From contig NCKB01000016.1 in the NCBI GenBank assembly GCA_002279065.1, forward strand, positions 1-62,522: 62,522 nucleotides of DNA, written 5' to 3'. Source of the stretch: Lysobacterales bacterium 15-68-25 (GTDB lineage: Bacteria > Pseudomonadota > Gammaproteobacteria > Xanthomonadales > Rhodanobacteraceae). The position numbers and the translations under genes are program-made. Positions 1-62,522 of the stretch are shown here, piece after piece. Every line of letters starts with the position of its first letter. Within the stretch, counting starts at the first letter, position 1. The notes beneath the pieces were generated by a model that saw only the letters and a program-made list of their open reading frames with translations, had not been told where the DNA came from and searched no databases.

Positions 1-75
1 CCCCATCGCGCACTCGGCGGGCTCTCGCCCGTCGCCTACGCCATGGCATCATCAACCACCTCTACTTCCGGCTGA
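1..75 (+). CDS. IS3-family transposase (OrfB-type), C-terminal end only
   Basis: Frame 1 is open from the left edge and reads PHRALGGLSPVAYA before a TGA at 73-75. This matches the closing segment of IS3-family DDE transposases, where an RPHRALGG(L)TP-type motif sits about 20 residues before the end. Only the last 24 codons lie in the window, so it cannot be told whether the gene is intact upstream. The neighbouring reading frame in frame 2 appears to be cut by this element. Recognition rests on this single motif. Confidence 0.7.
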   Translation, partial: PHRALGGLSPVAYAMASSTTSTSG

Positions 76-79
76 CTCG

Positions 80-463
80 GAAAAACGAGGACGCTTCAAG
101 AACAATGTCGCCAAGGAGGCGGGGCGCGACCCAAGCGCGTTGCGCAAGAGCCGCTATCCGAGATTGATCCGCGCGATCCAGAAGTGGATCGAGGAAAACG
201 GCAATGCCCCACGTAACCGGGCCTCCAGTGCCTCGCTGATCAAGGGGGCGCGTGACAAGAATCGCGAGCTGAAAGCGCGCATCGAAGAGCTAACGCAGCA
301 GCGCGATAGAGCTATGGCACACTTGGTGATCGCAGAGGAATCAATCCTTGACCTTCATCGCCGACTGCAGGCCTACAAGGCGCGGGTCGGTGAAGCGGAC
401 TCTGTAGTGCCAATTCGCGGCGGCGCAAAGCTAACCAAAAGCGGCGGAAATCAACAAGGTTAA
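80..463 (+). pseudogene. 5'-truncated gene, small basic coiled-coil protein
   Basis: The frame is open from the window edge, but its first 75 bases coincide with the IS3 transposase tail, and no ATG or GTG precedes a TTG at 140. The likely coding part starts near 80 and reads into FKNNVAKEAGRDPSALRKSR, then a strongly helical, charged central stretch (roughly 45-95) typical of a coiled coil. Such small basic proteins accompany site-specific recombinase operons (KfrA-like or TnpC-like accessories); that link is inference. The simplest reading is that an IS3 insertion removed the start. A perfect 13-bp stem just after the stop would end transcription. Confidence 0.5.
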
Positions 464-470
464 GCAGAAA

Positions 471-508
471 TCGCGGTGAGGAGCAATAGTTAAAACTCCT
501 CACCGCGA
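471..508. terminator. Bidirectional hairpin terminator
   Basis: A perfect 13-bp stem (471-483 with 496-508) encloses a 12-base loop. It lies between the end of the truncated rightward gene and the end of the leftward lipoprotein gene. On the minus strand the stem is followed by TTTC; on the plus strand it follows AAA. It can serve both converging transcripts. Confidence 0.75.
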
Positions 509-562
509 AACCTGTTTGACCTAAAAAGGTCGCCACATCATTTCATTCGGCACAATGAGCTT

Positions 563-955
563 CTACAAAGAGAGCCATACTTTAGACGCATCTTGAAGCT
601 CAATATTCGGGAGCTTCTGTAGAATTTCACCGTCGGTAAAGGGGCCCTCAACCTTCTTTGTTGCGAGATCGATCACCATATAACCATCCGGGTCTCCGCG
701 AAATGTCGAAATACGACTTGCAACAATCACGCTGTCGCTCCATCCGATCATTTTCACAGTCCCGTGAACTACGCCGCCGTCAGAAGGGTATTCTCCCGCA
801 GGCTCGATATAGTAAACGGTAGATCCATTAGCATCCCGACATAGGGAGTAGCCTGAACCAGCGATGGAACGACAATCGCTGCCAAAATTCCCGTCACCGC
901 ACGCGGCTAGCGTTGCCGACATGACCAAGGTTAGGACAACGTTGCGGCGTATCAT
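563..955 (-). CDS. Small predicted lipoprotein downstream of the Rhs gene (possible immunity protein)
   Basis: 130 residues. The start at 955 is chosen because ATG overlaps the Rhs stop (ATGA) and opens directly onto a lipoprotein signal: MIRR, a hydrophobic run, then the lipobox TLAAC with Cys19 as the lipidated residue. An upstream in-frame ATG at 1024 would spoil the signal. The mature part is about 110 residues with two further cysteines (SDCRS and YSLCRD), predicted periplasmic. I recognise no domain. Its overlap with the variable tail of the Rhs gene is the usual place for a cognate immunity gene, but that role is inferred from position alone. The two genes are almost certainly co-transcribed. 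Confidence 0.6.
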
Positions 956-3900
956 TTCACATCGGCCACGATATGGATCGTCTGACTCATGTTGCCCATC
1001 GGGCCAAACTGGGACCTGTCCCATGCAGGCATGATCCCATATGCGAACGACCTGAAGCTTGACGTGTTAGTGACAATGACGTTCATCACGTTATCCCCCA
1101 TAGGATATACGTCCACACGATAGCTACCAACAAACTGTTCAGTCGGGTTCAATCCAGAAGTGAACAACCCTTTCAACCCGAAGTGAAACGCAAAATTGGT
1201 TACAGGCTGCAGTTCACCTCCTTCGCAGCCCTTCAATTTCGCCGCATTCTTCTGAAGGTAGAGCGCTTCGGCTGCCAGTACGCCCGGGGAGTCTTCCATT
1301 TCCTGCGCTTCACTGCTCGTCGGACCGAAATCTAGCTGGGTAGGTCCGGCCCCAGTGGCCCACATGATGGTCATGGTCGTCGCGTCACTCCAACTAAGCC
1401 CCGTGGGATCAGCATTACTTATCGGATTTCCATTGGCGTATGCGTAGGTATTATTTCCTCCCGACAAACCCACGGGATCCGACTCGATATAGCGGCCGAT
1501 CATGGAGTCATAATATCGGTTTCGATTGAACCACAGCCCAGTCTCCGAGTCGTAATATTGACCCGGCAGACCGACATTAAGCGAAAGCCCATTGGAAACT
1601 ACCACGTTTCTCGTGAAAGCGAGGTTTTGAGCGCGCCACACTACGCTCTTGCTTGAATTGGTAACTACCTCGGGACGGCCCAGCTGGTCATCGTGGACAG
1701 CATACACTTGACCCCCTTGCGTCATCCCAATAAGGCGGCCATTTACCCAAACGTAGTCCTTCCACGCGCCACCATCATCTTCCGCCATCAACGTGCCATT
1801 TATGTCGGGTGCGAAATATATTGTCCCCGAGGCTGTTCCGGACTTCGCCAGCCGATTTCCCTCCGCATCATTGGAGTAGGAAGTTGTAACTCCATTCTTG
1901 GTGGACGATAGCAGGCGATCAAAGGCGCCATACTGGTAGCTCGCCGTAAGACTCCCCAAGCCCGCAGAATTGCTCTCCGACTGCTCATTACCCTGCCCAT
2001 CGTAACCAAGCTGCACAATATTCCCGCTAGACGTCCAGCTATTTAGGCGATCACTGTTTGAAGCAGGGGTCAATCCTATTGAACTTCCGTTGACGGTTTG
2101 ACTGGTGCGATTACTATCACCGTCATAACCGAACGACTCGGTATCAACCGTAGAGCTAACAGAGCTAAGGCGAGAATCAGCGTCGTAACCAAGGGTCTGA
2201 GTCAGAGTTCCGTCGATGCCGTTCGTAATATTTACTAGGCGATTTGCATTGTCATAGTTGAAGGCAAGAGATTGCACACCTGGCACCGCAACCGTCGACA
2301 CCCGAAGATCTGAGTCGTAACCGATTGAATTACTCAGTCCATTACCAGACACCCATCCACTCATCGCAGCATCTTGGGGGCGGTAACTGATGCCGGAGGC
2401 GGCAGTTGCCGCGGTGCCACCCAACATTAAGCCAACATTCGATACAGCGCCATGGTTGTAGGTATAGATCGCTTGATTGCCATCAGGGTACGTGACGGTC
2501 TGCACTCGCCCAGAATTGTCGTAAGCATAGTTCAGGGCAAAGGAAACGCCACCCGCCAACTGCATGGTCCGGCTCGCGATCATGCCCTGTGGAAGGTATG
2601 TATAGCTAATAGCCGTAGCCCCGTTAGAGTCGACTGCTGAACAAATGCGGCCTATCCCATTTGCACAATTATCATAAGATAGGACATGTGTATTAGCGCT
2701 CGTTGCCACCTGTGTTAGTCGATTTATTCCGTCATACCCGAAAGTCCACTGCAAACCGTTTGCATAGGTTTTTGATGTAATCCTTCCATATGCGTCGTGG
2801 ACAAGCTGAGTTGTTCCCGTATCCGGACTGATTTGCGACCATAATTGCCCCAAACCATCGTGTGAGTATGTAGTGACGAGCCCTCTGGGATTTATAACTT
2901 GTGAAACATTGTCTCCCATGTCATAAAAAAGCTGGGTCTGATAGCCAAGCGGATCCTTGGCGAGGGTGCGCCGATTAAGGGCGTCGTACTGGAAAGACTC
3001 CGCGTGGCCCAGAGTATCAGTAGCCGACAACTCGTTCCCATTTCCATCATATGCGTAGGTCAAGACTTGACCGTGCGCGCCTTTTACCTGGTAAACCCTG
3101 CCGAGCCCGTCATAGACGTATGTGCGCGATATTCCGATATCGGACCCGCGAGCTATCGAATCCGAGGTGACATCGCCATTCGCGTCGTATCCAAATGACT
3201 CGGTAGATGAGCCATCTTTATCGTTGTGGATAATTGAAGTAACACGCATGACGCTATTTCGCGTCCAGCTAGTGTTTTCGCCATCGGGGGTCGTTACGCT
3301 CGCCTTCATCCCGAAACCGTCATACGTGTAGCTCCACGTTGCTATGGCATTATTAACGTGCGTCGTTTTGCTTGCCAGTCGACCTCTTGCATCCCATAAA
3401 TAGTCAGTTACGTCGCCGTTCGGGCCCGTAACATGCGCAACCTCACCCAAGCCGTTATATCCACTAAATGATGTCGCATGTCCAAGACCATCCACAACAG
3501 ATGTGAGATTGCCCAACGTGTCATAGTTGTATGTATCGACGTCGGAATTGTTCGGTGAGGGGTGGACGACCTTCATCGTTTGCACCGTACCGTTCGGGTA
3601 GAGCGTGTAGGTAAATGATGTGACCAAAGTCTGATTCGCTGTACCAATGTTCGTGAGATTGGTTACAGAAACGGAAGATAGGCGATTTTGTGCATTGTAT
3701 GCATACGCCGTTTTCCGCTCACCCTCAACCGTCACGCTGGTTAGCCTATTGAGCTGGATATTCGGATCCCAAACGTAGTCCGTCTTCCGCGCAAGTGATG
3801 TGCCGTAGGCCTCAGTCTCGGTTTGTAGTTGGCCAGCTGTCGAATATGTGTAGGAGTGTGCTACGCCGTTATTGTCGACCTCCATCGACAAATTTCCATT

Positions 3901-5214
3901 AGCGTCATACGCCCTGTTCTTGACCGTGGCGCCGCATGTGGAAACGGCATCATTGCTGACCTCGGACAGTTGACCATTGTAGGCGCCCCCCGACCCGTTC
4001 GTTCCGTCATAGGTCTGCACCTCACGATGACCCAATCCATTTGTGACTGTTGCCTGCAAGTTACCTGCCGAGTCTTTGGCATACCCGATGCTGACGTTCT
4101 CTGTGTTGTCGGCCAAATGCGTGCCTGTGGCCCAACCAAAATGACTGTCAGTTGATGTAGAGTCGTATGTTGTATAGCTGTATGGCGTGCCGTTGTAGTC
4201 CACTTCGGTTAATGAATATGGAAGTGACGACAGGCCATATTTGAAAGAAATCGTGGTCGATGGAGTTCCAGGGTAAGTGATCGAAGTAAAGTTGCTGCCG
4301 TAGACAGCACCTGTCATTTGCATCGTATAGACGTTACCAGCTGGATCCGTAACCGTTACTGGGGTGACTCCGTTCGATGTCACGCCGTACAGAACCGTAA
4401 AGCTCTTTCCGTTTGTGTGACGCACCGTATAGGTTAAGCCATTGGCAGAGGAAGAGCTGCTGATCGTCCAGCCCACCCCAGAGGAATCGGTGATTGATTC
4501 CAGATTCCCGTCGGAGTCAAATGTCTTAGTGGTCGCATCCTCATCATGCAACGTATATGTTGCGGTTGAACTGTTATAGCTAAGAGTCGCGAGTCCCCCT
4601 CCGCCATTCTCTGTGTAAGACGAGCCTTGAGGCGCGCCGGTAAAGTGAATGGTGGAACCATCCGGCCGCTGATAGATAACACCGCCGCAAATTAAATTAC
4701 CCTGCTTGTCAACGTGACAAGGACCGTCCTGTAATGTGTATTGCAGATTTGTCGTCCAAAATGGATTAGACAGCGTTTGCGGTATCTTGAGCGAGGTGTT
4801 GTAGTACAGGGCGAATTTTAGCCCCATTTCACCAGGTGTATTGAATATGGGGTAGGCATCAAGTTTGGTCCCAGTATTCACCGAAATGGGATCGCCTTGT
4901 TGGTTTACACCGCAAGGGCCGTTCTTGTCCTTTCCCTTATCGACGGTTGGGCTGTTGTTGTTATTGATGAAGCCTTTCCCGTGCCCACCACCACCGGGAT
5001 CTTGGTCTACTGGACCGCCAACAACACCATTCGATGGAAACCAACCACCGTCGACAACGCCGCCCGGCCCGTCCCATAGAAATCCCGGGACATAATCCGT
5101 CGGCATATTGGTAATCGGGGTTGTGCCTGGCACGTTCACTACCGCAAGCGCGCCTGATGAAAACGTCGCTCCTCCGACCAGAGCGATGACCGCTACACTC
5201 AGTTTCCTCAACAT
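952..5214 (-). CDS. Secreted Rhs/YD-repeat protein with RHS-associated core
   Basis: About 1420 residues. The start at 5214 gives a clean Sec signal ([20 protein letters not shown]) behind a purine-rich stretch; the frame also opens 57 bases further up. After a Gly/Pro-rich head, a DUF6531-like opening ([11 protein letters not shown]) leads into dozens of YD repeats (forms such as YDGLGR, YDNANRL, YDADSRL). The hallmark RHS core follows ([20 protein letters not shown], then [11 protein letters not shown]), ending at NADPTGL. Beyond it lies a 147-residue tip (955-1395) with the segment [20 protein letters not shown]. Rhs proteins form a cocoon-like shell around a C-terminal tip that is often toxic. 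This tip matches no toxin I know and may be structural. GC is clearly lower than the core genes, suggesting transfer. Confidence 0.9.
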
Positions 5215-6445
5215 CCTTGCCCCCAGTTTACGTCGTGTGATAACGAAGCACCCACAGGGGAATCTGAACACTGCATCCCTGCTGCGCTCTCAAGATCTGC
5301 CTTACTGGGCAGAATGCGGCGACGCTAGCAGGAGGCGGATTAGATTGACAATCACGTAATAAATTGCGAATCTGAGCAGTTAGCGTTGCCGCTTTTGCGG
5401 CAGCTCGTTTGGGATGGAAGCGGGAGCATTGGTAGTAGCGGACCTGGCTCCACTGGTCAGCGTAAGCGGCGTGTTCCGGACTGGCCGAAACGTGTTAAGA
5501 ATAATCGGCTCGAATCCAGAGGGTCGATGTGTGCTTGCGAAGATCCGGAGGGTGACGCGACTGTCCAATCGCGCCTGCGTGCACGATCTCGCTTACTCTC
5601 TTGCACCTGCTTTTCTTCTGGCCACCTTAGCCTAGTTGAGTCGAGAAGTGGCCCCTTCGGAGAACCCTTGAGCCACTCGTCGAGCTTCTCCCACGACTGA
5701 ATTTCCACCATCGAATATGGCGCTGATGTCATGTGAGGGATGTGCAATGTGATGGGGAAGTGTCTTGCGATCACCACTGCAGCCCTTCGAATGCGCACAC
5801 TGATTAAGTTGATCGAGGGGACCGGTTAGCGGTGATCAGCGGACCGATAGCGATAGCTCACAGTTGCACCGCCCGTCATTGATGATCACCGACTCATCAA
5901 GCCGTCAGCCAAAACCGATGTTTATCACCATACCGATGGTGATCGGCGAGCCGTGTCGAAGGTAGAACTCACAGGCCCCGGAAGCAATCGCCAGAAGCGG
6001 ACACACACCCAAACAAATTGCCCCCTTCAAACGGATCGACTGGCTCAACGATACTCATGCAATGGCCCGATGATCAGCAGGCGCTACATTCCGAAAAATA
6101 TTACACGTCCGCGGTCGGCGAATCGGCGTCCGACGGATCGGGGCGCGCTGAGTCTCCGCCCGCCGGGTTCGCCTAATGGACGCTCGGGCACGGTGACCTC
6201 CACCTGCGGAGATTGGCGATCACTATTGGCCCTGGGGGCGCCTAGACGACTTCAAGCAGGTGCGAGCTGGTCGCTGTGGTCGAATCGCAGAGGCAGCTTG
6301 TGGCCTGCTTGGCCGTGTCGGATGGCGGTGAGAACGGGAGTGCCTGCCTCAAAGTTTGGACCTTGACGCGGCTATGCTTGCCTGACGCGTTTCCGCGCAG
6401 TCAGATATGCAGGCGCACCAGCTCAAACCGTCAGGGGAACAGGGT
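5215..6445. other. Degenerate intergenic stretch with no convincing gene
   Basis: About 1.2 kb between the Rhs gene and a small membrane protein. Several frames stay open for 60 to 140 codons on both strands, but none has a good ribosome site, consistent codon use or a family motif. The least poor is the minus-strand frame 5457-5798, whose inner ATG begins MVEIQSWEKLDEWLKG, possibly a decayed start of a mobile-element gene. Three short direct repeats near 5831, 5881 and 5938 suggest the end of a lost insertion sequence. I would call this scar tissue from past insertions. Confidence 0.4.
5831..5950. repeat. Three spaced direct repeats, IS21-end-like
   Basis: Thirteen-base units of the form GRTGATCRSCGR occur at 5831 (GGTGATCAGCGGA), 5881 (GATGATCACCGAC) and 5938 (GGTGATCGGCGAG), spaced 50 and 57 bases apart. 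IS21-family elements carry multiple spaced transposase-binding repeats at their ends, often built on GTGATCACCGA-like words. No istA/istB frame is present next to them, so this would be a remnant. Confidence 0.35.
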
Positions 6446-6892
6446 ATGAACATAGCGTCACTTGCGATGGGCTTTGCCTTGATCGTCGTCGGCCTGCTGG
6501 TCGGAAGGCTCTCGTCCAGTCTGTTTGGTTGGCTTGTGATCGCACTGCTGGCTGCACTACTCGGTACTGCCTCGACCTCCTACATCGTCGGCCACGCCAT
6601 CGGCGTCTCCTCCGCCACGCATGCCTTCGAGAGCGCGTTGCGCAGCGCTGTTGCCACCCACCGCGACCTCTCGACTGACACTCGCTTTGCTCTTTTGGGA
6701 ATTCCCCTGACGGTTCTCGACAAGTCCCAAGGCGGTCTATGGCCTTTGCTCGTCAGCGCTATCATGGCCATTTTCGGCTGGACGGCGGTCGTAGTCCTTG
6801 GGAACTTCCACGTCATGCGCGTCAAGCGCGCGGCTAAGCTGGGCATCTCACCTGACCGGGTGAAGATCACGTTTGGCAAGCAGGACTCATAA
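6446..6892 (+). CDS. Small inner-membrane protein of unknown function
   Basis: 148 residues from the ATG at 6446, which follows a GGGG-rich stretch; an upstream in-frame ATG at 6407 would add 13 polar residues before the first membrane helix. Two closely spaced hydrophobic helices fill residues 1-55 (ending near YIVGHAIGV), a soluble 50-residue loop follows, and a third helix (about 102-122) precedes a basic tail with RVKRAAKLG. I recognise no family. It converges on the KAP NTPase gene and may belong to the same accessory cargo, but no functional link can be shown. Confidence 0.6.
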   Translation: MNIASLAMGFALIVVGLLVGRLSSSLFGWLVIALLAALLGTASTSYIVGHAIGVSSATHAFESALRSAVATHRDLSTDTRFALLGIPLTVLDKSQGGLWPLLVSAIMAIFGWTAVVVLGNFHVMRVKRAAKLGISPDRVKITFGKQDS

Positions 6893-6996
6893 GCGAATCC
6901 AGGTCATTCTTCGGGGCCTGGAATGTCCACCACAGATGCTACTCAGGTAGAGAGCGCTCTCATGAAACTGCACCCGAAGCCCACCCGTACACCGTT

Positions 6997-9900
6997 TTAA
7001 GCCGGGCTATCCTCTGTCTGCCCCTCACTGCTGACTTGTGGCACAAGCGGGATGCCCCACGCTTCCAAGAGGAGCCGCCCCCCATCTGCCATCTCTTGGT
7101 CTTCGCTGGAAGCGCTTTGGTTCAACCGATCGCCGACGAATTCCCGCGTGCTTGGTTCGCATGCCTCCACACTCGCTAAGAAGGAGTCCTTCAGCTTCGC
7201 CAATAGCGTGAGTCCCTCTTTCTTGTCGACCAACGGAACAATTACGTAGCGAACCATGTCATCTGCGCGATCCGAAAAATGACCGCGCTCGATCAACTGA
7301 ACTCCACCTTCGGAAATTACACTTAATAGACTTGACACGTTTGTGCCTACCGCTATCAGATCACGCATCCGCTTATAGAGCATCCCCAAAGATTTATCGT
7401 TGGAGAGCCCTGCTACCGCGAACCACCTCTGAATCAAACCAAGGTCTGTGGACGCCAGTATCTGCGGAATCGTCTTCTCAAGCGCGTCATAGAGCCACTT
7501 CGGTTCTAGACCCTCGCCTTGAACAGTCTTCGAACGCAGAGCCAAACTCAGTGGCTTGCCCCCATTCGCCAACCAACCTTCCCAACTTTCCAAGGAGTCT
7601 TCCGCCAGGTGCTTTCTCAGCTCCTCCTTCGCTTTCCCAGAGGTTGATGGCTCATCCAGCAATACCTCAAAAATGTCGGAAACGTTTCCTTCTAGTTTTT
7701 TTGCTTGCATTACTTCCCAGAATTCTTTGAAGCTTGCGAGCCGAATGACAAACTTTTGCTTCAGTTCATCAGAATTCATTAGGCTAAGATACGACGGAAG
7801 GTCGCCTATCGCGCCTTCCACGTTCACTCTACTCATGAATCCAGACTCGATCCACTCCGACGCGACCAACGCGACCAGCGAATGAATCGACGGCGTGACC
7901 CTCTGCGAAGACACCAACGTCGTCACTACATTCCAACCAGCCGCGTCAAACTTTCGAAGAGTAGCGTTGAGCTCGTTTCGGAAGAGATCGCGATCTTTCA
8001 GCATCTGAGGCCACTCGGGTGCATTCGGTAGAGATATTTCCTTCGTTGAAAGAAGATGGAGCCCCAAAATACGCCCCATAACGATTTCGTTCTTGGCGTT
8101 ATAAGCCTCGTTCAGCCGTCCGCCAAACGAGCCATCCGCGACCAAAGCTACGACGTCATCCAGTTTTTTACGCTTTAGAGCCACAGACACCACTACAAAA
8201 AGTGCCGCCCGCAAAGATTCTAGATTCACGTTTGCGGTTCGAACTATTCCGAGAATCTGATCAAAACTATCAGACCATTCGAACTTCCTCCGCAGCGCCA
8301 TTAACGTAGAGATCCGAGTTTCTGTCATCTCACCGTTTGTGCTTCCCTGAAGGAGGCTGACGATATATTGCGATATTGCGGGATTGTCGATGCGCGAATC
8401 CAGCCGGCGGAATATTTCACTTGTGATACTGAATTGCGAAGCGATGAGGCACAGTGCGTTCGCATCACCCGGTACATAGATGACCTCCGGCAACAGATTC
8501 TGGACGTTGTCTTCCCGCCCCACGTTGCCCCAGAAGTGCACGAAGGCTTTCTGGAATTCGGCCTTGGTAACGGTGTTTGGAAGCGCCCTCTGGAGCAACT
8601 GTTCACAGTCTCGAAGGAAGGCCGCCTTACGAGAAGCCGGGCAACTCGAATACAGCAAGCCGAGCGCCTCTGCCTCGTCCATTCCAAAGTCGAAGGCCTC
8701 CTCGACCGATGCAATCTGCGCCCTAAGTAGTCTCCAGGTCTCCGCGTGCAGCTCGGATCCCCCTCCAGCCTCCAATCGACCTAGGAGCAAAGAGGTATTG
8801 AACACTGATTTCGAATCGGTCCTCGCCCCTCCGTCTTCGACCGCCTTGTGCAGGATGAACCCGAATCCCGCAATGTTTGCCATCCGCGAAAACTCGTCAT
8901 ATTCTCTGTTCGCGATGGCTCTCTTAAGGGGAAGCTCAAGTAGAACACCGGAAGCTTCTTCAGGAGATACGCCATAGTGAATAGCAGCCACAGAGGCCTG
9001 CCAATTCTCATCATGCTCTCTAATGATTGCATTCGGCGTGGACAAAGCTTGTACAACGTTGACATCTATCGCATCTCGCCAGATGCAATAGTAAGCAACT
9101 GACGCAAATTCCACCTTGCCCCTCCAAAGCATCCACAAGGCGGCCGTCGAATTTATCAGGGTGTTGATGCTGCGTGGTGTGATTGTCGTGCCATTACCGG
9201 CGGTGCAATAGCGATCGTAGAGACGGCCAGTTACAAATGCCCACGAAGGTTGAAACTCGGTATTGAATACCTTGCTCATTTGCGCCGAAAGGTATTCATA
9301 CCACTTTGTTAGGACAAGCCTGTTCACTCGGAACGTCAAGTCAAATGTTTTATCCATAAAAGAGCGTGCGAGAGTCGCCCCTTCACCGCCTTTGTACATC
9401 CGGGCTAAAGCTTCTTCTGCGATCGGCAATATGATAATTGGATCATAACGGGTTCGCCGCTGGTGGAGTCCAGTATCAGAACCCAGGAAAAGGCTTCGGA
9501 TTGTCGCCCACATTGCCAGCGCTTCTTCGCCAGGCAACCTGTCGAGGTTGTCAATAACTATAATTAAACGCCGCTCTGCCTTTATTGTTTCCTCGACGAT
9601 CCCGCGAAAGGTGTCCTGAAATTCTATCGCCGAAGGCTCAGGGTCGCGAATGATCCGGTTGTAATCGGTCTTCGATTCCTTGTTCATGTATAGCGCGAGG
9701 ATGGAGTCCTCCTTGTGCGCCGCACAGTGCTCTACAAAGTTCCGCCATCGCCAAAAAATCGCGCTTCCAAAACTTCCTAATTGGTCGCCACGAGTACCAG
9801 AACCCAAAACCTAGCGCTACCGGTGCAAGGCACAACACGACTCCAAGGATGAAGATCCAAAGTGCGCTCGGGACCGCGGGATTGTCTGCCTGGCTGGTGA

Positions 9901-10492
9901 CCGCGAATTCGTACCAGTGCGTCCAAGGCCCAGAACTCATATGGATTCTGCCGGCCGGAGGCGGCGTCGATGCGAATGCTGCCCTATACCAATCTAAGGA
10001 GACAAATTTTGCTCCAAACACTGTGACTAAAAGGGAGATCGCCATAAGCGTGCCAGGCCATTTGAGTCTGGGCACAGTTATGGTGGTGTTTTCCTCGATG
10101 CGCCGATTGAGCTTATCTAGCTCAACTTTCAATGTTTCCTTTAGTTCAAGTTTTTCCTTCAGCGCCTCATCTTTTAATGTCAGGAAATGCAGAAGGCTTT
10201 CGAGGAACGAACGTCGCGGCGGATCGCTTTGTTGCTGCCACGCGTCGTAAGTAAAGACGATGTCCTTGGCTGCCTCTTCCGATTCGAGAACTTCGCAGAA
10301 CATCTTGACGACGGTTGATTTTCCGCTTCCCCATGGGCCAAGTAGTCCAATCAGCTTCACTTCGCGATTCGTTTTGATCACCCTCGCCATAGCCTCCGCT
10401 AGCTGACGATGGGTGCCGAGACGGTCATCAGCTGTGGCGACGTCGTGTATGAACTCGGGCGCCCAAATGCCCGAAGTATCGTTCTCGTCCAT
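6997..10492 (-). pseudogene. KAP-family P-loop NTPase, split by a one-base frameshift
   Basis: Two overlapping frames (10492-9638 and 9807-6997) form one protein of about 1164 residues once a single base is removed from the A6 run at 9753-9758 (T6 on the coding strand); the joined text reads KRDF then WRWRNFVEHC. The N-terminal part has a Walker A, GPWGSGKST (52-60), and two membrane helices (about 147-165 and 211-232) inserted between Walker A and Walker B (LIIVIDNLDRLP, about 309-320). That layout is the hallmark of KAP NTPases, known from the F-plasmid exclusion protein PifA and other membrane-associated ATPases. The remaining 840 residues are helical and unrecognised. The frameshift may be real decay, programmed slippage, or a sequencing error in a homopolymer. 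A defence role is possible but only inferred. Confidence 0.8.
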
Positions 10493-10640
10493 GCCGGCTC
10501 CCCCTTAATTGCGTCCTGAGTTCAGCCTATACTCAATCGGCCACGCATTGCTGGCAAGTCGCTGGCCTCCAGGTGTGAGTGCGGGACCGCCCTGGTGTAC
10601 GCAGTCGAGCAGGGAAATGCAATCGAACCTGGCGCTCCCG

Positions 10641-10982
10641 TCAGCCCTGCAGGTTCCCTCGCCGTTTCTGGCGAAATACCTCAGCAAAACGATCGATGAA
10701 CTCCCCCATCGATCCGCGGAATCGAAGCACCTCGTAAGGAAGGGGGATGCCTAGCTGACGCGCGATGTCGGTGGCGTACTTCACTTGGGCCGCGGTCGGC
10801 GGCTTCAGGTCGACATCCAGGCATTCGATCAGGCTCACCGCGAAACACTGGGCAAGCCGAGCCTGGAAGCTCTCGATACTGCCCGAGTGAAGGGCGCGGT
10901 CATACTGAAGGAGCCAAGCCTCATGGATGGGGTCGTCCAGAGGGATAGGGATGTCGTCCTCATCATTGAGCACCAGGCGCAT
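10641..10982 (-). CDS. Conserved small accessory-region protein
   Basis: 113 residues, acidic N-terminus (LNDEDDIPIPLDDP), then a helical part and a C-terminal segment KPPTAAQVKYATDIARQLGI. The latter recalls the short 'PT-x-x-Q-x-x-Y-A-x-x-I-A-x-x-L-G' helical motif seen at the ends of plasmid or ICE-borne DNA-processing proteins; this is a weak similarity. It is transcribed away from the XRE regulator, and one of the two palindromic operators lies 41 bases before its start, so the regulator probably controls it. Typical cargo of integrative elements in Xanthomonadales, function unknown. Confidence 0.55.
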   Translation of the reverse strand: MRLVLNDEDDIPIPLDDPIHEAWLLQYDRALHSGSIESFQARLAQCFAVSLIECLDVDLKPPTAAQVKYATDIARQLGIPLPYEVLRFRGSMGEFIDRFAEVFRQKRRGNLQG

Positions 10983-11022
10983 GCCGTGAACCCAATCGCC
11001 CCGGCGGGGACTGCTTGCCCTT

Positions 11023-11045
11023 GATACTACGAAATTCGTAGTATC
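11023..11045. promoter_or_regulatory. Palindromic operator O1 in the divergent promoter region
   Basis: A 23-base palindrome with a single central base, GATACTACGAA-A-TTCGTAGTATC. Its core TACGA-N3-TCGTA (11028-11040) is repeated 34 bases to the right. It lies between two divergent genes, one of which encodes an XRE-type DNA-binding protein, the natural candidate to bind here. Confidence 0.7.
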
Positions 11046-11061
11046 GTGGGCAAGGCAATAT

Positions 11062-11074
11062 TACGAATCTCGTA
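11062..11074. promoter_or_regulatory. Palindromic operator O2 (second copy of TACGA-N3-TCGTA)
   Basis: TACGAATCTCGTA has the same half-sites and 3-base spacer as O1. Centre-to-centre spacing is 34 bases, about three helical turns, which would allow two dimers to sit on one face of the DNA. It is 28 bases before the XRE start codon, in a position to repress or autoregulate that gene. Confidence 0.65.
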
Positions 11075-11101
11075 GGGGCCACCCCCGAGAAGGTTCGTGA
11101 T

Positions 11102-11419
11102 ATGGCTCGCAAAGTAGATGTACGGCTGGTGTTCCAGCGGCGCCTTAAACAGGCCCGGCTGGCTCAGGAGCTGTCCCAAAGAGATCTCGGGATCAAAGCA
11201 GGGCTGGATCCGTTTGTGGCCTCCACACGCATCAATCGCTACGAAAAGGGCATCCATGAGCCGGATATGGCGACCGTGGCTCGCCTAGCCGCGGCACTGA
11301 AGGTGCCCACGGCCTATCTGTTCGCCGAAGATGAGCGCCTTGCCCGGATGATCCTGGCCTTCGAACAGCTCTCGGCCACCGAAAAGGATCAACTACTCAA
11401 CACGGTGGAGAAGCTTTAA
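11102..11419 (+). CDS. XRE-family helix-turn-helix transcriptional regulator
   Basis: 105 residues. The HTH_3 domain occupies about residues 8-72: a recognition region LSQRDLGIKAGLDPFVASTR, then INRYEKGIHEPDMATVARLA, the classic Cro/CI ending, and a tail AALKVPTAYLFAEDERLARM. Proteins of this size with the 'VPTAYLFAEDE' tail are common single-domain repressors in mobile regions. Two TACGA-N3-TCGTA palindromes precede it, so it is probably autoregulated and also controls the divergent gene. It is followed five bases later by the SseB-domain gene, probably one transcript. Confidence 0.85.
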   Translation: MARKVDVRLVFQRRLKQARLAQELSQRDLGIKAGLDPFVASTRINRYEKGIHEPDMATVARLAAALKVPTAYLFAEDERLARMILAFEQLSATEKDQLLNTVEKL

Positions 11420-11424
11420 ACCAC

Positions 11425-12195
11425 ATGGAAGACAAAGAGCGCGCCGAACCCCAGGCCTCGCTCGAGCCGCTGGAAGCGTTGTGGCTCGACGCCGGCCGCG
11501 ATCCTCAGGGCGAAGCTGCCTTCTTGCGCGAATTGAGTCGCCAGCGAGTGGTGACAATCTTGAGGCAGCCGCCAGGCGTCGGCCCCGCCGAGCCCGGACG
11601 CAACCTTGTTCAGTGGCAACGCTCGACGGATGGCATGACGTTCGTGCCCATCTTTACAAGCGTGCAGCAACTCTCCATCCCCCCATCTCCACCCGCCCAG
11701 GCGGTACGTGTCTCAATGCGGTTGCTGCTAGCCGCCGTCGACGGCCAGTGTTGCATCGTCAATCCCCTGTCCGACGCGCCCTTTGAGCTGAAGGAAGCGC
11801 ACGTCGCATTGCTTCTCGGTCACATCGCGAACGCCCATCAAGAAACTGGGAGTCCCTCTCGGACCGCCCCATGGGCTTTCCAACTGCCTGACGAGGCAGT
11901 GTATAGCGTCGCGGTGAGGCTCGCCGAATGGTTCAATCGGCACGGACGCATCGACCGCGCGTTTCTTTATGAGCTCCTGCGGGGTGACGAGCCCCAAGCA
12001 GACATTGTTCTAGGGTTGGACGAGCCGGCAGATACCGCGTTGGCAGATTCCCTGATAGCTGTCGCCATTCAAGCCGGCGTGGACCCTGCGCACTTCATCG
12101 TTCGTTTCCTCCCCGATGAACCATCTCATCGCGAAGGGATTCTGCGTGGCGGCATCACGCCGTTTTATCAACGTCCCAGGACATCACTCCATTGA
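11425..12195 (+). CDS. SseB N-terminal-domain protein
   Basis: 256 residues. Residues about 20-135 fit the SseB N-terminal domain (PF07179 type): an acidic start, a strand pair ending in FVPIFTSVQQL, and a later CCIVNPLSDAPFELKEAHVA, the usual 'NP...P..L...E...L' closing. The second half (150-256) is helical with an acidic stretch GDEPQADIVLGLDEPAD and has no match I recognise. SseB-like proteins are described as secretion enhancers, but the domain is widespread in accessory loci with unknown roles. It follows the XRE gene closely, so the pair may be one regulated unit. An IS5 element begins 43 bases after its stop. Confidence 0.6.
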   Translation: MEDKERAEPQASLEPLEALWLDAGRDPQGEAAFLRELSRQRVVTILRQPPGVGPAEPGRNLVQWQRSTDGMTFVPIFTSVQQLSIPPSPPAQAVRVSMRLLLAAVDGQCCIVNPLSDAPFELKEAHVALLLGHIANAHQETGSPSRTAPWAFQLPDEAVYSVAVRLAEWFNRHGRIDRAFLYELLRGDEPQADIVLGLDEPADTALADSLIAVAIQAGVDPAHFIVRFLPDEPSHREGILRGGITPFYQRPRTSLH

Positions 12196-12237
12196 ACCTA
12201 CCTGCGCCGGCCATGGGAGGGCATCAGCCCTACCTAT

Positions 12238-13508
12238 CAGGCTGTTGAGAATCGCCGCCCCGTATCGCCTCTGATAGCTCCGATCTATGCATGGCTCTCT
12301 TTGCAGCGCGCATCGGACAAGATTTTTGGCGCTACGGGACGCACGTCTCCCGCCGCTGCTCATGTCGGCGATGGCGCCCACCATTCCCCGATGCCGCCGA
12401 GGCGGATCAGGTTGTAGGCAGCAAACGTCTAGGTCACCCAACCGCGCACCGCGGTGAGCCCGACCATCGGCAGCTTGCGCAGCCCGCCAATGGTCTTGAT
12501 CCAGCCAAAGCCCTGTTCGATGCGTTTGCGCACCTTCTGGCTGATCGCGTAGTCACCCGTACGCGCCACGGTGCGTGGCACTGCGCTGCGGCGTCCGTTG
12601 CCGGTGTTGCGTGCGATGTGCGGCACGACCCCGCGTGTCCTCTGCGCCGCGACGAAGTCCTGCGTGTCGTACCCCTTGTCGGCACCGAGCGTGGCTCCTC
12701 GCCAGACGCCGGCGGCAGTGAGCAGATCCAGCGCACCGTCGCGCTCGCCCGTACCGCTGGCATGGCGGACGTCCACGCCGACCACCAGACCCTGGCGGTT
12801 CTCCATCAGGCTGTTGGCCAGGTAGCTCAGCTTCGCCTCCTTGCCTTGGCCCTTGCGGATCAGCCGGGCATCCGGATCGGTCGTGGAAGCATGGGTGTCA
12901 TTGCTACGCGGCTGACCGCGGAAGTTGTCGCCATCGCCCCCGTCCTGGTCGTCCTTGGGCCGGAAACTCTTGTGCGAGGCCCACGCCTCCAGCAGCGTGC
13001 CGTCTACTGAGAAGTGCTCGTCGCTGACCAGATCACGCAGTCGCGCCAGCAACACGGTGTGCTCGAAGAAGTGCTGGGCGATCGCCTCGTCGAACAGCCG
13101 CTGGCGGTTGAAGGAGAGCGTCGAGTGGTCCCACACCGGGTCGTCGATGTTCAGTCCCACGAACCAGCGGAATAGCAGGTTGTAGTTGAGCTGCTCCATC
13201 AGCAGCCGCTCGCTGCGCACGCTGTAGACCACCTGCAGCAGCGAGGCGCGCAGGATGCGCTCGGGCGGGATCGACGGGCGGCCACCCGCGGCATAGCGCG
13301 CCGCCAGCAGCCCATCGAGCTCGCCCAGGATCGCGTCCACCAGTATCCGCAGCTTGCGGATCGGGTGATCGGGTGGCACCCGATCCTCGACAGACACATA
13401 CGAGAACATGCCAAGCTGCTGGGCGTCGGGGCTGCGCATCGAATCAGGCGATCGGTGATTGAGAACGGCTATGACAGCTGCGAGGCGCGGAGGTTTCTCA
13501 ACAGCCTG
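12238..13508 (-). mobile_element. IS5-family insertion sequence, about 1.27 kb
   Basis: The ends are inverted repeats sharing a perfect 14-base outer part, CAGGCTGTTGAGAA (12238-12251) and its complement (13495-13508), with weaker matching further in. The single transposase gene fills the interior on the minus strand. Flanks are CTAT on the left and CTAA on the right, an imperfect 4-base target duplication resembling the CTAR preference of IS5-like elements. The element separates the SseB gene from the flagellar and chemotaxis core. Confidence 0.85.
12360..13439 (-). pseudogene. IS5-family DDE transposase with an in-frame amber codon near its end
   Basis: The frame from 13439 gives 336 residues and stops at TAG (12429-12431). 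Features: an N-terminal DUF772-like part with RPSIPPERILRA and FRWFVGLNIDDPVWDHSTLS, first catalytic Asp in EHFSVDGTLLEAW, second in LGADKGYDT, and the final Glu in RIEQGFGWIKT. Related transposases continue after this with a TFAAYNLIRLG-type tail. The same frame does so here just past the TAG (TFAAYNLIRLGG) and ends at TGA 12360-12362. A single base change (CAG to TAG) therefore probably removed the last 23 residues. Whether the shortened protein still works is unknown. Confidence 0.85.
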
Positions 13509-13801
13509 CTAAAGGTATGGACATGAAAGGGATGTTGCACGCCATCAAAAGCGGTCCAGCCATGGACATCGTCAGCCTTGGCTGAGACCGCGCCATAGCG
13601 GGCTTTCAGCGTTGGTCCACAGGTGCATCACCTGCCGGTACTTCATGCACGTGCTCAACCGGGGCGGGATGGGCGTGGTCAGTCCGCTGGATCGGTGAAG
13701 GGGCATCCGCCGGGCCGCGGCCGGGGCGCACACTTTGCGCGGGTTCCGGTCGGGTGACGGAGAGCGTCGCGCACAGGCTGCGCTCCTACCCTGGCGTGGG
13801 G
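13509..13801. other. Intergenic stretch at the island/core boundary
   Basis: About 290 bases between the right end of the IS5 element and the end of the FlhB-like gene. No open frame with a ribosome site, tRNA, or strong terminator is seen. GC rises from left to right, consistent with the edge between accessory and core sequence. Confidence 0.5.
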
Positions 13802-14074
13802 CTACAGCTTTTCGCCGGAAGCCTCGTACACGCAGGCCAGCACCGAGGCGGCGGCGGCGTAGAGCGTGCCGGGCACGTCGTCGCGCAGGCGCAGCGAGGC
13901 GAGCAGGGCGGCGATCTGCGGGTCGGCGTGCAGCGGGATGCCCTGGTCGCGGGCTCGGGCCAGCAGCAGGTCCAGGGTTTCGGCGGGGACGCGAGGTGCG
14001 GGCGGGGCATCCTTGCCGCCGGCCGTGAGGCGCAGGGTGACGCGGCGTTGCGGGTTGGGCAGCGACTGGGTCAT
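13802..14074 (-). CDS. FlhB/EscU C-terminal-domain-like protein
   Basis: 90 residues. It resembles the cytoplasmic C-terminal domain of the type III export switch protein FlhB (family FlhB/HrcU/YscU) without its membrane part: APRVPAETLDLLLARARDQGI then LHADPQIAALLASLRLRDDV and LYAAAASVLACVYEASGE. Such stand-alone FlhB-like proteins occur beside fliK-like genes in many flagellated proteobacteria and are thought to aid export of late flagellar substrates. I do not see the NPTH autocleavage motif. It starts at an ATG overlapping the fliK-like stop (ATGA), so the two genes form one leftward operon. Confidence 0.75.
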   Translation of the reverse strand: MTQSLPNPQRRVTLRLTAGGKDAPPAPRVPAETLDLLLARARDQGIPLHADPQIAALLASLRLRDDVPGTLYAAAASVLACVYEASGEKL

Positions 14075-15330
14075 GCCTGGGCCTTCAGCAGGTTGGCGGT
14101 GCGGCGGCCGGTGCCGCGGGGCAGGCCGGTCTGGCAGCTGAGCTGGTCGAGCAGCAGGCCGCAGGCGGCCAGTCGCTGGCGCAGGGCGGTGAATTGCTGC
14201 TCCAGGCGGTCGGTGGTGCTGGCGCGCTCGGCCCACAGCCGCACCGACAGGCGCAGGTCGTGCAGGTGCAGCTCGCCCTGTACCGGCCCGAGCGTGGGCA
14301 GGTCGATGGCGAAACCCAGCGTCCATTGCCGCGGAGGCTCCCCTTGCGGGCCGGGCACGTAGTCCAGCTGGAGCTGCAGCACGTCCTTGCCGTCGCGCCC
14401 CTTGATCGGGATTTCCGTCATCCACGCCGGCACGGTGGTCGCTTCCAGCTGGGCGACCTCCACCCGGGCCAGGGCGGCGCGCACGGCTGTGTGCAGTTGC
14501 GACAACACGGGCGCCGGGTCTTCCTCGGCGCCGAGCCGGGCCAACTGGTTGGCCAGATCGGCGGCACGGGCTTGCGGCTGCACGCCGCGCTGGAGCAGCG
14601 GCGGTGGCGTGTCGAGCCCACGTCCTGGCATTGCGGGCAGCCCTGGCTGCGCGACACCGGATCGCGGTGGGGCATAGCTGTCGAGCAGGCTGGAAAGCTT
14701 GAGCAGCACGGCCTTCCAGTCTTCTTCGCCCACGCTGGAGGCGAGCAGCGGCCCCTGGGCGAGACTGGATTCCATGAACAGGCCGCTGCGCACGATCGCC
14801 TCGCGCAGGCCGGCGCCCGTGGTGATGTCGGCCGGGGTGCGCATGGCCTGTTCCAGCTGGGCCAGGGCGGGACGCAGCGGGGCAGGGATCTGCCGCATCA
14901 CCGGGCGCTGGGCCAGCGCCTGCACCGTGGCCAGCAGCGGCGCAAAGCCGCCCTGCTGCGGCAGTCGCTCGCGCAGGGCGACCTGGGCGGTGGATTCGGT
15001 TGCCTGCGGCAGCATCACCTCCAGCGTGGGCTGGCTGCCGAGCGAGAGCACGCGCACCTGGAACTGGGCCGGCAGCGGCGATGGCGTGGGCGCGTGGCCG
15101 GGCAGGAACGGCGTGCGCGGATCGGCCGGCGCACCACCGCCGCCGCCGGACTGGCCCGGCATGTCGGCTTCCACGGTCATCCCGCCCACCTGCAGCAGGA
15201 TCTTGCCCTGGTCGGTCGTGCCCAGCGGGCGCGCCGACAGCACCACCCCGATGCGCCAGCTCTCGGCGGTGGTGCCGGAGGCGGCGCCGAGCCAGGTGAG
15301 CGCGGCGAGGCTGGTGGGTTGGATGATCAA
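14071..15330 (-). CDS. fliK: FliK-like flagellar hook-length control protein
   Basis: About 419 residues from a TTG at 15330, chosen because AAGGAG lies 6 bases before it; an ATG 57 bases upstream (15387) has no such site. The long N-terminal and middle part is Pro/Ala/Gln-rich and low in structure, as in FliK rulers. The C-terminal 90 residues form the Flg_hook-like domain (WTLGFAIDLPTLGPVQGELH, then LSVRLWAERASTTDRLEQQF) that contacts FlhB to switch substrate class. It pairs with the FlhB-like gene downstream. It could be an accessory FliK paralogue rather than the main hook ruler, since no hook genes are in view. Confidence 0.7.
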   Translation of the reverse strand: MIIQPTSLAALTWLGAASGTTAESWRIGVVLSARPLGTTDQGKILLQVGGMTVEADMPGQSGGGGGAPADPRTPFLPGHAPTPSPLPAQFQVRVLSLGSQPTLEVMLPQATESTAQVALRERLPQQGGFAPLLATVQALAQRPVMRQIPAPLRPALAQLEQAMRTPADITTGAGLREAIVRSGLFMESSLAQGPLLASSVGEEDWKAVLLKLSSLLDSYAPPRSGVAQPGLPAMPGRGLDTPPPLLQRGVQPQARAADLANQLARLGAEEDPAPVLSQLHTAVRAALARVEVAQLEATTVPAWMTEIPIKGRDGKDVLQLQLDYVPGPQGEPPRQWTLGFAIDLPTLGPVQGELHLHDLRLSVRLWAERASTTDRLEQQFTALRQRLAACGLLLDQLSCQTGLPRGTGRRTANLLKAQA

Positions 15331-15549
15331 GCGAGGCTCCTTCGCCCCACGGCGGTGATCGACAGGCCGGACGGTGGCTTGTCGCATGCCTAACGGCCGC
15401 GCGCGCGGAAACTTTAGCCCTGTGTGCGCGAGCGCACGAAACCCCGTGCCAACCGAGGATCGGCCAGGGCATCCCTAAAGCCCGGGCCGGACCCGCCGAT
15501 AAGTCCCCCGAGCGAAATCACCGGTCATCACGGCCGACGGGGCAAGTGC

Positions 15550-15873
15550 ATGGGCAGCAAGACGTCATCCAGGGGCAAGGCGGCCGAGGTCGCGGCAGGC
15601 ATCGCGCTGCCGGCGGATTGTCGTCTGGGCGCGCTCGACACCCTGGCGCCGCAGCTGCGCGAGGCGGCCGGCGGCAGCGCCGCCACCCTCGACGGCGCGG
15701 CGGTGGAAAAGGTCGACGGTGCGGCGATGCAGTTGCTGGTGGCATTCCGCCGCGCGGCGGTCGCGGCCGGCGGCAGCGTGTCCTGGGCCGGGGCGAGCGA
15801 TGTGTTGCGCGAGGCGTCCAGCCTGCTGGGGCTGGACGCGGAACTGGATCTGCCGGCCGTCCGGCCGGCCTGA
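15550..15873 (+). CDS. STAS-domain protein opening the chemotaxis cluster
   Basis: 107 residues from the ATG at 15550. The fold pattern is that of STAS anti-sigma-factor antagonists: LPADCRLGALDTLAPQLREA, a strand/turn AAVEKVDGAAMQLLVAFRRA, and the last helix with VLREASSLLGLDAELDLP. At the place where SpoIIAA-like proteins carry the phosphorylated Ser (D-S-S-A/G), this one has DGAA, so it probably is not a kinase substrate. STAS genes are known companions of some chemosensory clusters, where their role is unclear. It lies 13 bases upstream of cheY and is likely the first gene of the operon. Confidence 0.75.
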   Translation: MGSKTSSRGKAAEVAAGIALPADCRLGALDTLAPQLREAAGGSAATLDGAAVEKVDGAAMQLLVAFRRAAVAAGGSVSWAGASDVLREASSLLGLDAELDLPAVRPA

Positions 15874-15886
15874 AACGAGGTGGAAG

Positions 15887-16249
15887 ATGGCAAAGATTCT
15901 TGCAGTGGATGATTCGGCGTCGATGCGCGGCATGGTCGCCTTCACCCTGCGTGGCGCGGGCCACGAGGTGAGCGAGGCGGAAAACGGCCAGCTGGCGCTG
16001 GACCAGGCCAAGGGTGGCAAGTACGACCTGGTGCTGGCCGACGTGAACATGCCGGTGATGGACGGCATCAGCATGGTGCGCGAGCTGCGCACGCTGCCCG
16101 AGTACAAGGGCGTGCCGATCCTGATGCTGACCACCGAGTCGCACACCGACAAGAAGATGGAAGGCAAGGCCGCCGGCGCCACCGGCTGGCTGGTCAAGCC
16201 GTTCGATCCCGAACAGCTGCTGGCCACCGTCAACCGCGTCCTGGGCTGA
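15887..16249 (+). CDS. cheY: CheY-type response regulator
   Basis: 120 residues, a single receiver domain. The acidic pair is Asp8-Asp9, the phosphorylation site Asp52 (LADVNMPVMDG), the Thr switch is in LMLTTES, and the conserved Lys is in WLVKPF. A strong GAGGTGGAAG ribosome site fixes the start. It takes phosphate from CheA, encoded 14 bases downstream, and signals to the flagellar motor or another output. Because it lies in a che2-like cluster it may not be the main motor regulator. Confidence 0.93.
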   Translation: MAKILAVDDSASMRGMVAFTLRGAGHEVSEAENGQLALDQAKGGKYDLVLADVNMPVMDGISMVRELRTLPEYKGVPILMLTTESHTDKKMEGKAAGATGWLVKPFDPEQLLATVNRVLG

Positions 16250-16263
16250 TCCGGAGAACACCG

Positions 16264-18240
16264 ATGGCCAACGTCAGCATGGCGCAGTTCCACCAGGTCT
16301 TCTTCGAGGAGAGCCTGGAAGGACTCGACAACATGGAAACGGCGCTGCTGGCGCTGGACGAGGGTGGCGACAAGGAGCTGGTGCACACCATCTTCCGCGC
16401 CGCCCACTCGATCAAAGGCGGTGCGGCCACGTTCGGATTCCCGGAGATGTCGGCCTTCACCCACGAGGCCGAGTCGCTGCTGGACGAACTGCGCGACGGC
16501 CGTCGTCCGATCGACAAGCCGATCATCGAGCTGCTGCTGCGCAGCGTGGACTGCCTGCGTGGCATGTTCGCGCGGGCGCAGGCCGGGCAGCCGCTGAATG
16601 ATGAAGCGGCCGAAGTCCTGCGCGGGGAGCTGGCGGCGGCGATGGGACGCGAAGCGGTCACCGAGGTGAAGGCACGTCGCGCAGGCGACCGCGCCGATGC
16701 CTGGGTGGTCCGCTTCCGCCCCCATCCGGGCATGGCGGCGAGCGGCAACGACCCGCTGCGGCTGATGCGCGAGCTGAAGGCGCTGGGCGAGATGAAGGTC
16801 ACCGCCGACCTCGACAGGCTGCCCGCGCTGGACAAGCTCGAGGCCAGCGAGTGCCACATCGGCTGGACCATCGAGCTGCGCGGCCAGGTCAAGCGCGACA
16901 CCATCAAGAGCGTGTTCGACTGGGTCGAGGACGAATGCGACCTCAGCATCGAGCCGCTGCACGTGGTGGCGCCACCCGCGGCGGTCGAGGCGCCGAAGGC
17001 TCCCGTCACCGACGTGGCGACCGCGCGCGCGGCACGCGACGGGGCGCCGGCGGCCAGTGCCGAGTCCAGCTCGGTGCGCGTGTCGATCGACAAGATCGAC
17101 AGCCTGATCGACCTGGTCGGCGAGCTGGTGATCACCCAGTCGATGCTCGACCAGTTCCGCGAGAATTTCGACATCGCCAAGCTGGCGATGCTGCAGGAAG
17201 GACTCACCCAGCTGGCGCGCCACACGCGCGAGCTGCAGGAGAGCGTGATGGGCATCCGCATGTTGCCCATCGGTTCGGTGTTCAACCGCTTCCCGCGTCT
17301 GGTGCGCGACCTCAGCGCCAAGCTGGGCAAGAGCGTGCGGCTGGACATGCACGGCGAGCACACCGAACTCGACAAGACGGTGCTGGAGAAGATCGGCGAC
17401 CCGCTGGTCCATCTCGTGCGCAACGCCATCGATCACGGCCTGGAAATGCCCGACAAGCGGCGTGCGGCCGGCAAGGTCGAACAGGGCACGCTGCGCCTGG
17501 AGGCGTTCCACCGCGGCGGCTCCATCGTGGTGGAAGTGGCCGACGACGGCGCCGGCCTGAACCGCGAGGCGATCGTCGCCAAGGCGATCCAGCGCGGACT
17601 GATTTCCTCGGGTGAGGGCATGAGCGACGAGGCGGTGGCGGAGCTGATCTTCCAGCCCGGCTTCTCCACCGCCGCCGTCACCACCGACCTCTCCGGTCGC
17701 GGCGTGGGCATGGACGTGGTCCGCCGCAACGTGGCCGACCTCGGCGGCTCGGTGACGATCCGTTCCACCCAGGGCAAGGGCAGCGTGTTCACCATCACCC
17801 TGCCGCTCACCCTCGCGATCATCGACGGCCTCAGTGCCGCGGTGGGCGAGGAGAGCTACATCGTGCCGCTGGTGTCCATCGTCGAATCGGTCCAGCTGAA
17901 GGCCGAGGCGATCCGCAGCGTGGGCGGCGGTGGCGAGCTGTTCAAGTTCCGCGGCGAGTACCTGCCGGTGATCCGCCTGCATGAGGTGTTCGGCTGTGCC
18001 GGTGCGGTCCGCAACATCGAGGACGGCCTGATGATCGTGGTCGAGGGCGATGGGTCCCGCGTGGGTCTGTTCGTCGATGGCCTCAACGGCCAGCAGCAGG
18101 CGGTGGTGAAGTCGCTGGAGGCCAATTACCGGCGGGTGCAGGGCGTCTCGGGCGCCACCATCCTGGCCGACGGTTCGGTGGCGCTGATCGTGGACATCGC
18201 CGGACTGGTGCGCATGCAGAGCCGCCGCAAGGCGGCCTGA
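16264..18240 (+). CDS. cheA: Chemotaxis histidine kinase CheA
   Basis: 658 residues with all expected parts. The P1 Hpt domain carries the phosphorylated His48 (FRAAHSIKGGAATFGF). A P2-like docking domain (about 140-235) has RFRPHPGMAASGNDPLRLMR. P3 dimerisation is about 275-340. The P4 ATPase shows the N box HLVRNAIDHGLE, G1 DDGAGLN and G2 GRGVGMDVV. The P5 CheW-like domain (about 520-655) contains LPVIRLHEVFG. It autophosphorylates under receptor control and feeds CheY and CheB. The linker before P3 is Ala/Pro-rich. Confidence 0.95.
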   Translation: MANVSMAQFHQVFFEESLEGLDNMETALLALDEGGDKELVHTIFRAAHSIKGGAATFGFPEMSAFTHEAESLLDELRDGRRPIDKPIIELLLRSVDCLRGMFARAQAGQPLNDEAAEVLRGELAAAMGREAVTEVKARRAGDRADAWVVRFRPHPGMAASGNDPLRLMRELKALGEMKVTADLDRLPALDKLEASECHIGWTIELRGQVKRDTIKSVFDWVEDECDLSIEPLHVVAPPAAVEAPKAPVTDVATARAARDGAPAASAESSSVRVSIDKIDSLIDLVGELVITQSMLDQFRENFDIAKLAMLQEGLTQLARHTRELQESVMGIRMLPIGSVFNRFPRLVRDLSAKLGKSVRLDMHGEHTELDKTVLEKIGDPLVHLVRNAIDHGLEMPDKRRAAGKVEQGTLRLEAFHRGGSIVVEVADDGAGLNREAIVAKAIQRGLISSGEGMSDEAVAELIFQPGFSTAAVTTDLSGRGVGMDVVRRNVADLGGSVTIRSTQGKGSVFTITLPLTLAIIDGLSAAVGEESYIVPLVSIVESVQLKAEAIRSVGGGGELFKFRGEYLPVIRLHEVFGCAGAVRNIEDGLMIVVEGDGSRVGLFVDGLNGQQQAVVKSLEANYRRVQGVSGATILADGSVALIVDIAGLVRMQSRRKAA

Positions 18241-18396
18241 TGGTGCGACACGGCGCGGGGGCGTCGTGAGTGTTGAAGGGGGTATCTGCCGTCGTCGGAA
18301 CGCGGCGGCAACCGGGGTCGGCCCGGTCTTGCGTGCGCAAGGAACAACCCAGGGGTATGCGCATCACCCCTCTCTCGAAAATCGTTGGTGAACCTC

Positions 18397-20115
18397 ATGC
18401 GTACCCCCGCTCAAATGCTCGACCGTCTCAGCCTCAGTGCCCGCGTCTGGCTGGTCATTGTTCTCGTGATCGCCGGTCTGGCCGCCCTCACGGTCGCCAC
18501 CGCGATGGAAATCCGCAGGCAGCAGATGGCCACGCTGGAGGTCGACCTGGCCAACCACGTGGCCAGCGCGGTCGCCGTTGCGGACAGCTTCCACAAGCGC
18601 GCCGCGGCCGGCGAGTTCGATGACGCCGAGGCCCGCAAGCGCGCGCTCGCGGCGATCCAGGCGATGCGCTGGGACAAGGGCACCGGCTACCTGTTCGCGT
18701 TCGACTCCCAGCTGTTCATGCGCATGCATCCGATCTCGCCGGCGCTGGTCGGCCAGGACGTGGGCGCAAAGGCCGATCCGAACGGCAAGAAACTGTTCCA
18801 GGCCATGCTGGCCGTGGACCAGAAGGGCGGATCGGGCCTGACCGAATACGTCTGGCCGCTGCCCGGCACGAAGGAGCAGGCCCCCAAGATCAGCTACACC
18901 GCCTGGTACAAGCCGTGGGATCTGCACTTCGGCACCGGCGCCTACTACGTGAACATCGACGCGGCCTACCGCGCGAACCTGGAAGCGCAGTTGCTGCGTG
19001 CCGCGATGATCGGCCTGCTGGTGATCCTGGTGGTGTGGCAGTCGATGCGTTCGATCCGCAACAACATCGGCGGCGAGCCGCGTTTCGCGGTGGCCATGGC
19101 CTCGCGGATCGCCGATGGCGACCTGCAGCGGCCGGCCGACGAGCCGGTGTTTGCGGCAACCAGCCTGCTGGGTGCCCTGCAACGCATGCGCGACAAGCTC
19201 ACCGGCATCGTGCACGAGGTGCAACGCGGCTCGCAGGTGGTGTCCACCGCCGCGCAGCAGATCGCCAGCGGCAACGACGACCTGAGCCAGCGCACGCAGG
19301 AGCAGGCTTCCTCGCTGGAGGAGACCGCCGCCTCGATGGAGGAGATGACCTCCACCGTCAAGCAGAGCGCGGAGAACGCCAGCCATGCCAACCAGCTGGC
19401 CGCCAGCGCCCGCAGGCAGGCCGAGCCCGGCGGCGAAGTGGCTGGCCGCGCCAGCCAGGCGATGCGCGAGATCGAGGCGGCGAGCCGGCAGATCACCGAC
19501 ATCGTGCAGCTGATCGACGAGGTCGCCTTCCAGACCAACCTGCTGGCGCTGAACGCGGCCGTCGAGGCGGCCCGCGCCGGCGAGCAGGGCCGCGGCTTCG
19601 CGGTGGTGGCGACCGAGGTGCGCAACCTCGCCCAGCGCAGCGCGGCGGCCGCGAAGGACATCCGTTCGCTGATCAATTCGACGGTGGACAAGGTGCAGGC
19701 CGGCGGCGCGCTGGTGGACGAATCGGCCTCGGCACTGGGCGAGATCATCGGCAGCGTGAAGCGGGTGACCGACATCGTCGCGGAGATCGCCGCGGCGGCG
19801 CAGGAGCAGTCCACCGGCATCGACCAGGTGAACCACGCCGTGACCCAGATGGACGAAGTGACCCAGCAGAACGCGGCGCTGGTGGAGGAGGCCTCCGCGG
19901 CGGCGCGTGCCATGCAGGAGCAGGCGGCGACGCTGGCCGAGCAGATGCGCTACTTCCGGACCGCCGAGGCCGTTGAAGCCGCTGAACCCGCCACGCCGGG
20001 AGCGGCAGCCGCGCGTGCGCCGGCCGCCCCGGTCGCGCGTGCCGCCCGCGTGCCCGCCGCTCCGCGTGCCCCGGTGACGCAGCCTGTCGCAGCCGGCGCC
20101 TGGCAGGAGTTCTGA
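18397..20115 (+). CDS. Methyl-accepting chemotaxis protein with periplasmic Cache domain
   Basis: 572 residues from the ATG at 18397 with GGTGA upstream (a GTG at 18385 is the alternative). TM1 is about 12-38. The periplasmic part fits a single Cache (sCache_2) sensor with the motif [18 protein letters not shown] and later [16 protein letters not shown]2 is near 195-212, followed by a HAMP-like segment. The signalling hairpin has methylation-type repeats ([20 protein letters not shown]) and the tip [20 protein letters not shown]. After an Ala/Pro-rich flexible tail it ends in AWQEF, the layout of a CheR/CheB tether. The ligand is unknown; sCache_2 domains often bind small organic acids. A terminator follows it. 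Confidence 0.93.
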
Positions 20116-20123
20116 GCGTTCTC

Positions 20124-20154
20124 GCAGCGCCGGACGGTCCGGCGCTGCCGTTTT
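20124..20154 (+). terminator. Hairpin terminator inside the chemotaxis cluster
   Basis: An 11-bp GC-rich stem (20124-20134 with 20138-20148) with a CGG loop is followed by CGTTTTA. It lies between the Cache receptor and the first cheW-type gene. It could cut expression of the downstream genes relative to cheY/cheA, or mark the end of a first transcript. Confidence 0.6.
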
Positions 20155-20175
20155 ACCGTCGACAAAGGAAACGCC

Positions 20176-20673
20176 ATGACCGACACCCCCGACGCCCTGC
20201 ACACCCGGTACCTCACCCTGATCCTGGGCGATGACCTGTATGCCGTGCCGCTGGGTGCGGTCAAGGACATCCGCGGCAGTTGCTCCAGCGTGGCGCTGGA
20301 AGGGGTGCCGCCCTATGTCGCCGGGCGACTCGATCAGCCCGGCGTCGCCGCGCCGGTGGTCGACCTGCGCCGACGGCTCGGCATGGCGCCGGCCGAACGT
20401 GGCGGCCCGGCCGTGCACGTCGTGCTCCAGCGTGGCAACCGGAAGCTGGTGCTGCGTGCCGACGCGGTGGCCGACGTGGTCGATCTGGGCATTCCCGACG
20501 AGCAGGAGACGACAGACGGGCCGGATGCCCGCGCCGATCTCGCGTGGCTGCGCGGTGTCGCCGCGGCAGGCGACCGCATGGTGCTGATGCTCGATGTCGA
20601 CCAGCTGATCGCCCCGGCCGACCGGTCGGCGGTGGACGCCGCGATCGCGGCCGACCAGGCCCGCGCGGCCTGA
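20176..20673 (+). CDS. cheW: CheW-like coupling protein (divergent copy)
   Basis: 165 residues. The CheW fold is evident: TRYLTLILGDDLYAVPLGAV, then VAAPVVDLRRRLGMAP and VLMLDVDQLIAP. It diverges in the usual 'G.INLRG' turn, which reads GRLDQPGVAAPV here. CheW links receptors to CheA. Two different CheW genes in one cluster also occur in related che2-type systems, where they may occupy different positions in the array. It starts 21 bases after the terminator described above. GAAAGGAAAC-type sequence precedes the ATG. Confidence 0.85.
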   Translation: MTDTPDALHTRYLTLILGDDLYAVPLGAVKDIRGSCSSVALEGVPPYVAGRLDQPGVAAPVVDLRRRLGMAPAERGGPAVHVVLQRGNRKLVLRADAVADVVDLGIPDEQETTDGPDARADLAWLRGVAAAGDRMVLMLDVDQLIAPADRSAVDAAIAADQARAA

Positions 20674-20782
20674 GTTTCCTGCCCCTGGGTGGCTGCTCGC
20701 AGCCACTCAAGTTCCACGGACCGCGGCCGATCTGCTCACTGATAGCAAGCGCCCTGCGCGCTCCCCCGCACGAGGTCCTTCC

Positions 20783-21289
20783 ATGTCCGAAGCCGCTTTC
20801 CACGACGCCCCGACGTCGCAATACCTCACCTTGAACCTCGCGCACGAGGAGTACGGCGTGGACATCCTCGCTGTGCGTGAAATCCGCGGCTGGACGCCGG
20901 TGACGCGCATTCCGCAGGCACCGTCCTACGTGCTGGGCGTGCTCAACCTGCGCGGCGCGATCGTGCCGGTGATCGACATGCGCCTGCGCTTCGGCCTGCC
21001 TCGCGAGGAATACACGCCGAATACGGTCACCGTGATCGTCACGGTCGGTGGGCGCAATTTCGGCGTGGTGGTCGACGCCGTGTCCGACGTGCTGGACGTG
21101 AAGACCTCCGACCTGCGCCCGGTGCCGGACATGGGCACCACCGTGGACACCGAATACCTCAAGGGGCTCACCGCGGTCGAGGACCGCATGGTGCTGCTCC
21201 TGGACGTGGACAAGCTGTTGCAACCGCAGGACGCGCAGATGCTCGAGGCAGCCCTCCCGCCCGCTGCCGAAGTCAAAGCCGTCGCCTGA
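20783..21289 (+). CDS. cheW: Coupling protein CheW (canonical copy)
   Basis: 168 residues with a well-conserved CheW domain: [54 protein letters not shown] and [11 protein letters not shown]. It bridges CheA P5 and receptor tips. It is separated from the preceding cheW-like gene by 109 bases that contain a 7-bp hairpin with a CTCG loop (20689-20706) but no T-run. The four-helix receptor starts 11 bases after its stop, so it is co-transcribed with the genes downstream. Confidence 0.93.
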
Positions 21290-21300
21290 CAGGAAATCCC

Positions 21301-23034
21301 ATGAAACTGCCCAAGCTCTCGTTCAAGCTTCCCTCCCTCACCCTGCGCTGGCGCCTGCGGGTCGTGCTCGGCCTGCTGATGCTGATGCTGGTCATCGGCG
21401 CCGGCATCGGCTTCGGCTCCATGCAGCTGCAGAACGAGGGCCTGCGCCACGTCTACCAGGAGGAGATGGTTCCCTCCACCCTGATCTCCCGCATCAACAG
21501 CAAGTCGCTGCTCTCGTTCATCCTGATGAGCGAGGCCAGCGGCATGGTGACCAAGCCGGACCAGCTCAAGCAGAAGATGGCCGAGTACACCGCGCTGCAG
21601 GCGGAGCTGGTCAAGCTGAAGGCGGAATACGCCAAGGTGCCGAGGTCGCCCGAGGTGGAGGCCGAGTACAAGAAGTACCTGGCCAGCGACTCCGACTACG
21701 CCTCCAGCCGCAAGGACATGGAGGATGCGCTCAAGCAGGCCGACCCCGGCTCCGCCGACGTGCTGGAGATGGAAGTGCGGCCGATGCTGCTGGCGCGCCA
21801 GGACGTGCTCGACAAGCTGATGGAAGTGCAGCGCGCCGAGACGCAGAAGATCTACGACGCCCAGGTGGCGCGCGTGAAGATCGTGCGGGCGTTCAGCCTG
21901 GTGGCGCTGGTCCTGGGCATGGGCCTGGCGCTGGTCCTGGCGCTGTCGCTGAGCCGTTCGATCATCCGCACACTGGCCTATGCCGGCCGCATCGCCCGCG
22001 AGATTTCGCAGGGCAAGCTCGGCCATGACATCCAGGTCAACCGCAAGGACGAGCTGGGCGAACTGCTCGACGCCTTCCGCACGATGGACCTGCGCCTGTC
22101 CTCGATCGTCAGCGAGGTGCGCAGCGGATCGGGTGAGGTGAGCACCGCCGCGCAGCAGATCGCCCGCGGCAACGACGACCTCAGCCAGCGCACCCAGGAG
22201 CAGGCCTCCTCGCTGGAGGAGACCGCCTCGTCGATGGAGGAGATGACCTCCACCGTGAAGCAGAACGCCGAGAACGCCAGCCACGCCAACCAGCTCGCCC
22301 GCGGGGCCCGCGAGCAGGCCGAGCGCGGCGGCGAGGTGGTCACCCAGGCGGTGGTCGCGATGAAGGCGATCAACGACTCCAGCCGCAAGATCTCCGACAT
22401 CGTCAGCCTGATCGACGAGATCGCCTTCCAGACCAACCTGCTGGCGCTGAACGCGGCCGTCGAGGCGGCGCGTGCCGGCGAGCAGGGCCGTGGCTTCGCG
22501 GTGGTGGCGACCGAGGTGCGCAACCTCGCCCAGCGCAGCGCGAACGCGGCGAAGGAGATCAAGGGCCTGATCAAGGACAGCGCCGAGAAGGTGCAGAACG
22601 GCACCGCGCTGGTCGACCAGACCGGCAAGTCGCTGGCCGAGATCGTCGACAGCGTGAAGAAGGTGACCGACATCGTCGCCGAGATCGCCGCGGCCAGCGC
22701 CGAGCAGTCGGCCGGCATCGACCAGGTGAACCACGCCGTGATGCAGATGGACGAGATGACCCAGCAGAACGCCGCGCTGGTGGAACAGGCCGCCGCCGCT
22801 GCCCGCGCCATGCAGGAGCAGGCTGCCGAGCTGTCGCAGCAGGTCGGCTTCTTCCAGCTGGACGAGACGATGGGCCAGGTGGCGCCGTCGGTGACCACCC
22901 GCGCCAAGGCGGTGGCGGCCGAAGCCGAAGCGGTGTTCGCCGCGGTGCGCAGCACGCCGGCCCAGCCGGCCGCGCAGAAAGCGGCCCCGCGCGCGGCCGA
23001 GGCGGCCGATGCCGGCGCCTGGAAGGAGTTCTGA
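21301..23034 (+). CDS. Methyl-accepting chemotaxis protein with four-helix-bundle sensor
   Basis: 577 residues. TM1 is about 18-40. The periplasmic part (about 41-190) is helical and polar, of the 4HB/Tar type, and TM2 is about 197-218. A HAMP domain follows ([20 protein letters not shown]). The cytoplasmic hairpin is nearly identical to that of the Cache receptor in this cluster ([20 protein letters not shown]; tip [20 protein letters not shown]). It ends after an Ala-rich flexible tail in AWKEF, a tether-type pentapeptide. The ligand is unknown. It sits between cheW and cheR, the place of the Aer2-type receptor in P. aeruginosa che2. Confidence 0.93.
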
Positions 23035-23037
23035 TCG

Positions 23038-23931
23038 ATGGCCGCGCCCGTCATTGCCGATGATCGCGTCGTCACGGCGGGCTCCTCGGCGGCGGGCTAC
23101 AACGGGCCGTCGCTGCGGGACGCCGAGTTCGCCTTCCTGCGCCAGTTCGTCTACGACCAGTGCGGTATCGCGCTGAGCGACCAGAAGCGACAGCTGGTGC
23201 AGGGGCGCCTGCAGCGGCGCCTGCGCGCCCTGCAGCTGCGCGACTTCGGCCAGTACTGCGAGCTGCTCAGGCAGGACCCCGAGTCCGAGCTGGGCGAGCT
23301 GGCCAGCGCGATCAGCACCAACGTCACCGCGTTCTTCCGCGAGATGCACCACTACGACCTGCTGGTCGACAAGCTCCTGCCGGAGTGGATCGAGCAGAAG
23401 CGTCGCGATGGCGGTCGGCTGCGGATCTGGTCGGCAGGCTGCTCCACCGGCGAGGAACCCTACGCCATCGCCATGGTGCTGGCCGAGGCGATGGAGCGCA
23501 CCGGCGCGAAGATCGACGCGAAGATCCTCGCAACCGACCTGTCGCCGCAGGCGCTGGAGCAGGCGCGCCACGGCGTGTACGCCTTCGACCGCCTCGGCGG
23601 CGTGAGCGACGATCGCCGCAAGCGCTGGTTCCTGCGCGGGCAGGGCGAGTACGACGGGCTGGCGTCGGTGCATCCGCGCCTGCGCGAGCTGGTCACCATC
23701 CTGCCGCTCAACCTGCTGCACGACTGGCCGATGCAGGGGCCGTTCGACGCGATCTTCTGCCGCAACGTGGTCATCTATTTCGACAAGCCGACCAAGGAAA
23801 AGCTGTTCGCCCGGTATGCGCGGATGCTGCCGTCCGGCGGCTACCTGTTCCTGGGGCATTCGGAGTCGATGCACGGGCTGAGCAACGATTTCGAGCTGAT
23901 CGGACGCACGGTCTACAGGAAGCGCACATGA
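23038..23931 (+). CDS. cheR: Chemotaxis receptor methyltransferase CheR
   Basis: 297 residues. It transfers methyl groups from S-adenosylmethionine to receptor glutamates. N-terminal helical domain (about 20-90) with RQLVQGRLQRRLR; then NVTAFFREMHHYD, the SAM-binding SAGCSTGEEPYAIAM, the acidic loop ATDLSPQALEQARHGVY, and CRNVVIYFDKPTKEKLF. It closes with FLGHSES. It starts four bases after the receptor gene and overlaps cheD by ATGA. The receptors of this cluster carry C-terminal pentapeptides, so it is probably a tether-dependent CheR. Confidence 0.95.
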   Translation: MAAPVIADDRVVTAGSSAAGYNGPSLRDAEFAFLRQFVYDQCGIALSDQKRQLVQGRLQRRLRALQLRDFGQYCELLRQDPESELGELASAISTNVTAFFREMHHYDLLVDKLLPEWIEQKRRDGGRLRIWSAGCSTGEEPYAIAMVLAEAMERTGAKIDAKILATDLSPQALEQARHGVYAFDRLGGVSDDRRKRWFLRGQGEYDGLASVHPRLRELVTILPLNLLHDWPMQGPFDAIFCRNVVIYFDKPTKEKLFARYARMLPSGGYLFLGHSESMHGLSNDFELIGRTVYRKRT

Positions 23932-24596
23932 GTGCCGTTGCCCCGGTCATCCCCGCGCTGAACCACTTCGATCCCCGCCAGGTGCTGCCGGGCTTCGAGC
24001 ACATGCGGCGATTCTGGGATCCCACGCTGTCGCGCTACAACGTGAAGGTGCTGCCCGGCGAGTACTACGTCAGCCGGCAGGACGAATTGATTTCCACCGT
24101 GCTCGGCTCGTGCGTGTCGGCCTGCATCCACGATCGCCGCCTCGGGCTGGGCGGCATGAACCACTTCATGCTGCCCGAGCCCACCGGCGAGCGCAGCGCC
24201 GAGCGCGATAGCTGGTCGGCCACGGTCGGCCGCGCCGCGCGCTACGGCAACGACGCGATGGAACACCTGATCAATGCGCTGCTGAAGGCCGGCAGCCGGC
24301 GCGAGGACTGGGACATCAAGATCTTCGGCGGCGGCAAGGTGCTGACGCAGATGACGGACGTCGGCCAGCGCAACATCGCGTTCGTCAAGCGCTACCTGGA
24401 AACCGAGGGGTTGCCGGTCACCGCGTCCGACCTGGGCGACATCTATCCGCGGCAGGTGCAGTTCTTTCCGGCCACCGGCAAGGCACGCGTGCGGCAGATG
24501 CGCGGTCGCGACGAAGCCGCGCTGGTCGATCGCGAGAAGCAGTACCTCAAGCAGCTGGCAAACGATCCGATAAAGGGAGAGGTCGAGCTGTTCTGA
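23928..24596 (+). CDS. cheD: Chemoreceptor glutamine deamidase CheD
   Basis: 222 residues, start ATG overlapping the cheR stop. It deamidates receptor glutamines to glutamates. The catalytic Cys is in STVLGSCVSACIHD and the His in GLGGMNHFMLP; a later KIFGGGKVL segment is also typical. It carries a C-terminal extension beyond the catalytic domain, finishing in GEVELF. That ending is nearly repeated (GEIELF) at the end of the receptor-like protein two genes downstream. A 111-base gap separates it from cheB. Confidence 0.93.
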   Translation: MSAVAPVIPALNHFDPRQVLPGFEHMRRFWDPTLSRYNVKVLPGEYYVSRQDELISTVLGSCVSACIHDRRLGLGGMNHFMLPEPTGERSAERDSWSATVGRAARYGNDAMEHLINALLKAGSRREDWDIKIFGGGKVLTQMTDVGQRNIAFVKRYLETEGLPVTASDLGDIYPRQVQFFPATGKARVRQMRGRDEAALVDREKQYLKQLANDPIKGEVELF

Positions 24597-24707
24597 CCGG
24601 TGGCCCGGAACGGGCTTCCGCGCGGCGCCGGTGGCGCCGGAACAACCGATCAGGCCGCCGCACCCCGGCGGAGGCCACGAGCAGACGCAGTCGAGAGAGA
24701 ACAGGCA

Positions 24708-25799
24708 ATGGAAAAAGTGCGAGTCCTGGTGGTCGATGATTCCGCGCTGGTGCGGAAGCTGATGTCGACCATGCTCTCGACCGATCCGCGCATCGAGGTG
24801 GTCGGCACCGCGCCGGACCCGCTGATCGCGCGCGAGAAGATCAAGCAGCTCAATCCTGACGTGCTCACGCTGGACGTGGAGATGCCGCGGATGGACGGCA
24901 TCACCTTCCTCGAGAACCTGATGCGGCTCAGGCCGATGCCGGTGGTGATGGTGTCCTCGCTGACCGAGCAGGGCGCCGAGGTGACGCTGCGCGCACTGGA
25001 GCTGGGTGCGGTGGATTTCTTCACCAAGCCGAACAGCGACCTGGCCAGCACGTTTGCCGAGGGCGCGCAGGAGATCTGCGCCAAGGTGCTTGCCGCCGCC
25101 GGCGCCAGGCCGCGCGTACGCACCGAAGTGCGCAAGCTGGATGTGCCGCCCAGGCTGTCCGCCGACGCGGTGCTGCCGCGCGCGCAGGGTGCGGGCACCC
25201 GCGGCGGCAGTCCGCTGATCGCGATCGGCGCCTCCACTGGCGGCACCGAGGCGATCCGCGTGGTGCTCGAACAGATGCCGCCGGACGCGCCGCCGATCCT
25301 GATCACCCAGCACATCCCCGCGGCGTTCAGCGGCCCGTTCGCGGCGCGCATGGACAACTGCTCGGCGATGCGCGTGTGCGAGGCGCAGGACGGCCAGCCG
25401 ATCCAGCCCGGCCACGCCTACATCGCCCCGGGCAGCCAGCACCTGCTGGTGATGTGGGACGGCGCCAAGTACGTGTGCCGCCTGCACGACGGCCCGCCGG
25501 TGAACCGGCACAAGCCCAGCGTCGACGTGCTGTTCCGCTCGATGGCGGCCAGTGCCGGCGCGGCGACTGTCGCGGCCCTGCTCACCGGCATGGGCGACGA
25601 CGGCGCGCGCGGCCTGCTGGAGCTGAGCCAGGCCGGCGCCCGCACCCTGGTGCAGGACGAAGCCTCTTCGGTGGTGTGGGGCATGCCCGGCGCCGCCTGG
25701 AAACTCGGTGCGGCACGCGAGGCGCTGCCGCTGGACGAGATCGCCACGCGCCTGCTGCAGATGGCGCGCCAACCCCTCAAGAGCGCCGTGGGCGCGTGA
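24708..25799 (+). CDS. cheB: Chemotaxis methylesterase/response regulator CheB
   Basis: 363 residues; the start at 24708 begins exactly at the receiver domain, while the frame opens 108 bases upstream. Receiver: Asp10-Asp11, phosphorylated Asp56 ([12 protein letters not shown]), FFTKP. The linker (about 125-165) is Ala/Arg-rich. Esterase domain: Ser nucleophile in [11 protein letters not shown], His in [14 protein letters not shown], Asp in [11 protein letters not shown]. It removes receptor methyl groups after activation by CheA. The stop codon overlaps a GTG that could start the next gene. Confidence 0.95.
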
Positions 25800-25813
25800 T
25801 CGAGCCAATCCCC

Positions 25814-26995
25814 ATGCAAGCCATACTCCGATTCTTCCATTCGCGCCTGGTCGCCGGCCTGCTGGCCAGCACCGTGGCATTGCTGGTGAGCCTGTTCTGG
25901 CACCCCGCATGGCTGGCCCCGCTGCTGGTCGTGCTGCTCACGACGGTATGGATCGTCGAGAGCCGCCGCGTGCCGCCCGCTGTCGCGCAGGTGGCGGAGG
26001 AGCCCGCCCACGTCGAGCCGGTGCGCGAGGCACTCGAGGACGTACGCAGTGCCATGGTCGACGAGCTCGGCCACGCTACCCGCGAGCTGCACCAGGCGCT
26101 GGACCTGCTGCGCGACGCGGTGCGCGAACTGGGCGGCGGCTTCGACGGCCTGTCGCGCAAGACCGGCATGCAGCAGTCGCTGCTCAAGCAGATCATCGAT
26201 GCGCAGAACGGCGAGGTCTCGGTGCAGGACTTCGCCGCCCGCACCGGCGACCTGCTGGAGCACTTCGTCGGCATGGTGGTGCAGATGTCGCGCGAGAGCC
26301 TGCGCATCGTCTATCGCATCGACGGCATGGCGAAGGAAATGGACGCGGTGTTCGGCCTGCTGAAGAACGTCAACACCATCGCCGAGGAAACCAACCTGCT
26401 GGCCCTGAACGCCTCGATCGAGGCGGCGCGCGCCGGCGAGGCCGGCCGCGGTTTCGCGGTGGTGGCCGGCGAGATCCGCAACCTGGCCAGCCACTCCAAC
26501 CAGTTCAACGACCAGATCGGCAGCCATGTCGAGCGCGCCCGCGCCGCGATGGAGCAGCTGCGTGGCCTGGTCGGCACGATGGCCTCGCAGGATCTCAATG
26601 TCGCGCTGTCGGCCAAGGGCGGCATCGACGCGATGATGAGCCACGTCACCGAGTCCGACGCGCGCACCAGCGCAGTGGCCGACCAGGTGGTGGAGATCAA
26701 CCGCGGCCTCGGCAGCGACGTGTCCACCACGATCCGCTCGCTGCAGTTCGAGGACATCCTCAGCCAGCTGATCAACCAGACCCGCACGCGGCTGGTCGAG
26801 CTGCAGGACGTGATCGCCGACAGCACCCGCGACATCCAGGAGCTTGCCTGTGGCGACGTGGCGGCCGATGCGCTCGCCCAGCGTGCTGAGCAGGTGCGCA
26901 GCCGGCTGGCGATCCAGCGCGAGAAGGCCCGCCTGCGCTCGCGGGGCCCGGCGCTGCAGAGCTCGATGGACGCCGGCGAAATCGAACTGTTCTAG
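25814..26995 (+). CDS. Sensorless methyl-accepting-type chemotaxis protein
   Basis: 393 residues from the ATG at 25814; a GTG at 25796 overlapping the cheB stop is the alternative start. Two hydrophobic helices in residues 12-50 are separated by only a few residues, so there is no periplasmic sensor. A cytoplasmic helical stretch leads to a receptor tip variant ([20 protein letters not shown] then [17 protein letters not shown]). The following part differs from normal receptors and includes [20 protein letters not shown]. It ends in GEIELF. A comparable sensorless gene closes the V. cholerae cluster III. It may be an array component rather than a sensor. Confidence 0.85.
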
Positions 26996-27006
26996 AGGAA
27001 ACGCCC

Positions 27007-27312
27007 ATGAGCCTGACCGTCCATCACGACAGCGAGAACGACAGCCTGACCCTGCAGCTGGGCGAGCGCTTCGACTTCACCGTGCACCGCGATTTCCACG
27101 ACGCCTGCCTTGCGCCGCAGTTGCGCGCGCGCAGCTATATCGTCGACATGAGCGACGTGACCAGCATGGACAGCTCCGCGCTGGGCATGCTGCTGCTGCT
27201 GCGCGAGCATGCCGGCGCGGACCGCTCGGAGATCCGCATCGTCAATGCCGGCAGCGAGCTGCGCAACACGTTCAAGGTGGCCGGTTTCGACAAGCTGTTC
27301 GTGCTGCACTGA
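27007..27312 (+). CDS. STAS-domain protein closing the chemotaxis cluster
   Basis: 101 residues, a complete STAS domain: LTLQLGERFDFTVHRDFHDA, SYIVDMSDVTSMDSSALGML, and the last strand and helix with NAGSELRNTFKVAGFDKLF. Unlike the STAS protein that opens the cluster, it keeps the Ser pair of the phosphorylation motif (MDSSALG). Proteins of this type switch partners when phosphorylated by an anti-sigma-type kinase. No such kinase is adjacent, though a fused kinase/phosphatase is encoded at 58987-61308. It starts 11 bases after the receptor-like gene behind AGAGGAAA, so it shares that transcript. Confidence 0.85.
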   Translation: MSLTVHHDSENDSLTLQLGERFDFTVHRDFHDACLAPQLRARSYIVDMSDVTSMDSSALGMLLLLREHAGADRSEIRIVNAGSELRNTFKVAGFDKLFVLH

Positions 27313-27422
27313 GGCCGCTCCGGCGCTGGTCGCGCCGGGCCGGCTCTGGCATCGTGACCGGGCATCGCGGTCGGGGCAGGGAGGGCCTGCCGTCCGGCGA
27401 CGCGTGTCCAGGGAGGAACCCG

Positions 27423-28268
27423 ATGCCATTGACCATCCGCAAGGCCGGCTTCGCGCTGGCCTTTGTTTTGGGCACCGCCCAGGCGGCGACGCCGCTGCCC
27501 ACGCCGCTGCGCGTGCCGATCACCCTGCAAAGCGGCCTGCCCACCGCACGGGCGACGATCGGCGGCAAGCCGGTCAGGCTGATCCTGGATGCGGGCGCCT
27601 ACCAGGTGGTGGGGCTGAAGACTGCCGTGCTGGCTCGCCTGCCGGTCCATTTCACCGGCGATAGCGAATCCTGGGGCGACGCGGACGGACACCTGTTCAG
27701 CTCGCGCATCTTCCGCGGCGACCAACTGGTGGCGGGGGGACTGTCGGCCGACGTGTTCGACGGCAACGAGTTGGTCGGGAATATCGGCAAGGCCGGTTAT
27801 CCGCAGGATGGCCTGGTCGGCTTCGGCCTGCTCCATCGCTACCAGATGGTATTTGACGAAGCAGGGGGCGAAGTGCGGCTCTATCCGGCCGAGGCCAAGG
27901 GCGTGCTCAAGGCCGAGTGTGGCAGCGAGGGCGGTCCGCTGCGGCTGGAGCGCGGCGTGATGGTGTCCCGGGTGCAGACCGACCAGGGCCCGCTGCGAGT
28001 GCAGTGGGATAGCGGTTCGTCCGAAGACGTGTTGCGCCCCTCGGCGATCGCCGGCCGGGTCAGGGACGCCGACCTGCTGCGGCGCTATACCTTCGACCGC
28101 TTCGCGGTGGCCGGGCAGCCGGCCGGGCCATGGAGCTTCATGATGCGCCAGTTCCCCGCGCCGGACGTGGATGCGGTGCTGGGGAGCGGGTTTTTCGCCA
28201 CCCACGTGGTGTGCCTGGATCCCGCGGGCGGGCGGGTGGCGTTCCGCGCAAAGAAAACGGGGGCCTGA
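27423..28268 (+). CDS. Secreted two-lobed aspartyl-protease-like protein
   Basis: 281 residues with a Sec signal ending near AQA (20-22) and a GGGAGG ribosome site. Two retropepsin-like lobes follow each other. Lobe 1 has LILDAGAYQVV (Asp56) and closes with DGLVGFGLLHRYQMVFDE. Lobe 2 has VQWDSGSSEDVL (Asp196) and closes with DAVLGSGFFATHVVCLDP. Both follow the D-x-G ... LG-x-x-F pattern of clan AA aspartyl proteases. Lobe 1 has Ala in place of the usual Thr/Ser after Asp, so activity is uncertain. It stands alone after the chemotaxis genes, and a terminator overlaps its stop codon. Confidence 0.7.
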   Translation: MPLTIRKAGFALAFVLGTAQAATPLPTPLRVPITLQSGLPTARATIGGKPVRLILDAGAYQVVGLKTAVLARLPVHFTGDSESWGDADGHLFSSRIFRGDQLVAGGLSADVFDGNELVGNIGKAGYPQDGLVGFGLLHRYQMVFDEAGGEVRLYPAEAKGVLKAECGSEGGPLRLERGVMVSRVQTDQGPLRVQWDSGSSEDVLRPSAIAGRVRDADLLRRYTFDRFAVAGQPAGPWSFMMRQFPAPDVDAVLGSGFFATHVVCLDPAGGRVAFRAKKTGA

Positions 28269-28279
28269 GGCCCCCGTTT
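28255..28279. terminator. Terminator hairpin overlapping the protease stop codon
   Basis: A perfect 11-bp stem (28255-28265 with 28269-28279) has the TGA stop codon as its three-base loop, beginning with AAA and ending with TTT. It serves the rightward protease gene and can also end the leftward transcript of the small secreted protein. Confidence 0.8.
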
Positions 28280-28306
28280 CCCGGCAGTGGGTCTGGCTGG
28301 ATCGTC

Positions 28307-28669
28307 TTACCAGGTGCGCACCGAGGCGATGCTCACCGTGTAGGTGGCCATGTCGGCCTGGTAGCGGAACAGGCGGCCGAGGTCGAAGTCGACCGTCTGG
28401 CCCGGGGCGATGTTGGTGGTCCCCGCCGGCCAGCCCTTCTTTTCCTGGATCACTTTGCCGCTGGCGTCCTTGGCGGCGATGCTGATCTGCGCGGCAGCGG
28501 CCTCGGCGCAATGGTTGACCACCTGGCCCTTCATCATCATGCGGGTGCCGAGTCCCGCCCCGGAAGCGGCCACCTTGAAGTCCTGGATGGCGAAATCGGT
28601 CGGCGCGCAGGCGGCATGGGCGGCCAGCGGAGCCAGCAGCAGCACGGCGGAGGCGAGCAGGGTCTTCAT
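28307..28669 (-). CDS. Small secreted FxLYD-like protein
   Basis: 120 residues. A signal peptide (MKTLLASAVLLLAPLAAHAA) is followed by about 100 residues of predicted beta structure resembling the Ig-like FxLYD fold: MMKGQVVNHC, QISIAAKDASGKVIQE, and TTNIAPGQTVDFDLGRLF. Two cysteines (Cys21 and the one in NHCAE) could form a disulfide in the periplasm. The function is unknown; such domains are often accessory, protein-binding modules. It is a single gene ending against the terminator it shares with the protease gene. Confidence 0.7.
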   Translation of the reverse strand: MKTLLASAVLLLAPLAAHAACAPTDFAIQDFKVAASGAGLGTRMMMKGQVVNHCAEAAAAQISIAAKDASGKVIQEKKGWPAGTTNIAPGQTVDFDLGRLFRYQADMATYTVSIASVRTW

Positions 28670-28768
28670 GAGCGGGGTTCCCTCGGGGGTGGATGGAGAC
28701 AGTTGCTGAGGGAATCGGCCCGATCCGGGGAATCTTTAGCCCCGGCCACCCACGTCATGTGATTTTCA

Positions 28769-29356
28769 TCACGCTTTTTTCGAGATGTGTTCGGCCTGCC
28801 CGCCGTGCTCGAGAAACCACAACCCGGCGAACAGCTTCGGATCGATCGAGTAGCCCTCGGCGGCCCGGGCGAACAGCCAGGCGCCGGCCTCGGTCCTGGG
28901 GACCTCGTGGACGATGATGTCCTCGGTCTCGTCGCCGCCACCCGGACCCACCTTCTCCAGGTCCCAGGCCCGCGCGAAGGCGATCATCTCGGTGCTCATG
29001 CCCGACGACGACGGCCCCTCGTGGATGAACTCCATGCGCCCGCAGCGGTAACCGGTCTCTTCTTCCAGCTCGCGCACGGCGGCGATCAGTGCACCTTCGT
29101 CGGACTGCTCGGCCAGGTCGCCCACCAGCCCGGCCGGCATCTCGATGGTCCGCTGCAGGATCGGCACCCGGTACTGCTCGACGAACAGCACCCGGTCTTC
29201 CGGAGTCACCGCCAGGATGATCACCGCACCGCCGGGGTTGTTGCGCTCCACGTACTCCCAGCGTCCGCGCTGGCGCATGGTCAGCCAGCGGCCCTGGTAG
29301 AGGGTTTCCACCGGGGCATGCGCGTCGTCGGGGATGCGGCCTGCAGCGTCGTTCAT
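28769..29356 (-). CDS. Nudix hydrolase, ADP-ribose pyrophosphatase type
   Basis: 195 residues from MNDAAGR at 29356; an upstream in-frame ATG (29407) adds only basic residues. The Nudix helix reads EGALIAAVRELEEETGY, giving the catalytic REUxEExGU core. The glycine-rich first part is extended (AGLVGDLAEQSDE) compared with the strict GX5E spacing. The preceding VLFVEQYRVP and EMPAGL are typical of the NudF/ADP-ribose group, which hydrolyses ADP-ribose to AMP and ribose 5-phosphate. It lies upstream of nothing on its strand within 100 bases and is probably the last gene of a leftward run from cdd. Confidence 0.85.
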   Translation of the reverse strand: MNDAAGRIPDDAHAPVETLYQGRWLTMRQRGRWEYVERNNPGGAVIILAVTPEDRVLFVEQYRVPILQRTIEMPAGLVGDLAEQSDEGALIAAVRELEEETGYRCGRMEFIHEGPSSSGMSTEMIAFARAWDLEKVGPGGGDETEDIIVHEVPRTEAGAWLFARAAEGYSIDPKLFAGLWFLEHGGQAEHISKKA

Positions 29357-29429
29357 GCGTGGCTTTCCTTGGTCGGGGCGATCCCGCGCATGGTGGCGCG
29401 GCCCCATGACAACGACAACCGGGGGCGGC

Positions 29430-30332
29430 TCAGCCGGCCAGCGCGCGCAGCCGTGAGCGGGTCAGCGGACCGAAGCGCAGGCGGTCGCACAGGGCGTCGA
29501 GCGTCGTCGGGTCGGTCGGCGCGCGGCGCAGCGCGTCCACGTGGTCGGCGACCGGTGCGTCCAGCGCGATGCGGGTCAGCCGGCGGTAGAGCCGCGCCAT
29601 TTCCCCGTGCTCGCGCAGCCGGGCGGCACAGGCCGCGGCGCCGCGCAGGCGCAGGAACGGCACCTCGTCGACGCGCTCCAGCAGGGTTTCCAGGCTGCCG
29701 AAGTGGGCGAGCAGCGCGGCGGCGGTCTTGGCCCCGACGCCGGGGACCCCGGGAATGTTGTCCACCGCATCGCCGCAAAGGGCGAGGTAGTCGGCGACCT
29801 GGTGCGGATGCACGCCGAGCTTCTCGTGCACGCCGTCCGGCCCCCAGCGCAGGTTGCGGGCGAAGTCCCATTGCTGGTCGTGTTCGCCGAGCAACTGGCC
29901 GAAGTCCTTGTCGGCCGACACGATCACGCTGGGAATGCCGTGACCGCGCAGGTGCCACAGCGCGCTGCCGATCAGGTCGTCGGCCTCGAAGCTGTGGTCG
30001 ATCAGCACCGTTACGCCCAGCGCCGCGGTGACCTCTCGGCACAGCACGAACTGGTGTTCCAGGTCCGGCGGCGGCAGCTCGCGGTTGGCCTTGTAGGGTG
30101 GGTAGATCGCATTGCGGAACGAACTGGTGAGCGAGGCGTCGAACGCCACCGCCACGCGCTCCGGCCGGGTTTTTTCCAGCAGCTCGCACAGGAACCGGGT
30201 GTAGCCATGCACGGCATTGACCGGATGGCCGTCGGCATCGTGGAACTCGTCCGGCATCGAGTGCCAGGCGCGGAACACATAAAGACTGCCGTCGACCAGG
30301 TGTGCCGACGGATGGGCGGCTGCCGCGTTCAT
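29430..30332 (-). CDS. 5'-3' exonuclease of the Pol I/FEN family
   Basis: 300 residues. The start ATG overlaps the nitroreductase stop (ATGA). It has the metal-binding acidic residues of the N-terminal FEN domain (HLVDGSLYVFRAWH, AFDASLTSSFRN, DHSFEADDLIGS, VSADKDFGQLL) and the H3TH DNA-binding segment (LCGDAVDNIPGVPGVGAKTA). This matches free-standing homologues of the DNA polymerase I exonuclease domain, such as E. coli XNI, used to remove flaps or RNA primers. The length is usual for the family. Confidence 0.88.
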   Translation of the reverse strand: MNAAAAHPSAHLVDGSLYVFRAWHSMPDEFHDADGHPVNAVHGYTRFLCELLEKTRPERVAVAFDASLTSSFRNAIYPPYKANRELPPPDLEHQFVLCREVTAALGVTVLIDHSFEADDLIGSALWHLRGHGIPSVIVSADKDFGQLLGEHDQQWDFARNLRWGPDGVHEKLGVHPHQVADYLALCGDAVDNIPGVPGVGAKTAAALLAHFGSLETLLERVDEVPFLRLRGAAACAARLREHGEMARLYRRLTRIALDAPVADHVDALRRAPTDPTTLDALCDRLRFGPLTRSRLRALAG

Positions 30333-30916
30333 ACCGGGTCGTGCCATTCGCTGAGCAGGGTGTCCACCGGCGGCCGCTCGCGGTCGGGCACCTCGCCGCG
30401 TGGCGTGCCGAGGTGGACGAAGCCCACCACCTGTTCGTGCTCGCCCAGCCCCAGCAGGGCGGCCACCTCGCTGTCGTAGGCTGCCCAGCCGGTGAGCCAC
30501 TGCGCGCCGAAGCCGAGCGCCTCGGCGCCCAGCAGCAGGTTGTAGGTCACGCAGCCGGCGCTGAGCTGCTGCTCCATCGGCGGCACGCTGCTGCTGGTGT
30601 CGATCCGGCAGACCACCACCAGCACCAGCGGCGCGAAGGCGTAGCGCGTGCGCTCCTTCTCGCGCTTGGCCTCGGACAGTTCGGGGTTGCGGGCGATCGC
30701 TCGCGCCGCCAGGCGCTCGCCGAAGCGCAGCTTGTGCTCGCCGCGCAGCGCGATGAACCGGAATGGCACCAGCTTGCCGTGGTCGGGTACGCGCACCGCC
30801 GCTTCCAGCAGGGCGCGCAGCGTCGCCGGATCGGGTGACGGCTCGCCGAGCTGGCGAGAGGGCGGCGAATGGCGCCGGTGCAGCAGGGCCAGCGCATCGG
30901 CAGGGGTGTCGGTCAT
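30329..30916 (-). CDS. Nitroreductase family protein, YdjA type
   Basis: 195 residues from MTDTPADAL at 30916; the frame opens 63 bases upstream without a ribosome site. This is an FMN-dependent nitroreductase fold: LHRRHSPPSRQL, AAVRVPDHGKLVPFRFIALR, YNLLLGAEALGFGAQWLTGW, and HLGTPRGEVPDRERP. The short length and the 'VPDHGKL' motif place it with E. coli YdjA-like members, which reduce quinones or nitro compounds with NAD(P)H. It sits four bases after cdd and overlaps the exonuclease gene, so the three form an operon. Confidence 0.87.
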   Translation of the reverse strand: MTDTPADALALLHRRHSPPSRQLGEPSPDPATLRALLEAAVRVPDHGKLVPFRFIALRGEHKLRFGERLAARAIARNPELSEAKREKERTRYAFAPLVLVVVCRIDTSSSVPPMEQQLSAGCVTYNLLLGAEALGFGAQWLTGWAAYDSEVAALLGLGEHEQVVGFVHLGTPRGEVPDRERPPVDTLLSEWHDPV

Positions 30917-30920
30917 GGAA

Positions 30921-31340
30921 TCACTCGTGGACAGGGGTAAGGCTGAACGAATAGGGCAGCAGCTCGGCCACCGTGGCATGCCGCACGCGGTCGCCCAGGT
31001 GGCCCAGCAGCACCGGCATCGCGTGGTCGCACAGCTCGGCCATCACCTGGCGGCAGGCGCCGCAGGGGCTGACCGGCTCCGGCGTGTCGGCCACCACGGC
31101 CAGTCCGGCGAAGTCGCCGGGGCGGCAACCGGCGGCGATCGCGCTGAACAGGGCGGTGCGCTCGGCGCAGTTGCACAGGCCGTAGGCGGCGTTTTCCACG
31201 TTGCAGCCGCGGAAGCGGCGGCCGTCGCGCGTCAGCACCACCGCGCCGACCTGGAAGCGTGAGTAGGGGGCGTAGGCGTGCGAGCGGGCGTCGCGGGCGT
31301 CTTGCAACAGTTCGTCGACAGGCAGCTGGTCTGGATCCAT
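30921..31340 (-). CDS. cdd: Cytidine deaminase
   Basis: 139 residues from MDPDQLPVDEL at 31340. It hydrolyses cytidine and deoxycytidine to uridine forms in pyrimidine salvage. The zinc site is complete: CAE in NCAERTALF and PCGAC in VSPCGACRQVMAEL. The substrate loop GCNVENAAYGLC and the start AYAPYSRFQVGA are typical of the short tetrameric type. It is the first gene of the leftward operon with the nitroreductase and exonuclease. A 168-base spacer separates it from divergent pntAA. Confidence 0.94.
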   Translation of the reverse strand: MDPDQLPVDELLQDARDARSHAYAPYSRFQVGAVVLTRDGRRFRGCNVENAAYGLCNCAERTALFSAIAAGCRPGDFAGLAVVADTPEPVSPCGACRQVMAELCDHAMPVLLGHLGDRVRHATVAELLPYSFSLTPVHE

Positions 31341-31508
31341 CAGGGTCTCCGCGGTGACCCCGCCGGCCGCGTCCCGGCAACCGTTGGCGGGCCAGTCTAC
31401 TGCGCCCGGGGCGGGCGGTTCACCCCTGACCCATGGCATCTCCGGCAGGGTCGCCAAGTGCACGGCGCCGGACTACGATGCCGTGACCTTTCCCTGGGGG
31501 AGTGCACG

Positions 31509-32609
31509 ATGCCGATCACCGTGGCCGCACTGCGCGAAACCGCCGCCGGCGAGCGCCGGGTGGCGATCACGCCGGAAATGGCGAAGAAGATGCACGGACG
31601 CGGCTGGCGAGTGCTGCTCGAGCACGACGCCGGCACCACCGCAGGCTTTCCCGACACGGCGTATCCGGAGGCTTCGTTCGCTGCGGCGTCCGAAGTCTGC
31701 GCCCAGGCCGACGTGCTGGCCTGCGTGCTGCCGCCGGCCGACGCCGCGGTGGCGGCGCTGCGCGAGGGGACGGTGGTGGTCGGCCAGCTGCGGCCCTACG
31801 GCGCCGCGGCGAGGCTGGCGGCGATGGGCGCGCGGCGGCTCACCGCGTTCGCGCTGGAGCTGCTGCCGCGGACCACGCGCGCGCAGGCGATGGACGTGCT
31901 CAGCTCGCAGGCGGCCGTGGCCGGTTATCGCGCGATGCTGATCGCGGCCGAGGCCGCGCCTAAGTTCTTCCCCATGCTTACCACCGCGGCCGGCACCATC
32001 CGTCCGTCGCGCGTGCTGGTGATCGGCGCCGGCGTCGCCGGCCTGCAGGCGATCGCCACCGCCCGCCGCCTCGGCGCGCAGACCGAGGGTTACGACGTGC
32101 GCCCGGAGACCCGCGAGCAGGTGGAGTCCCTGGGCGCCAAGTTCCTCGACCTGGGCGTCAGCGCGGCCGGCAGCGGCGGCTACGCGCGCGAACTGTCGGC
32201 CGAGGAGCGCGCCGCGCAGCAGCAGGCGCTGGCCGACCACCTGAAGAACGTCGACGTGATCGTCACCACGGCCGCGGTGCCGGGGCGTCCGGCACCGAAG
32301 ATCCTCAGCGCGGCGATGGTCGGCGGCATGAAGCCCGGCGCGCTGATCGTCGACTTGGCCGCCGAGGGCGGCGGCAACTGCGAGCTGACCCGTCCGGGCG
32401 AGCGGGTCGAGCACGGCGGCGTCACCATCCTCGGTCCGCTGAACCTGCCGGCGGGTGCGCCGCTGCACGCCTCGGAGATGTACGCACGCAACGTGTTCAA
32501 CTTTCTGGAACTGCTGGTGCGCGACGGCGATCTGGCGCCCGATTTCGACGACGAACTGGTCGCCAAGAGCTGCGTGACCCGCGACGGCCAGGCCCATTTC
32601 GGCGGCTGA
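31509..32609 (+). CDS. pntAA: NAD(P) transhydrogenase alpha subunit, domain I
   Basis: 366 residues, the soluble NAD(H)-binding part of the three-subunit form of proton-translocating transhydrogenase. It has RRVAITPEMAKKM near the start, the signature RAQAMDVLSSQAAVAGYRAM, a Rossmann motif VLVIGAGVAGLQAIATARRL, and the mobile-loop region GARELSAEER-like stretch before VIVTTAAVPGRPAPKILS. It passes hydride from NADH to NADP+ driven by the proton gradient. The partners pntAB and pntB lie 1.7 kb downstream, separated by three genes on the opposite strand. Confidence 0.93.
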   Translation: MPITVAALRETAAGERRVAITPEMAKKMHGRGWRVLLEHDAGTTAGFPDTAYPEASFAAASEVCAQADVLACVLPPADAAVAALREGTVVVGQLRPYGAAARLAAMGARRLTAFALELLPRTTRAQAMDVLSSQAAVAGYRAMLIAAEAAPKFFPMLTTAAGTIRPSRVLVIGAGVAGLQAIATARRLGAQTEGYDVRPETREQVESLGAKFLDLGVSAAGSGGYARELSAEERAAQQQALADHLKNVDVIVTTAAVPGRPAPKILSAAMVGGMKPGALIVDLAAEGGGNCELTRPGERVEHGGVTILGPLNLPAGAPLHASEMYARNVFNFLELLVRDGDLAPDFDDELVAKSCVTRDGQAHFGG

Positions 32610-32618
32610 CCCGCTCCG

Positions 32619-33230
32619 TCAGAACGGATGATTGGGGGCGCCGGCGCCGGGCGGCGGCGATGCAGGAGGCGGAGGTGGCGGAAACCCGGCAGGGGCAGGT
32701 GGAGGCGGCATGTGGCCGTGGCGCATGCGGTCCATCCACTGTTCGCGCTGTTCGATCGTGAGCGAGCGCCACTTGTGTACCAGTGCGTCGCGCTGTGCCG
32801 GTGGCATCGCCTGGAACTGCCGGAAAGCTTCATGCAACTCGTGTCGCTGCTCCGGCGGCAATGCGTGGAACTTGCGCATGTTCTCCCGCGCCAGCCGGCG
32901 CTCCTCCGGCGTCATCGCCTGCCAGCGCGCGATCCGTTCGCGGATCTTCTCCCGCTGGTCCGGCGGCAGCGTCAGCCAGCGCTCGCTCTTTTCCAGCATG
33001 TGCGCCTGCTTGCGTGGCGGCAGGGTGTCCCAGTCCCCTCGCAGCGGCGCAAGCAGGTCACGCTGTTCCGGGGTCAGGCTCTGCCAGGGGCGCGGCGGCA
33101 GGTCCGGTGCGCCGGGCGGCGGCCGGTGGTGGTGGAAATCCTGCGCAGGCAGCGCCGCCGGCACACCGGCCAGCAGGCCGAGGGCGACGATCAGGCGGGC
33201 GGCGAGCGATCGTGGGCGGGACGGGTTCAT
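32619..33230 (-). CDS. DUF3106 secreted repeat protein
   Basis: 203 residues with a signal peptide (LIVALGLLAGVPAALPAQ). The centre consists of about six repeats of 20-22 residues built on 'W..L.P.QR..L' (for example WQSLTPEQRDLL, WLTLPPDQREKI, WQAMTPEERRLA), the DUF3106 pattern. The C-terminal 30 residues are Pro/Gly-rich. These helical repeat proteins are found with an ECF sigma gene and a small membrane protein, as here, and are thought to be periplasmic, but the role is unknown. It is the last gene of the leftward three-gene unit. Confidence 0.85.
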   Translation of the reverse strand: MNPSRPRSLAARLIVALGLLAGVPAALPAQDFHHHRPPPGAPDLPPRPWQSLTPEQRDLLAPLRGDWDTLPPRKQAHMLEKSERWLTLPPDQREKIRERIARWQAMTPEERRLARENMRKFHALPPEQRHELHEAFRQFQAMPPAQRDALVHKWRSLTIEQREQWMDRMRHGHMPPPPAPAGFPPPPPPASPPPGAGAPNHPF

Positions 33231-33233
33231 GGC

Positions 33234-33623
33234 TCAGCGTCGCGAGGCGGGCGGCGGGTCGTTGGCGGCCAGCCAGCCGTAGAAGTCGAGGTTCTGGTAG
33301 AGCGCCGGATCGGCGCTGTCGGCATCCGGCGGCAGTTCGCTGTCGTCCTGGGTCTGGATCGCGGCAGTCGCCGTCGCGGTGGGAGCGGTGGCAGTCGGCG
33401 CCGGGTGGCGCGGCGACCAGACCATCAGCGCCGCCAGTGCGATGACGGCGAAAGCGCCCGCGGGCAGCAACAGGCGGGCCGTGCGGTGCGCGGACGGGGC
33501 CGCCTGCAGCGCATCCCGGCGCGCCGCACGGAGGCGGTTGGCCGTAGCCGGATCCAGCTCCCGGCTGGCCTGCCGGAACAGCGCACGGGCACGCTGTTCG
33601 ATCCGATCGTCGGGCGAGTTCAT
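33234..33623 (-). CDS. DUF3619-like single-span membrane protein, putative anti-sigma factor
   Basis: 129 residues, the start overlapping the sigma-factor stop (ATGA). A cytoplasmic helical part has ARALFRQASRELDPATANRL and RAARRDALQA, a membrane helix spans about 50-68 (LLLPAGAFAVIALAALMVW), and a Thr/Ala-rich periplasmic part ends in YGWLAANDPPPASRR. The N-terminal pattern is that of DUF3619 proteins encoded after ECF sigma genes. An anti-sigma role is likely from position and topology, but no ZAS zinc motif is visible. Confidence 0.7.
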   Translation of the reverse strand: MNSPDDRIEQRARALFRQASRELDPATANRLRAARRDALQAAPSAHRTARLLLPAGAFAVIALAALMVWSPRHPAPTATAPTATATAAIQTQDDSELPPDADSADPALYQNLDFYGWLAANDPPPASRR

Positions 33624-34273
33624 CGCCAGTCCTCCAGTTGGTCGCGCAGGTGGTGCATGGCGCGCGACAGATGGGTTTTCACGCTTCCCTCCGAGCAGCC
33701 CATGGCGCGGGCGGTCTCGGCGACGTCCAGTCCCTCCAGCACCCGCAGCATGAAGGCTTCGCGCTGGCGCTGCGGCAGCCTGCGCACCGCGGCGGCCATG
33801 TCCCTGTACGACTGCGCGTCCTGCAGCCGGTCCAGCGGCCCCGGCGAGCGATCGGCCGGCTCCCAGGCCGGCAGCTCCTCGCCGTCGCCGTCGCGACCGC
33901 CGCCCAGCCAGCCAACCACGATGGAGCGCACCTTGCGCCGGCGCTGCAGGTCGACGATGCGCCGGCGCAGGATGCCCCAGAACAGCGGGGCCCACTCGCC
34001 GGCCGGCTTCTCCCGGTAGTGCCGCACCAGCCGCAGCATGGCGTCCTGTACCGCGTCGAAGGCGTCCTCGCGGTGGCCCAACTGCAGCTCCGCCATGCGG
34101 AAGGCGCGCCGCTCGACCTGGGCCAGGAAGGCATCCAGCGAGACGGGCACGGCGCGTGCGTCGATACCGTCGACCAGCAGGTCGTCGGCCAGGGGCTGGG
34201 CCAGGCTGTTCATCGGGTCGACGTCCACGGGTCCCGGCGAGTCATCGTCCGGCTCCATCGGTTCGGTTGCCAT
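33620..34273 (-). CDS. ECF-type RNA polymerase sigma factor
   Basis: 217 residues from MATEPMEPDDDS at 34273. An acidic N-terminal extension of about 50 residues precedes sigma region 2 (QLGHREDAFDAVQDAMLRLV, then FWGILRRRIVDLQRRRK, the -10 binding part). A Gly/Asp-rich linker follows, then region 4 (LPQRQREAFMLRVLEGLDVA and MGCSEGSVKTHLSRAMHHLR), the -35 helix-turn-helix. It heads a leftward operon with the putative anti-sigma protein and the DUF3106 protein. It lies 78 bases from the divergent pntAB start. The inducing signal is unknown. Confidence 0.9.
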   Translation of the reverse strand: MATEPMEPDDDSPGPVDVDPMNSLAQPLADDLLVDGIDARAVPVSLDAFLAQVERRAFRMAELQLGHREDAFDAVQDAMLRLVRHYREKPAGEWAPLFWGILRRRIVDLQRRRKVRSIVVGWLGGGRDGDGEELPAWEPADRSPGPLDRLQDAQSYRDMAAAVRRLPQRQREAFMLRVLEGLDVAETARAMGCSEGSVKTHLSRAMHHLRDQLEDWR

Positions 34274-34351
34274 GCTCAACGCGGCAGGCTCGCACGCGTT
34301 GACGGGCGCCCGTATGATGCCCTGAACATGCCGTGCTGGCGGGGAGGGGTC

Positions 34352-34660
34352 ATGATCGACGGTTTCCTGGCGCTGTACATCTTCATGCTGGCCGCGTTCA
34401 CCGGGTACGAGATCATCGCCCGGGTACCGGTGATCCTGCACACGCCGCTGATGTCGGGCTCCAACTTCGTCCACGGCATCGTGCTGGTCGGCGCGATGAT
34501 CGCACTGGGCCACGCCGAGTCCACACTGGGCATCGCGATCGGCTTCATCGGGGTCCTGCTGGGCGCCGGCAACGCCGCCGGCGGCTACGTGGTGACCGAG
34601 CGCATGCTGGAGATGTTCAAGTCCAGCAAGCCGGGCGGCGGCAAGCCGGGAGGCCACTGA
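34352..34660 (+). CDS. pntAB: NAD(P) transhydrogenase alpha subunit, membrane part
   Basis: 102 residues with three membrane helices (about 3-22, 35-52 and 58-80): FLALYIFMLAAFTGYEIIAR, HTPLMSGSNFVHGIVLVGAM, IGVLLGAGNAAGGYVVTERM. This is the short PntAB protein of split transhydrogenases and forms the proton channel with PntB. A GGGGAGGGG ribosome site precedes the ATG. The stop overlaps the pntB start. The partner pntAA lies upstream beyond an opposite-strand sigma module. Confidence 0.93.
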   Translation: MIDGFLALYIFMLAAFTGYEIIARVPVILHTPLMSGSNFVHGIVLVGAMIALGHAESTLGIAIGFIGVLLGAGNAAGGYVVTERMLEMFKSSKPGGGKPGGH

Positions 34661-36093
34661 TGAGCTGGCTCCCCACCCTGATCAAGGCCTGCTATTTCCT
34701 GGCAGCCCTGCTGTTCATCCTAGGCCTGAAGCGCATGAGTTCGCCGCGTACCGCGCGCGGCGGCATCGTCTGGGCCGGCTACGGCATGCTGCTGGCGGTG
34801 CTGATCACCTTTGCCCTGCCGGATCTGCACCACCGCGCGCTGATCGGCGTGGCGGTACTGCTGGGCGTGTCGGCGGCCTGGTGGACCGGCCGCCGCGTGG
34901 CGATGACCGACATGCCGCAGATGGTGGCGCTCTACAACGGCATGGGCGGCGGCGCTGCGGCGGCGATCGGCGCGTCCGAGCTGGTCGGCTTCGCCGGCAG
35001 CGCGGTGGTGCTGCTGGACGGGGCCAAGTTCGCCGCCGATCCGACCGTGGCCCCGGACCTGGCCCAGCTCGCGCTGGGCGTGATCGGTGCCTTGATCGGC
35101 GCGGTGAGTTTTTCCGGATCGCTGATCGCCTTCGCCAAGCTGCAGGGCTGGCTGGACAAGCGCTTCGTGTTCCCTGGCCAGCGCGCGGTCAACCTGTTGA
35201 TCCTGCTGGCGGCGGTGGTCTGCGGCGGGATGCTGATCGCCGGCCAGCTGACGATGCCGCTGATCGTGGCGTTCTTCGTGCTGGCGCTGCTGTTCGGGCT
35301 GATGATGACGTTGCCGATCGGCGGCGCCGACATGCCGGTGGTGATCTCGCTGTACAACGCGTTCACCGGCCTGGCCGTGGCGTTCGAGGGCTTCGTGCTG
35401 CAGAACGAGGCGATGATCATTGCCGGCACCGTGGTCGGCGCGGCCGGTACCCTGCTGACGCAGTTGATGGCCAGGGCGATGAACCGCTCGCTTGGCAACG
35501 TGCTGTTCGGCAGCTTCGGAGCCGCCGGCGGCGGTGCCGCGCAGGCGATCAGCGGCAGCCAGAAGCCGATCGAGGCCAGCGACGTGGCGGTGATGATGGC
35601 CTATGCCGAGCGCGTGGTGATCGTACCCGGCTACGGCATGGCCGTGGCCCAGGCGCAGCACAAGGTGTGGGAGTTCGCCCGGCTGCTGATCGAGCGCGGC
35701 GTGAAGGTGAAGTTCGCGATCCATCCGGTGGCCGGCCGCATGCCGGGCCACATGAACGTGCTGCTGGCCGAGGCCGGCGTACCGTACGACCTGATCGCGG
35801 ACATGGACGACATCAACCCCGAGTTCCCGACCACCGACGTGGCGCTGGTGATCGGCGCCAACGACGTGGTCAATCCGCTGGCCAAGACCGATCCGTCCTC
35901 GCCGATCTACGGCATGCCGATTCTCGACGTGGCGGCGGCGAAGAACGTCATCGTGGTCAAGCGCGGCAAGGGCACCGGTTTCGCCGGCATCGAAAACGCG
36001 CTGTTCTACGCGGACAACGCGCGCATGCTCTACGGCGATGGCCAGGCGGCGGCGGGCGAGCTGGTGGCTGCGCTCAAGACGCTGGACGGCTGA
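34660..36093 (+). CDS. pntB: NAD(P) transhydrogenase beta subunit
   Basis: 477 residues. The N-terminal two thirds has about nine membrane helices with conserved MPQMVALYNGMGGGAAAAIG and LPIGGADMPVVISLYNAFTG. The C-terminal NADP(H)-binding domain III has VIVPGYGMAVAQAQHKVWEF, GRMPGHMNVLLAEAGVPYD and VALVIGANDVVNPLAKTDPS, ending with KRGKGTGFAGIENALFY. It overlaps pntAB by TGATG coupling. Its 3' end overlaps a converging gene by 20 bases. Confidence 0.95.
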   Translation: MSWLPTLIKACYFLAALLFILGLKRMSSPRTARGGIVWAGYGMLLAVLITFALPDLHHRALIGVAVLLGVSAAWWTGRRVAMTDMPQMVALYNGMGGGAAAAIGASELVGFAGSAVVLLDGAKFAADPTVAPDLAQLALGVIGALIGAVSFSGSLIAFAKLQGWLDKRFVFPGQRAVNLLILLAAVVCGGMLIAGQLTMPLIVAFFVLALLFGLMMTLPIGGADMPVVISLYNAFTGLAVAFEGFVLQNEAMIIAGTVVGAAGTLLTQLMARAMNRSLGNVLFGSFGAAGGGAAQAISGSQKPIEASDVAVMMAYAERVVIVPGYGMAVAQAQHKVWEFARLLIERGVKVKFAIHPVAGRMPGHMNVLLAEAGVPYDLIADMDDINPEFPTTDVALVIGANDVVNPLAKTDPSSPIYGMPILDVAAAKNVIVVKRGKGTGFAGIENALFYADNARMLYGDGQAAAGELVAALKTLDG

Positions 36094-36508
36094 GCCTGCG
36101 CGCGGTCAGCGCCGCCACGCCGGCGCCGACGGCGAACCAGACCCACCGGCCGCCAGGTACGCCCAGCCCGGCCAGGGACCACAGCATGGCCGGGCCCGCA
36201 GTACGCATCGTTTCGATCAGCGCCATGCCCATCGAACCGGCGAGCCGCACTCCGGCGATCAGCACATTCACGTAGACCGCCGCCAGCAGCGTGGCGACAG
36301 CTGCGAGCCAGGGCGCCGCTCCGTGCCGGGGGCTGATCCAGCGAGCGATTGCCCAACCCAGCAACGCACCGATCGGCACGGCGAGCCATGCCATGCCGCG
36401 CTGCAGGTAGGCGACAGGCAGCATCCATAGCGCGCCGGCCGCGAGGCCGAGCATGGCAGCGCTGGTCAGCGAAAACGCGAGCGAGAGGACGCGACGCGTC
36501 CGCTTCAT
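36074..36508 (-). CDS. Small multi-span membrane protein, function unknown
   Basis: 144 residues from MKRTRRV at 36508. Four hydrophobic segments are visible (about 8-30, 36-55, 66-88, 112-132), with a short basic end (LTARRLSRPAS). I recognise no family. Its last 20 bases lie inside the 3' end of pntB on the other strand. The divergent neighbour is sufT, 189 bases away, with which it may share a promoter region. Confidence 0.6.
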   Translation of the reverse strand: MKRTRRVLSLAFSLTSAAMLGLAAGALWMLPVAYLQRGMAWLAVPIGALLGWAIARWISPRHGAAPWLAAVATLLAAVYVNVLIAGVRLAGSMGMALIETMRTAGPAMLWSLAGLGVPGGRWVWFAVGAGVAALTARRLSRPAS

Positions 36509-36697
36509 GGGGCAAGGTGCCGGATCGGGCTGGGCATCGGATGCAGGCTTCCGCACAAAACGTCGATGATAACCCGGGTCCCCGGGCTCGCCGGCGGGGC
36601 TTGATTCGAGCGGAACGAGACCCGACCTGCTGCGGGGCGTCATAATGGCGTCCTCGCGTGCGCGTCCCCGGCGCACGGATTTCACCACGGGACAAGC

Positions 36698-37255
36698 ATG
36701 AGCGGTTTCAGTCTGAGCAGCGAACCTTTCACCCTCGAGCGGGACTGCCCTGCCGTGATGGTGCCTCAGGGCGAGACCGTGGTGCTGCCGGCTGGCCAGG
36801 TCGGCTACATCACCCAGGCCCTGGGCGGAAGCTTCACCGTATACGTCGAGGGCAATCTGTTCCGCATCGCCGGCAGCGACGCTGATGCGTTGGGCAAGGA
36901 GCCGCCACCGCCGATCGAGCTGGCTGAGGGTGCCGGCGACGAGGAGGTCGAGAAGCTCGTCTGGGAGCAGTTGCGCACCGTGTTCGACCCGGAGATCCCG
37001 GTCAATGTGGTGGAGCTGGGGCTGGTCTACGACGTCAGCATGGAGGCCACCGCGGACGGCCAGCGCAAGGTCTATGTGAAGATGACCCTGACCGCGCCCG
37101 GCTGCGGCATGGGCGACATCCTGGTCGACGACGTGCGCACCAAGCTGGAGCTGATCCCGACCGTCGCCCAGGCCGACGTCGACCTCGTGTTCGACCCGCC
37201 GTGGAACCATTCGATGATGTCCGAGATCGCCAAGCTCGAGACCGGAATGCTCTGA
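36698..37255 (+). CDS. sufT: Putative Fe-S cluster assembly protein SufT
   Basis: 185 residues. The first 80 residues are a SufT-specific beta-rich part (PAVMVPQGETVVLPAGQVGY, then NLFRIAGSDADALG). The rest is a DUF59/MIP18 domain with VFDPEIPVNVVELGLVYDV and LTAPGCGMGDILVDDV, including its conserved Cys. SufT proteins help mature or insert Fe-S clusters, usually near the suf operon; none is in this window. The 185-residue length is standard. Confidence 0.9.
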   Translation: MSGFSLSSEPFTLERDCPAVMVPQGETVVLPAGQVGYITQALGGSFTVYVEGNLFRIAGSDADALGKEPPPPIELAEGAGDEEVEKLVWEQLRTVFDPEIPVNVVELGLVYDVSMEATADGQRKVYVKMTLTAPGCGMGDILVDDVRTKLELIPTVAQADVDLVFDPPWNHSMMSEIAKLETGML

Positions 37256-39841
<2,586 letters not shown>

Positions 39842-39887
39842 TCTGACGACATGCGGCGGAGCGGACGCTCCGCCGCCGCGACACCCG

Positions 39888-39917
39888 AAGGGCCCGGTCA
39901 CGGATGACCGGGCCCTT
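39888..39917 (+). terminator. Rho-independent terminator after the M4 protease gene
   Basis: A perfect 13-bp stem (39888-39900 with 39905-39917) with a CGGA loop is followed by TGTCGTTT. It lies 47 bases after the stop codon. Confidence 0.88.
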
Positions 39918-40407
39918 TGTCGTTTGCATGGGCCGGCGACGAAGGTCGTCCGACCACCCGGCGTGCGTGGGCATCCGGCAGTGGAGCGGCGGCGCCGGGT
40001 CCGCCGATGCATTGGCCGGGCTTTTTCCGCATTAACTTGCGATTTTCTCCATTAGCCATTTCTGCAAGTGGCTGTTTGATTTGTGCTTCGCAATTACGTG
40101 CGATTTTTCCGTGAGTCAGTTCACCATGCATGGGAAAAATTCCCATTGCCGGTATTTCATTCCAAAACTAATGTCGCCGCGTTCGCCACCGCGGGGGGTG
40201 GTGGACGGTTTCGCCACGGCATACGCGGGGCGGTGCGCGCCGAGAGAACAGGCGCACCGGGCGTGACAGGACGTTCCTGAAGCCGGGCACGGGCGAATCC
40301 GCTGGGAAAATCCGTTAACTGGACGGCCGCCAGATTCGGCATTTGAACACTGCAGTCATTCGACTGCAGCGGCGTCGTTTGTCCTGAATTTTTCATTGGG
40401 GAGTGAC
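39918..40407. other. Long AT-richer leader before the PKD-domain protein gene
   Basis: 490 bases without a gene. The part 40020-40175 is clearly AT-richer than its surroundings. It holds two similar 22-base direct repeats (starting at 40029 and 40090, each with TGCGATTTT), the word TTCGCAATTACGTGCG (40087-40102), and a perfect 7-bp inverted repeat ATGGGAA-AAA-TTCCCAT (40130-40146). A later hairpin is at 40350-40369. Promoter and regulator sites are likely here, but no -35/-10 pair is convincing. Confidence 0.45.
40350..40369 (+). promoter_or_regulatory. Leader hairpin upstream of the PKD-domain protein
   Basis: An 8-bp perfect stem CTGCAGTC/GACTGCAG with an ATTC loop ends 38 bases before the start codon. 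There is no T-run directly after it, so it may stabilise the mRNA or bind a regulator rather than terminate. Confidence 0.45.
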
Positions 40408-42282
40408 ATGCTTAATCAACACAAGAGTCGAATGCTCAAAACCGCAATTGCCTGTGCCCTGTTCGGCCTGGCCGGCAGCGCGACGCTCGCCGTCGCCAAC
40501 GGCAATGGCCCGCAGACCGGCAACCCGTATGCACCCGCCTACGGTCATGCCTATCGCCACGGTGCCGTACCGACCCGCGAGGCGCATGCCCGCATGAAGC
40601 AGTTCGCCGCCGTCCACGCCGCCACCACTGCCGCGGCCGCGACCGGCACCGAGACGCTGAGCTACGGTGGCGGCGTCGACGGTATCGGTGTGACCAGTGG
40701 CACGCCGAAGGTCTATCTGGTCGTCTACGGCAGCCAGTGGGGCACGGCCGGTACCGACTCCAGCGGCAACATGACCCTGTCGGGCGACTCGGTGGGTGCC
40801 GTGCCTTACCTCGAGAGCCTGTTCAAGGGCCTGGGCACCGGCGGCGAGCTGTGGTCCGGCACCATGACCCAGTACTGCGACGGTTCCACCGTGGCCAATG
40901 GCGCCACCTCGTGCCCGTCCGGTGCTCCGCATATCGGCTACCCGACCGGCGGCGCCTTCGCTGGCATCTGGTACGACAACTCGGTGGCTTCCCCGTCCAA
41001 TGCGACCGGCGCCCAGCTGGCCCAGGAAGCGATCAAGGCTGCCCAGCACTTCGGCAATACCACGGCCGCCTCGAACCGCTACGTGCAGTACGTGATCCTG
41101 TCGCCGAGCGGCACGCACCCCGACGGCTTCAACACCTCCAGCGGCAACTTCTGCGCGTGGCACGACTGGAACGGTGACCAGAGCGTGACCTCGCCGGTGG
41201 GCGACGTGGCGTTCACCAACATGCCGTACGTGTACGACATGGGCACCAGCTGCGGTACCGGCTCGGTGAACGGCAGCTCGGCCGGCAAGCGCGACGGCTT
41301 CTCCATCGTCGAGGGCCACGAGTACGCCGAGACCGTCACCGACCAGAACCCGGCCGGCGGCTGGACCAACCACACCGGCAGCTCGTACAACGGCCAGGAG
41401 AACGGCGACGAGTGCGCGTGGATCTCTTCCGGCCAGGGCGCCACCGCCAACGTGACCATGGGCACCGGCACCTTCCCGATGCAGTCGACCTGGTCGAACG
41501 ACACCAACGAGTGCGACCTGTCGCACCCGATCGTGTCGGGTGGCACCACCAACAACCCGCCGGTGGCGAACTTCAGCGACACCATCAGCGGCCTGACGGT
41601 GAGCTTCACCGACACCTCCACCGACAGCGACGGCACCATCGCCTCGCGCTCGTGGAACTTCGGTGACGGCACCACCTCCACCGCGACCAACCCGAGCCAC
41701 ACCTATGCCGCAGCCGGCACCTACAGCGTCTCGCTGACGGTGACCGACAACGGCGGTGCCACCAACACCAAGACGGCTTCGGTGACGGTGAGCAGCTCCG
41801 GCGGTGGCGGCAGCAGCCAGCTGCTTGGCAACACCGGCTTCGAGACCGGTTCGGCTTCGCCGTGGACCACCACCAGTGGTGTGGTCAACAACTCCAGCTC
41901 CGAGCCCCCGCACGCCGGTTCGTGGGACGCCTGGCTTGACGGCTACGGCTCCAGCCACACCGACACGGTCGCCCAGACCGTGAGCATCCCGAGCGGCAAG
42001 ACCTCGGCCACGCTGCAGTACTACCTGCACGTCGACACCTCGGAGACGACCACGTCGTCGGCGTACGACACGCTGAAGGTGCAGGTCTACAACACCTCGG
42101 GCACGCTGCTCGGCACCCTGGCCACGTTCTCCAACCTGAACGCCGCCAGCGGCTATGCCGTGCACACCGCCAACCTGTCCAGCTACATCGGCCAGACCGT
42201 GGTGATCAAGTTCACCGGTACCGAGGACTCCTCGCTGCAGACCTCGTTCGTGCTGGACGACATCACCCTGACGGTGCAGTAA
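40408..42282 (+). CDS. Secreted PKD-domain protein with an HEYAE metal-site-like motif
   Basis: 624 residues; the ATG at 40408 follows GGGGAG, preferred to the frame's first start at 40396. A signal peptide ([20 protein letters not shown]) is followed by a propeptide-like part and a domain of about 300 residues with [22 protein letters not shown] and [15 protein letters not shown] (His304, Glu305, Glu308). The HExxE motif recalls the EXORDIUM/phosphate-induced-protein-like family; a protease role is not shown. Then come a PKD domain (about 390-468, [10 protein letters not shown]) and a C-terminal jelly-roll-like domain starting [13 protein letters not shown], a common adhesion/targeting unit in Xanthomonadales exoproteins. 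Extracellular. Confidence 0.75.
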
Positions 42283-42321
42283 GACCCGCGTCGCCGCACG
42301 GATGCGGCGACCGGAAACACA

Positions 42322-42353
42322 AAGGCCCGGCGCGCGAGCGCCGGGCCTTCTTT
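42322..42353. terminator. Rho-independent terminator between converging genes
   Basis: An 11-bp stem (42322-42332 with 42339-42349) with a CGCGAG loop is preceded by AAA and followed by CTTT. It ends the PKD-protein transcript and can also serve the leftward asparaginase-like gene. Confidence 0.85.
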
Positions 42354-42375
42354 CATGGCGATGGGCTGGGCCGAC

Positions 42376-42861
42376 TCAGGCTTGTTCGAAGCGGTTGGCT
42401 TCGCGGTTCTTGCGCACCTTGGCCGGGTCCCAGACGCGGCCGTTCATGGCGATGTAGACGCCCTCGGGCAGGGTCTGCACCGCAGCCACTGCACAACCGA
42501 TGTTGAATACCGCATCCGAGCCCTGGAAGCGGGCCGGGTTCAGCGCGCCGGTGAGCACGATCACCTTGCCCGGGATGCCGGCCAGCACCTTGGCGGTCTC
42601 CACCATGGTGTCGGTGCCGTGGGTGACCAGCACGTGGCGATGCGGCTGCGCCTCGATGGTGGAGCGGATCAGCGCGCGGTCCTCGTCGGTGACGTGCAGG
42701 CTGTCCTTGCGCAGGATCGGGATCACGTCGTACTGGAACGCCACGCCGAGCTGGCCGAGGATCTCGCCGATCTGCGGCGCGCCGATCTTGTAGTCCGACT
42801 TGTCGTCGAAATAGATCTTGTCGATGGTGCCGCCGGTGGTGACGATGGACAGATGCTGCAT
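42376..42861 (-). CDS. Short asparaginase-domain protein
   Basis: 161 residues, about half of a normal type I/II asparaginase. It has the N-terminal catalytic Thr motif (IVTTGGTIDKIYF) and the second one (LVTHGTDTMVETAKVL), followed by VIVLTGALNPARF. The C-terminal domain that completes the asparaginase dimer interface is absent; the end VRKNREANRFEQA looks natural, not truncated. Proteins of this size are annotated as asparaginase-domain in Xanthomonadales. Activity is unproven. A single leftward gene ending at a strong terminator. Confidence 0.85.
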   Translation of the reverse strand: MQHLSIVTTGGTIDKIYFDDKSDYKIGAPQIGEILGQLGVAFQYDVIPILRKDSLHVTDEDRALIRSTIEAQPHRHVLVTHGTDTMVETAKVLAGIPGKVIVLTGALNPARFQGSDAVFNIGCAVAAVQTLPEGVYIAMNGRVWDPAKVRKNREANRFEQA

Positions 42862-42935
42862 GCTGGCTGCGCCGAAGGAGGAAAGGCGGCCATTTTAGCC
42901 GCGACCGGCCGACAACCCCAGCGCGCGGACCGGCC

Positions 42936-44576
<1,641 letters not shown>

Positions 44577-44652
44577 GCTCGACTCCGTCCGGGGAACGGG
44601 GGCGAGTATACGGAGCGGTGCGTGATGACGTCGCCGAGAGCGTCCGGTCCGC

Positions 44653-46995
<2,343 letters not shown>

Positions 46996-46999
<4 letters not shown>

Positions 47000-47478
47000 A
47001 CCTGTTTGTCCGCTGTGCCTTCGCGCTTGCCGCCGCCGTGGCCGTCGTCGCGCCCGCGCAGGCGGCGATGCCGGCGAAGCCCGCGCTGAAGGTCACCACG
47101 CTCGACGGCAAGCCGTACGACCTGGCCGCGCAGCGCGGCCACTGGGTGATCGTGAACTTCTGGGCGACCTGGTGCGTGCCGTGCATCAAGGAGATGCCGG
47201 ACATCTCCCGGTTCGTCGCCAGCCGCAAGGACGTGACCGCGATCGGCCTGGCGTACGACGACAGTCCGATCGATGAGATCAGGGCTTTCGTCGCCAAGCA
47301 CCCGGTCAGCTACCCGATCGCCCAGGTCACCCTGGACAATCCGCCGAAGGATTTCGACGAGCCGCGCGGCCTGCCGACCACGTACCTGATCGCGCCGGAC
47401 GGCACGGTGGCGAAGCCGTTCGTCGGGCCGGTGACTGCCGCTTCGCTGGCGGCGGCCATCGACGCCGCCGGCAAGTGA
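46996..47478 (+). CDS. Periplasmic TlpA/ResA-like thioredoxin
   Basis: 160 residues, signal peptide ending near AQA (21-23). The redoxin fold shows LKVTTLDGKPYDLAAQRGHW, the active site WCVPC (Cys60, Cys63) in NFWATWCVPCIKEMP, and the cis-Pro loop GLPTTYLIAPDGTVA. Such proteins reduce disulfides in the periplasm, often for cytochrome c maturation; the CVPC variant is common in TlpA-like members. It is translationally coupled to yihY upstream (ATGA) and to acyP downstream (GTGA). Confidence 0.9.
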
Positions 47479-47744
47479 CGGCGACGGCGCGCTTCCTGGT
47501 CAGCGGTCGGGTGCAGGGCGTGTTCTACCGCGCCAGCACCCGCGAGCAGGCGCTGGCGCTGGGTCTGACCGGGATGGCGCGCAACCTGGTCGACGGCCGG
47601 GTGGAAGTGATCGCCTGCGGGGCGCCCGAGGCGATCGACAGGCTGGAGCGCTGGCTGCATCGGGGGCCGCCGGCCGCCCGGGTCGAACAGGTGCTGCGCG
47701 AGGTCTGCGAGGACTGGGCCGGGGACGGTTTCGCCACCGGCTGA
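47475..47744 (+). CDS. acyP: Acylphosphatase
   Basis: 89 residues from a GTG overlapping the preceding stop. It hydrolyses carboxyl-phosphate bonds. The active-site loop is RFLVSGRVQGVFYR, whose last Arg binds phosphate, and the catalytic Asn lies in GMARNLVDGRVEV. Length and order are those of the standard small enzyme. Last gene of the yihY operon; only three bases separate it from the converging ppk2 gene, and no strong terminator is present. Confidence 0.93.
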   Translation: MTATARFLVSGRVQGVFYRASTREQALALGLTGMARNLVDGRVEVIACGAPEAIDRLERWLHRGPPAARVEQVLREVCEDWAGDGFATG

Positions 47745-47747
47745 GCT

Positions 47748-48515
47748 TCAGCGTGGTGGCGCGATCCATAAGCTGGGGTCGGCCAGTTCTTCGCGCTTGG
47801 GCTTGCCGCGCAGCTTCGGCAGCACGACCCGGGTATCGGGCACGCGCACGTCGGGCAACTGGTCGAGCAGGTGGCGCATCAGCGCCAGACGCCCCTGTTT
47901 CTGGTCGTTGTAGTCGACCACGAACCATGGCGCGTGCGGCGCATGGGTGCGCGCCATCATCACGTCGCGCAGCCGGCCGATCTCGGCGTATTTCGTGCGT
48001 GCGGCCAGATCCACCGGCGAGAGCTTCCAGCGCTTGAGCGGATCGGCGGCACGCTCGGCGAAGCGCGCCTCCTGCTCGGCCTGGTCCACCGCCAGCCAGT
48101 ACTTGAGGATCAGGATGCCGCTGTCGGCCAGCATGCGCTCGAACGCGGGGCAGTCGTCCAGGAACTGCGCGTACTGCGCCTGTGTGCAGAAGCCCATCGC
48201 CGGTTCGACCACGGCGCGGTTGTACCAGCTGCGGTCGAACAGTACGAGTTCACCGGCGGCCGGCAGGTGCGCCGCGTAGCGCTGGAAATACCACTGCGTG
48301 ACTTCGCGCTCGTCCGGCTTGGGCAGGGCCACCACGCGGTAGCCGCGGGTATCCAGGCGGTCGGTGATCGCCTTGATGGTGCCGCCCTTGCCGGCCGCGT
48401 CGCGGCCTTCGAAGATCACCAGCAGGCGCTTGCCGCTCTTGCGCAGCCAGCGCTGCACCCCGGTCAGCTCGATCTGCAGGTCTTCCAGCTGCTGCTCGTA
48501 GGCCTTGCGCTTCAT
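47748..48515 (-). CDS. ppk2: Polyphosphate kinase 2 family protein
   Basis: 255 residues. It transfers phosphate between polyphosphate and nucleotides. Walker A is in IFEGRDAAGKGGTIKAIT, followed by PKPDEREVTQWYFQRY, Walker B and lid in LVLFDRSWYNRAVVEP, and KYWLAVDQAEQEARF with WKLSPVDLAARTKYAEI. One PPK2 domain without duplication, so class I or III. It begins 69 bases after prfA on the same strand. Confidence 0.92.
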   Translation of the reverse strand: MKRKAYEQQLEDLQIELTGVQRWLRKSGKRLLVIFEGRDAAGKGGTIKAITDRLDTRGYRVVALPKPDEREVTQWYFQRYAAHLPAAGELVLFDRSWYNRAVVEPAMGFCTQAQYAQFLDDCPAFERMLADSGILILKYWLAVDQAEQEARFAERAADPLKRWKLSPVDLAARTKYAEIGRLRDVMMARTHAPHAPWFVVDYNDQKQGRLALMRHLLDQLPDVRVPDTRVVLPKLRGKPKREELADPSLWIAPPR

Positions 48516-48584
48516 GCGGCGATCTCCGGCATGGTGGACCGGGCGAGGGTAGCGCGGCGCGGGCCTCCGGCGTCACCGCGTCCG

Positions 48585-49667
48585 TCAACCGGCGTCGGTG
48601 AGCGCCTTGAGCTGGTCGGCCTGGTCCTCGCGCATCAGGGCGTCGATGAGTTCGTCCAGGTTGCCCTCCAGCACGTCCGGCAACTGGTACAGGGTGAGGT
48701 TGATGCGGTGGTCCGTGATCCGGCCCTGCGGGAAGTTGTAGGTGCGGATGCGCTGGCTGCGGTCGCCGGAGCCCACCTGAAGGCGCCGCGACTCGGCCTC
48801 GGCGGCGGCCTGCCTCGCCCGTTCGGCGTCGAGCAGCTGCGCCTTCAGCCGCTTCATCGCCTTGTCGCGGTTGGCGTGCTGCGAGCGTTCGGTCTGGCAC
48901 TCCACCACCATGCCGCTGGGCAGGTGGGTGATGCGGATCGCCGAGTCGGTCTTGTTGACGTGCTGGCCGCCGGCGCCGGAGGAGCGGAAGGTGTCCACCT
49001 TCAGGTCGGCCGGGTTGATCGCGATGTCCTCGACCTCTTCCACGTCGGGGATGATCGCCACGGTGGCCGCCGAGGTGTGGATGCGGCCCTGCGACTCGGT
49101 GGCCGGCACGCGCTGCACGCGGTGCGTGCCCGACTCGTACTTCAGCCGCGAGAACGCGCCCTTGCCCTCGATCCGCGCCACCGCCTCCTTGTAGCCGCCG
49201 TGCTCGCCGGGGTGGGCCGACTCGATCTCGGTACGCCAGCCGCGACGCTCGGCGTAGCGCAGGTACATGCGCATGAGGTCGCCGGCGAAGATCGCCGCCT
49301 CGTCGCCGCCGGTGCCGGCGCGCACCTCCAGGAACAGGTTGCCCTCGTCGCGAGGATCGGTCGGCAGCAGCAGGATCTGCAGTTCGCCGTCCAGTTCCTG
49401 CAGTCGCTGTTCCAGCCGGGCCACGTCGTCGGCGGCCATCTCCTTCAGTTCCGGATCGGCCAGCATCGCGCGGCTTTCGGCCAGCTCGCGTTGGGCCTGG
49501 TCGTGTTCGCGCAGCGCCGCGGCCACCGGTTCAAGCTGGGCGTACTCGCGCGACAGTGTGCGGAAGCGGTTGCTGTCGCCGATCACCTCGGGCTGGGCCA
49601 GCAGCAGGCCGACTTCCTCGTGGCGTTCGGCGAGGGCTTCGAGTTTGGCGCGGATGGAGGGAGTCAT
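48585..49667 (-). CDS. prfA: Peptide chain release factor 1
   Basis: 360 residues, the standard length. It reads UAA and UAG stop codons and releases the peptide. The peptidyl-transferase motif GGQ is in [20 protein letters not shown]. The RF1 codon-recognition tripeptide is probably the PAT in [16 protein letters not shown], and FRSSGAG precedes the GGQ loop. Follows hemA by 61 bases, the usual hemA-prfA pair; the normally following prmC is absent and ppk2 is found instead. Confidence 0.95.
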
Positions 49668-49728
49668 GAGCGGGGCGTCGGCAGAGGGCAGGGCGGGCGA
49701 ACGGGCGAGGAGCCGGGCGTTCGCGTCG

Positions 49729-50997
49729 CTAATCCTCGCCGGCCTCGCGCTCCAGGCCGTACAGGCGTCCGGCCGCGTGCAGCAGGTCGAGGTCGCCGCT
49801 GAGGGCGGCCTCGCGCAGCGCGGCGCTGGGGTGGTGCAGCAGCTTGTTGGTCAGGGTGTTGGCGAGGAAGGCGAGCGCCTCCTCCGGCGACTTGCCGCGG
49901 GCGAGCATGCCGCGTGCCTTCTCCAGCACCTCGTCGCGGTAGATCTCGGCGTGGTGGCGCATGTCCACCGCCGGATTGCGCACGCCCAGCGCGCGGCGCC
50001 AGGCCATGTAGCGGTCCACCTGCAGGTCGATGATGGCCTCCGCCTCGCGGGCGGCGGCCTCGCGCGAGCGCAGGTTGTCGTCGATCACCTGGCGCAGGTC
50101 GTCGATGCCGTAGAGGAACACGTCCTCCATCGTGCCGACGCTGTCCTCGATGTCGCGCGGCACCGCGATGTCGACCATGAACATCGGCTTGCGGCGGCGA
50201 GCGGCGATGGCCTTCTCGACCATGGCCCGGGTCAGCACCGGCTGCCGCGCCGCGGTGGAGGCGATCACGATGTCTGCCTCTGCCAGGTGCTGCGGCAGGT
50301 CGGCCAGGGCGATCGCATAGCCGCCGTGGCGGGTGGCCAGCTCGTGGGCGTTCTCCAGCGTGCGGTTGGCTACGATCAGCCGGCGGACCTGCTTTTCGGC
50401 CAGGTGCCGGGCGGCCAGTTCGATGGTGTCGCCGGCGCCGATCAGCAGCACGCAGGCCTGCCTGAGGTCGGTGAAGACCTGCTCGGCCAGCCGCACCGCG
50501 GTGAACGCCACCGAGACGGTGTGGGCGCCGATCCGGGTATCGGTGCGCACCCGCTTGGCCACCGCGAAGGTGTGTTGCAGCAGGCGGTCCATCGGCGCCT
50601 TCAGCGCGTTGGCCTCGCGGGCCTGCTGGTAGGCGTCCTTCACCTGGCCGAGGATCTGCGGCTCGCCCAGCACCATCGAGTCCAGCCCGGTCGCCACGCG
50701 GAACATGTGACGCACGGCGTCGTCGTCGCGGTGCAGGTAAAGGAACTCGTCCAGCTTGCCGGGGGTCAGACGATGATGCCGGTTCAGCCAGGCCTGCGGC
50801 ACGTCCTCGGCGCCGTCGGCCACACCCACGTAGAGTTCGGTGCGGTTGCAGGTGGACAGGATCATCGCCTCCTCCACCCCGGGTTCGCCGGTGAGTTCGC
50901 GCAGTGCCTCGACGGCCGCCCCCGCGTCGAAAGCCACCTGCTCGCGCAGGTTGACCGGCGCGGTGAGGTGATTGAGCCCGAGGGCGATCAGCGGCAT
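49729..50997 (-). CDS. hemA: Glutamyl-tRNA reductase
   Basis: 422 residues. First committed step of tetrapyrrole synthesis: it reduces Glu-tRNA to glutamate-1-semialdehyde with NADPH. The active-site Cys50 lies in [31 protein letters not shown] is the catalytic-domain signature. The NADPH domain begins [20 protein letters not shown], and [13 protein letters not shown] precedes the dimerisation helices. Divergent from the TPR lipoprotein gene, 99 bases apart. Confidence 0.95.
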
Positions 50998-51096
50998 GGC
51001 GAGGCAGGCATTTCGGCGACTAGGGTGTCCGGCGGCGTAGGCTAAGCTTGGTGCTCGTCGCGTGCGATGACGGAAACAGCCGAAACAGGCGAACAG

Positions 51097-52851
51097 ATGA
51101 ACGATAGTGTGCTGAGCGGTCGGGCCAAGTTCAAGCAACTGCGGCATTTTGCGGTGGCCGGGGGGCTCGCGCTCGCCGCGGCCGGCTGCGCCGCGGTCCG
51201 GCCGGGCGGGGCGGTCCAGGCGCCCCGCGGCGAACCGCAGCCGTTGGCCCGCATGGTCGTGGCCACGCCGGACGCCGACCACGACGTGCTGGCGCAGTTG
51301 CTGGCCGCCGAGATGGCGCTGACCCATTCCGACCTCAAGACGGCTGCGGCCGGCTACGGCAAGGCGGCCCAGCTCTCCGGTGACGCCCAGGTGGCCGAGC
51401 GCGCCACCGAGCTGGCCTTGGCGGTCCATGACGATGCCGCCGCGGAGAAAGCGCTGGCGCGCTGGCAGGCGCTGGGCGCGCCAGCACCCGACCTCGCGCA
51501 GAGCCGTGCCCAGCTCGCACTCGATCGTGGGGACGCCGCCGAGGCCCGGAAGCAGCTCGAGCAGCTGATCGCGCTCGGCGGCCCGGACGCGTGGCGGCGC
51601 TTCGGGCGCGTGCTGGTCGGGGCGCGCGACTCCGCGCAGGCGGCCCGTCTGCTCGAGGCCATGGCCACGCCGGAACGCCTGCCCGATGACGAACGGGCCT
51701 GGCTGGCGATGAGCGAGCTGGGCGATCGGCTGGGGCGACGGGGCTACGCCCTGCGTATCGGCAAGGCCGCCGTGCAGCGGTTCCACACGCCGACCACTTA
51801 CGCCTGGACGGCGCAGATGATGCTCCGTTCCGGTGATCGCGCCGGAGCGAAGGACCTGCTGCACAGGGCGATCGTCGTCCACCCCGACGAGACGCGGCTG
51901 CGGCTGGCCTACGCCACCATGCTCGCGCAGGGAGGCGATTACCCGGCCGCGGCGAAATTCCTCGCGTCCGGCAAGCAGAGCGCGGACATCTACAACCTGC
52001 GCGCCGCGCTGGCGGCCAAGGCGAACGACCGCAAGACGCTGGCCATGCTGTACCGGCAGCTGAAGCAGTCCAGCCAGGACATTCGCGACGCCAGCGCCTT
52101 CCTGCTCGGCCAGCTGGCCGAGATGCAGGGCATGAAGCAGGAGGCGCTGGACTGGTACGACCAGGTCGGTGACGACGACCCGCACGCTTTCGACGCGGAC
52201 CTGCGCAGCGCGATCATCCTGCACCAGCAGGGCAAGCAGGCCGAGGCGCACGAGTTGCTGGGCCAGCTCGAGACCGCCTACCTCGACGAGCCCGGGCAAC
52301 TGCGTCGGGCCTACGAGGCGGATGCCGACCTGTACATGACCGAGCAGCGCTATCCGCAGGCCGAGGCCGCGTTCAGTCGGGCCTTGCAGGTGGTGCCGGA
52401 CGATCCCGGCCTGCTCTACGGGCGCGGGCTGGCCTATGCCGAGTCGGGCAAGATCGACCTTGCCGTGGCCGACCTGCGCCGGCTGCTGCAGCTCAGGCCC
52501 AACGACGTCGATGCCAGCAACGCGCTGGGCTACACGCTGGCCGACGCCAACCGCGACCTGCCCGAGGCCGAAAGGCTGATCGAGCAGGCGCGCAAGGCCA
52601 AGCCCGACGATCCGGCGATCGCCGACTCCTGGGGCTGGCTGCAGTACCGGCTGGGCCACCTGGATCAGGCCGTCACGGTGCTGCGGCAGGCCTGGAAGCA
52701 GCGCCAGGACGCGGATGTCGGCGTGCATCTCGGCGAAGTGCTGTGGAAGAGCGGCCAGCATGACGAGGCAAACCACGTGTTCGACCAGGTACGCAAACTC
52801 GATCCGGGCAACGCCAGCCTGCGCGACACGCTGAAGCGACTGAAGCCATGA
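51097..52851 (+). CDS. TPR-repeat lipoprotein upstream of lolB
   Basis: 584 residues from the ATG at 51097 (an upstream ATG at 51067 adds ten residues). A long signal with the lipobox LAAAGC puts Cys31 as the lipidated residue. The rest is helical with about ten tetratricopeptide repeats, for example QAEAAFSRALQVVPDDPGLL and SNALGYTLADANRDLPEAER, ending in repeats typical of the TPR proteins paired with lolB in Xanthomonadales. Probably a periplasmic scaffold at the outer membrane; its clients are unknown. Overlaps lolB by ATGA. Confidence 0.85.
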   Translation: MNDSVLSGRAKFKQLRHFAVAGGLALAAAGCAAVRPGGAVQAPRGEPQPLARMVVATPDADHDVLAQLLAAEMALTHSDLKTAAAGYGKAAQLSGDAQVAERATELALAVHDDAAAEKALARWQALGAPAPDLAQSRAQLALDRGDAAEARKQLEQLIALGGPDAWRRFGRVLVGARDSAQAARLLEAMATPERLPDDERAWLAMSELGDRLGRRGYALRIGKAAVQRFHTPTTYAWTAQMMLRSGDRAGAKDLLHRAIVVHPDETRLRLAYATMLAQGGDYPAAAKFLASGKQSADIYNLRAALAAKANDRKTLAMLYRQLKQSSQDIRDASAFLLGQLAEMQGMKQEALDWYDQVGDDDPHAFDADLRSAIILHQQGKQAEAHELLGQLETAYLDEPGQLRRAYEADADLYMTEQRYPQAEAAFSRALQVVPDDPGLLYGRGLAYAESGKIDLAVADLRRLLQLRPNDVDASNALGYTLADANRDLPEAERLIEQARKAKPDDPAIADSWGWLQYRLGHLDQAVTVLRQAWKQRQDADVGVHLGEVLWKSGQHDEANHVFDQVRKLDPGNASLRDTLKRLKP

Positions 52852-53450
52852 GGGCCACCCGTTTCCTCGGTGGGCTGGTGGTTCTGGCCCTGCTCGCCGG
52901 TTGCGCTCCGGCCGTGCGGATGAAGGGCGACGCGGCGATGTACCGGGCCCAGCAGCAGCGCGAGCGCGCGCTGGCCGGCGCCGACCATTGGACATTGAAT
53001 GGCCGGCTGGGCGTGTCCGACGGCCACAACGGTGGCAGCGGCAGTCTGGAGTGGCACCAGGACGGCGATCATTACGACTTCCAGCTGCGGGCGCCGATCA
53101 CCGGCAAGAGTTTCCGTCTGACCGGCGGCCCAGGGGGCGCCCTGCTCGAAGGGCTGGAGGGCGGCCCGTTGCGCGGGCCGGATGCCGAGTCGCTGATGCG
53201 CAAGGCGCTGGGGTGGGAAATGCCCCTGTCCGACCTGCGCGCCTGGGTGCTCGGCCTGCGGGCCGACAGCGGTCCGGCGGAGCTGCGCTTCGGCGACGAT
53301 CAGCTGCCGTCACTGCTTCTGCAGGACGGATGGACGGTGGACTACCGGCGCTGGGACCAGAGTCGCCAGCCGGCACTTCCGGTGCAGATATTCGCGACCA
53401 AGCCGCCCTACAAGGTGCGACTTTTCATCGAGTCGTGGCAGCTGAAGTAG
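52848..53450 (+). CDS. lolB: Outer-membrane lipoprotein insertion factor LolB
   Basis: 200 residues. Lipobox LLAGC with Cys19. LolB takes lipoproteins from LolA and inserts them into the outer membrane. The mature part matches the family: HWTLNGRLGVSDGHNGGSGS, LEWHQDGDHYDFQLRAPITG, LMRKALGWEMPLSDLRAWVL, and the end VRLFIESWQLK. It precedes ispE, as in most gammaproteobacteria, and its expression is coupled to the TPR lipoprotein gene. Confidence 0.93.
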   Translation: MRATRFLGGLVVLALLAGCAPAVRMKGDAAMYRAQQQRERALAGADHWTLNGRLGVSDGHNGGSGSLEWHQDGDHYDFQLRAPITGKSFRLTGGPGGALLEGLEGGPLRGPDAESLMRKALGWEMPLSDLRAWVLGLRADSGPAELRFGDDQLPSLLLQDGWTVDYRRWDQSRQPALPVQIFATKPPYKVRLFIESWQLK

Positions 53451-53520
53451 CCCGAAGCAGTTAGGCTAACGGCCCCTTGCGGGCACCCGGGTGGGTGTCC
53501 GCGTCATCGCAAGAGCCGTC

Positions 53521-54924
53521 ATGACCGCAGTGATCGAGCGCGCCCGGCCGGACGAGGTCGAGGCGCTGTGCGCCATCGAGCGCGCTGCCGTGCAGCTGTT
53601 CCGTGGCCACCCGGCCTGGCGGGCCTATGCCGACATGGCGATTCCTCCGGAGCTGCTGTACGAGGCGATTGCCCGCGGCATGGTGTGGGTGGCGCGCCCC
53701 GGTGCGGGCGGCGAGCCGGTCGGCTTCGTCTGGCTGGACGACACCCTGCCGGGCGATGCCATCGGCATCGGCGAGCTGGATGTGTTGCCCGATCACGGGC
53801 GTCGCGGCATCGGTGCGGCCCTGCTCGAACATGCCTGCGACTGGTCGCGCGCAGCCGGTTATCGCCGGGTCGACCTGGGTACCCTGGCCGACGTGCCGTG
53901 GAACGCGCCGTTCTATGCCCGGCATGGCTTCGTCGTGGTGGACAAGAACGACCCGGCCTTCGCCTTCGCGCGCGACCGCGACCGCGAAAACGGCTTTCCC
54001 GACCGGCTCCGTGTGTTCATGAGCCGGCCGCTGCCGCCGCTTGATCCGGGCGAGTGGAGTGCATGGCCAGCGCCGGCCAAGCTCAACCTGTTCCTGCGCA
54101 TCACCGGGCGCCGGGAGGACGGCTACCACGAGTTGCAGACCGTGTTCCGGCTGCTGGACTGGGGCGACGAGGTGCGGCTGCGGGTGCGCGGGGATGGCGT
54201 CATCCATCGTGATCGCGACATCCCGGGGGTTCCCGCAGAGAGCGACCTCGTCGTGCGCGCCGCGCGCCTGCTGCAGGAGGTGAGCGGGTCCCGCCACGGG
54301 GCCGACATTGCTGTCGACAAGCGCATTCCGATGGGAGGAGGCCTGGGTGGCGGCAGTTCCGACGCGGCCACCGTGCTGGTGGCGCTGGATCATCTGTGGG
54401 GCACCGGGCTGGGCGAGGACGCGCTGGCCGAGCTCGGTCGCCGGTTGGGCGCCGACGTGCCGGTATTCGTGCGGGGGCGCTCGGCCTGGGCCGAGGGTAT
54501 CGGCGAGCGGCTGACGCCGGTCGAGCTGCCGCGGCGCCACTACGTGGTGCTCGACCCGCGCGAGCACGTGCCCACCGCGGCGCTGTTTCAAGCGCCTGAA
54601 TTGACACGAAATGCCCCCCGGGCGACAATTTCGTCCTTTGTTTCGGGCGAAACTGCCGAGAACGCTTTCGAGCCGGTCGTACGCGCACGACATCCGTGCG
54701 TGAACGAGGCGCTGGAATGGCTCGGCGGTTTCGGCCGGGCGAAACTCTCCGGAAGCGGCGGGTGCGTTTTTCTGGAAACGCCTTCGCTGACCCGGGCGCT
54801 GTCGATCGCCGCACGGTGTCCCGCGGCGTTTGGCGTCCAGGTGGCCGCCGGAGCGGATCGCTCGATGCTGCACCGTGCGCTGGACCGCCATCGCGGGGCG
54901 GCGCAGGCGAGGCATACAACGTAA
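53521..54924 (+). CDS. ispE: Fusion of a GNAT acetyltransferase domain with IspE (CDP-ME kinase)
   Basis: 467 residues from the ATG at 53521 (a GTG at 53491 is in frame). Residues 1-165 are a GNAT domain with the acetyl-CoA motif PDHGRRGIGAALLEHACD and a closing WNAPFYARHGFVVV. Residues about 180-467 are a complete IspE: PAPAKLNLFLRITGRREDGY, the GHMP ATP loop PMGGGLGGGSSDAATVLVAL, and KLSGSGGCVFLE. IspE phosphorylates CDP-methylerythritol in isoprenoid synthesis. No stop separates the parts. An in-frame ATG at 54019 could start a free 301-residue IspE, so both a fused and a separate product are possible. The tRNA(Gln) gene begins four bases after the stop. Confidence 0.9.
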   Translation: MTAVIERARPDEVEALCAIERAAVQLFRGHPAWRAYADMAIPPELLYEAIARGMVWVARPGAGGEPVGFVWLDDTLPGDAIGIGELDVLPDHGRRGIGAALLEHACDWSRAAGYRRVDLGTLADVPWNAPFYARHGFVVVDKNDPAFAFARDRDRENGFPDRLRVFMSRPLPPLDPGEWSAWPAPAKLNLFLRITGRREDGYHELQTVFRLLDWGDEVRLRVRGDGVIHRDRDIPGVPAESDLVVRAARLLQEVSGSRHGADIAVDKRIPMGGGLGGGSSDAATVLVALDHLWGTGLGEDALAELGRRLGADVPVFVRGRSAWAEGIGERLTPVELPRRHYVVLDPREHVPTAALFQAPELTRNAPRATISSFVSGETAENAFEPVVRARHPCVNEALEWLGGFGRAKLSGSGGCVFLETPSLTRALSIAARCPAAFGVQVAAGADRSMLHRALDRHRGAAQARHTT

Positions 54925-54927
54925 TAC

Positions 54928-55001
54928 TGGGGCGTCGCCAAGCTGGTTAAGGCACGGGATTTTGATTCCCGCATGCGCAGGTTCGAATCCTGCCGCCCCA
55001 G
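54928..55001 (+). tRNA. tRNA-Gln (TTG)
   Basis: Acceptor strands TGGGGCG and CGCCCCA pair fully. The anticodon loop TTTTGAT carries TTG, reading CAA/CAG. The T loop GGTTCGAATCC is canonical, and CCA is encoded at 55002-55004. It lies between ispE and prs, a known gammaproteobacterial order, and is probably cut out of the operon transcript. Confidence 0.97.
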
Positions 55002-55041
55002 CCACTCAAGCCAGGACCTTACAGGTCGAGAGGAATTGTCC

Positions 55042-56001
55042 GTGGACACGTCATCCAGCCCGATGCTCTTCACCGGCAACGCGCACCGTGCGCTCGCCGA
55101 GGACGTGGCACACCGTCTCGGCATCCCGCTGGGCAAGGCCCTCGTGGGCACCTTCAGCGACGGCGAGGTACAGATCGAGATCGAGGAGAACGTCCGCCGG
55201 CAGGAAGTGTTCGTGCTGCAGCCGACCGGTGCGCCGAGCGCGGAGAACCTGTTCGAGCTGCTGACCCTGGTCGACGCGCTCAAGCGCGCGTCCGCGTCCA
55301 GCGTGACGGCGGTGATCCCGTACTTCGGCTACGCCCGCCAAGACCGTCGCCCGCGTTCTGCGCGCGTGCCGATCACGGCGAAGATGGTGGCCAAGCTGAT
55401 CGGTACCGTCGGCGTGGACCGCGTGCTCACCGTCGACCTGCATGCCGACCAGATCCAGGGCTTCTTCGACATCCCGGTCGACAACGTCTACGCCTCGCCG
55501 ATCCTGCTGGCCGACATCTGGCGCAACTTCGCGATGGACGATCTGATCGTGGTCAGCCCGGACGTCGGCGGCGTGGTGCGCGCCCGCGCGCTGGCCAAGC
55601 GGCTGGACGACGCAGACCTGGCGATCATCGACAAGCGCCGTCCGAAGGCCAACGTGGCCACGGTGATGAACATCATCGGCGACGTCGACGGCAAGACCTG
55701 CGTGCTGGTGGACGACATCGTCGATACCGCCGGTACGCTCTGCGCGGCCGCCGCGGCGCTGAAGGAGCGCGGCGCGCGCAAGGTGGTGGCGTATTGCGTG
55801 CACCCGGTGCTGTCCGGCGCGGCGATCCGCAACGTGGAAGGCTCGCAGCTGGACCAGCTGGTGGTCACCAACACGCTGCCGCTGCGCCCCGAGGCGCAGG
55901 CCTGCGCGAAGATCCGCCAGCTCTCGGTCGCCGAGCTGCTGGCCGAGACGATCCGCCGCATCGCCTTCGGCGAGTCGGTGAGCTCGCTGTACGTGGATTG
56001 A
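55042..56001 (+). CDS. prs: Ribose-phosphate pyrophosphokinase
   Basis: 319 residues from a GTG at 55042 ([20 protein letters not shown]) with AGAGGA upstream. It makes PRPP from ribose 5-phosphate and ATP for nucleotide, His and Trp synthesis. Motifs: [37 protein letters not shown] (the flexible ATP loop), [18 protein letters not shown], and the PRPP loop [15 protein letters not shown]. Length is normal. Follows tRNA(Gln), precedes rplY. Confidence 0.96.
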
Positions 56002-56079
56002 TCCGATTTCCGACTTCCCTGGTCGCGGGGAAGTCACCCTGCCGCCGCAAGGCGGCATTCCCAACCCAAGGTGTAAACC

Positions 56080-56724
56080 ATGTCTCAGACCCATGAAATC
56101 AAGGCCGAGAGCCGCAAGGACGAGGGGAAAGGTGCGAGCCGCCGCCTGCGTCGTGCGTCGTACGTGCCGGCCGTCGTCTACGGTGGCAAGCTGCCGCCGC
56201 AGAGCATCCAGATCGAGCACAACACCATCCTGCTCGCTGCCAAGCACGAGTGGTTCTTCTCCTCGGTGCTCGACCTGAACATCGACGGCGCCGTGCAGAA
56301 GGTGCTGGTGCGCGACTGGCAGAAGCATCCGTACAAGCAGCAGATGCTGCACATGGACTTCCTGCGCATCGACGAGAACGCCGCCGTGCGCGTCAGCGTG
56401 CCGCTGCACTTCCTGAACCAGGAGAAGTCCCCGGCCGGCAAGACCTCCGGCGTGGTGGTCTCGCACAACCTGACCGAGCTGGAAGTGTCCTGCCTGCCGA
56501 AGGACCTGCCGGAGTTCGTCGAGATCGATCTGGCCGACCTGAAGCCGGGCCAGATCATCCACCTGTCGCAGATCAAGCTGCCGAAGGGCGTGGAGATCCC
56601 GGCCCTGTCGCTGGGTGCCGATCACGACATCGCCGTCGTCACCGCCAACACGGTGAAGGAAGAGGTCGAAGAGACCCCGGCCGCCGCCGAAGGCGAAGAG
56701 AAGCCGGCTGGCGACAAGAAGTAA
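56080..56724 (+). CDS. rplY: 50S ribosomal protein L25, long CTC-type
   Basis: 214 residues, the long form with a C-terminal TL5/CTC domain. It binds 5S rRNA. The N-terminal RNA-binding part has AESRKDEGKGASRRLRRASY and VPAVVYGGKLPPQSIQIEH; the CTC domain contains VSCLPKDLPEFVEIDLADLK and IHLSQIKLPKGVEIPAL. The tail is acidic and Lys-rich (EGEEKPAGDKK). The prs-rplY-pth-ychF order is standard. Confidence 0.96.
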   Translation: MSQTHEIKAESRKDEGKGASRRLRRASYVPAVVYGGKLPPQSIQIEHNTILLAAKHEWFFSSVLDLNIDGAVQKVLVRDWQKHPYKQQMLHMDFLRIDENAAVRVSVPLHFLNQEKSPAGKTSGVVVSHNLTELEVSCLPKDLPEFVEIDLADLKPGQIIHLSQIKLPKGVEIPALSLGADHDIAVVTANTVKEEVEETPAAAEGEEKPAGDKK

Positions 56725-56730
56725 GCCTGT

Positions 56731-56762
56731 TTCCGCCCGCGCCCCCAGTGGCGCGGGCGGAA
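56731..56762 (+). terminator. Strong GC hairpin after rplY
   Basis: A 13-bp stem (56731-56743 with 56750-56762) encloses a CCCAGT loop six bases after the rplY stop. There is no T-run after it, so it may slow polymerase or protect the rplY mRNA 3' end more than fully terminate before pth. Confidence 0.5.
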
Positions 56763-56778
56763 TCGGCTTGCCGGACGC

Positions 56779-57381
56779 ATGGCGGGACTTCGACTCATCG
56801 TCGGGCTGGGCAATCCCGGTGCCGAATATCTCCGAACCCGGCACAACGCCGGGTTCTGGTTTGTGGACGCCCTGGCGGCGTCGCAGGGCGAGCGCTGGAG
56901 CTTCGACGGCAAGCTGCACGGCGAATGCTGCCGGGTGCGGATCGGCGGCGAGCCGGTCTGGCTGCTCAAGCCCTCCACGTTCATGAACAAGAGCGGCATC
57001 GCCGTCGCCTCGGCGCTGCGCTACTACAAGATCGAGCCGTCCGAGTGCCTGGTGGCACACGACGAGCTGGACCTGCCGGCCGGTACCGTGCGGATGAAGT
57101 TCGACGGCGGCCACGGTGGCCAGAACGGCCTGCGCGACATCGTCGCGCACCTGGGGCACGGCAAATACCATCGGCTGCGCATCGGTATCGGTCACCCTGG
57201 CCACAAGGACCGGGTCACCCCCTGGGTGCTGGGGCGCCCGTCCGCGCAGGACGAGGATGCCATCCTCGACGGCATCGCGCGCGCGCTGGACGTGCTGCCG
57301 CTGGCGGTCGACGGGCAGTTCGACAAGGCGATGCAGCAGTTGCACACGGTGGGAGCGGGGAGCGGCAAGAAGGGAGCGTGA
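56779..57381 (+). CDS. pth: Peptidyl-tRNA hydrolase
   Basis: 200 residues from the ATG at 56779. It releases peptides from stalled peptidyl-tRNA. The catalytic set is in place: Asn and His in LGNPGAEYLRTRHNAGFWF, then KPSTFMNKSGIAV, VAHDELDLPAGTVRMKFDGG and HGGQNGLRDI. Length and pattern are those of bacterial Pth. Confidence 0.96.
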   Translation: MAGLRLIVGLGNPGAEYLRTRHNAGFWFVDALAASQGERWSFDGKLHGECCRVRIGGEPVWLLKPSTFMNKSGIAVASALRYYKIEPSECLVAHDELDLPAGTVRMKFDGGHGGQNGLRDIVAHLGHGKYHRLRIGIGHPGHKDRVTPWVLGRPSAQDEDAILDGIARALDVLPLAVDGQFDKAMQQLHTVGAGSGKKGA

Positions 57382-57465
57382 GCGCTTGGAACGAGCGCGC
57401 CGCCCCGGCCGGATCCTTGGTTTCCGTTTCCTGTTTTTCCCTCTTGAGTTTCCGGAGTTCCCATC

Positions 57466-58557
57466 ATGGGCATCAAATGCGGCATCGTCGGTCTGCCCAA
57501 CGTCGGCAAGTCCACGCTGTTCAACGCGCTGACCAAGGCCGGTATCGCGGCGGCCAACTTCCCGTTCTGCACGATCGAGCCGAACGTGGGTGTGGTGCCG
57601 GTGCCCGATGAGCGCCTGAACGCGCTGTCGGCCATCGTCAATCCGCAGAAGGTGATTCCGACCGCGGTGGAGTTCGTCGATATCGCCGGCCTGGTGGCCG
57701 GTGCGTCCAAGGGCGAGGGCCTGGGCAACAAGTTCCTGGCGCACATCCGCGAGGTCGATGCGATCGCCCACGTGGTGCGCTGCTTCGAGCACAGCGACAT
57801 CGTGCACGTGGCCGGCAAGGTCGACCCGATCGCCGACATCGAGACCATCGACACCGAACTGGCGCTGGCCGACCTCGACTCGGTCGAGAAGGCGCTGAAC
57901 CGCGCCGAGCGTGCGGCGAAGGCCAACGACAAGGACGCACTGGCGCGCAAGCCGGTGCTGCAGAAGCTGGCCGCGGGCCTCAACGAGGGCAAGACCGCGC
58001 GCAGCCTGGGGCTGGACGACGAGGAAAAGGCGCTGGTACGCGACCTGTTCCTGCTCACCCTCAAGCCGCTGATGTACATCGCCAACGTGCGCGAGGACGG
58101 TTTCGAGAACAACCCGCACCTGGATGCCGTGCGCGCCCGCGCGGCGGAAGAGGGTGCCGAGGTCGTGCCGGTGTGCGCGGCCATCGAGGAAGAACTCTCG
58201 CAGCTCGAGGATGCCGACCGCGACGAGTTCCTGAAGGACCTGGGCCTGGAAGAGCCTGGCCTGAATCGCGTGATCCGGGCGGGCTACAAGCTGCTCAACC
58301 TGCAGACCTACTTCACCGCCGGCGTGAAGGAAGTGCGCGCCTGGACGATCAAGCGCGGCTATACCGCGCCGCAGGCGGCCGGGGTGATCCACACCGATTT
58401 CGAGCGCGGCTTCATTCGCGCCGAGACGGTGTCCTTCGACGACTTCGTCCAGTACAAGGGCGAGGCTGGCGCCGCCGCTGCCGGGCGCCTGCGCAAGGAA
58501 GGCAAGGACTACGTGGTGAAGGACGGCGACGTCCTGCACTTCCTGTTCAACGTCTGA
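57466..58557 (+). CDS. ychF: Redox-regulated ATPase YchF (Obg-like)
   Basis: 363 residues, the standard length. The P-loop is [20 protein letters not shown], followed by [20 protein letters not shown] and [20 protein letters not shown] coiled-coil insert spans about 130-200, and the TGS domain at the end contains [20 protein letters not shown] and [11 protein letters not shown]. It prefers ATP over GTP and associates with ribosomes. Last gene of the lolB-to-ychF run. Confidence 0.96.
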
Positions 58558-58564
58558 TCCAGTC

Positions 58565-58590
58565 GCGCCGGCCGCTTGCGGGTCCGGCGC
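58565..58590. terminator. GC hairpin between converging ychF and STAS genes
   Basis: GCGCCGG (58565-58571) pairs with CCGGCGC (58584-58590) around a 12-base loop. It has no T-run. Its position between two converging genes makes a bidirectional weak terminator plausible. Confidence 0.4.
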
Positions 58591-58597
58591 ACGCCGG

Positions 58598-58990
58598 CTA
58601 CTCGTCCTCGCCTGCGGCGTCGGCGACCTGTCGCTGGATGCGGTCCAGGTAGGCGTCCAGTTCCGCGGTGCCGGTGAATACCTCACTCACCGGCACCGCC
58701 TTGACGATGTCGAAGACCTTGCGTACCTGCGGCTGCGGGTCCAGCAGCAAGGTGTGGCCACCCAGCGCGCGGGTCGCCTTGCGTACCCGCGCCACGCTGC
58801 GCAGTCCCGCGCTGCTGATGTAGTCCAGTCCGGACAGGTCCAGTACCACGGTGGCGCCACGTGGAAGGTCCGCCAGCAATGGCTGGGCCGTGCCGTCGAA
58901 CTCCAGGTAGGTGTTGGCGTCCAGGCGCCCCTGCAGATGCAGGACCAGGCGGCTGGGAGAGGATCGTTCCGGGCGCAGCTCGAGCGTCAT
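58598..58990 (-). CDS. STAS-domain anti-sigma-factor antagonist
   Basis: 130 residues. Full STAS domain: LVLHLQGRLDANTYLEFDG, TVVLDLSGLDYISSAGLRSV (the Ser pair is the phosphorylation site), and PQPQVRKVFDIVKAVPVSEV. The acidic tail ends QVADAAGEDE. It overlaps the upstream sensor phosphatase/kinase gene by ATGA and is its probable substrate in a partner-switch. No anti-sigma target or sigma gene is adjacent, so the output is unknown. Confidence 0.9.
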   Translation of the reverse strand: MTLELRPERSSPSRLVLHLQGRLDANTYLEFDGTAQPLLADLPRGATVVLDLSGLDYISSAGLRSVARVRKATRALGGHTLLLDPQPQVRKVFDIVKAVPVSEVFTGTAELDAYLDRIQRQVADAAGEDE

Positions 58991-61308
58991 GTCGGCGGTT
59001 CCGTCAGGTCGGTTGTGATGAATCGCAGTTGCAGGTGGTTGCCGTCGCGGTCGTGGTGATAGGCCAGTTCGCTCGCCATCGCGCGCACCAGGTGGATGCC
59101 GAGTCCGCCGACTTCCTCGGGGTCGGCGATGTCGCCGGACAGCGTGGGCGCTGCAGCCTGCAGCGGGTCGAACGGCGCGCCGTCGTCGTGCAGCTCGGCG
59201 AGCACGGCGCCGTCCGCGGTGCGCACGCGCAGGCGGATCGCGCCATCGGCGCTACCCCTGTGGCCATGTTGGACCATGTTCACCATGAGCTCCTCCAGCA
59301 CGAGGCGAACGTCTTCGCGCGTGCCTGCGGCCACGCCCGCTTCTTCCAGCGCGGACTCGCAGCGTTCCAGTGCGGCGAAAACGCCTTCGACGGTGGATTC
59401 GATCGTCAGATCCAGCATGCCGGATTCCCCCTGCGGCCGATGGTGCCAGCTCAGGGCGAGGATGGTGATGTCGTCGGCCTGGTCGCAATCCGCGGCGAAG
59501 GCGTCCACGTCGGCCATCAGGCGACTGGTGAACTCTCCGGAGCGGGACAGGGGCGGCGCCCGTTCGAGGCTCGCCAGTGTCCGCTCGATACCGAACATGC
59601 TGCCGTCGACCGCGCTGGCCTCGGTTACGCCGTCGGTGTACATCAGCAGCGTGTCGGCAGCACACAGGCGGAGTTCCTGCTCGACGTAGGTGGCCTCCTC
59701 GTCCAGACCGATCGCGGGCCCGGTATCGACCTGGAAGAGCTCGGCCTGCCCGTTGCGGTACAGCACCGGTGGTTCGTGGCCGGCGCTGGCCAGCACCAGC
59801 CGGCCGTCCGAGGTGTCGAGCACGCCGCACAGCAGGGTAATGAACATGCAGCTGTCATTGCCCTGGCACAGCTCGCGGTTGAGCTGGTGCAGCAACTGGG
59901 CGGGCTGGCGCGCACGAGGCGCCAGCGCCTTGGCCAGGGTGATGGCGCGAGCCATGAACAGGGCGGCGGGGATGCCCTTGTCCGACACGTCGCCGACCAT
60001 CAGGCAAAAGTGCTGCTGGTCGAGCATGAAATAACTGTACAGATCGCCGCCTACCGCGCGCGCCGGGCGCAGCGTGGCGTGGAGTTCGAGCATCGCGCAG
60101 CGGGCGTCCAGATAGTGCTCGCTGGGCAGCAGGGCGACCTGGATCTGGTGGGCGATCTCCAACTCACTGCGCAGGCGTTCCTGCTCCCGGGTGGCCCGGG
60201 TCAGCTGTTCCAGGTGCCGGGCCAGCTGGCGTCGCATCCGGTCGAAGGCATGGGTGAGGCGGCCGATCTCGTCGTGTCGCCGGGCCCGGGGCAGGGTGAA
60301 GTCCAGTTCCCCGCGAGCAACATGTTCGGCGCGGTCGGTCAGGGTGGCGAGTGGTGCCAGGGTGCGACGGGTCACGATCAGGGTAATCAGCGCGATCCCG
60401 AGCATGGCCAGCAGGCCGAGCGCCAGCTCGCGCAGGAACAGCCGGCGCAGGCTGCTTTCCAGGAGGGACTGCGGCACCAGCAGGCCGAGCGTCCAGCCGG
60501 TGCCGGCGACCGGGGCACGGTAGAGCCAGGCGCGCCCAGTCACGCTGGTGTCGATGCCCGCCTGCAGTTCCCCGGGCGTGTCTCCCGCCGTGGCCAGGGC
60601 CTGCAGCAGTTGCGGAGGAGCCGCCACGCCCAGCCGGTCGGTGCCGTCGTGGGCGAGGAAGTGCCCATTGCCGTCGACCACGAACATGACCGCGCCGTCG
60701 GGGCGCTTCAGCGACCCCAGCACGCTCTGCAGCCAGGCCAGGGTCACGTCGGCGTTGACGATCCCGATACTCCTCCCCGCGGAGCGGATCGCCACCGAGT
60801 AGTTGATCAGGCGCTGCTGGCGCGATTGCGAAAAGAACGGCCTTTGCCAGCAGCCGTCCGGGCAGCTCAGGCCGGTGAGGAACCACGGCTGTTCCCAGTA
60901 GCGGGAGTCGTCGCGGCCGAGGTCGCGACGGGTCAGCGAGCCGTTCCGCTGGCGGTCGACGAATGGCGCGATCGGCGGGTGGGTGGGGTCGTCCGGGGTC
61001 CAGGCGAACAGCACGCCGGCAATGTCCGTGTTGGCCCGGAGCGTGTCGAAGGCCAGCTGTTCGGTCAGGTCGGAACGGGTCCGGGCAAGTCGCGCAAGCA
61101 GGCGTGTCGCCTCGGCGGCCCGGGCGAGATGGGCCTCGATCCCGTGAGCGGCGGCGAACGCCAGGGTGCCTCCCTCGCGGTGCGCCGAGCGCAGCCAGGT
61201 CTGGCGCAGATGACCGAGCAGGAGCAGCCCGGTCGCGGTGATCACGAGGGCCGAGCCGAGCAGGCTCCACAGCGTCAGTCGTGACGCGATACTGCGCAAT
61301 CCCCGCAT
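58987..61308 (-). CDS. Membrane sensor with SpoIIE phosphatase and anti-sigma-type kinase domains
   Basis: 773 residues from MRGLRS at 61308 behind AAAGGAGACGCG. TM1 is about 10-32. A periplasmic Cache-like sensor (about 40-290) contains WEQPWFLTGLSCPDGC and INYSVAIRSAGRSIGIVNAD. TM2 is about 306-326, followed by a HAMP domain (LATLTDRAEHVARGELDFTL). A coiled coil leads to a PP2C/SpoIIE phosphatase (RPARAVGGDLYSYFMLDQQH, MVGDVSDKGIPAALFMA, LMYTDGVTEA, CDQADDITILAL), and a C-terminal HATPase of the RsbW type (EELMVNMVQHGH, EVGGLGIHLVRAMA). It would both phosphorylate and dephosphorylate a STAS protein, probably the one overlapping downstream. HsbR-like proteins have similar domains but a receiver input. 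Confidence 0.9.
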   Translation of the reverse strand: MRGLRSIASRLTLWSLLGSALVITATGLLLLGHLRQTWLRSAHREGGTLAFAAAHGIEAHLARAAEATRLLARLARTRSDLTEQLAFDTLRANTDIAGVLFAWTPDDPTHPPIAPFVDRQRNGSLTRRDLGRDDSRYWEQPWFLTGLSCPDGCWQRPFFSQSRQQRLINYSVAIRSAGRSIGIVNADVTLAWLQSVLGSLKRPDGAVMFVVDGNGHFLAHDGTDRLGVAAPPQLLQALATAGDTPGELQAGIDTSVTGRAWLYRAPVAGTGWTLGLLVPQSLLESSLRRLFLRELALGLLAMLGIALITLIVTRRTLAPLATLTDRAEHVARGELDFTLPRARRHDEIGRLTHAFDRMRRQLARHLEQLTRATREQERLRSELEIAHQIQVALLPSEHYLDARCAMLELHATLRPARAVGGDLYSYFMLDQQHFCLMVGDVSDKGIPAALFMARAITLAKALAPRARQPAQLLHQLNRELCQGNDSCMFITLLCGVLDTSDGRLVLASAGHEPPVLYRNGQAELFQVDTGPAIGLDEEATYVEQELRLCAADTLLMYTDGVTEASAVDGSMFGIERTLASLERAPPLSRSGEFTSRLMADVDAFAADCDQADDITILALSWHHRPQGESGMLDLTIESTVEGVFAALERCESALEEAGVAAGTREDVRLVLEELMVNMVQHGHRGSADGAIRLRVRTADGAVLAELHDDGAPFDPLQAAAPTLSGDIADPEEVGGLGIHLVRAMASELAYHHDRDGNHLQLRFITTDLTEPPT

Positions 61309-61416
61309 GCGCGTCTCCTTTCGCTTCGTCCGGCATCTAGCCATGCCGGAGCCACCACCCGCAAGCTGGCCGCTGGGGGCATACTTCACATTTTCTGACG
61401 GATGGGAGCAGCGCCG

Positions 61417-61911
61417 ATGCCGGGACACCAGAGCGAAGTCACTTTCCGGTTCCTGGCCGAGCCCACCGACGTCAATTTCGGCGGCAAGGTCCACGGCGGC
61501 ATGGTGATGAAGTGGATCGACCAGGCCGGCTACGCCTGCGCTGTGGGCTGGAGCGGGGCTTACTGCGTCACCGCATCGGTCAGCGGCATCCAGTTCGTCA
61601 AGCCGATCCTGATCGGCGATCTCGTCACGGTGCGGGCGCGCCTGATCCACACCGGTACCTCAAGCATGCATCTGGCGGTCGACGTTCAGGCCGGCGACCT
61701 GCGTACCGGCGAGCGGCGCCTGGCGACGAGTTGCGTGATGGTGTTCGTGGCGCTGGATCGCCCGGATGGACGGCCGACCGCGGTGCCCGCGTGGGTGCCG
61801 CGCAACGAGGAGGATCGGCGCCTGCAGGAACATGCGCGGCGCCTCATGGAGATGTCGAAGGCGATGGAGGCCCAGGTCGTGGCCATGCCTGCGGAGTCGG
61901 TCGCGGGCTGA
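61417..61911 (+). CDS. Acyl-CoA thioesterase, YciA/BFIT-like hotdog
   Basis: 164 residues from MPGHQS at 61417, with GGGAG nine bases upstream (an ATG at 61402 is the alternative). One hotdog domain with the active-site helix DVNFGGKVHGGMVMKWIDQA, SVSGIQFVKPILIGDLVTV and TGTSSMHLAVDVQAGD. These enzymes hydrolyse short or medium acyl-CoA in the cytoplasm. The C-terminal 30 residues form a charged helix (LQEHARRLMEMSKAMEA). Stands alone, divergent from the sensor phosphatase gene. Confidence 0.9.
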   Translation: MPGHQSEVTFRFLAEPTDVNFGGKVHGGMVMKWIDQAGYACAVGWSGAYCVTASVSGIQFVKPILIGDLVTVRARLIHTGTSSMHLAVDVQAGDLRTGERRLATSCVMVFVALDRPDGRPTAVPAWVPRNEEDRRLQEHARRLMEMSKAMEAQVVAMPAESVAG

Positions 61912-62051
61912 GCGTGCGGAAGACTTGCCCTGTCGCGACGAACCGAGCATGATGCGCGCCCCGCGCAGGTTTACGGCGGCTCGCGCACCGGAAAATGTCT
62001 GCAAACTGTTGACAGTGTCCGAGGGCGTGGCGAAAATAGGCGTTCTTTGTT

Positions 62052-62134
62052 GGAGGGATACCCAAGCGGCCAACGGGGGCAGACTGTAAATCTGCTGGCT
62101 TACGCCTTCGGTGGTTCGAATCCACCTCCCTCCA
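62052..62134 (+). tRNA. tRNA-Tyr (GTA)
   Basis: Acceptor GGAGGGA pairs with TCCCTCC. The anticodon GTA sits in ACTGTAAAT, there is a long variable arm (class II), and the T loop is GGTTCGAATCC. CCA is encoded at 62135-62137. First of three tRNAs before tuf. Confidence 0.97.
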
Positions 62135-62165
62135 CCATCAGGTTCCGCGCAGGTTTTTCGATCGG

Positions 62166-62236
<71 letters not shown>

Positions 62237-62262
62237 CCATTGGACTCGACCTCTGGTTTTCC

Positions 62263-62335
<73 letters not shown>

Positions 62336-62381
62336 CCACGTTCGGTGGCACGTCCAGTTGGACTGGGCGGTGCCGCCGTAA

Positions 62382-62522
<141 letters not shown>

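Follow-up and report, generated by a model that had tools for sequence, protein, structure and literature searches.

The window, the whole stretch of 62,522 nucleotides analysed here (Lysobacterales bacterium 15-68-25, contig NCKB01000016.1), carries between lolB and prs a gene in which a GNAT acetyltransferase and the CDP-ME kinase IspE are read as a single frame. The features of the locus are as follows.

52848 to 53450, plus strand: lolB, the upstream neighbour (PF03550, 138 bits), which adjoins the GNAT/ispE locus in most loci fetched
53521 to 54036, plus strand: GNAT acetyltransferase half, residues about 1-172 (PF00583 and PF13508 above cut-off)
54019 to 54021, plus strand: in-frame ATG (M167), the proposed restart, apparently a structural part of GNAT within its last strand
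54037 to 54063, plus strand: linker, residues 173-181, short and variable in sequence when junctions are compared
54064 to 54924, plus strand: IspE half, residues 182-467 and the stop codon TAA (TIGR00154, 248.7 bits)
54328 to 54363, plus strand: GHMP glycine-rich motif PMGGGLGGGSSD, residues 270-281, (nearly) invariant in 42 fused proteins and gone from seven relatives without IspG
54601 to 54629, plus strand: predicted sigma70-type promoter, TTGACA-17 nt-GACAAT, within ispE codons 361-370 (ELTR...TI), 10 of 12 positions matching
54928 to 55004, plus strand: tRNA-Gln with TTG anticodon (ARAGORN; Rfam tRNA, 62.2 bits)
55042 to 56001, plus strand: prs, ribose-phosphate pyrophosphokinase (PF13793, PF14572, PF00156), its GTG start assumed from relatives

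The frame at 53521-54924 comprises 467 codons and a TAA, and has no internal stop. Its first half matches PF00583 with 51.2 bits (Pfam cut-off 20.7) over residues 47-137, both GHMP kinase domains are also recognized by Pfam, and residues 181-454 match the NCBIfam ispE profile TIGR00154 with 248.7 bits against a cut-off of 138.7, a result that is not decisive by itself because six relatives lacking the glycine-rich motif pass as well. The GNAT half contains DVPWNAPFY and, at residues 93-101, the acetyl-CoA motif GRRGIGAAL, which fits the GNAT pattern R/Q-x-x-G-x-G/A; G93, G96 and G98 of the motif are invariant across 42 proteins. IspE proper starts at about W182-P183 and carries PMGGGLGGGSSD together with K187 and D312, the catalytic Lys and Asp of the GHMP kinase half, all of them (nearly) invariant in 42 proteins. 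An AlphaFold model based on the alignment of 42 fused proteins has a mean pLDDT of 82.8, with means of at least 86 in every ten-residue block of residues 1-170 and low confidence in three IspE loops (272-276, 319-332 and 371-378). The original prediction, that a single frame holds both GNAT and IspE in intact form, is borne out by the profiles and the open frame; the GNAT domain is indeed complete, and the border drawn at residue 165 has to move to about residue 172, because GNAT-only relatives stop at 173-174 aa. An Rfam search of 53300-56100 for RNA elements found nothing besides the tRNA.

The ATG at 54019 had been proposed as a point at which translation could restart. In the model M167 lies inside the strand formed by residues 164-170; it is ATG in all 69 loci compared and is also kept in the GNAT-only proteins. 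The median Shine-Dalgarno energy at M167 is -3.2, no better than the -4.0 of random internal codons; the prs start has -6.1, but the GNAT start is itself weak (-3.5), so the test has little power. No other start codon in residues 168-183 is common to more than 14 of the 69 loci. One locus, L012, was excluded from this set and from the codon-constraint scan described below.

This GNAT is present in 143 of 233 genomes of the family (E 3.4e-48 or better), representing 17 of 26 genera. Examination of 87 of the 143 GNAT-bearing loci (the 30 best matches and 57 picked for genus coverage) showed GNAT reading through to IspE without a stop in 81, among them L012, which ends at a contig edge before the IspE C-terminus; all six exceptions belong to one genus, g7. 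The same domain pair that the original prediction advised seeking in relatives is thus found in frame, and it extends to three other genomes of the window's own genus (Dyella ginsengisoli LA-4, G064; Dyella lutea, G065; and G066), where the read-through frame is the same and each half is 88-92% identical. In a set that overlaps the 87 loci, the best 80 named of 415 related stretches, GNAT and IspE share a frame in 75 and IspE is missing in five, all Dyella. Genus g7 is another Dyella genus, which includes the species flagellata, choica, nitratireducens, monticola, acidisoli, flava, lipolytica and others.

Outside the fusion clade, ispE is a free gene after lolB, with no GNAT match, in 21 of 21 loci fetched, which agrees with the earlier assumption that IspE is normally free at this locus. 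The lolB stop lies 17-83 nt ahead of the conserved ispE start region in such loci, and a separate GNAT gene between lolB and ispE, which would represent an evolutionary intermediate, was seen in none of the 21 when they were searched with the window's GNAT (E 1e-6). A tree built by a quick method from lolB and part of prs (89 rows) explains the distribution of GNAT with one change, on a branch with SH-aLRT 98. A recent loss of a stop codon, one origin that had been suggested for the fusion, is contradicted by its presence in 17 of 26 genera and by this single inferred change. At the level of sequence comparison the fusion is real and old: the GNAT frame appears to have entered the lolB-ispE interval once, in the ancestor of most Rhodanobacteraceae, a family of soil bacteria, and it stays in frame with ispE in the relatives that have IspG.

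Among the matches listed in a gene-order search of 398 genomes, none outside the window's family covered the GNAT half, which is no proof of absence. In a sample of the class, 3 of 273 other genomes match the GNAT at E 1e-12, all with free frames of 178-187 aa, and two genomes of fusion-free genera (G139 and G213) carry a GNAT 39% identical to the window's; these standalone matches were considered as donors and no donor is named. Two genomes of fusion genera have no strong GNAT match. One, G166, has IspG and no IspE over the cut-off, so that its lolB-GNAT-ispE locus is probably missing from the assembly; the other, G199 (1.5 Mb, 85% complete), matches neither GNAT nor IspG and is taken as an incomplete genome.

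The fate of the two halves can be compared where the MEP pathway appears to have been replaced. Four enzymes of the MEP and mevalonate pathways were searched for: IspE, IspG, Dxr and HMG-CoA reductase. In the window's genome IspG and Dxr both exceed their cut-offs, and HMG-CoA reductase gives no match; family-wide, IspG is matched in 196 and HMG-CoA reductase is found in 44 of the 233 genomes. All 16 g7 genomes and one Rhodanobacter MAG (G198) have HMG-CoA reductase without an IspG match. GNAT motifs are present in each of these 17 genomes. Their IspE is deleted in five, broken in one (a remnant in G079, of g7), stripped of its glycine-rich kinase motif within an open frame in seven (six g7 genomes and G198), and near intact in four (G074, G078, G080 and G082, with G078 most changed). 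The five deletions, all in g7, have the order lolB-GNAT-tRNA-Gln-prs and group together on the tree (support 83), and the GNAT-only proteins end just past the last GNAT strand, at 173 aa in the deletion clade and 174 aa in G079. In IspDF, both halves of the fusion serve the MEP pathway; a pathway-coupled pattern of that type is not what is seen here, where GNAT is intact in 17 of 17 genomes and IspE is lost, broken or motif-dead in 13 of 17 (G199 being left out).

That the seven motif-dead IspE are inactive we infer from the lost motif alone, because six of them still pass the TIGR00154 cut-off (144-181 bits; G198 scores 130.6) and that of G067, the one scanned, passes the Pfam GHMP cut-offs. 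The possibility that g7 genomes hold another ispE away from the locus was considered and rejected: all off-locus TIGR00154 matches score 48 bits or less, below cut-off. Among them are a 362-aa type that also matches in the window's genome and a short type in frames sized and placed like the HMG-CoA reductase frame. HMG-CoA reductase alone does not go with IspE decay. Ten Rhodanobacter (g22) genomes have both HMG-CoA reductase and IspG, and possibly both isoprenoid pathways (G148, G152, G155, G167, G171, G173, G175, G180, G191 and G192); in the five of these that are in the set (G148, G155, G180, G191 and G192) IspE remains 77-81% identical to the window's.

Several other observations were made in these genomes. 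Dxr passes its cut-off in one of the 17 (G074), falls short of it in six, in one of which it is split in two, and is not found in ten; within g7 the tally is one over cut-off, five below, one split and nine not found, with no Dxr found in G198 either, and this resembles a snapshot of MEP-pathway loss. In G079, L143:1441-3717 encodes an HMG-CoA reductase fused to a GHMP kinase domain (759 aa), beside a 372-aa GHMP protein. The G082 contig, L171 (17783 bases), is titled 'Candidatus Eremiobacteraeota bacterium' but has the Dyella lolB-GNAT::IspE-prs arrangement, and the title looks wrong. G005 (g2), which has HMG-CoA reductase, has an IspG match (C14:1665-2702) that is shorter and scores higher (455 bits) than that of any relative listed, and is perhaps foreign DNA.

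Selection on the two halves was estimated as omega by maximum likelihood in IQ-TREE for four chosen groups of 6, 4, 8 and 6 genomes. Values for GNAT, the IspE N-terminal part and the IspE C-terminal part are 0.083, 0.267 and 0.135 in six motif-dead g7 genomes; 0.092, 0.129 and 0.151 in the four near-intact g7 genomes; and, in two groups from genera that use IspE, 0.067, 0.040 and 0.125 in eight Luteibacter genomes (g16) and 0.027, 0.051 and 0.146 in six genomes of g6. Pairwise estimates, for which synonymous sites are near saturation in the motif-dead group, give 0.097 for GNAT and 0.269 for the N-terminal part in that group, and 0.229 and 0.263 in g23, where IspG is present. The GNAT half is thus under purifying selection with or without a sound IspE. 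Since GNAT is intact where IspE is deleted, broken or stripped of its motif, it seems to have a role that needs neither IspE nor the MEP pathway. The idea that the fusion links isoprenoid flux to acetylation is argued against by this independence in g7 and G198, where IspG is not matched: purifying selection on GNAT persists there as IspE degenerates or disappears. The IspE half may itself have some value outside the MEP pathway, because four g7 genomes keep it near intact without IspG (omega 0.129) and the dead frames stay open.

The seven motif-dead frames contain no stop codons, against 3.0-5.2 expected in each if all missense changes relative to G074 were neutral, an expectation that is an upper bound because even in lineages that use IspE, 39-61 of about 173 N-terminal positions are unlike those of G074.

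A third element of the locus lies within the kinase codons. The promoter-like sequence at 54601-54629 is the sole such site in 53400-55100, where 0.1 with 10 of 12 matches would be expected, and its codons are conserved at the level of DNA. TTG encodes the Leu of the motif in all 70 fusion loci outside g7/G198, 10 of 10 g7 loci with the motif in frame, the one G198 locus, all 17 standalone loci of the family and all 3 loci of other families in which the motif was found (a fourth reads GLTR). The Thr codon is ACA in 68 of 70, 10 of 10, 1 of 1, 17 of 17 and 1 of 3 of these, respectively; as related loci, they are not independent. Usage of TTG and ACA is 12% and 2.6% in lolB, GNAT and prs of the same loci, and 4.3% and 6.9% in eight window genes. 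Constraint on codon choice is highest at residues 351-380, and in six groups synonymous divergence drops from 0.41-1.40 in the N-terminal part to 0.02-0.24 at residues 361-376. Codon constraint peaks again, less strongly, at 54742-54756 (residues 408-412, CTT TCC ... AGC at L-S-G-S), with no promoter-like or Rfam match.

The promoter site also outlives the gene that contains it (loci L034, L036, L038, L042, L043, L244-L249, L251, L253 and L255-L258). It is kept in all five IspE-deleted g7 genomes, where the stretch that holds it is the recognizable ispE remnant. In fusion-free genera with HMG-CoA reductase and no ispE at the locus, TTGAC-18 nt-[GC]ACAAT lies between lolB and tRNA-Gln in 12 of 12 genomes; these 12 come from 16 genomes of two genera, the others being set aside for want of a prs match (G012) or upstream DNA (G005 and G011) or because ispE is present (G040). 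In G009 the sole ispE match left covers query residues 170-194, which is the promoter stretch. The embedded site is predicted to be a promoter and probably drives tRNA-Gln and prs.

Taken as a whole, the locus is probably best explained as encoding a conserved two-domain protein with two separable functions, and the evidence suggests that the two halves do separate jobs. The product would be a single 467-residue chain made from the start at 53521, although the weak Shine-Dalgarno match of the GNAT start counts against this explanation. Its IspE half would carry out the ordinary fourth step of the MEP pathway, the ATP-dependent phosphorylation of CDP-ME, and its GNAT half would transfer an acetyl group from acetyl-CoA to an acceptor outside that pathway, most likely a small amine or a peptide amino group. 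The halves are probably held together by expression and not by a shared reaction: because ispE directly follows lolB outside the clade, an inserted GNAT that reads through would keep IspE in step with the operon with no start site of its own. Where IspE is no longer needed, owing to a mevalonate pathway, selection on its half of the protein would relax, and a dead tail would be tolerated or trimmed at the domain border; tRNA-Gln and prs downstream would have their own promoter inside ispE.

Other readings of the locus have to be set against this one. That the frame results from an error of sequencing or assembly, or from a stop codon lost recently in a single strain, deserves almost no credence, as the same frame occurs in 81 of 87 loci, in many genera and in several single-contig assemblies; its recurrence there and in G064-G066 makes a sequencing artefact in particular very unlikely. 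If instead one frame gave two products, the full-length fusion and a free IspE from an internal start, the ATG at 54019 in 69 of 69 loci would be accounted for. However, M167 belongs to the GNAT fold and is kept where no IspE follows, its Shine-Dalgarno match is no better than that of random codons (on what is a weak test), and residues 168-183 offer no widely shared alternative start; the restart that the original prediction allowed for is poorly favoured by these results, and two products are unlikely. It is decidedly unlikely, too, that the protein is a functionally coupled enzyme whose GNAT half adjusts isoprenoid flux to the supply of acetyl-CoA by acetylating IspE or a MEP metabolite. 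In favour of this are the age and conservation of the fusion and the intact state of both domains in relatives other than g7 and G198. Against it, 16 Dyella genomes and one Rhodanobacter MAG with no IspG match retain GNAT, five of them without IspE at the locus, and the g7 groups tested show purifying selection on it; a regulator of flux would be expected to degenerate along with its pathway if it had no second role.

A further reading concerns only the Dyella that use the mevalonate pathway, in which a kinase-dead IspE may have turned into a structural or regulatory tail of the acetyltransferase. It would account for the seven motif-dead frames that remain open when stops might be expected, for the omega of 0.135 in the C-terminal part in the motif-dead group, and for the fact that both early-ending losses cut at the domain border, with mid-domain truncation in none of the 17 genomes. 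Against it, GNAT stands alone in five species, the stop expectation is an upper bound, and the C-terminal part has a low dS as well (0.58; N-terminal part 1.40), so that some of the pattern can be put down to constraint on the DNA itself close to the embedded promoter. Selection against misfolded partial tails would by itself produce the same pattern, and some motif-dead IspE may still be active, since they pass the profile cut-off. Either the IspE tail is useful or partial tails are harmful. Co-option of the IspE half after the swap from MEP to mevalonate, as a kinase-dead tail whose frame is under selection, would be a case of a pseudokinase arising through pathway replacement and preserved only through fusion to a needed gene; it is a tentative suggestion, and on balance a doubtful one.

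With the two-domain protein of separable functions as the preferred explanation, the locus bears on more general points. Gene fusions are often taken as a sign of a shared pathway, and the GNAT-IspE fusion is a counter-example, because in part of the clade the pathway was apparently replaced, the partner stayed and the enzyme decayed. An ispE-like frame in Dyella that passes a profile cut-off is accordingly no evidence of a working MEP pathway. The embedded promoter illustrates how a downstream operon can hold codons of another gene fixed and survive the loss of that gene. Neither the two domain families nor fusion as a process is new; the pairing itself and the natural experiment among relatives were not found in the open-access literature searched (most subscription journals lie outside its scope), nor was mention there of the ispE-internal promoter, and the available portions of PMC10663253 and PMC7591250 mention neither the fusion nor that promoter. 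What seems new at the promoter is the site, its freezing of codons and its survival of ispE loss, an ispE-internal prs promoter being of a known kind, as the E. coli comparison below indicates.

The closest solved relative of the GNAT half is the Pseudomonas aeruginosa GNAT PA2271 (PDB 9cr5; profile E 1.1e-27), on which the window's GNAT model superimposes with a TM-score of 0.87 by target at 34% identity, DVPWNAPFY being present in both. PA2271 is a chain of 174 residues with no kinase fusion, unlike the window's protein, and the literature search found no paper on it as an acetyltransferase. The IspE half resembles the free IspE of E. coli and K. pneumoniae (1oj4 and 8ckh; TM 0.85-0.86 by target, 48-50% identity). 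Among fusions, IspDF, named in PMC10663253, is a bifunctional protein in which a MEP-pathway enzyme is joined to another enzyme; the window's fusion differs from it in that the partner, GNAT, outlives the loss of the pathway. E. coli shares with the window the gene order lolB-ispE-prs, but its IspE has no GNAT, and no tRNA gene is annotated between ispE and prs in the stretch read, where the window has tRNA-Gln. The prs promoter P2 of E. coli reportedly lies inside ispE (ychB) and gives a 302-nt leader; a promoter-like site in E. coli ispE at L260:1883-1912 would give a leader of about 302 nt (0.6 such sites are expected by chance), and its agreement with the P2 distance is why the ispE-internal prs promoter is regarded as a known kind. 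E. coli P2 and the predicted site in the window are thus alike in placing a prs promoter within the ispE coding sequence. They differ in that the E. coli site is nearer the 3' end of ispE and occupies different codons, the window's hexamers being absent at that strain's ELPR codons, and in that the window, unlike E. coli, has tRNA-Gln between the promoter site and prs.
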